Part shown: one piece after another, positions 1 through 34,296 of the stretch | Numbering within the stretch: the stretch's first letter is position 1 | Layout: each line of letters opens with the position of its first letter | DNA from: Eubacterium sp. | GTDB taxonomy: Bacteria > Bacillota > Clostridia > Lachnospirales > Lachnospiraceae | Direction: 5' to 3' | Assembly (NCBI GenBank): GCA_024683035.1 | Contig: JAIKYQ010000025.1 | Coordinates: forward strand, 1-34,296 | DNA: 34,296 nucleotides | Program-made: the position numbers and the translations under genes | The notes under the pieces: model-generated | What the model was told of the DNA's origin: nothing | The model's input: only the letters and a program-made list of their open reading frames with translations | Database searches by the model: none

Positions 1-130
1 TACCTACGGACGCGAAGTCCTAGCGGTTAAAGGCCAGACCGATTGCCACCTCATTCTAACAGCTTAAGCAACAAGATGGATAACATCCTATCTGGAAGAT
101 AGGAATATCAACCACTAAATACATAGTAGT

Positions 131-171
131 AGCGGTAAAAGTATATGTCCGCCGGCTGCCTCATATTGTAT
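131..171 (+). repeat. Dispersed repeat, near-perfect inverted copy of 15681-15719
   Basis: agcggtaaaagtatatgtccgccggctgcctcatattgtat vs the reverse complement of 15681-15719 (agcggcaaaagtatatgtccgacggctgcttcatattgtat-like), about 3 mismatches. Confidence 0.85.
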
Positions 172-202
172 CAGAAACGTATGCGGATCAGGACGAACCG
201 CT

Positions 203-1693
203 TCATTTTGTTTCCACGATCTTGCGTATATAGGCATAGGTCCGCTGCACACTGGAGACGGACATCTTCTCCTGCGGGGTGTGGATATCCGGGATATCCG
301 GTCCGATGGATACCGCATCCAGCCCCGGGATCTTTTCGGAAAGCAGTCCGCATTCCAGACCGGCGTGGATCGTTTCCACAACGGGGTCTTTCCCGTATTG
401 TTCCCGGAAAATCCGGACTATCTTTTCCCGGAAGGCGGAATCCGGAACATACTGCCAGGCAGGATAGCGGTCGGGAACATTGACAGAAGCACCGGCAGCA
501 GAAGCAATACAGGACATACGGTCGATCAGCTCCTGCAGACAGCTGGCAGTGGAACTCCGCAGCAGGTATTCCGCGAACAGCTCCCCTTCCTCTGCTTTCA
601 GAATTCCCAGATTCAGAGAGGTTTCGACGAGTCCATCCAGATGCTGGTCCATGCGCTGCACGCCGTTCGGAAGGGCTGAGAGCAGGGCAATCCAGGTGGC
701 AGTTTCGGAGGCACTGACCGGGACGGCACAGGCAGTATCGGATACAGCCGGGTCAGCAGGAAGGATCACAGCCTCCAGTTTCAGATCCGGATCCGTTACG
801 TCATATTCCCGGCGCAGCACGGTTTCCATATCCGCTGCTTTTGCCAGCAGGGAGTCCGGCTGATCAGTCAGGACGACAGCCTCTGCGTCACGCGGGATGG
901 CATTGTGTTTGGTGCCTCCGGCAAGAGAGCAGAGCAAAAGCGTATGCGACGCGGCAAATTCCCGCAGCAGACGGACCAGCAGAAGATCTGCGTTGGCACG
1001 ACCGTACTGGATATAGGAGCCGGAATGTCCGCCGGTCAGTCCGCCCAAAGAAAGACGTACCGCTGTAAGCGGCTTTGAGGTCGGATCAGAGTTGCAGCGG
1101 GTGACAGGCAGATGTACCTGCAGAGTGGCTCCTCCTGCACAGCCCGCTGTCAGGATTCCTTCGGTTTCCGAGTCGATATTCAGCAGCAGACGTCCTTTCA
1201 GAGGTGTGGCATCCAGATTATGAGCGCCGCCCATGCCGGTTTCTTCTTCCGTGGTACAGATGACTTCCAGACGAGGATGGGAGAGCGTTTCATCGGCCAG
1301 AAGCGCCAGAGATATGGCTACGGCGATCCCGTCGTCGCCGCCAAGCGTGGTGCCTTCGGCAGAGACCCAGTCACCGTCCAGTGTCAGATTCAGTCCTTCT
1401 GTATCCATGTCTTTTGGGCAGGAGATTTCTTTTTCGCAGACCATGTCCATATGTCCCTGCAGGATCAGGGGCTCTTCGGCTTCGCGGCCTGCGGAAGCTT
1501 CCTTTATAATGATCACGTTATTCGCAGCATCCCGGTGCCACTCCAGATCATGTTCTTTTGCAAACGAGACCAGATAGTCAGAGATGGCGCGTTCTTTTCC
1601 CGAAGGCCGGGGGATCTGCGACATGTCATAGAAGAACGAAAAGACATCGTGCGGCTCAAGTTCAGAAAGGGGATGGGTAATCGGATTGCTCAT
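203..1693 (-). CDS. pepD: Aminoacyl-histidine dipeptidase (PepD-like, M20 metallopeptidase)
   Basis: Translation contains LILQGHMDMVCEK, LDGDWVSAEGTTLGGDDGIAVA, CTTEEETGMGGA and GLECGLLSEKIPGLDAVSIGP, typical of PepD. Start chosen at MSNPITHPL (1693), with GGAGG upstream, rather than the ORF-track start at 1711. Confidence 0.93.
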   Translation of the reverse strand: MSNPITHPLSELEPHDVFSFFYDMSQIPRPSGKERAISDYLVSFAKEHDLEWHRDAANNVIIIKEASAGREAEEPLILQGHMDMVCEKEISCPKDMDTEGLNLTLDGDWVSAEGTTLGGDDGIAVAISLALLADETLSHPRLEVICTTEEETGMGGAHNLDATPLKGRLLLNIDSETEGILTAGCAGGATLQVHLPVTRCNSDPTSKPLTAVRLSLGGLTGGHSGSYIQYGRANADLLLVRLLREFAASHTLLLCSLAGGTKHNAIPRDAEAVVLTDQPDSLLAKAADMETVLRREYDVTDPDLKLEAVILPADPAVSDTACAVPVSASETATWIALLSALPNGVQRMDQHLDGLVETSLNLGILKAEEGELFAEYLLRSSTASCLQELIDRMSCIASAAGASVNVPDRYPAWQYVPDSAFREKIVRIFREQYGKDPVVETIHAGLECGLLSEKIPGLDAVSIGPDIPDIHTPQEKMSVSSVQRTYAYIRKIVETK

Positions 1694-1841
1694 AGGGTCA
1701 TTCCTCCGCAATAGAATCAGGGTGTCTGTTATGAAGCATTGCTTTCATAAGAGATTTCCCGGCAAGGGAAAACTCTGGCGGCCGAAAAACGTGCCGCTAC
1801 GCTTCAGTATGACACTGCCGGGGGGCGGATGCAAGTCTCTC

Positions 1842-1870
1842 TTCACAGGGTTTACAAAGCGTGCTATAAT
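1842..1870 (+). promoter_or_regulatory. Sigma-A-type promoter (TTCACA - 17 bp - TATAAT)
   Basis: TTCACA 1842-1847, 17-bp spacer, TATAAT 1865-1870, upstream of the 1942 CDS. Confidence 0.6.
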
Positions 1871-1941
1871 TAAGAGCGCTGGAAAAGGTAAACATAAAGA
1901 AGATTGTGACGATGCGTCGTCTGACATAAGGAGAGAAATAC

Positions 1942-2781
1942 ATGAGATGTCCATATTGCGGACAACACAATTCTGATCGTGCCCGGGTCTGCTCACGCTG
2001 CGGGAAACGGCTGGACAGGGTCAGGGCTAAAAGAAAAGAAAAACGGATCCTGGTCGGGGGGATCATTCTGGTGCTTCTGATCGTCGCCGCGGGTGTCGGG
2101 GCTATCTTCATGCTGTCCAGGATGATGAAGGCTGACAAGCCGGTGCTGCCGAAAGAAACGGCTGTTGTGACGGAAACGCCCACACCCACACCCACCCCTA
2201 CGCCCACACCGACTCCGGAGCCTACCCCGGAACCGACACCGGAAGTTACGGAAGAACCGGAACCGGAAGAAGAAGTGAACGCCGAGCTGGCGGCCACGCT
2301 TATTGAAGAGGACCGGGCGGGACAGATCGAAGCGGAAGGCTACAAACCATTGACCATGTCCGGGGCGGAGGCGAGCTCCACCATCTATCAGGCCGGTGTG
2401 GATAACAGTGCCTATGTACTGTACGACGGTGCGGACTGGTCCAGCTGGCAGGACGGCGTAGAAGGAGACGGGATCGGCGAGAATATCACCCTGACCTTTG
2501 ACGGCGAACACAACGTACGCATGATCAAACTGCGCCTGGGCAACTGGTATGACGATGCCTATACGGATATCTATGAAGCCAATAACCGTCCGGAAACCAT
2601 GACCTTTGAACTGGGAGAAGAAACCTTCAGCGTTACTTTCCCGGATGAGAAAAAGGAGTTCTGCGTGGAACTGTCCCGTGATGTACCGGCCTCGCAGCTG
2701 AAGATGACTATAGACAGTGTGTACAAAGGATCCATCTACGCAGACACTTGTATCAACGAAGTGACGATTTACGGGAGCTGA
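1942..2781 (+). CDS. Zinc-ribbon / transmembrane / TP-rich linker protein with C-terminal discoidin-like (NADase-type glycan-binding) domain
   Basis: MRCPYCGQHNSDRARVCSRCGKRL zinc ribbon (two CxxC), TM segment ILVGGIILVLLIVAAGVGAIFML, TPTPTPTPTPEPTPEPTPE linker, C-terminal ASSTIYQ...YDGADWSSWQDGVEGDGIGENITLTFDGEHNVRMIKLRLGNW. Confidence 0.75.
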   Translation: MRCPYCGQHNSDRARVCSRCGKRLDRVRAKRKEKRILVGGIILVLLIVAAGVGAIFMLSRMMKADKPVLPKETAVVTETPTPTPTPTPTPTPEPTPEPTPEVTEEPEPEEEVNAELAATLIEEDRAGQIEAEGYKPLTMSGAEASSTIYQAGVDNSAYVLYDGADWSSWQDGVEGDGIGENITLTFDGEHNVRMIKLRLGNWYDDAYTDIYEANNRPETMTFELGEETFSVTFPDEKKEFCVELSRDVPASQLKMTIDSVYKGSIYADTCINEVTIYGS

Positions 2782-2874
2782 GAGGGAAAAACACTTTACT
2801 TCTAAAAAAAATCGTGGTATTTTGTGCAGGTAAAAAGAAAAGAAGAGATAAGAGAAGAAGTAAAGGAGTAAGTT

Positions 2875-3111
2875 ATGAAGATTGAAAATGTAAAGGATGT
2901 GGAAGGCTTCTTTAAGGTCGTCGATGAATGCAAAGGCCGCGTAGAACTGGTTACGGCAGAAGGAGACCGGCTGAATCTGAAATCCAAACTGAGTCAGTTC
3001 GTTTCCCTGGCCAATATCTTTACGAACGGTGCGGAGATCCCGGAACTGGAGCTGGTTGCTTCGGAACCGGAAGATATAGAAAGACTGATGAATTTCATGA
3101 TCAATGGCTGA
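2875..3111 (+). CDS. Small conserved-looking hypothetical protein (78 aa)
   Basis: Intact ORF with AAAGGAG SD just upstream, followed by a strong terminator; family not assigned. Confidence 0.7.
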   Translation: MKIENVKDVEGFFKVVDECKGRVELVTAEGDRLNLKSKLSQFVSLANIFTNGAEIPELELVASEPEDIERLMNFMING

Positions 3112-3130
3112 TCACCGAAAAACGGCAGAG

Positions 3131-3164
3131 CAAACGAAGGCGGTCACGCCTTCGTTTGTTTTCT
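3131..3164 (+). terminator. Intrinsic terminator
   Basis: Perfect 12-bp stem CAAACGAAGGCG/CGCCTTCGTTTG with GTCA loop followed by TTTTCT. Confidence 0.9.
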
Positions 3165-3197
3165 GTATAGAAGTGCAGAATAGCAGGAGGGACTATC

Positions 3198-4367
3198 ATG
3201 GCTAAAATCAATGTCATATCCGGTTTTCTGGGTGCCGGAAAAACAACGCTGATCAAAAAACTGCTGAGCGAAGCGCTTGCAGGGCAGCAGATCGTACTGA
3301 TTGAAAATGAATTTGGCGAGATCGGGATCGACGGCGGTTTCCTGAAGGATGCCGGTATTGAGATCAAAGAAATGAACTCCGGCTGTATCTGCTGTTCGCT
3401 GGTCGGAGATTTCGGCACAGCGCTGAAGGAAGTGGTGGATACCTATCATCCGGACCGTGTGATCATCGAGCCGTCCGGTGTGGGCAAGCTGTCCGATGTG
3501 ATCCATGCCATTGAAAACAACGCAGAGGAAGCCGGTCTGGAACTGGATTCGGCAGCAACGGTTGTCGATGTGACAAAATGTAAGATCTATCTTAAAAACT
3601 TCGGGGAATTCTTCAAAAACCAGGTGCAGGCAGCCGGTACGATCGTGCTCAGCAGAATGGATACACCGAAGGCCACTCCGGAAAAGGTGGAGGAAGTGCT
3701 CCACATGCTGCGGGAACTGAACCCGAACGCCACGATCATAACCACGCCGGTGGAAGAACTGGGCGGCGTCAAGGTTCTGGAAACCATGCAGGGCAAGAAG
3801 ATCGATCTGTCCCTCGTGGAGGACGATGAAGAAGAACACGAGCACCATCACCATCATGAGCATGAGGACGAAGAGCATGAGCATCACCACTATCATGAAC
3901 ATGATGAGGACGAAGAGCATGAACACCACCATCATCATGAACATGATGAGGACGAAGAGCATGAGCATCACCATCATCATGAACATGATGAGGACGAAGA
4001 GCATGAGCACCATCACCACCATGAACATGATGAGGAAGAGCATGAACATCACCACCATCATCATCACGGACATCATCACCACCATGCGGATGAGGTCTTT
4101 GACAGCTGGGGGAAGGAGACGATCCGGAAATACACGCAGGAAGAGATCCGGAAAAACCTGGAGACGCTTTCCGAGGATGAGACGTACGGACAGGTGCTTC
4201 GTGCAAAAGGGATGGTCGAAGCAACTGACGGAACCTGGATTTACTTTGATATGGTCCCGGAAGAAATCGATGTCCGTACCGGCGATCCGGAATACACCGG
4301 CCGTCTCTGTGTGATCGGCGCAAAGCTGAATGAGGAAAAACTGGCGGCTCTGTTCGGATTGGGCTGA
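3198..4367 (+). CDS. CobW/G3E-family GTPase with long His/Asp/Glu-rich metal-binding insert
   Basis: Walker A GFLGAGKTTLIKK, ENEFGEIGIDGG, CxCC motif (NSGCICCSL), His-rich block, C-terminal CobW-like domain (WIYFDMVP). Confidence 0.93.
   Translation: MAKINVISGFLGAGKTTLIKKLLSEALAGQQIVLIENEFGEIGIDGGFLKDAGIEIKEMNSGCICCSLVGDFGTALKEVVDTYHPDRVIIEPSGVGKLSDVIHAIENNAEEAGLELDSAATVVDVTKCKIYLKNFGEFFKNQVQAAGTIVLSRMDTPKATPEKVEEVLHMLRELNPNATIITTPVEELGGVKVLETMQGKKIDLSLVEDDEEEHEHHHHHEHEDEEHEHHHYHEHDEDEEHEHHHHHEHDEDEEHEHHHHHEHDEDEEHEHHHHHEHDEEEHEHHHHHHHGHHHHHADEVFDSWGKETIRKYTQEEIRKNLETLSEDETYGQVLRAKGMVEATDGTWIYFDMVPEEIDVRTGDPEYTGRLCVIGAKLNEEKLAALFGLG
3826..4086 (+). repeat. Tandem approx. 42-bp repeat encoding (E/H-rich) HEHDEDEEHEHHHH units
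   Basis: Repeated units such as gagcatcaccatcatcatgaacatgatgaggacgaagagcat within the 3198 CDS. Confidence 0.9.
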
Positions 4368-4387
4368 ATGTATTTGGTGAGTAAACT

Positions 4388-5347
4388 ATGAATTACGAAG
4401 ACATAAAAGTACCGGTATATCTGATCAACGGTTTTCTGGATGCAGGGAAGACTTCGTTCCTGAATTTTACGATCCGTCAGGACTATTTCCAGATTGAGGA
4501 GACAACGCTTCTGCTGGTCTGTGAAGAAGGCGAAGAAGAGTATGATGACGAAGAGCTGCTGAGAGAGTATCATACCGTGGTCGAGGTCATCGAAGAAGAA
4601 GAGGATTTCAAGCTGGGGACGCTGCGCGCCCTGCAGGCCAAATATGATCCGTCCCGTGTGATCATCGAGTTCAATCCGCTCTGGGGTGTGGCCAAACTGG
4701 AACAGATGCGCCTGCCGAAGGGCTGGGGCATCATGCAGGAAATTGTGATCGTGGATGCGGAGACTTTCTCTGTCTACATGAACAACATGAAAGCCATGTT
4801 TGTGGAAATGGCCCGCAATGCCGAAATGGTCCTGTTCAACCGGAGCAGCAAAAAGCTGCCGCTGGCCAATTTCCGGCGCAGCATCAAGGTCTTCAATCCG
4901 GGCAGTGATGTCCAGTTTATGGGAGAAGACGGCCGCCCGGTAGATATTTTTGAAGACTCGCTGCCGTATGACCTGACAAAGGAACCGATTGAGATCGAAG
5001 ATATCGATTTCGGCATTTTCTTTGTGGATATGCAGGATAATCCGGATAACTATCAGGGGAAAACGGTGCATTTCAAAGGGCAGGTGCTGAAGAATTCCAA
5101 CCTTCCGGAGGACTCGTTCATTCCGGCACGTCAGGCCATGACCTGCTGTGCAGAGGATATCCAGTACATCGGGTATCTGTGCAAGAGCCGGGAAGCCTCC
5201 CGGCTGAAAGACCGTTCCTGGGTAGATGTGACGGCGAGGATCACCAAAGAGTACCTGCCTATAGCCAGAAGAGAGGAGCCGGTCCTGCAGGCTGTCTCGA
5301 TCAAACCGGCTGCACCGCCGGAAACAGAATTAGTATACTTCACCTGA
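4388..5347 (+). CDS. Second G3E/CobW-like P-loop protein with C-terminal YcgQ/TIGR03943 (DUF1980)-like domain
   Basis: N-terminal VYLINGFLDAGKTSFLN P-loop; C-terminal DNYQGKTVHFKGQVLK...FIPARQAMTCCAEDIQYIGYLCK...SWVDVTARI resembles the C-terminal domain of YcgQ-type proteins. Confidence 0.75.
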   Translation: MNYEDIKVPVYLINGFLDAGKTSFLNFTIRQDYFQIEETTLLLVCEEGEEEYDDEELLREYHTVVEVIEEEEDFKLGTLRALQAKYDPSRVIIEFNPLWGVAKLEQMRLPKGWGIMQEIVIVDAETFSVYMNNMKAMFVEMARNAEMVLFNRSSKKLPLANFRRSIKVFNPGSDVQFMGEDGRPVDIFEDSLPYDLTKEPIEIEDIDFGIFFVDMQDNPDNYQGKTVHFKGQVLKNSNLPEDSFIPARQAMTCCAEDIQYIGYLCKSREASRLKDRSWVDVTARITKEYLPIARREEPVLQAVSIKPAAPPETELVYFT

Positions 5348-5363
5348 TGTAAAGGAAAGCAGC

Positions 5364-5933
5364 ATGTTTCTTATTGTCGGCCTCGGAAACCCGGGTATGA
5401 AATATGACGGTACCCGTCACAATATGGGTTATGATACGGTCACGGAACTGATCGATCGGTACCATGTGCCCTCTTCCGGGATTGCCATGAAAGCGCTGTA
5501 CGGGAAAGGACAGATCGAAGGACAGAGAGTAATCCTTGTAAAGCCGCTTACATACATGAATCTGAGCGGAGAGGCCGTACAGCAGTTTGTCCATTACTAT
5601 AAGGTCGATCCGGCCTCTGAACTGATCGTGATCTATGATGATATCGATCTGGAACCGGGGCAGATCCGTATTCGCGAAAAAGGCAGTGCCGGAAGCCATA
5701 ACGGTATGAAAAGCGTACTCTCCTGCCTTGGTGTGAATACCTTTACCCGCATCCGAGTAGGGATCGGCAGCCGGCCGGAGGGCTGGGATCTGGCGGATTA
5801 TGTTCTGTCCCGCCCTTCCAAAGAAGAGCGGGTGCAGATCGATGAAGCCATCCGGCACGCGGCCGATGCGGTTTCCCTGATCGTGCAGGGAGAGACCGAA
5901 AAAGCAATGAACCAATACAACCGGAAAATGTAG
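5364..5933 (+). CDS. pth: Peptidyl-tRNA hydrolase
   Basis: MFLIVGLGNPGMKYDGTRHNMGYDTV, VKPLTYMNLSG, YDDIDLEPGQIRIREKGSAGSHNGMKS. Confidence 0.98.
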   Translation: MFLIVGLGNPGMKYDGTRHNMGYDTVTELIDRYHVPSSGIAMKALYGKGQIEGQRVILVKPLTYMNLSGEAVQQFVHYYKVDPASELIVIYDDIDLEPGQIRIREKGSAGSHNGMKSVLSCLGVNTFTRIRVGIGSRPEGWDLADYVLSRPSKEERVQIDEAIRHAADAVSLIVQGETEKAMNQYNRKM

Positions 5934-5949
5934 ATGACGGAGGAATGAA

Positions 5950-8900
5950 ATGAAGGCATTCCTGCAGCCGCTGCAGGATCTGGCAGGATATGAGGATCTG
6001 CGCCGGCAGCTGCAAAAAGGCCGCGGCGTGTATGAAGTGACGGGATGTCTCGATTCACAGAAAGCACAGCTGGCCGCCGGCCTGGCCGAAAACAGCCGTG
6101 TTACGCTTCTGATCGCGGAGAATGAACTAAAAGCGCGCGCGCTGTTTGAAGACTGCAGGCTGTATGATCCGGAGACTCTCTATTATCCGCGCCGGGATCT
6201 GATCTTTTATCAGGCCGACATCTCCGGCAACCTGCTGACGCGGCAGCGTATGCAGGTCATGAAAGCGATTTCTGAGCAGAAGAAAATCACGATCGTCACC
6301 AGTACAGGGGGCTGTATGGATTTTCTCCTGCCTTTTCGCGTGTTCGAAAACGCCAGGCTGGAGGTAAAGGCGGGAACGATCCTGAATCTGCAGGAGACTG
6401 CGAAGCAGCTGGCCTTCATGGGTTATGAACGCTTTGGCGCGGTTGAAGCCGCCGGCCAGTTTGCCATTCGCGGGGATATCCTGGACATCTATCCGCTGAC
6501 AGAGGAGCTGCCGCTGCGGATCGAACTCTGGGATGAAGAAGTGGATTCGGTCCGGAGCTTTGACCCGCAGTCTCAGCGGTCTGTGGAAAACCTGCAGGAA
6601 GCCGTGATCTTTCCGGCTACCGAAGAGCCGGGTAAAGAAGCGGATCCGGCCGCCTTTTTCCGCCGGCAGACCGATACCTTTCTGGATTATCTTCCCGAAG
6701 ACAGTCTGATCATTCTGGACGAACCGACACGTATTCTGGAAAATGCCGGCGCCCTGTTTCAGGAATACAGCGAAGCCATGAAGCACCGCCTGGAGGAAGG
6801 ACAGATCACCGCGCAGGAAGCGAAACGGATGATCACGCCCGCCATGCTTGCCGCCGGCTTCAGCCGTCGTCGCTGCGCGGCGCTCAGTCTGATGGAGCAC
6901 ACCGAAAACAGACTGGAGAGCAGGGGAAAGTATGCCGTTCTGGTACGGGCGGTAGGCACCTATCATAATCAGTTTCCCATGCTGGTCAAAGACCTGAAGC
7001 GTCTGAAAAAAGACCGTTTCCGGGTGATCCTGCTTTCCTCTTCCCGGAGCCGGGCAGAACGTCTGGCAAAAGAACTGCAGCAGGAAGAACTGGGCGCTTT
7101 TTACAGTGAAGACAGGGACCGTCTCCTGCAGCCGGGAGAGATCCTGGTCACACAGGGTTATGCGCGGCATGGGTTCGAATATCCGATGCAGAAGTTTGTG
7201 CTGATCACCGAAACCGATATTTTTGGGGCGGTACAGAAGAAAAAGCGGCGCAGAAAAGCAGAACATGCCGGAGACCGGATCCGCAGCTTCCAGGAGCTTT
7301 CCGTGGGCGATATCGTGGTGCACGAAAGTCATGGCATGGGGATCTACCGCGGCATTGAAAAAGTGGAAGTGGACCATGTGGTCAAGGACTTTGTAAAGAT
7401 CGAATATGCCGGCGGCAGCAATCTGTATGTGCTGGCCACGTCGCTGGATGCGCTGCAGAAGTATTCCGGAGGAGACGGAAAGCATCCGAAGATCAACAAG
7501 CTCGGAGGCAACGAGTGGAACCGCACGCGGGCACGGGTCCGTTCGGCGGTGAAAGATATCGCTGCCGACCTGGTCAGGCTCTATGCGGCCCGGCAGGAAA
7601 AGAACGGTTATGTATACGGACCGGATACCGTCTGGCAGCGGGAATTTGAAGAACTGTTTCCCTATGAAGAGACGGAGGACCAGCTGGCTGCCATCGAAGA
7701 TACGAAGCGGGATATGGAAAGCCCGAAGATCATGGACCGCCTGATCTGCGGGGATGTCGGATATGGAAAGACAGAAATCGCGATCCGGGCTGCCTTTAAA
7801 GCAGTTCAGGAAAACAAGCAGGTCATCCTGCTCTGCCCGACAACGATCCTGGCCCAACAGCATTACAATACCTTTGTGCAGAGAATGAGGGATTTTCCTG
7901 TGCGTGTGGACATGCTCAGCCGATTCCGGACAGCGGCACAGCAGAAAAAAACGATCGAAGATCTGCGGAAAGGCTTTGTGGATGTCCTGATTGGAACCCA
8001 CCGGGTCCTGTCGGATGATATACGCTGCAAAGACCTGGGACTGCTGGTCATAGACGAAGAACAGCGCTTTGGCGTGACACACAAAGAAAAGATTAAACAG
8101 ATAAAAGAAAGCGTGGATGTGCTGACCCTGACGGCCACGCCGATCCCGCGAACGCTGCATATGAGTCTGATCGGGATCCGGGACATGAGCGTACTGGAAG
8201 AACCGCCCCTGGATCGTATGCCGATCCAGACCTATGTGATGGAATACGAGGAAGAACTGGTGAGGGAAGCTGTCAGCCGGGAACTGGCAAGGGACGGGCA
8301 GGTCTATGTGGTCTATAACCGGGTAAGAGGTATTGCCGATATGGCCCGCCGCATACAGGAAATGGTGCCGGAGGCGCATGTGGCCTATGCACATGGACAG
8401 ATGAACGAGCGGGAACTGGAACGGATCATGTATGATTTCGTGTCGGGGGAAATCGATGTCCTGGTATCGACGACCATCATCGAGACGGGCATGGATATTG
8501 CCAATGTCAATACGCTGATCGTCTGTGACGCAGACCGGCTGGGCCTGTCCCAACTGTATCAGCTGCGCGGACGTGTCGGCCGTTCCAACCGGAACGCGTA
8601 TGCTTTTCTGATGTACCGGCGGGACCGCATGCTGAAGGAGGACGCGGAAAAACGGCTGCATGCCATCCGTGAGTTTACGGATCTGGGAAGCGGCGTCAAA
8701 ATAGCCATGCGGGATCTGGAGATCCGCGGTGCAGGAAATCTGCTCGGAGCCGAACAGCACGGGCATATGGAATCCGTCGGTTACGATCTGTACTGCAAAA
8801 TGCTCAGTGAAGCAGTGCGGGAAGCAAAAGGGCAGCGCCACGAAGAGTCGTTTGAGACAACGATCGATCTGGCCGTCAGCGCCTATATCCCGCCGGAGTA

Positions 8901-9321
8901 CATCCCGGAAGAGAACCAGAAGCTGGATATGTATAAGCGTGTGGCGCAGATTGAAGAGGAAGAAGAAGCAGAGGATATTCTGGAAGAAATGATCGACCGA
9001 TTCGGAGAACCGCCGCGTGTGGTGCAGAATCTGATCCGGATCGCCCTGATCCGGAACATGCTGCATCAGGCCTGGGTTACGGATATCCGCCAGAATCGGG
9101 ATGAGATCACCCTGGCACTTTTTGACAGGGCAGAGTTGGATGCGGCGCGGATCCCGGGCCTGCTGGAAAAAGAAGTCTGGAGGAACAGGCTGTTTTTCCG
9201 TGCTGTTCCGGCACCACACTTTATCCTGCATGTGAAAGGGACCGTCAAGCGGCAGAAGGAAATACTGGAAACACTGCACACGCTGGCGGAAGACCTGCAG
9301 TCGCTGCGGACAGTCTTTTAG
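5950..9321 (+). CDS. mfd: Transcription-repair coupling factor
   Basis: 1123 aa; helicase motifs ([50 protein letters not shown]) and CarD-like region. Confidence 0.98.
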
Positions 9322-9344
9322 AGGGCGGAATGGAATGTTTGACG

Positions 9345-9373
9345 TTGACGATACTTTCGCCGGGGGCTATAAT
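9345..9373 (+). promoter_or_regulatory. Strong sigma-A promoter (TTGACG - 17 bp - TATAAT)
   Basis: TTGACG 9345-9350, 17-bp spacer, TATAAT 9368-9373; followed by AGGAGG and ATG at 9401. Confidence 0.8.
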
Positions 9374-9400
9374 CTTCTCTGTATGGATAGACAGGAGGTC

Positions 9401-10675
9401 ATGAAAATGAAAAGAATAACAAATGCGATTGTCTGTGCTGTTCTGGCGGCGGGTCTTCTGGCCGGCTGCGGAAAGGTAGACACCACACAGGCGGCGATTA
9501 CGGTAGATGATGAAGCGATCAGCTATGGGGCCGCTTCCTTTATTCTGCGTGCCCAGCAGGCAGAGACGGCTACGGTCATGGAAGGCTACGGGCTCTATTC
9601 TGCTGACTCGGCGTTCTGGGATCAGATGACGACGGATGAAGACGGACATTCCGTCACATACGGAGAGGAAATGAAAAAAACGCTGGTAAATGATCTGGCA
9701 GGCTATGTGCTTCTGCGCCGGCATGCATCGGATTATGGCGTGGAAATGAAAGATGAGGTCCGTCTGGCTGCGGAGAATGCGGCGCATAGTGTATATGAAA
9801 GCAATACGGATCTGATCAAGGAGATCGGTGCCACGGAAGAGGACATCTGCGAGATCATGGAGTCGTATGCCTGGCCGGACCTGATGAGGGATGCCATGAC
9901 CGCCGATGTGGATACCGAAGTGTCTGACGAAGAAGCCGCGCAGTCTCGTGTGGTGTATGCGCGTATGCGTCTGGCTGATACAGATGAGGATACGAAAGCA
10001 GCGTATAAGGAGTCTATGGAGCAGCTGCTGCAGAAAATGCAGGAAGCAGACAGTCTGGACGAAGATACCATCCGTACCATGGCCAATGAAATTGATGAAG
10101 AAAACATCATGGTCGGCGGTGTGAATCTCGGCAAGGACGATGATTTCTTCGATGCATCGATCATGGATGTGCTGGCAGGTCTGCAGGACGGCGAAGTCTG
10201 CCAGGAAGTGCTGGAGATACCGGACAGCTATTATTATCTGGTCTATATGGACTCTGTTCTGGACAGAGAGGCGACAGACCGGGAAAAGACAACGATCGTT
10301 AACACCAGAAAGCAGGAAGCTTATGATGAAATCCTGCAGGGCTGGCTGGACGGAGCTGCCATCAGTACCTCCAAGGCATGGGATGCCCTGGAAGTTAAAG
10401 ACAAGGAAAACTGGAAAGCGGTAGTGCCGGCTGCAGCGGCGCCGGAAACAGCTGAAACAGCGGAAACCGAAGATACAGCAGAAGAAGCGGAGTCTGCGTC
10501 AACAGCAGAAAGCACAGCGGAATCTGCGGAGTCTGCGTCAACGGCAGAAAGCACAGCGGAATCTGCGGAGTCCGCGTCAACGGCAGAGAGCTCTGCAGAA
10601 TCTGCGGAGTCGGCGGCAGAAGAAGCCAGCTCAGCTTCATCGGCAGGGAGTGAAGCGAAATCTGCAGACGAATAA
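9401..10675 (+). CDS. PrsA/SurA-like lipoprotein foldase with low-complexity Ser/Ala/Glu C-terminal tail
   Basis: Lipobox LLAGCG after signal peptide MKMKRITNAIVCAVLAAGLLAGC; SurA-N-like helical region; located after mfd. Start at 9401 (AGGAGGTCATG), not 9335. Confidence 0.75.
   Translation: MKMKRITNAIVCAVLAAGLLAGCGKVDTTQAAITVDDEAISYGAASFILRAQQAETATVMEGYGLYSADSAFWDQMTTDEDGHSVTYGEEMKKTLVNDLAGYVLLRRHASDYGVEMKDEVRLAAENAAHSVYESNTDLIKEIGATEEDICEIMESYAWPDLMRDAMTADVDTEVSDEEAAQSRVVYARMRLADTDEDTKAAYKESMEQLLQKMQEADSLDEDTIRTMANEIDEENIMVGGVNLGKDDDFFDASIMDVLAGLQDGEVCQEVLEIPDSYYYLVYMDSVLDREATDREKTTIVNTRKQEAYDEILQGWLDGAAISTSKAWDALEVKDKENWKAVVPAAAAPETAETAETEDTAEEAESASTAESTAESAESASTAESTAESAESASTAESSAESAESAAEEASSASSAGSEAKSADE
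10493..10609 (+). repeat. Three tandem 39-bp coding repeats (SASTAESTAESAE)
   Basis: 10493-10531, 10532-10570, 10571-10609: tctgcgtcaacRgcagaaagcacagcggaatctgcggag with small divergence in the third copy. Confidence 0.9.
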
Positions 10676-10698
10676 GCGGAAGAATCCGATAATTAAGT

Positions 10699-11475
10699 AT
10701 GTACAATGATTTGTTCAGCATCGGGCCGTTTACGTTTCATACGTATGGCCTGATGACGGCGATCGGTATCATAGCAGCCTATCTGCTGATGGCGCGCCGT
10801 GCAAAACAGAATAACTTTACGGAAGAACAACAGAGTAAGACCTTTGGTCTTATTCTGTTTTGCCTGATTTTCGGGTATCTGGGATCCAAGATCCTGTATA
10901 TACTTACGATCCTGCCGCGTCTGCGGGAGGATCCTGCCGTATTCCTGCAGTCGCTGTCCGGCGGCTGGGTTGTTTTCGGGGGGTTGCTGGGAGGCGTGTT
11001 CGGTGCCTGGCTGTTCTGCCGCTGGCAGAAACTGTCCGTCGGCAAGTACTTTGATCTGGCCTTTCCTGCAGTGGCGCTGGCGCAGGCCTTCGGAAGAGTC
11101 GGCTGTTTCTTTGCCGGCTGCTGCTACGGCGTTGAAACAGACAGCGCCTTTTCCATTGTGTTTCAGCATTCACAATACGCTCCCAATCACGTGCATCTGG
11201 TTCCGACGCAGCTTATCTCGGCTGTTTTGGACCTGGCGCTCTGTCTGTTTTTACTCTGGTATGAAAAAAACAAAGAAAAGTACAGAGGCGAACTGGCCGC
11301 ACTGTATCTGATCCTATACAGTGCCGGACGGTTTGTGCTGGAATTCTGGCGCGGTGATCTGATACGGGGTGCGGTGGGACCGCTGTCCACGTCACAGTTT
11401 ATCGGGCTGTTTACACTTCTGGCCGGGATCATCCTGCTGATGCTGATCCGAGGGAAGAAGGGGGAGGAAGCATGA
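10699..11475 (+). CDS. lgt: Prolipoprotein diacylglyceryl transferase
   Basis: FHTYGLMTAIGIIAAYLL, GGWVVFGGLLGG, ALAQAFGRVGCFFAGCCYG motifs. Confidence 0.96.
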   Translation: MYNDLFSIGPFTFHTYGLMTAIGIIAAYLLMARRAKQNNFTEEQQSKTFGLILFCLIFGYLGSKILYILTILPRLREDPAVFLQSLSGGWVVFGGLLGGVFGAWLFCRWQKLSVGKYFDLAFPAVALAQAFGRVGCFFAGCCYGVETDSAFSIVFQHSQYAPNHVHLVPTQLISAVLDLALCLFLLWYEKNKEKYRGELAALYLILYSAGRFVLEFWRGDLIRGAVGPLSTSQFIGLFTLLAGIILLMLIRGKKGEEA

Positions 11476-12959
11476 GTCACGAAGAACCTTCTGTACAGAG
11501 AAAAACCCCACTGGAGAAAATCTCTCTGGAAATGATCATGATCGTGCTGGCGGCAGTCGGTGCTGTCGTGATCGGAAAGTATCCGGAAGCAGTGGCCGTG
11601 ATCCTGCTGTATCTGTTCGTGAAGCTGGTGGAAAAGCAGGCGGTTAAAAAAAGTCGTGAGAAAATTGCCGCTTCCGCTGTGCTTTCGGTGAAAAACGGAT
11701 GGACGTATGAAGAAGCCGTATCCCGGGAAACGCGGACGGAGCGGCTTATCCGGCGCTTTTCCGGAATCTTTACCCCGGCGGTCCTGGCAGGCGCCGTCGT
11801 TGTTGCCGTGGTGCCTTCGATCGTAACGGGAAACACGGCATACTGGATCCGGACGGCCTGTTCCTTTCTGGTGATCGGCTGTATCGGGACGCTGGTCGCT
11901 TCGGTTTCACTGGCTTTTTCCTGCGGGATTGCGGTTTCCACCCGCCGCGGCGTTTTGTTCAAAAGCGGGCAGCCCATGGAAACGATCAATAATATGCGTC
12001 TGTTTGTTACCGGCAAAACGAATGTTTTGACGGACGCACAGTACGGACTGCAGCGGGTTGTGCCCGCCATTGCCTTTGAACCAGGAAACGGACAGGAAGA
12101 AAAAGAACAGGAAACAGAAGAAGAGTTCGTACTGCGGCTCTGTGCAGGAGCCATGAAAAACACAGAGGATCCGGTTTTTGCATGTGTGGAACGGGCGGCA
12201 GAAGTATGGAAAGTGACACCGGATACGCCGGAAGAAGTGCAGGAAGAGGCCGGACAGGGAGTCTGTGCGCGTCTGCCGGAGGGGCTTGTCTGCGCCGGTA
12301 CACGGGAATACCTTATGCGCAGGGGCATCACAGTGGCGCCGCCGCTGCAGGCATACGGTCTGCAGATCTGTGTGGCGCTGGGCCATGACCATATAGGGAC
12401 AATGCTGCTGGCTGACCGTGTGAACAAAGGAGCGGAAAGTCTGCTGAATGCGGCGCGCCATGTCGGAGCCAAAACTGCGGTACTGACAGAAGAAAGCGAG
12501 ATCAATGCCAATGCCATTGCCAAACAGCTGAGCATAGATCTGAGCTACGGGTCGCTGACCCCGGCCGGGAAGCAAAGTGTGATCAAAGATATGCGCAGAA
12601 AAGTCGGCACGATGCTCTATATCGGCAGCGGACTCCGGGATGCGGCGGTTATGGAAAGTGCGGATGTCAGCGGGACCCTGAGCAGCGGAACACAGGAAGC
12701 CGTCCGTGCGGCGGATATCCTGTATATGAGCAAAGAACTGAAGCCGGCAGAAGACTCGATCGATCTGGCTTTCGTAACGACGCGGATCGCCAGTGAAAAT
12801 ATTCTTCTGTCCCTTCTGATCAAAGCCGGCGTGATATTTCTGGGCTTTGTGGGCCATGCCAATCTGTGGCTGGCCATAATAGCGGAAACGGCCGTTGCCG
12901 TGATCTGTATCTTCAATGCCATCCGGCTTCTCTATTTCGGCAAATACCGGCTGCGTTAA
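11472..12959 (+). CDS. P1B-type-ATPase-like protein lacking recognisable catalytic motifs (probable pseudoenzyme)
   Basis: Homology-like segments [100 protein letters not shown] and GDGxND motifs not found. ATGA overlap with lgt stop. Confidence 0.8.
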
Positions 12960-12981
12960 TACTAATCATCAAAGAAAAGAG

Positions 12982-12998
12982 TCCGGCTGCAGCAGCCG
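12982..12998 (+). repeat. Perfect hairpin just upstream of the cysE SD
   Basis: CCGGCTGC-A-GCAGCCGG followed by CGGAGG. Confidence 0.7.
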
Positions 12999-13012
12999 GC
13001 GGAGGTCCGTAT

Positions 13013-13957
13013 ATGGAATTCAGCGGAAAAGCAGAAGGTCTTATCGAAAGAATTATGGAAAGTTACCGGGAGCATCCGGAAAGCACAAGGCTGTCCGGTG
13101 CAGGCGGTCTGAACCGGGAGCTTCTGATCGATGTCCTGTACCGGATCAGGGAAGTGCTTTTTCCCGGTTTTTATGACAAAAGTCGGGTGCGGGCCGAGTA
13201 TGTCCGGTATATTGTCGGGGAAAAGATCGAGTATATCCAATACCATCTGACGAAACAGATCACGACAGCACTGGCTACGCAGCCGGAAAACCGGCAGGTT
13301 CCCCGGCAGGAACTGCAGGAGAGGGCAGCGGCTATTGCAGCGGATTTTCTGGATCAGATCCCGAATCTCAGAGATATTCTGGCAACGGATCTGCAGGCTG
13401 CCTTTGACGGTGATCCGGCGGCTTACAGTACTGATGAGATCGTTCTGAGTTACCCGGGCATTCTGGCTATTACCACCTACCGGATCGCGCATGAACTGTG
13501 GGTACGGGGCGTGCCGCTGATCCCGCGGGTCATGTCGGAGCATGCACATAATATAACCGGGATCGACATTCATCCGGGTGCCACGATCGGCCGGTATTTC
13601 TTTATCGACCACGGTACGGGTATTGTTATCGGCGAGACGACCGAGATCGGAGATAATGTCAAGATCTATCAGGGTGTCACGCTGGGCGGTCTGTCCACGA
13701 GAAAAGGGCAGGAACTCAAAGGAGTCAAACGGCATCCCACGCTGGGAAATCATGTGACCATTTATTCCGGAACTTCGGTACTCGGCGGGGAAACGATCAT
13801 CGGCGACAACGTAACGGTCGGCGGCAATACGTTTGTGATCCACTCCATTCCGTCGGATACCCGTGTCAGCGCACGGGCGCCGGAACTGGAAATGCACAGC
13901 GGGCTGGCGGAGGATTTCAAAGACTCTATCCACGGTGAAAAAGCAGAAGAAAAGTAA
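13013..13957 (+). CDS. cysE: Serine O-acetyltransferase
   Basis: Hexapeptide-repeat left-handed beta helix: [46 protein letters not shown]...[15 protein letters not shown]. Start at MEFSGKAEG with GGAGG upstream. Confidence 0.93.
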
Positions 13958-14058
13958 AGAAAAAGCGGTGCCGGTATGGTATACTGTACAGGAACAGGTT
14001 TGTGTTTCTGAAAAGCTGAAAACCGGGTACAGCCGGCCAGAGTCAGGGAGACTGAAAA

Positions 14059-14916
14059 ATGCAGAATGAATATCAGGTCAAAGAACAGATCTGCGAGATT
14101 GGCAGACGGATCGATGCGCGCGGACTGGTGGCGGCCAACGACGGAAATATTTCCGTAAAAGTGAATGATAATGAGATACTCTGTACGCCGACAGGCGTCC
14201 TGAAGGGCACCATGACGCCGGACATGATCTGCAAAATGGATCTGGACGGCCACACGCTGGAGGCGCCGAACGGATACAAACCGTCATCCGAAATGAAGAT
14301 GCACATCCGGGTCTATCAGAGACGTGCGGATGTCGGTGCCGTTGTTCATGCGCATCCGCCCTATGCGACGACCTTTGCAGTTGTGGGACAGCCGCTTACA
14401 CAGCCGGTTCTGGCAGAAGCCGTGGTCTCCATGGGCTGCGTTCCCGTAGCAGATTACGGGACTCCTTCCACAGAGGAAATACCGGACGCCGTGGAAAAGT
14501 ACCTGCCGTATTTTGATGCCATGCTTCTGGAATATCACGGGGCGCTCGCTTACGGCAAGGATCTGATGACGGCTTATATGAAGATGGAGTCGGTAGAGTT
14601 TTATGCCCGTACGCTGTATCAGATTAAGACACTGGGCTGCGACGGCCGTGAGATTTCGCCGGAGAAGGTGGAAATGCTGTATGCGCTGCGCGGGAAAATG
14701 GGCCTGCCGGGCAAACATCCGGCCAACCTCTGCCTGAATCAGGGGAAGGCCAACTGCCACAGCTGCGGCCAGTTTGCCAGAGAGCTTGCGAGTTTTGGGG
14801 AAGCGGCCTTACAGGCTCCGGCCAGTCCCGCACCGGTACCGGCAGCAGGCCGGCTGGATGCGGATGCGATCGCCGCGATCACAAGACAGTTGATGGCGGA
14901 ATTGGGTGGAAAATAA
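14059..14916 (+). CDS. Class II aldolase (fuculose-phosphate aldolase-like), BMC-associated type with C-terminal encapsulation-peptide-like helix
   Basis: NDGNISVKVNDNEILCTPTG, VVHAHPPYATTFA, LLEYHGALAYGKDL; Ala/Pro linker then LDADAIAAITRQLMAELGGK. Confidence 0.9.
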   Translation: MQNEYQVKEQICEIGRRIDARGLVAANDGNISVKVNDNEILCTPTGVLKGTMTPDMICKMDLDGHTLEAPNGYKPSSEMKMHIRVYQRRADVGAVVHAHPPYATTFAVVGQPLTQPVLAEAVVSMGCVPVADYGTPSTEEIPDAVEKYLPYFDAMLLEYHGALAYGKDLMTAYMKMESVEFYARTLYQIKTLGCDGREISPEKVEMLYALRGKMGLPGKHPANLCLNQGKANCHSCGQFARELASFGEAALQAPASPAPVPAAGRLDADAIAAITRQLMAELGGK

Positions 14917-15008
14917 AAGAAAAACCGGACAAAACGGGCAGCAGTATAGTATAATAAACAGATAAAGAAACACGGATACGGCACGCATACGAATAAGCGG
15001 AGATCTGC

Positions 15009-15551
15009 ATGGAGATCAGTAAGAAAAAAGTGGATATGCCCGCGGAAGCTGCCGCAGGCGCAAAGAAGGCGGCGAAACCGGAAAAAATCGTGGAAGAGCG
15101 GATCGTGAAAACGGCGGATTTTGAGCCGGTCGCGGATGCAAAAACCAGAAAGACGGCGGGAAGGACGGCCGGCCGGAAAGCGGCTGCATCGTCCGGCAGT
15201 ACAGTGCGGACGCGTCAGGCAGCAGTTCCGGACACCGTAAAAACAGAAGCGGCCCCTGCCGGAGGCGCCGTACAGGCACTCGGTATGGTGGAAACACGCG
15301 GACAGATCGCTGCCATCGAAGCGGCAGATGCCATGTGTAAGACCGCAGATGTCCATCTGATCGGTGAAACGATGATCGGGCGCGGCATGGTCACAGTCAT
15401 GGTCCGCGGCGATGTGGCGGCCGTAAAGGCAGCAGTAGATGCAGGCGCCGCCCGGGCCTCCGCGGTCGGGGAGCTGAAATCGGTGCATGTGATCCCACGC
15501 CCGGATACAGATGTGGAGATCCTTCTGCCCGGATACCGGAAGAAAAGCTGA
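15009..15551 (+). CDS. Bacterial microcompartment shell protein (BMC-H type) with long N-terminal extension
   Basis: [86 protein letters not shown] is a canonical BMC domain; about 85 aa Lys/Ala/Thr-rich N-terminus precedes it. Confidence 0.95.
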
Positions 15552-15606
15552 AAAAGATGCGGCAGCTGCCGGCAGCAGAAGTGCTGCGATACAGAGATAC
15601 ATACAG

Positions 15607-15640
15607 AAGTCTGCAGGAAGTAATTCCGGCAGACTTTTTT
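15607..15640 (+). terminator. Intrinsic terminator after the BMC gene
   Basis: AAGTCTGC ... GCAGACTT followed by TTTT. Confidence 0.85.
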
Positions 15641-15680
15641 ATATCCGGTGATGTACATTCAGCAACGTATGGGTTTTAAT

Positions 15681-15882
15681 ACAATATGAAGCAGCCGTCG
15701 GACATATACTTTTGCCGCTTGCCTGAACCACTCCGCTGAGCTAACTGCCAACTTCGACCGGGCGACCGGGATGTTCATGAACGATCTATTCTCATCCCGG
15801 CCGCCTGGTCTGCGTATGTAGTGGATCTCAGCTTCGTTCCTTTCAGAATGCGCGCTTGTAAAAGTATATGTCCGCCGGCTGC
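15681..15882. ncRNA. Candidate structured RNA or MITE-like foldable element with 23-nt terminal inverted repeats
   Basis: Ends GCAGCCGTCGGACATATACTTTT (15691-15713) and AAAAGTATATGTCCGCCGGCTGC (15860-15882) are inverted with one mismatch; inner GCTGAG/CTCAGC and a 17-bp one-mismatch hairpin 15756-15810. Class not identified. Confidence 0.55.
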
Positions 15883-15902
15883 TGTCCACGTTTTGAAAAC
15901 CA

Positions 15903-16048
15903 GCATTCCGACTGGAAACAGGTCCCCATAAGCCGACTGTCGGAGCATGGCCGGCCCTTAGCGAGCCGGTCAGGCGAGCTTAGTGCCGCTGCCCATGCGA
16001 CCAAGCGCGAGCGTGTCGGCGATGGGGTTCTGTATCCGGGAGGAATGC
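15903..16048. ncRNA. Candidate structured RNA: approx. 29 paired bases in a long-range closing stem with internal branches
   Basis: GCATTCC/GGAATGC, CTGGA/TCCGG, ACAGG/TCTGT, CCCCAT/ATGGGG, GCCGAC/GTCGGC in nested order, with inner GCATGG/CCATGC and CCGGC/GCCGG. Confidence 0.55.
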
Positions 16049-16098
16049 GTCCGATTTATACTTTAAGAATTCATACTTTTTAAATCCTAAAAAAATGC

Positions 16099-16127
16099 TT
16101 GACATGCAGTGAGACTGCCCTTATAAT
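16099..16127 (+). promoter_or_regulatory. cysK promoter (TTGACA - 17 bp - TATAAT)
   Basis: TTGACA 16099-16104, TATAAT 16122-16127. Confidence 0.88.
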
Positions 16128-16144
16128 CCTATTTAACAAGTAGG
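16128..16144. promoter_or_regulatory. Putative Rrf2-family operator at cysK promoter
   Basis: CCTATTTAACAAGTAGG, imperfect palindrome immediately downstream of the -10; 14 of 17 positions match the nifS-promoter site. Confidence 0.5.
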
Positions 16145-16189
16145 AAATATAGGAATAAAATAAGACGCAAGGAGAAAGGAAGACATATC

Positions 16190-17119
16190 ATGGCTGCTAT
16201 TTATGCAAACACAACGGAACTGATCGGAAAAACACCTCTTGTAGAGCTGAACAAGCTGGAAGCAAAGTACAACCTGAAAGCCAGACTGATCGTCAAGCTG
16301 GAGTACTTCAATCCGGCCGGCAGTGTGAAAGACCGTATTGCCAAGGCAATGATCGAAGATGCGGAGAAGACGGGGAAACTGCAGAGCGGTGCTACGATCG
16401 TGGAGCCCACTTCCGGAAATACCGGGATCGGGCTGGCAGCCGTAGCGGCTGCCAAAGGATATAAACTGATCCTGACCATGCCGGAGACGATGAGTGTCGA
16501 GCGCCGGAACATTCTCAAAGCCTATGGTGCGGAACTGGTCCTGACGGAAGGGACGAAAGGCATGAAGGGAGCCATAGAGAAAGCAAAGCAGATCGTAGAC
16601 GAGACACCGGGAGCTTTTCTGCCGGGTCAGTTTGACAATCCGGCCAACCCGCGTATTCATTATGAAACGACCGGCCCGGAGATCTGGGAAGACACAGACG
16701 GAGAAGTGGATATCTTTCTGGCAGGTGTCGGTACCGGCGGTACGCTGACCGGGGTCGGAAAATACCTGAAAGAAAAGAAACCGGGAGTGGAGATCATAGC
16801 CGTGGAGCCGGACTCGTCACCGGTCCTTTCGGAAGGCAAGGCCGGTGCCCATAAGATCCAGGGGATCGGAGCCGGATTTGTACCCAGCGTTCTGGATACA
16901 GGCGTATACGACGCGATCATCCGCGTGGATAATGAAGTGCCGTTTGAAACGGCAAAAGAACTGGCGCAGACGGAAGGCATTCAGGCAGGTATTTCCTCCG
17001 GAGCAGCCCTGTATGCTGCGATCCAGACGGCGAAGAAACCGGAAAATGAAGGCAAGACAATCGTGGCGCTGCTGCCGGATTCGGGAGACCGGTACTATTC
17101 CACAGCCATTTATCAGTGA
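16190..17119 (+). CDS. cysK: Cysteine synthase A (O-acetylserine sulfhydrylase)
   Basis: [53 protein letters not shown]. Confidence 0.96.
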
Positions 17120-17185
17120 TGAGCTGCACCGGAATTTACGCGTGCATATTTCCTATAGAAATGATAAGATACAGGAGAAAAGAAA

Positions 17186-18484
17186 ATGAGTGAATTGAAA
17201 GACAGGAAACTGCGGTTTGAAACTCTGGCGCTCCATGTAGGGCAGGAAGAAGCAGATCCGGCAACCGATTCGCGGGCGGTTCCGATCTATCAGACGACCT
17301 CCTATGTGTTCCATAATAGTCAGCATGCAGCTGACCGTTTCGGCCTGAAAGATCCGGGCAATATATACGGACGTCTGACCAATTCCACACAGGGTGTCCT
17401 GGAGGAACGGATCGCGGCACTCGAAGGCGGCGTTGCCGGTCTGGCACTGGCTTCCGGTGCATCAGCGATCACCTATGCGATCCAGGCTGTGGCCACGGCC
17501 GGATCCCATATCGTTGCGCAGAAGACGATCTACGGCGGCAGTTTTAATCTGCTGAGCCATACGCTGGCATTGTACGGGATCGAAACGACGTTTGTGGATA
17601 TCCATAACCTGGAAGAAGTAGAGGCAGCCATCAGAGAAAATACCCGTGCGGTCTTTATCGAAACACTGGGCAATCCGAACAGCGATATTCCGGATATCGA
17701 TGCGGTTGCAGAGATTGCGCACCGGCACGGCCTTCCCCTTCTGATCGATAATACCTTCGGTACGCCATATGCCATCCGGCCCATTGAACACGGTGCGGAT
17801 GTGGTCCTTCATTCTGCGACGAAGTTTATCGGAGGGCATGGCACCACGCTGGGCGGCATTATTGTGGACTCCGGAAAATTCGACTGGAAGGCAAGCGGGA
17901 AATATCCGCAGCTGTCCGAGCCGAATCCCAGCTATCACGGGATTTCCTTTGTGGATGCGGTGGGTCCGGCAGCCTTTGTCACCTATATAAGGGCAATCCT
18001 GCTGCGGGACACCGGTGCGGCGATCTCGCCGTTCAATGCCTTCCTGCTGATCCAGGGGGTAGAGTCCCTTTCCCTGCGGCTGGAGAGACACGCGGAGAAT
18101 ACAAAGAAGGTTGTAGAGTACCTGGCGGCTAATCCGAACGTAGAAAAGGTGTATCATCCCTCCCTTCCGGATCATCCGGATCATGCCCTGTATGAAAAGT
18201 ATTTCCCGAACGGCGGCGCATCGATCTTTACGTTTGATATCAAGGGAGGCCAGGAGGAAGCCTTTACGTTTATAGACAATCTGAAAGTCTTTTCACTGCT
18301 GGCAAATGTGGCGGACGTCAAGAGCCTGGTCATCCACCCGGCTACCACGACGCATTCGCAGCTGACAGAAGAAGAACTGCTGTCAGCCGGAATCCGGCCC
18401 AACACCATCCGACTGTCGATCGGGACAGAGCATATCGACGATATCATTGAGGATCTGGATGAGGCGTTTGCAGCATTGGATTGA
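17186..18484 (+). CDS. metY: O-acetylhomoserine (thiol)-lyase / Cys-Met metabolism PLP enzyme
   Basis: FETLALHVGQEEADPATDSRAVPIYQTTSYVF, SATKFIGGHGTTLGGIIVDSGKFDW. Confidence 0.93.
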   Translation: MSELKDRKLRFETLALHVGQEEADPATDSRAVPIYQTTSYVFHNSQHAADRFGLKDPGNIYGRLTNSTQGVLEERIAALEGGVAGLALASGASAITYAIQAVATAGSHIVAQKTIYGGSFNLLSHTLALYGIETTFVDIHNLEEVEAAIRENTRAVFIETLGNPNSDIPDIDAVAEIAHRHGLPLLIDNTFGTPYAIRPIEHGADVVLHSATKFIGGHGTTLGGIIVDSGKFDWKASGKYPQLSEPNPSYHGISFVDAVGPAAFVTYIRAILLRDTGAAISPFNAFLLIQGVESLSLRLERHAENTKKVVEYLAANPNVEKVYHPSLPDHPDHALYEKYFPNGGASIFTFDIKGGQEEAFTFIDNLKVFSLLANVADVKSLVIHPATTTHSQLTEEELLSAGIRPNTIRLSIGTEHIDDIIEDLDEAFAALD

Positions 18485-18505
18485 CCTGCAGCTTAAGGAG
18501 GACAG

Positions 18506-18940
18506 ATGAAAATATCCACGAAGGGCAGATATGCAGTCCGCATGATGCTGGATATCGCGCAGCATGATGCGGGAGAACCGGTTCGGATCAAGGATATTGC
18601 GGCCAGGCAGCAGATCTCGCTGAAATATCTGGAACAGATTGTTTCCTCGCTCGTCCGGGCGGGAGATCTGCAGAGCATTCGCGGACCGCAGGGCGGGTAT
18701 CATCTCACCCGTCCGCCGGAGGAATATACCATAGGCAATATCCTCCGGGTTACGGAAGGCAGCCTGGCCTGTGTGGAGTGTCTGAGTACAGAACAGAATC
18801 TTTGCAGCCGCGCCGAAAACTGCGTGACGCTCCGGCTCTGGAAAGAACTGGATGAAGCCGTCTCTTCCGTCGTGGACAGGTATACGCTGGAAGACCTGAT
18901 GCAGTGGTCGGCCGCAGAAGCAGATAATTATTGCATTTGA
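18506..18940 (+). CDS. Rrf2-family transcriptional regulator (IscR-like, Cys triad)
   Basis: MKISTKGRYAVRMMLDIAQHDAGEPVRIKDIAARQQISLKYLEQIVSSL; C-x7-C-x5-C (CLSTEQNLCSRAENC). Confidence 0.92.
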   Translation: MKISTKGRYAVRMMLDIAQHDAGEPVRIKDIAARQQISLKYLEQIVSSLVRAGDLQSIRGPQGGYHLTRPPEEYTIGNILRVTEGSLACVECLSTEQNLCSRAENCVTLRLWKELDEAVSSVVDRYTLEDLMQWSAAEADNYCI

Positions 18941-18943
18941 ACG

Positions 18944-18983
18944 AAAAAAAGGTATTGTTGTAGTAGGAGACAATACCTTTTTT
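18944..18983. terminator. Bidirectional-looking intrinsic terminator
   Basis: AAAAAAGGTATTGT ... ACAATACCTTTTTT. Confidence 0.88.
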
Positions 18984-19040
18984 CTGTGAAAGTATAACCA
19001 GAGCACAAAGAATCGGATCGATACAAGGAGGAAAAAAAAC

Positions 19041-19847
19041 ATGATCATTATTGGCGAAAAAATAAACGGGGCGATCCCTTCCGTGGCAAAAGCGATCGCG
19101 GAGAAGGATGAAGCCTGGATCAAAGATCTGGCGATCCGTCAGACAGCGGGCAGGGCAGATTTTATCGATGTCTGCTCCTCTGTAGTGGAAGGGGATGTAG
19201 AAGTGCTGCACTGGCTGATCGACCTGGTGCAGAGTGTCAGTGATGCCAGAATCTGCATCGACAGCCCGAATGCCCATTCCATCGTGGAAGCAATTCCCTT
19301 CTGTAATAAACCGGGACTGATCAACTCCGTTTCGCTGGAAGGCGACAAGATCGATACAGTTTTTCCGGTGATCGCAGATACAGACTGGGAATGCGTGGCG
19401 CTTCTGTGCGACAACAACAAGATCCCGGACGGTGTCGACGACAGGATCGAGATTTTTGAAAAAATCGTGGAGAAGGTCAGGGAATACAACATCGACCTTT
19501 CCCGGATGCATTTTGACCCGTTGGTTTTCAGTGTGGGTACAAAACCGGATGCCTTCACGAATTTTGCAGCTGTGGCACGGTATATCAAGGAGAAGTATCC
19601 GATGGCACATGTCACCAGCGGTCTTTCCAATATCTCCTATGGCATTCCGGCCAGAAAGACCCTGAATCAGGCATTCCTGGTGCTGGCCATGCAGGCCGGT
19701 ATGGACAGTGCGATCATCGATCCGACCAGCCGTGAGATGCTCGGTGCTATCTATTCCACGGAAGTGCTGCTGGAGATCGACGAATACTGTATGGAATACA
19801 TCGGGGCTTATCAGGACGATCTGTTCGGTGTCCAGAAGAAGAAATAA
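19041..19847 (+). CDS. Methyltetrahydrofolate:corrinoid-type methyltransferase (pterin-binding domain)
   Basis: MIIIGEKINGAIPSVAKAI, FIDVCSS, ICIDSPNAHSIVEAI, GLINSVSLE, HVTSGLSNISYGIPAR. Confidence 0.88.
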   Translation: MIIIGEKINGAIPSVAKAIAEKDEAWIKDLAIRQTAGRADFIDVCSSVVEGDVEVLHWLIDLVQSVSDARICIDSPNAHSIVEAIPFCNKPGLINSVSLEGDKIDTVFPVIADTDWECVALLCDNNKIPDGVDDRIEIFEKIVEKVREYNIDLSRMHFDPLVFSVGTKPDAFTNFAAVARYIKEKYPMAHVTSGLSNISYGIPARKTLNQAFLVLAMQAGMDSAIIDPTSREMLGAIYSTEVLLEIDEYCMEYIGAYQDDLFGVQKKK

Positions 19848-19865
19848 ATAAGAAGGGGGGCCATT

Positions 19866-20654
19866 ATGGCTGAAAAACATCCGTATCATATCGAGATGAC
19901 GCCGCCGAAACACAGTTCCCTGAAGCTGGAAGAAGAACTGGAACGCTTTGCCGAGCGGTTTGAGATGATCCAGGAAAGCGGATTCATCGCATCGATCACA
20001 GACAATGCCATGGGGAGGCTGGCTTTCCAGACATATGATATGATCGACGAGCTGGATCTGGTACCGCGGCCGGATCAGGTCCTGATCCATCTGAATACGT
20101 TCCATACCAAAGAAGAACTGGACCATATCCTGCAGCATGCGAAAGAGCACGGGATCCGGAATATTCTGGCACTGACCGGCGACGGCTCGGAGAAAATGCA
20201 TAAACTGGAGCCGGAAGAGCTGGAAGCGCCGGGTGTGCCGGTCACTACTTCTGTAGAATTGATCCGCTATATTTATAAGTACTATCCGGATTTTATCGTA
20301 GGTGCGGCTTTTAATCCGTATGAACCTCCGGAATCGGAATTCCCGAAGCTGGACCGCAAAATTGCAGCCGGGGCAAAATATGTGATCACGCAGCCTGTTA
20401 TCGGGAAAGATGAGCAGATAGACCGTCTGCTGCGCGAATATCCGGATCTGCCGGTTGTAATTGAATGCTGGATGTCAAAGAAGCTGTACCTGCTGTCGGA
20501 TATTGTGGAGCGTGAGATCCCGGAAGACTATCCGTACGATCCGATGGCCATGCTGGAGGAACTGAAGCAGCTCTACCCGACAGGGCGGTATTATCTGGCT
20601 CTGGTCGGATATAAGACACAGTATCCGGTTTTGGATGAGCAGTATCACACCTGA
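19866..20654 (+). CDS. Methylenetetrahydrofolate reductase-like protein
   Basis: YHIEMTPPK..., GFIASITDNAMGR, GIRNILALTGDGS, GAKYVITQPVIG; shortened MTHFR fold. Confidence 0.82.
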   Translation: MAEKHPYHIEMTPPKHSSLKLEEELERFAERFEMIQESGFIASITDNAMGRLAFQTYDMIDELDLVPRPDQVLIHLNTFHTKEELDHILQHAKEHGIRNILALTGDGSEKMHKLEPEELEAPGVPVTTSVELIRYIYKYYPDFIVGAAFNPYEPPESEFPKLDRKIAAGAKYVITQPVIGKDEQIDRLLREYPDLPVVIECWMSKKLYLLSDIVEREIPEDYPYDPMAMLEELKQLYPTGRYYLALVGYKTQYPVLDEQYHT

Positions 20655-21068
20655 TCAGGCGAGACCGTTTGAAAAGCAGATATCGCTCAGTTTCTTACTG
20701 TAGAAATAATCATGCACGAGCACATCGACTTCTGCCCACATCGGCAGAGTCTGGCAGGTGGATCGTTTCGGGCAGGGGGCCGCGTCAGCGGCCAGACACG
20801 CCACGGAGGAAAGGGTTCCTTCCATTAATTCCAGGATCTCTCCGACGGAATAGGCGTCCGGTCTGCGGCACAGTCTGTAGCCGCCGCCCTTACCGCTGGT
20901 CCCGACGATCAGATTGCCTTTCACCATATCTTTTACGATGATCTCCAGATACTTTTTGGAGATCTCCTGCCTGGCGGCGATATCTTTCAGCGGGATATAG
21001 CCGCCGGTCTCATGTTCGGCCAGATCGATCATTACCCGCAGTGCATACCGTCCCCTTGTTGAAATCAT
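20655..21068 (-). CDS. Rrf2-family transcriptional regulator (IscR-like)
   Basis: MISTRGRYALRVMIDLAEHETGGYIPLKDIAARQEISKKYLEIIVKDMV; C-x7-C-x5-C (CLAADAAPCPKRSTC); divergent from nifS-nifU. Confidence 0.93.
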   Translation of the reverse strand: MISTRGRYALRVMIDLAEHETGGYIPLKDIAARQEISKKYLEIIVKDMVKGNLIVGTSGKGGGYRLCRRPDAYSVGEILELMEGTLSSVACLAADAAPCPKRSTCQTLPMWAEVDVLVHDYFYSKKLSDICFSNGLA

Positions 21069-21137
21069 AGAGTAACCGCCTTTCCTGTTTTTTCCGTATA
21101 CAGTATACCGCAGGGCAGGTTAATAAGGCAAGGATTA

Positions 21138-21162
21138 TTTACCTATTGACATAGTAGGTAAA
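21138..21162. promoter_or_regulatory. Putative IscR/Rrf2 operator overlapping the nifS promoter
   Basis: TTTACCTATTGACATAGTAGGTAAA near-palindrome containing the -35 TTGACA. Confidence 0.7.
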
Positions 21163-21174
21163 AGGAAATATACT
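21146..21174 (+). promoter_or_regulatory. nifS-nifU promoter (TTGACA - 17 bp - TATACT)
   Basis: TTGACA 21146-21151, TATACT 21169-21174. Confidence 0.82.
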
Positions 21175-21208
21175 GTGGGTGAAATACAAAACAGGAGGAT
21201 TCGATTCT

Positions 21209-22396
21209 ATGAGGATCTATGCGGATAATGCAGCCACGACAGAGATGAGCCAGACAGCCCTGGATACCATGATCACCTGTCTGAAGGATGTCTACGGTAA
21301 TCCGTCCAGTCTGTATGAACGGGGACAGAAAGCAAAAGAGATCCTGGAGCAGGCGCGGGAGGATGTGGCCGGTGTGATCGGCGCCGCCCCGCGGGAGATC
21401 ACTTTTACTTCCGGCGGGAGCGAAGCAGACAATCAGGCGATCCGGTCTGCTGCCCTGGCAGGGAAAAAGAAAGGGAAGACACATATCATTTCCACGGCAT
21501 TTGAACATCATGCTGTCCTGCATACATTGAAACAGCTGGAAAAAGAAGGATTCGAGGTTACGCTTCTGGACGTCCATGAAGACGGGCTGGTGCGGCCCGG
21601 TGAAGTGGAGGCGGCGATCCGTGAAGATACGGCTCTGATGTCGGTGATGTTTGCCAATAACGAGATCGGCACGATCCAGCCGGTCCGGGAAATCGGGGCC
21701 ATCTGCCGGGCGCACGGCGTGATCTTCCATACGGATGCCGTGCAGGCGGTCGGGCATATCCCCGTGGATGTGGTAAAGGACAACATCGACATGCTGTCGG
21801 CGTCCGCGCATAAATTCCACGGACCGAAAGGTACCGGATTTTTATATTGCCGCAAAGGGGTTCCGCTCAGCAATCTGATCGAGGGCGGCGCGCAGGAAAG
21901 AGGAAGACGCGCAGGTACGGAAAACGTACCGGCCATCGTATCCATGGCGGCTGCCCTGAAAGAAGCCGAAGCCAACCGGGAAAAAAACGCAGAGATCCTG
22001 ATCCGGCAGAGAGACCGTCTGATCCAGGGCCTGCAGGAGATTCCGCACGCTGCTCTGAACGGAGACGCGAAGAAACGGCTTCCGGGCAACGTCAATTTCT
22101 GCTTTGAAGGTATTGAAGGCGAATCGCTGCTGCTGCTTCTGGACGACAAGGGGATCGAGGCGTCCTCCGGCAGTGCCTGTACGTCAGGATCGCTGGACCC
22201 GAGCCATGTCCTGCTGGCGATAGGCAGAGTGCATGACGTGGCGCACGGTTCACTGCGGCTGACCCTCGGGGAAGATATCACCGACGAAGAAACGGAATAT
22301 ATCATACAGTCAGTGAAAGAGATCGTGGCGCATCTGCGGAGCTTTTCACCGGTCTGGAGAGACCTGCAGTCCGGAAAGCTGTCGTTTATTTTATAG
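21209..22396 (+). CDS. nifS: Cysteine desulfurase (NifS/IscS family)
   Basis: MRIYADNAATTEMSQTALDTM, HTDAVQAVGHIPVDV, ASAHKFHGPKGTGFLY, SSGSACTSGSLDPSHVLLAIG. AGGAGG SD upstream of 21209. Confidence 0.95.
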   Translation: MRIYADNAATTEMSQTALDTMITCLKDVYGNPSSLYERGQKAKEILEQAREDVAGVIGAAPREITFTSGGSEADNQAIRSAALAGKKKGKTHIISTAFEHHAVLHTLKQLEKEGFEVTLLDVHEDGLVRPGEVEAAIREDTALMSVMFANNEIGTIQPVREIGAICRAHGVIFHTDAVQAVGHIPVDVVKDNIDMLSASAHKFHGPKGTGFLYCRKGVPLSNLIEGGAQERGRRAGTENVPAIVSMAAALKEAEANREKNAEILIRQRDRLIQGLQEIPHAALNGDAKKRLPGNVNFCFEGIEGESLLLLLDDKGIEASSGSACTSGSLDPSHVLLAIGRVHDVAHGSLRLTLGEDITDEETEYIIQSVKEIVAHLRSFSPVWRDLQSGKLSFIL

Positions 22397-22409
22397 GAGG
22401 ATACGATAC

Positions 22410-22787
22410 ATGGCATTATACAGTGAAAAAGTAATGGATCATTTCCGCAATCCCAGAAATGTGGGTGTGCTGGAGGATGCCAACGGAATCGGCGAAGTGG
22501 GAAACGCGAAATGCGGAGATATCATGAAAATGTATCTGAAGATCGAGGATGATATCGTCAAGGATGTTAAATTCGAGACATTCGGATGCGGGAGTGCGAT
22601 CGCCTCCAGTTCGATGGCCACGGAGCTGATCAAGGGAAAACCGGTTGACGAGGTGATGAAACTGACGAACAAGGCGGTGGCGGAGGCGCTTGACGGGCTC
22701 CCGGACTACAAAATGCACTGCTCGGTGCTGGCGGAAGAGGCCATCCAGTCGGCCCTGGAAGATTATCGGAAGAGAACCGGGAAATGA
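22410..22787 (+). CDS. nifU: Fe-S cluster assembly scaffold NifU/IscU
   Basis: MALYSEKVMDHFRNPRNVG, NAKCGDIMKMYLKI, FGCGSAIASSSMATEL, HCSVLAEEAIQSAL. Confidence 0.95.
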   Translation: MALYSEKVMDHFRNPRNVGVLEDANGIGEVGNAKCGDIMKMYLKIEDDIVKDVKFETFGCGSAIASSSMATELIKGKPVDEVMKLTNKAVAEALDGLPDYKMHCSVLAEEAIQSALEDYRKRTGK

Positions 22788-22812
22788 TTGCACGGGAAGA
22801 CCGGAAAATAGC

Positions 22813-22842
22813 TTGACACATAGCCTTTTGGCGTGCTATATT
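22813..22842 (+). promoter_or_regulatory. Promoter (TTGACA - 18 bp - TATATT, extended TGC)
   Basis: TTGACA 22813-22818, TGC-TATATT ending 22842. Confidence 0.65.
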
Positions 22843-22851
22843 TACATAGCT

Positions 22852-22873
22852 AAAGCCAGAAGGCTTTTTTTTT
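22852..22873 (+). terminator. Intrinsic terminator/attenuator immediately downstream of the rpmG-cluster promoter
   Basis: AAAGCC-AGAA-GGCTTT followed by a T run (9 T in total from 22865). Confidence 0.75.
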
Positions 22874-22935
22874 CGCGCAGGCAAAAAGCCGTGTGAGGCG
22901 GCTTTACCGCGAAATGACAGCACGGCGGTTTTATT
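22873..22935 (+). promoter_or_regulatory. Putative structured leader upstream of rpmG with alternative pairings
   Basis: TCGCG/CGCGA and AAAGCCG/CGGCTTT compete with GCCGTG(22888-22893)/CACGGC(22921-22926)+GGTTTT. Confidence 0.45.
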
Positions 22936-22959
22936 TCATTTTTAGTCGGAGGACGAATC

Positions 22960-23109
22960 ATGCGTACCAGAATTACATTGGAATGTATGGAGTGCAAACA
23001 GCGCAACTACAACACCATGAAAGACAAAAAGACACATCCGGACCGGATGGAGATCAGCAAATACTGCAGATTCTGCAGAAAGCATACCACACACCGCGAG
23101 ACAAAATAA
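22960..23109 (+). CDS. rpmG: 50S ribosomal protein L33
   Basis: [49 protein letters not shown] (49 aa, below the ORF-track cutoff); GGAGGA SD. Confidence 0.96.
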
Positions 23110-23125
23110 GCGGGGGTCAGGAAGT

Positions 23126-23332
23126 ATGGAAGGTTCAAAGAAAAACGTACAGAAAACACAGGAAAGCTTCACCAAAGGCCTGAAAGCGGAATGGAACAAG
23201 ATTGTCTGGACCGATAAAAAAACACTGGTCAGACAGACGATCGCTGTTGTTGTGATCTCCGTGATCGTCTGCCTGCTGATCACGCTGGCAGATAACCTGG
23301 GCATTCAGTTCATGCAGCTGCTTATGAAATAA
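23126..23332 (+). CDS. secE: Preprotein translocase subunit SecE
   Basis: Single TM with KGLKAEWNKIVWTDKKTLVRQTIAVVVISVIV; located rpmG-secE-nusG. Confidence 0.95.
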   Translation: MEGSKKNVQKTQESFTKGLKAEWNKIVWTDKKTLVRQTIAVVVISVIVCLLITLADNLGIQFMQLLMK

Positions 23333-23346
23333 AGGGCGGGTGAATA

Positions 23347-23868
23347 ATGGCAGAAGCGAAATGGTATGTGGTTCATACATATTCCGGTTACGAAAATAAA
23401 GTAAAAGCCAATCTCGAGAAAACGATCAACAATCGTCATCTTGAAGAGGAAATTCTGGAAGTCCGCGTCCCCATGGAAGAGATCGTTGAAGTCCGGAACG
23501 GGGCAAAGAAACAGGTCCAGAAAAAAATGTTTCCCGGCTATGTTCTGATCAATATGGTGATGAATGATGACACCTGGTATGTCGTGCGCAATACACGCGG
23601 CGTGACCGGTTTTGTGGGACCGGGTTCCAAACCGGTGCCGCTGTCGGCTGCGGAAATGAAGCCGCTTGGCGTAGATACGGGCGAAAAGCTGGTGATCGAT
23701 CTGGAAGTGGGCGATCAGGTTGTTGTTGTGGGCGGTGCCTGGAAGGATACGACCGGTCTGATCACGGCCATCAACCAGTCCAAACAGACAGTTACCATCA
23801 ATGTAGAGCTGTTCGGCCGTGCGACTCCGGTGGAGATCAGCTTTGCCGAAGTCAGAAAGGTTAGATGA
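23347..23868 (+). CDS. nusG: Transcription termination/antitermination protein NusG
   Basis: MAEAKWYVVHTYSGYENKVKANLEKTI, KMFPGYVLINM, RNTRGVTGFVG, GDQVVVVGGAWKDTTG. Confidence 0.98.
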   Translation: MAEAKWYVVHTYSGYENKVKANLEKTINNRHLEEEILEVRVPMEEIVEVRNGAKKQVQKKMFPGYVLINMVMNDDTWYVVRNTRGVTGFVGPGSKPVPLSAAEMKPLGVDTGEKLVIDLEVGDQVVVVGGAWKDTTGLITAINQSKQTVTINVELFGRATPVEISFAEVRKVR

Positions 23869-23929
23869 TAAGCCGGATGGCGGTGTGCAGCGCACAGGCC
23901 GGGCCGTGTTTATCCATATAGATAGAGAG

Positions 23930-23988
23930 CACTTGTGTTCTCAACACCCGTGGGAGGGAACATCCCGCCAATACCACATAGGAGGTGC
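23930..23988 (+). promoter_or_regulatory. Probable L1-binding rplK-rplA leader
   Basis: cacccgtGGGAGGGAACATCCCGCCAATACCACATAGGAGG resembles the L1 operator seen ahead of rplK in Firmicutes. Confidence 0.5.
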
Positions 23989-23993
23989 CTGAT

Positions 23994-24419
23994 ATGGCAA
24001 AAAAAGTTACTGGTTACATCAAGTTACAGATTCCTGCCGGTAAGGCTACACCTGCTCCGCCTGTCGGACCCGCTCTGGGCCAGCACGGCGTGAACATCGT
24101 GCAGTTCACCAAGGAATTCAACGCAAGAACGGCTGACAAGGGAGATCTGATCATCCCCGTCGTTATCACCGTTTATGCAGACAGAAGCTTCAGCTTCATC
24201 ACGAAGACTCCGCCTGCCGCTGTTCTGATCAAGAAGGCCTGCAATCTGCAGAAAGCTTCCGGCGAACCGAACCGGAACAAGGTCGCCACGATCTCCAAAG
24301 ACAAAATCCGTGAGATCGCCGAAACAAAGATGCCTGATCTGAACGCTGCAAGCATCGAAAGTGCGATGAGCATGATCGCCGGCACAGCACGCTCCATGGG
24401 CGTCGTTGTCGAGGATTGA
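23994..24419 (+). CDS. rplK: 50S ribosomal protein L11
   Basis: [46 protein letters not shown]. Confidence 0.98.
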
Positions 24420-24435
24420 GAAGGAGGACGGAAGA

Positions 24436-25128
24436 ATGAAGCATGGGAAAAAGTATGTAGAAGCTGCCAAGGCCATTGACCGCGGCACGCTGTATGATCC
24501 GGAGCAGGCTATTTCGCTGGCCAAGAAGGTGGCAGTGGCGAAATTTGATGAAACGATCGAAGTGCATCTGCGCACAGGCTGCGACGGCCGTCATGCCGAT
24601 CAGCAGATCCGCGGTGCTGTCGTGCTGCCGAACGGAACCGGCAAAAGTGTCCGTGTTCTGGTTTTTGCAAAAAATGCCAAGGCGGATGAAGCGACGGCTG
24701 CCGGTGCCGATTATGTCGGTGCGGAAGAGCTGATCCCGCGTATCCAGAATGAAGGCTGGATGGATTTCGACGTTGTGGTTGCCACACCGGATATGATGGG
24801 TGTTGTCGGCCGTCTCGGTAAGATCCTCGGCCCCAGAGGCCTGATGCCGAACCCGAAATCCGGAACGGTTACCATGGATGTGACCAAGGCGATCGCGGAT
24901 ATCAAAGCCGGTAAAGTGGAGTATCGTCTGGACAAGAGCAATATCATCCATGTGCCGATCGGAAAAGCTTCCTTCTCGGAAGAAGCCCTGAAAGAAAACT
25001 TTGAGACCCTGATCGGAGCGATCCTGAAGGCTCGTCCGGCTGCCCTGAAAGGACAGTTCCTCAGAAGCGTGGTCATGTCTCCTTCCATGGGCCCCGGGAT
25101 CAAGATCAATCCGGCCAAACTGGCGTAA
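24436..25128 (+). CDS. rplA: 50S ribosomal protein L1
   Basis: [46 protein letters not shown]. Confidence 0.98.
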
Positions 25129-25170
25129 GAACGCTGAAGACAGGCATATCATACAAGACAGAAAAAACAG

Positions 25171-25201
25171 CGGCTGCACGGTTTCAGAGTGCAGCCGTTT
25201 T
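25171..25201 (+). terminator. Terminator-like hairpin after rplA, abutting the ADH SD
   Basis: CGGCTGCAC-GGTTTCAGA-GTGCAGCCG-TTTT. Confidence 0.75.
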
Positions 25202-25218
25202 GCATAGCAGGAGAAAAA

Positions 25219-26382
25219 ATGAATAAGTTTTTCATTCCGACAGAAATCTATTTCGGGGAAAACACCCTGGAAAGACTGACAGAGATCCGCGGATCCCGGA
25301 TCTGCATTGTGGCGGATCCGGTCGTATCCGCAGGGGAATTGATCCAGCCTGTCGTGCGCCCGCTGCGGCAGGCGGGAAAAGAGTATGTGGTTTTTTCCGG
25401 TGTCTCGCCGGATCCTTCGACGGATCTGGTCAGGGATGGTGTAAAGGCTTATGTGACCGGGTGCTGCGACTGTATCATCAGCGTCGGCGGCGGGTCTACG
25501 CTGGATACGGCAAAGGCCATCCGCAAGATCGCATCCGGCATGATGAAACAGACAGATGTGGATCTGATCTGCATTCCCACTACCAGCGGAACGGGCAGTG
25601 AAGTGACGCCCTTTGCGGTCATTTCGGATTTGAAAACGGATGAAAAAGTGCCTCTTATCACACCGGACATGGCGCCTACGGAAGCCATTCTGGATGTGCG
25701 TATGGTAGAGTCCATGCCGCCCGGGATCACGGCGGCGACAGGGATGGATACACTGGCACATGTGTTTGAAGCTTATGTCAGTAAAGGCCATCACGAATTC
25801 TCGGATGCGCTGGCGGAAAAGACCGTTGAGATCTGCGGGACATATCTGTATCGTTCCTATACAGGAAAGGATACGGAAGCACGCAGAAAAATGCAGCTTG
25901 CGGCTACCATGGCCGGGATGGCGTTCGGCTATGTGGGTGTCGGCGCCGCACACAGTATGGCGCACCAGCTGGGTGCGCAGTTCGGCATAATGCACGGACA
26001 GGCTGTAGCCATACTGCTCCCGCTGATCGTGGAATACAATGCCGACCTGCTGGATGAAGTAAAGCAGAAAGACCATCTGCAGAGTAAGGGACAGACCGAG
26101 GAAATACGAAGGCGGTATGCGGCTCTTTCGCGGCGGCTGAATTTGCCGGGGACCGATTCGGAAACCTCTCTTTACGGACTGTGCAGCTGCATCCGCAGGC
26201 TGGCAGCATCCATGCATCTGCCGATGAGCGTACATGAACTGCAGCCGGACCTGACATGGGATGCATACCGGGACCGGATTGGTTCCATGGCAGAAAAGGC
26301 CATGTTGGATCCGTGTACGCAGGCCAATCCGCGTGAGCCTTCCGCAGAAGAATACAGCCGGCTGTATCAGCTGATCTGGTAA
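25219..26382 (+). CDS. Iron-containing alcohol dehydrogenase
   Basis: GGGSTLDTAKAIRKIAS, IPTTSGTGSEVTPFAVI, GMDTLAHVFEAYVSKG, HSMAHQLGAQFGIMHGQAVAILLP. Start MNKFFIPTEIYFGEN with GCAGGAG SD. Confidence 0.93.
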   Translation: MNKFFIPTEIYFGENTLERLTEIRGSRICIVADPVVSAGELIQPVVRPLRQAGKEYVVFSGVSPDPSTDLVRDGVKAYVTGCCDCIISVGGGSTLDTAKAIRKIASGMMKQTDVDLICIPTTSGTGSEVTPFAVISDLKTDEKVPLITPDMAPTEAILDVRMVESMPPGITAATGMDTLAHVFEAYVSKGHHEFSDALAEKTVEICGTYLYRSYTGKDTEARRKMQLAATMAGMAFGYVGVGAAHSMAHQLGAQFGIMHGQAVAILLPLIVEYNADLLDEVKQKDHLQSKGQTEEIRRRYAALSRRLNLPGTDSETSLYGLCSCIRRLAASMHLPMSVHELQPDLTWDAYRDRIGSMAEKAMLDPCTQANPREPSAEEYSRLYQLIW

Positions 26383-26416
26383 GACCCGAAAGCATTCGAA
26401 AATGCGCTGCTTACGC

Positions 26417-26445
26417 TTGACAAGGCAAAAACAGAATGGTACTAT
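26417..26445 (+). promoter_or_regulatory. rplJ-rplL promoter (TTGACA - 17 bp - TACTAT)
   Basis: TTGACA 26417-26422, TACTAT 26440-26445. Confidence 0.75.
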
Positions 26446-26449
26446 ACCA

Positions 26450-26570
26450 TCTGTATCACGCCGAAGACAGCAGGTGTCCCTTCGGGGACGTAAGCGAAGC
26501 GCCTGCCGAGGATGTAGATTTTTCCGGATGGATGATCTCCCCGTGTCTTTGGGCACGGGGTTTTTTGCGC
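26450..26570 (+). promoter_or_regulatory. Ribosomal protein L10 leader with attenuator
   Basis: Structured leader (agacagcaggtgtcccttcggggacgtaagcgaagcgcctgccgaggatgtagatttttccggatgg) followed by terminator CCCCGTG-TCTTTGGG-CACGGGG-TTTTTT (26539-26566), upstream of rplJ. Confidence 0.85.
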
Positions 26571-26737
26571 GATAAGCCGTCAAGCGGCTGCCGAGCTTGC
26601 TCGGGCAGACAATGGACGGCCAACGTACATCGAAGCGGCTTTGCCGCGAGATGTGCGCAGAGCGCAGGAAAGAACAGGAGTTCTTTCCGTTACCTCCGCT
26701 CAGCGTGAAACAAATAAGAAAAGGAGGAAAACAGATC

Positions 26738-27286
26738 ATGGCAAAAGTAGAACTGAAAAGACCGGTCGTGGAAGAGATCGGAAATGTGATCGCGGATGCA
26801 AAGGCTGTCCTGCTGGTCAATTACAGCGGACTGAATGTTGCGCAGGATACAGAACTGCGTAAGGGCCTTCGCGAAGCCAACATCACATACAAGGTCTTCA
26901 AAAACACGATGATGAACTTTGCGTTTGAAGGTACGGCATGTGAAGAGCTGCGGCAGCATCTGCAGGGCACCAACGCCCTGGCGGTTTCCAAAGAAGATGC
27001 TACGGCACCGGCACGTGTACTGGCCGCTTTCGCAAAAAAGAATCCGCAGCTTGAACTGGTTGCCGGTATCGTAGAGGGTGATTATTATGATACCAACGGC
27101 GTACAGGCACTGTCTTCAATCCCGACACGCGAAGTCCTGCTGGGCAGATTGTTCGGCAGCATGCAGGGAACGATCGCAGGCTTTGCCCGCGTCCTGAACC
27201 AGATTGCGGAAAACGGCGGCGCTGCTGCCGCTCCGGCAAAAGAAGCCGCACCTGCCGAAGAAGCTGCTCCGGCAGAGGCCGAATAA
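26738..27286 (+). CDS. rplJ: 50S ribosomal protein L10
   Basis: MAKVELKRPVVEEIGNVIADAKAVLLVNYSGLNVAQDTELRKGLREANITYKVFKNTMM. Confidence 0.98.
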   Translation: MAKVELKRPVVEEIGNVIADAKAVLLVNYSGLNVAQDTELRKGLREANITYKVFKNTMMNFAFEGTACEELRQHLQGTNALAVSKEDATAPARVLAAFAKKNPQLELVAGIVEGDYYDTNGVQALSSIPTREVLLGRLFGSMQGTIAGFARVLNQIAENGGAAAAPAKEAAPAEEAAPAEAE

Positions 27287-27326
27287 CAGCCTAACCAAAC
27301 AAGAATAATATCAGGAGGAAAATATA

Positions 27327-27704
27327 ATGGCAAAACTGACTACTGAAGAATTTATTGCAGCGATCAAAGAGCTGTCTGTTCTGGAACTGAATGAACTTGT
27401 CAAAGCCTGCGAAGAAGAATTCGGCGTTTCCGCCGCGGCGGGTGTTGTTGTGGCTGCCGGCGGTGCCGGTGAAGAAGCCGCTGTCGAAGAGAAAGATGAA
27501 TTTGATGTTGAGCTGACCGAGATCGGCCCGAACAAAGTCAAAGTCATCAAGGTCGTCCGCGAAGTCACCGGCCTGGGCCTGAAAGAGGCGAAGGATCTGG
27601 TCGACAATGCGCCGAAGATCGTCAAGGAAGCTGCTTCCAAGGTCGAAGCGGAAGAGCTGAAAGCCAAACTGGAAGCCGAAGGCGCCAAGATCACACTGAA
27701 GTAA
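27327..27704 (+). CDS. rplL: 50S ribosomal protein L7/L12
   Basis: [34 protein letters not shown]...[26 protein letters not shown]. Confidence 0.98.
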
Positions 27705-27723
27705 GAAAAAAGGCAGAAAAACA

Positions 27724-27769
27724 GCAGGTGGAAAGGGGAAAACCGCTTTCCATCTGCTTTTTTTTGCTT
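27724..27769 (+). terminator. Intrinsic terminator after rplL
   Basis: GCAGGTGGAAAG ... CTTTCCATCTGC followed by a T run. Confidence 0.88.
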
Positions 27770-27948
27770 TTTTTTATTTGGTGGGGACCACAATCCCTAG
27801 TAAGAGAAGAGGCAAAAACCGGCAGATATTGTGGCATGAATGTTAAATTTGTATCGTAAATATTTCAAAATCGGGCGGTGTTTGTAAAAAAAGCTTCAAA
27901 AATTGGGACAGGTATGGTATAATCATCAACAAATGGGAGTATACATAG

Positions 27949-27975
27949 TTACCTCAGGGGGAAATGATGAGGTAA
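27949..27975 (+). promoter_or_regulatory. 8-bp inverted repeat that includes the SD of the downstream gene
   Basis: TTACCTCA / TGAGGTAA with 11-nt loop; right arm contains the GAGG SD 7 nt before ATG 27982. Confidence 0.6.
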
Positions 27976-27981
27976 ACGTGT

Positions 27982-29217
27982 ATGAAGATTATGAAAAAAA
28001 CAGCAATATCTGTTTTGATCGCAGGAGTTTTATCTTTGTTGGTGTTTCCTTCTTTTGCCGTTGCAGAAGAAGCGGGCGGTACCGTAGAAGAAGCGGGAAA
28101 TACCATCACGTCGCTGGTAACAGTACAGGAACGTCTGGATGCGATCGAAGCACAAAAGGGCGAATCAGAAGCCTATCTTACCGAGCTGGAGTCACAGCTT
28201 AACGATCTCACCGGACAGTTAACGAATCTGCAGGAGCAGTACAGCGCGAAACGTGCTGAACTGGATACTGTCAGTGCGCAGCTGGCTGATGCGGAGCAGG
28301 ATGAAGAAAGACAGCGCGAAAATATGGCGCTGCGGATCCAGTATATGTATGAAAACTCAACCGGCAACGGGCTGCTGGATTCGGTTTTTTCTACAGGTGG
28401 CTTTCAGGATATCCTGACCAGGGCGGCCAATATCCGTGAACTGTCGGAATTCGACCGCAAGATGCTGGAACAGTACGAAGAAGTCTGCAGAGAGATCGAA
28501 GAGAAACGCTCCAAAGTGGAGAAAGAGCAGGCCGAGATCAAGAAACTGGAAGATGAGAGCGTAAGAAAACGTTCCGAGATCCAGACGATCTATGAAGAAA
28601 CGCAGGATGATATCCGCGAAATGGCCGCTTCGATCGAAGAAGGGCACGAAGAAGAGGCACGTCTGCTGGCGTCGATCCAGCAGCAGGAAAGCCAGCTGGC
28701 TGTGTGGTTTGTGTCTGCGGCAGATGAAGTGGCAGCAGCAGACAGCGCGGCAGCAGGAACTGTTACCGCGGAAACTGCAGTGGAGGCGATCCAGCAGGCA
28801 GTCGAAGATGTAGTGCCGGAGCAGGCAGAAACAGAAGCGGCTCCCGCCGCAGAATCGACAGATGCGGCAGCGGCACCGGAAGAAAGTGCAGCGCCGGAGT
28901 CGACCGTGCCGGCCACAACATGGGAAGGTTCCGTGCTGACCCGGATCGGCGGCGTCAATCAGGGACCGAGCGGAAAAGAGACCTATTATAATCTGAACAT
29001 GTCCGGCGTGATCAATATCATGCGCAATATGGGCAATACAGATCAGTACTGGGTACGGGACGACGGTGTCAAGATGCTGGGCGATTATGTCATGGTTGCG
29101 GCAGATCTGGAGACACATGAACGCGGCTCGATCGTAGAAAGCAGTCTGGGGCAGGCCATTGTGGTAGATACCGGCTGCCTGGAAAAAGATCAGCTGGATA
29201 TTGCAACCTGCTGGTAA
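27982..29217 (+). CDS. Secreted PcsB/CwlO-like coiled-coil protein with C-terminal 3D/beta-barrel-like domain
   Basis: Signal peptide, coiled coil LDAIEAQKGESEAYLTELESQLNDLTGQL, RIQYMYENSTGNGLLDSVFSTGGFQDILTRA (PcsB-N hallmark), Ala/Glu/Pro linker, C-terminal YYNLNMSGVINIMRNMG...DDGVKMLGDYVMVAADLETHERGSIVESSLGQAIVVDTG. Confidence 0.8.
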   Translation: MKIMKKTAISVLIAGVLSLLVFPSFAVAEEAGGTVEEAGNTITSLVTVQERLDAIEAQKGESEAYLTELESQLNDLTGQLTNLQEQYSAKRAELDTVSAQLADAEQDEERQRENMALRIQYMYENSTGNGLLDSVFSTGGFQDILTRAANIRELSEFDRKMLEQYEEVCREIEEKRSKVEKEQAEIKKLEDESVRKRSEIQTIYEETQDDIREMAASIEEGHEEEARLLASIQQQESQLAVWFVSAADEVAAADSAAAGTVTAETAVEAIQQAVEDVVPEQAETEAAPAAESTDAAAAPEESAAPESTVPATTWEGSVLTRIGGVNQGPSGKETYYNLNMSGVINIMRNMGNTDQYWVRDDGVKMLGDYVMVAADLETHERGSIVESSLGQAIVVDTGCLEKDQLDIATCW

Positions 29218-29262
29218 ACGTGTGAAGCCGGAAGGCACTATATTGAATTTGATGTGAATAAA

Positions 29263-29316
29263 AACAGAGGGCATGGGTTATTTCCTGCGGGAGAAACTGT
29301 GCACTCTGTCTTTTTG
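29263..29316 (+). terminator. Probable terminator after the PcsB-like gene
   Basis: ACAGAG ... CTCTGT followed by CTTTTT. Confidence 0.55.
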
Positions 29317-29361
29317 TGCATGATTATTAAAACTAAATTCAAAGATTATTAAAATTTTGTT

Positions 29362-29390
29362 TGACACGGTTGACAGGCTGTGTTATTCTT
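29362..29390 (+). promoter_or_regulatory. rpoB promoter (TTGACA - 17 bp - TATTCT)
   Basis: TTGACA 29362-29367, TATTCT 29385-29390; AT-rich upstream tract. Confidence 0.72.
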
Positions 29391-29460
29391 AACAATGCTC
29401 TAAATTGGCGGGTTATGCCTTTTTGTATCAAAAAACACATCACACGAGGGGTGAGCGTCT

Positions 29461-34296
<4,836 letters not shown>

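What the first reader, a model, noticed from the sequence alone, without database searches (positions are those of the whole stretch)
15681..15882. End-to-end foldable approx. 200-nt intergenic element with 23-nt inverted termini and a possible pseudoknot
GCAGCCGTCGGACATATACTTTT (15691-15713) is the inverted match of AAAAGTATATGTCCGCCGGCTGC (15860-15882) with one mismatch. Inside lie GAAC/GTTC, GCTGAG (15735-15740)/CTCAGC (15827-15832), and a hairpin GACCGGGCGaCCGGGATG...CATCCCGGcCGCCTGGTC (15756-15810). CCACT (15728-15732) and AGTGG (15820-15824) are complementary but cross the GCTGAG helix, so a pseudoknot is possible. The element lies between the BMC-gene terminator and the cysK promoter with no convincing ORF. 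It could be a large structured ncRNA (compare first with Firmicutes classes such as the raiA motif) or a MITE-like mobile element.
Basis: partly seen in the sequence, partly recalled or inferred. Interest (0 to 1): 0.7.

Follow-up and report, generated by a model that had tools for sequence, protein, structure and literature searches.

The report
Dispersed palindromic repeat, also IS landing pad
The fold-back sequence is one copy of a previously unlisted family of repeated hairpin elements, with about 25-30 copies in this rumen bacterium's genome and relatives in at least 16 other genera of its family; it is probably a small passive mobile element, and another mobile element that carries its own guide RNA uses it as a landing site.

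Summary
It is not a single-copy ncRNA. The genome holds about 25-30 dispersed copies (A+B, A only, B only, deleted forms), another genome of the genus has diverged ones, and a covariance model of A's core finds relatives, mostly multicopy, in 16 other genera of the family. No Rfam family matches. Pairing is kept by compensatory change (27 of 62 pairs; 0 of 500 shuffles), without strand preference in the core, which favours maintenance as DNA palindrome over RNA. The proposed pseudoknot is not supported. Many copies start right after a stop codon, in sense. An IS110-family element, whose left end is window 1-130, sits inside A copies, and the target loop of its leader matches A. Best reading: a new TA-targeting, MITE/REP-like palindromic family used as IS110 landing site. 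No mobilising transposase was found; a 3'-UTR RNA role remains possible.

The parts
15668..16075 (+). Whole repeat copy (A+B form), 408 bp, from terminal repeat to terminal repeat
   Evidence: BLASTN copies cover query 9-400/416; alignment with flanks and end reading
15668..15681 (+). 5' terminal inverted repeat TATGGGTTTTAATA (family consensus YATAGGTTTT)
   Evidence: Ends of about 20 copies compared
16062..16075 (-). 3' terminal inverted repeat, reads TATGAATTCTTAAA on the minus strand
   Evidence: Ends of about 15 copies compared
15690..15883 (+). Hairpin module A (the palindrome of the finding)
   Evidence: Fold z -9.5; 62-pair consensus, 27 pairs with compensatory double change
15717..15858 (+). 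Conserved core of module A, modelled as R1
   Evidence: Covariance model hits in 17 of 298 family genomes
15899..16053 (+). Hairpin module B with branched or variable apex
   Evidence: Fold z -4.5 for 15886-16055; 52-pair consensus, 11 with double change; occurs alone in L027, L033, L038, L042
15707..15729 (+). Sequence corresponding to the IS110 target in other copies (window reads TACTTTTGCCGCTTGCCTGAACC)
   Evidence: IS110 inserted as TTTTACCGCT^TGCCTGAACC in C227; same left junction at window 130/131 and in C199
131..185 (-). 5' end of a second copy of the repeat, interrupted by an IS110-family element
1..130 (-). Left end of an IS110-family element with the start of its putative bridge RNA (left target guide TTTAACCGCT); cut off by the contig end
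   Evidence: Identical to the leader of the 420-aa IS110 transposase in L020

Best explanation
It is a copy of a new, family-wide group of non-autonomous palindromic repeats (MITE/REP-like). The mobile unit ends in short inverted repeats of TATA-N-N-TTTT type and appears to insert at TA dinucleotides, stop-codon TAs included. Its body is one or two long hairpins (A, B) whose pairing is kept while the sequence changes. Shown: the copies, their termini, structure conservation with compensatory change, spread across genera, and IS110 insertions inside copies. Inferred: that a TA-targeting transposase acting in trans moves it, and that the palindrome is kept at DNA level (hairpin or cruciform as substrate, or arm-to-arm correction). 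Separately, an IS110-family element uses the conserved base of the A hairpin as its landing site; the left and right target guides in its leader match that sequence, much as IS621 uses REP sequences. That the guides act this way here is inferred from sequence.
For: About 25-30 dispersed copies at 75-95% identity. Inverted TATAGGTTTT-type ends with TA at almost every readable terminus, and TATACTTTTT-type ends in another genus, G268. Orthologous spacers without the L013 copy in G010, G013, G006, G008, G012; L029 end in the dapA stop codon. No ORF of its own. Copies with palindrome-type deletions and A-only, B-only, A+B forms. Compensatory change without strand bias in the core: G.T 34, A.C 31 of 1966 cells; 14 and 10, 8 and 7 in own-genus A and B. 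IS110 transposase domains, insertion inside A, guide-target match with sibling copies as natural controls.
Against: No transposase with these ends was found; IS630 is absent from G000 and G013. No clean same-site filled/empty pair proves a TA duplication: the only empty sites are about 77% identical and one boundary only is alignable. A core conserved across 17 genera and the tight placement after stop codons in sense orientation are more than a passive MITE needs. Outer arms show some G.U excess on the sense strand, 78 against 35.
Confidence: 0.62

Rival explanations
1. It is a cis-acting structured RNA: the element is transcribed as the 3' end of the upstream gene's mRNA, and the hairpin with its conserved internal loops stabilises, processes or regulates that mRNA (as reported for NEMIS RNA). 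Copies may have spread by mobility but are kept for this role.
For: In other genera the upstream neighbour is on the same strand in 35 of 53 copies; in same-strand cases the stop codon lies 41-75 nt before the core in 35 of 44, so the outer stem starts 0-30 nt after the stop. Conserved loop sequences across genera. Covariation in 42 of 44 core pairs and copy-specific outer arms that still pair.
Against: No excess of G.U over A.C in the core or in shared pairs of own-genus copies; both strands fold equally well. In the own genus only 12 of 26 copies have a same-strand upstream neighbour. The window copy lies after an apparent terminator and before the cysK promoter. No expression data.
Confidence: 0.22
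2. It is a DNA recombination or binding site, for example a hairpin recognised by a single-strand (HUH/Y1) or tyrosine recombinase, with insertion behind stop codons as part of that mechanism.
For: Strand-symmetric pair conservation, conserved internal loops, sense placement behind stop codons, convergent pairs of copies.
Against: No recombinase was found near or between copies; ordinary host genes lie between convergent pairs. Genome-wide search for such enzymes was not made. Copies are dispersed, not in arrays, and the inverted TA ends fit a DDE transposase better.
Confidence: 0.12
3. It is a known large ncRNA class such as the raiA motif.
For: Strong fold of about 200 nt in an intergenic region.
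Against: No Rfam 15 match at gathering threshold for this region or for 27 other loci with copies, and only chance-level miRNA matches at E up to 10; many dispersed copies.
Confidence: 0.02

Closest known systems
ERIC/IRU, Correia/NEMIS and RUP elements (bacterial MITEs; review PMC2229807)
   Same: Multicopy, non-coding, intergenic, long stem-loops, terminal inverted repeats, 5'-TA-3' at the termini.
   Different: Larger (about 230 bp for A only, about 400 bp for A+B, against about 100-200 bp), two separable hairpin modules, a core conserved across at least 17 genera; no sequence relation was tested or seen; no IS630 partner found as proposed for RUP.
REP sequences as IS621 (IS110 family) targets (PMC11208160)
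   Same: Palindromic intergenic repeats that an IS110 element with a bridge RNA uses as landing site; target-binding loop has a left guide equal to the left target and a right guide complementary to the right target around a CT core.
   Different: These repeats are about ten times longer, have terminal inverted repeats with TA, and belong to Lachnospiraceae.
IS110 family (DEDD_Tnp_IS110 PF01548 + Transposase_20 PF02371)
   Same: The inserted element's 420-aa protein matches both domains.
   Different: Nothing unusual seen; it is an ordinary member with its own target guide.
BOX elements of Streptococcus pneumoniae (from memory)
   Same: Modular, intergenic, hairpin-forming repeats.
   Different: No boxA/B/C relation was tested; module number and ends differ.

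Membership tests
Bacterial MITE | Many dispersed non-coding copies in one genome | tested here: met
   About 25-30 copies at 75-95% identity
Bacterial MITE | Terminal inverted repeats | tested here: met
   YATAGGTTTT / AAAACCTATR, imperfect in single copies
Bacterial MITE | TA target-site duplication | tested here: inconclusive
   TA at almost all readable ends, dapA stop-codon case, empty orthologous spacers; no exact filled/empty pair from near-identical strains
Bacterial MITE | A transposase with matching ends in the same or a related genome | tested here: not met
   IS630 absent from G000 and G013; the IS630 loci of G014, G012, G009 lack the motif; exact TIR matches fall mostly in ordinary genes. 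MAGs are incomplete and other families were not searched. This feature is often unknown for accepted bacterial MITEs
REP / BIME | Short (20-40 nt) palindrome linked to a RAYT (Y1) transposase | tested here: not met
   Size fails: hairpin of about 194 bp. RAYT genes were not searched
Rfam ncRNA classes, raiA motif included | Match to the covariance model at gathering score | tested here: not met
IS110 family with bridge RNA (the inserted IS) | DEDD_Tnp_IS110 and Transposase_20 domains | tested here: met
   E 4.5e-29 and 5.3e-18
IS110 family with bridge RNA (the inserted IS) | Non-coding leader with a target-binding loop that matches the target on both sides of a CT core | tested here: met
   Left guide UUUAACCGCU against TTTTACCGCT, right guide AGGUAAG against CTTGCCT (one G.U); C90 sibling CUCUUUUCU 9 of 9; G015 siblings GUGAAACCU against GTGAAGCCT. 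Sequence match only; the RNA was not tested

The most novel reading that the evidence does not exclude
A new, Lachnospiraceae-wide class of structured genetic element: multicopy, placed directly after stop codons in sense orientation, with a conserved core and copy-specific but complementary outer arms, kept by selection in place (as a 3'-UTR RNA or a single-strand DNA site) and not merely a passive MITE.
Probability: 0.27. Interest if true: 0.78.

Novelty: new variant of a known kind. Interest (0 to 1): 0.55.

Why it matters
A structured repeat that is absent from Rfam and present, mostly in several copies, in at least 17 genera of a major gut family would be a sizeable gap in annotation; it bears on gene 3' ends, on assembly breaks and on IS targeting. 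The IS110 pairing gives a natural guide/target set outside the E. coli REP case. The copy-specific but complementary arms are a natural test of how palindromes are kept perfect.

Tried and rejected
raiA and other Rfam classes: no match. Pseudoknot: no support. tRNA-like origin: ARAGORN finds no tRNA gene in the window. IS630 as partner: absent from G000 and G013; IS630 loci in G014, G012 and G009 do not carry the terminal repeat. Autonomous element between convergent pairs of A (2.3 and 6.2 kb apart): only ordinary host genes between them. Strand of action from G.U excess: no bias in the core, a weak one in the outer arms. An early count that suggested sense-strand wobble excess (71 against 14) was set aside because the structure had been fitted to that strand. 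Copies in viral contigs: none with four exact core patterns. One badly written terminal-repeat pattern search was wasted.

Full report
OBSERVATION. The 24-nt inverted termini (15690-15713 and 15860-15883, 96% complementary) and the nested helices are in the sequence. The 210-nt stretch folds at -100 kcal/mol (z -9.5), and the complementary strand at -102.4 (z -8.4). The neighbouring stretch 15886-16055 also folds (z -4.5).

IT IS A REPEAT. BLASTN of 15660-16080 against the window's own genome (G000, 2.24 Mb, 227 contigs, 81.6% complete) gives dispersed copies at 75-95% identity covering query 9-400; with fragments joined there are about 25-30. Aligning 27 copies with flanks shows two modules. 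Module A (window 15690-15883) and module B (15899-16053) occur together, or as A only (L019, L029, L021, L024, L031), or as B only (L027, L033). Several copies lack the hairpin apex (L018, L032, L025, L026), some lack the apical part of B, and four carry a longer insert in B (L014, L015, L030, L034). The ends are inverted repeats of YATAGGTTTT type with TA at almost every readable terminus; the window copy runs from 15668 to 16075.

RELATIVES IN THE GENUS. Among 61 genomes, clear copies were found by BLASTN in only one other, G013 of the same genus. Its contig C57 has the length and sequence of a contig of MAG RUG12916, an uncultured Lachnospiraceae bacterium. An exact core pattern over 85,462 species genomes returned two records, both uncultured Lachnospiraceae MAGs. 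The spacers orthologous to the L013 site in G010, G013, G006, G008 and G012 have no element. For L029 the element's right end falls in the stop codon of a dapA-like gene (the name is from the sequence, no search was made): G013 has TAA where G000 reads TAG completed by the element end. In L033 the end of the element likewise seems to supply the TAA stop of a neighbouring ORF.

STRUCTURE CONSERVATION. Twenty-one full A copies align almost without gaps. RNAalifold gives 62 pairs, 27 with compensatory double change; 97% of cells pair against 89% in shuffles, and 0 of 500 shuffles reach the observed covariation. Module B has 52 pairs, 11 with double change. The pseudoknot CCACT/AGTGG has no compensatory change. 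Eleven recent copies carry few private changes: 16 in 60 unpaired and 20 in 124 paired columns, 8 of these breaking a pair, so selection in place is not shown for this genome.

SPREAD ACROSS GENERA. A covariance model of A's core (R1) searched over 298 genomes of the family, nearly one per genus, hit 17 genomes: the own one and 16 in other genera, with best E-values per genome from 2e-22 to 3e-7, 12 of the 16 with two or more copies (only ten candidates per genome were scored, so counts are lower bounds). The model itself came from the own genus and L059. The hits share recognisable loop sequence (CTAACTNCTAACTNCGAC ... GTCTNCGTAAGNAGTGGAT), which argues against chance fits. On 54 such copies 96% of cells pair and 42 of 44 pairs show double changes (this alignment was fitted to the model). 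The outer arms are not in the model and so are an independent check: in G065 and G141 the 5' arms of different copies are 55-60% identical (random 38-mers align at 49% by the same method), yet each copy's two arms pair with each other at -63 to -67 kcal/mol on average, against -26 to -29 across copies. In G065 many arms are perfect complements over 25 bp or more. No Rfam family matches. In G268 the ends read TATACTTTTT on both sides, so TA-ended inverted repeats are not confined to the own genus.

DNA OR RNA. If one RNA strand were under selection, G.U pairs should clearly outnumber A.C mispairs. In the core they number 34 and 31 of 1966 cells. In own-genus copies, pairs found on both strands give 14 and 10 for A and 8 and 7 for B. 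The outer arms give 78 G.U pairs on the sense strand against 35 on the other, perhaps from a few constant terminal pairs. This leans to maintenance at DNA level and does not settle the matter. On the other side, in other genera the upstream neighbour is on the same strand in 35 of 53 copies, and where it is, the stop codon is mostly 41-75 nt before the core (35 of 44 inspected, own genus included), so that the outer stem starts 0-30 nt after the stop. The orientation bias is not seen in the own genus as a whole (12 of 26), although same-strand cases there abut the stop too. Gene calls are simple ORF picks. The window copy lies after an apparent terminator of the BMC gene (about 15608-15641, read by eye; the scanner did not call it) and before a perfect-consensus promoter of cysK at 16099-16127.

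IS110 LANDING SITE. Window 131-185 (-) is the 5' end of another A copy; window 1-130 (-) is a sequence found at three other places in this genome. In contig C227 it is the left end of an element whose 420-aa protein (L020:516-1778:-) matches DEDD_Tnp_IS110 and Transposase_20, inserted as TTTTACCGCT^[IS]^TGCCTGAACC inside A. The non-coding leader folds into a loop with UUUAACCGCU on its 5' side and GUAGGUAAGU on its 3' side around a small hairpin, the layout of the IS621 target-binding loop (PMC11208160). The left guide equals the A target TTTTACCGCT at 9 of 10 positions, and AGGUAAG pairs with CTTGCCT with one G.U. Siblings are natural controls: the C90 copy sits at another left target, CTCTTTTCT, and its left guide is identical to that; the G015 copies have target GTGAAGCCT and guide GUGAAACCU. 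All three copies with the first guide (window, C199, C227) lie in A. The assembly holds one full transposase gene only, so the other copies are seen by their left ends.

MECHANISM. Best supported: a non-autonomous, TA-targeting palindromic element moved by an unidentified transposase, its palindrome kept at DNA level, and used by an IS110 element as landing site. Shown: repeats, ends, structure, covariation, spread, IS110 insertions, guide-target match in sequence. Inferred: mobilisation in trans, TA duplication, DNA-level arm maintenance, action of the guides. Not found: the transposase. IS630 is absent from G000 and G013, exact terminal-repeat matches elsewhere in G000, G013 and G010 fall mostly in ordinary genes, and convergent A pairs enclose ordinary genes. 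G013 also has a 134-bp element with perfect TATAGGTTTT ends, so the terminal repeat recurs on other bodies.

COMPARISON. It resembles ERIC, NEMIS/Correia and RUP in terminal repeats, TA ends and long stem-loops (PMC2229807), and REP in being an IS110 target (PMC11208160). It differs in size, in the two modules and in a core conserved across genera. Searches of open-access papers found no description of it; subscription journals are mostly not covered.

Noticed in passing
window 1-130 (-), with L020, L037, L096, L091, L094: IS110-family element whose sibling copies in this genome and in G015 have different target guides that match their own insertion sites: a natural guide/target series.
   Followed up: yes
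L142:1501-1634 (G013:C265:1863-1996): 134-bp element with perfect TATAGGTTTT/AAAACCTATA ends and a body that shares GAGCTAACTGCCAACTCCGG with module A.
   Followed up: partly
L137, L140, L143 (G010): Three sites with TATAGGTTTTGA or its complement close to CGGACGCAGG-like sequence: possibly a related terminal-repeat family in G010.
   Followed up: no
L190, L202, L210, L040, L043: Convergent pairs of A elements 100-260 bp apart; in L207 each lies behind its own gene of a convergent gene pair.
   Followed up: partly
L188-L193, L232-L238 (G065) and L200-L203, L245-L250 (G141): Outer arms almost unrelated between copies of one genome yet nearly perfectly complementary within each copy, between conserved GGACGCAG and CTGCTGG.
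   Followed up: partly
L014, L015, L030, L034 (module B): Four B copies share a longer internal insert (CCCGCCGGGCTACTAAG ... GCACTTCGTTGCACTCGTGCTCAGCAAGTGC) that is itself palindromic.
   Followed up: no
window 26443-26575 (+): Rfam L10_leader (RF00557), 58.3 bits, ahead of the ribosomal protein genes; expected.
   Followed up: no
window 16099-16190: Perfect sigma-70 consensus promoter (12 of 12) upstream of cysK, followed by TAGGAAATATAGG, possibly a regulator site.
   Followed up: no
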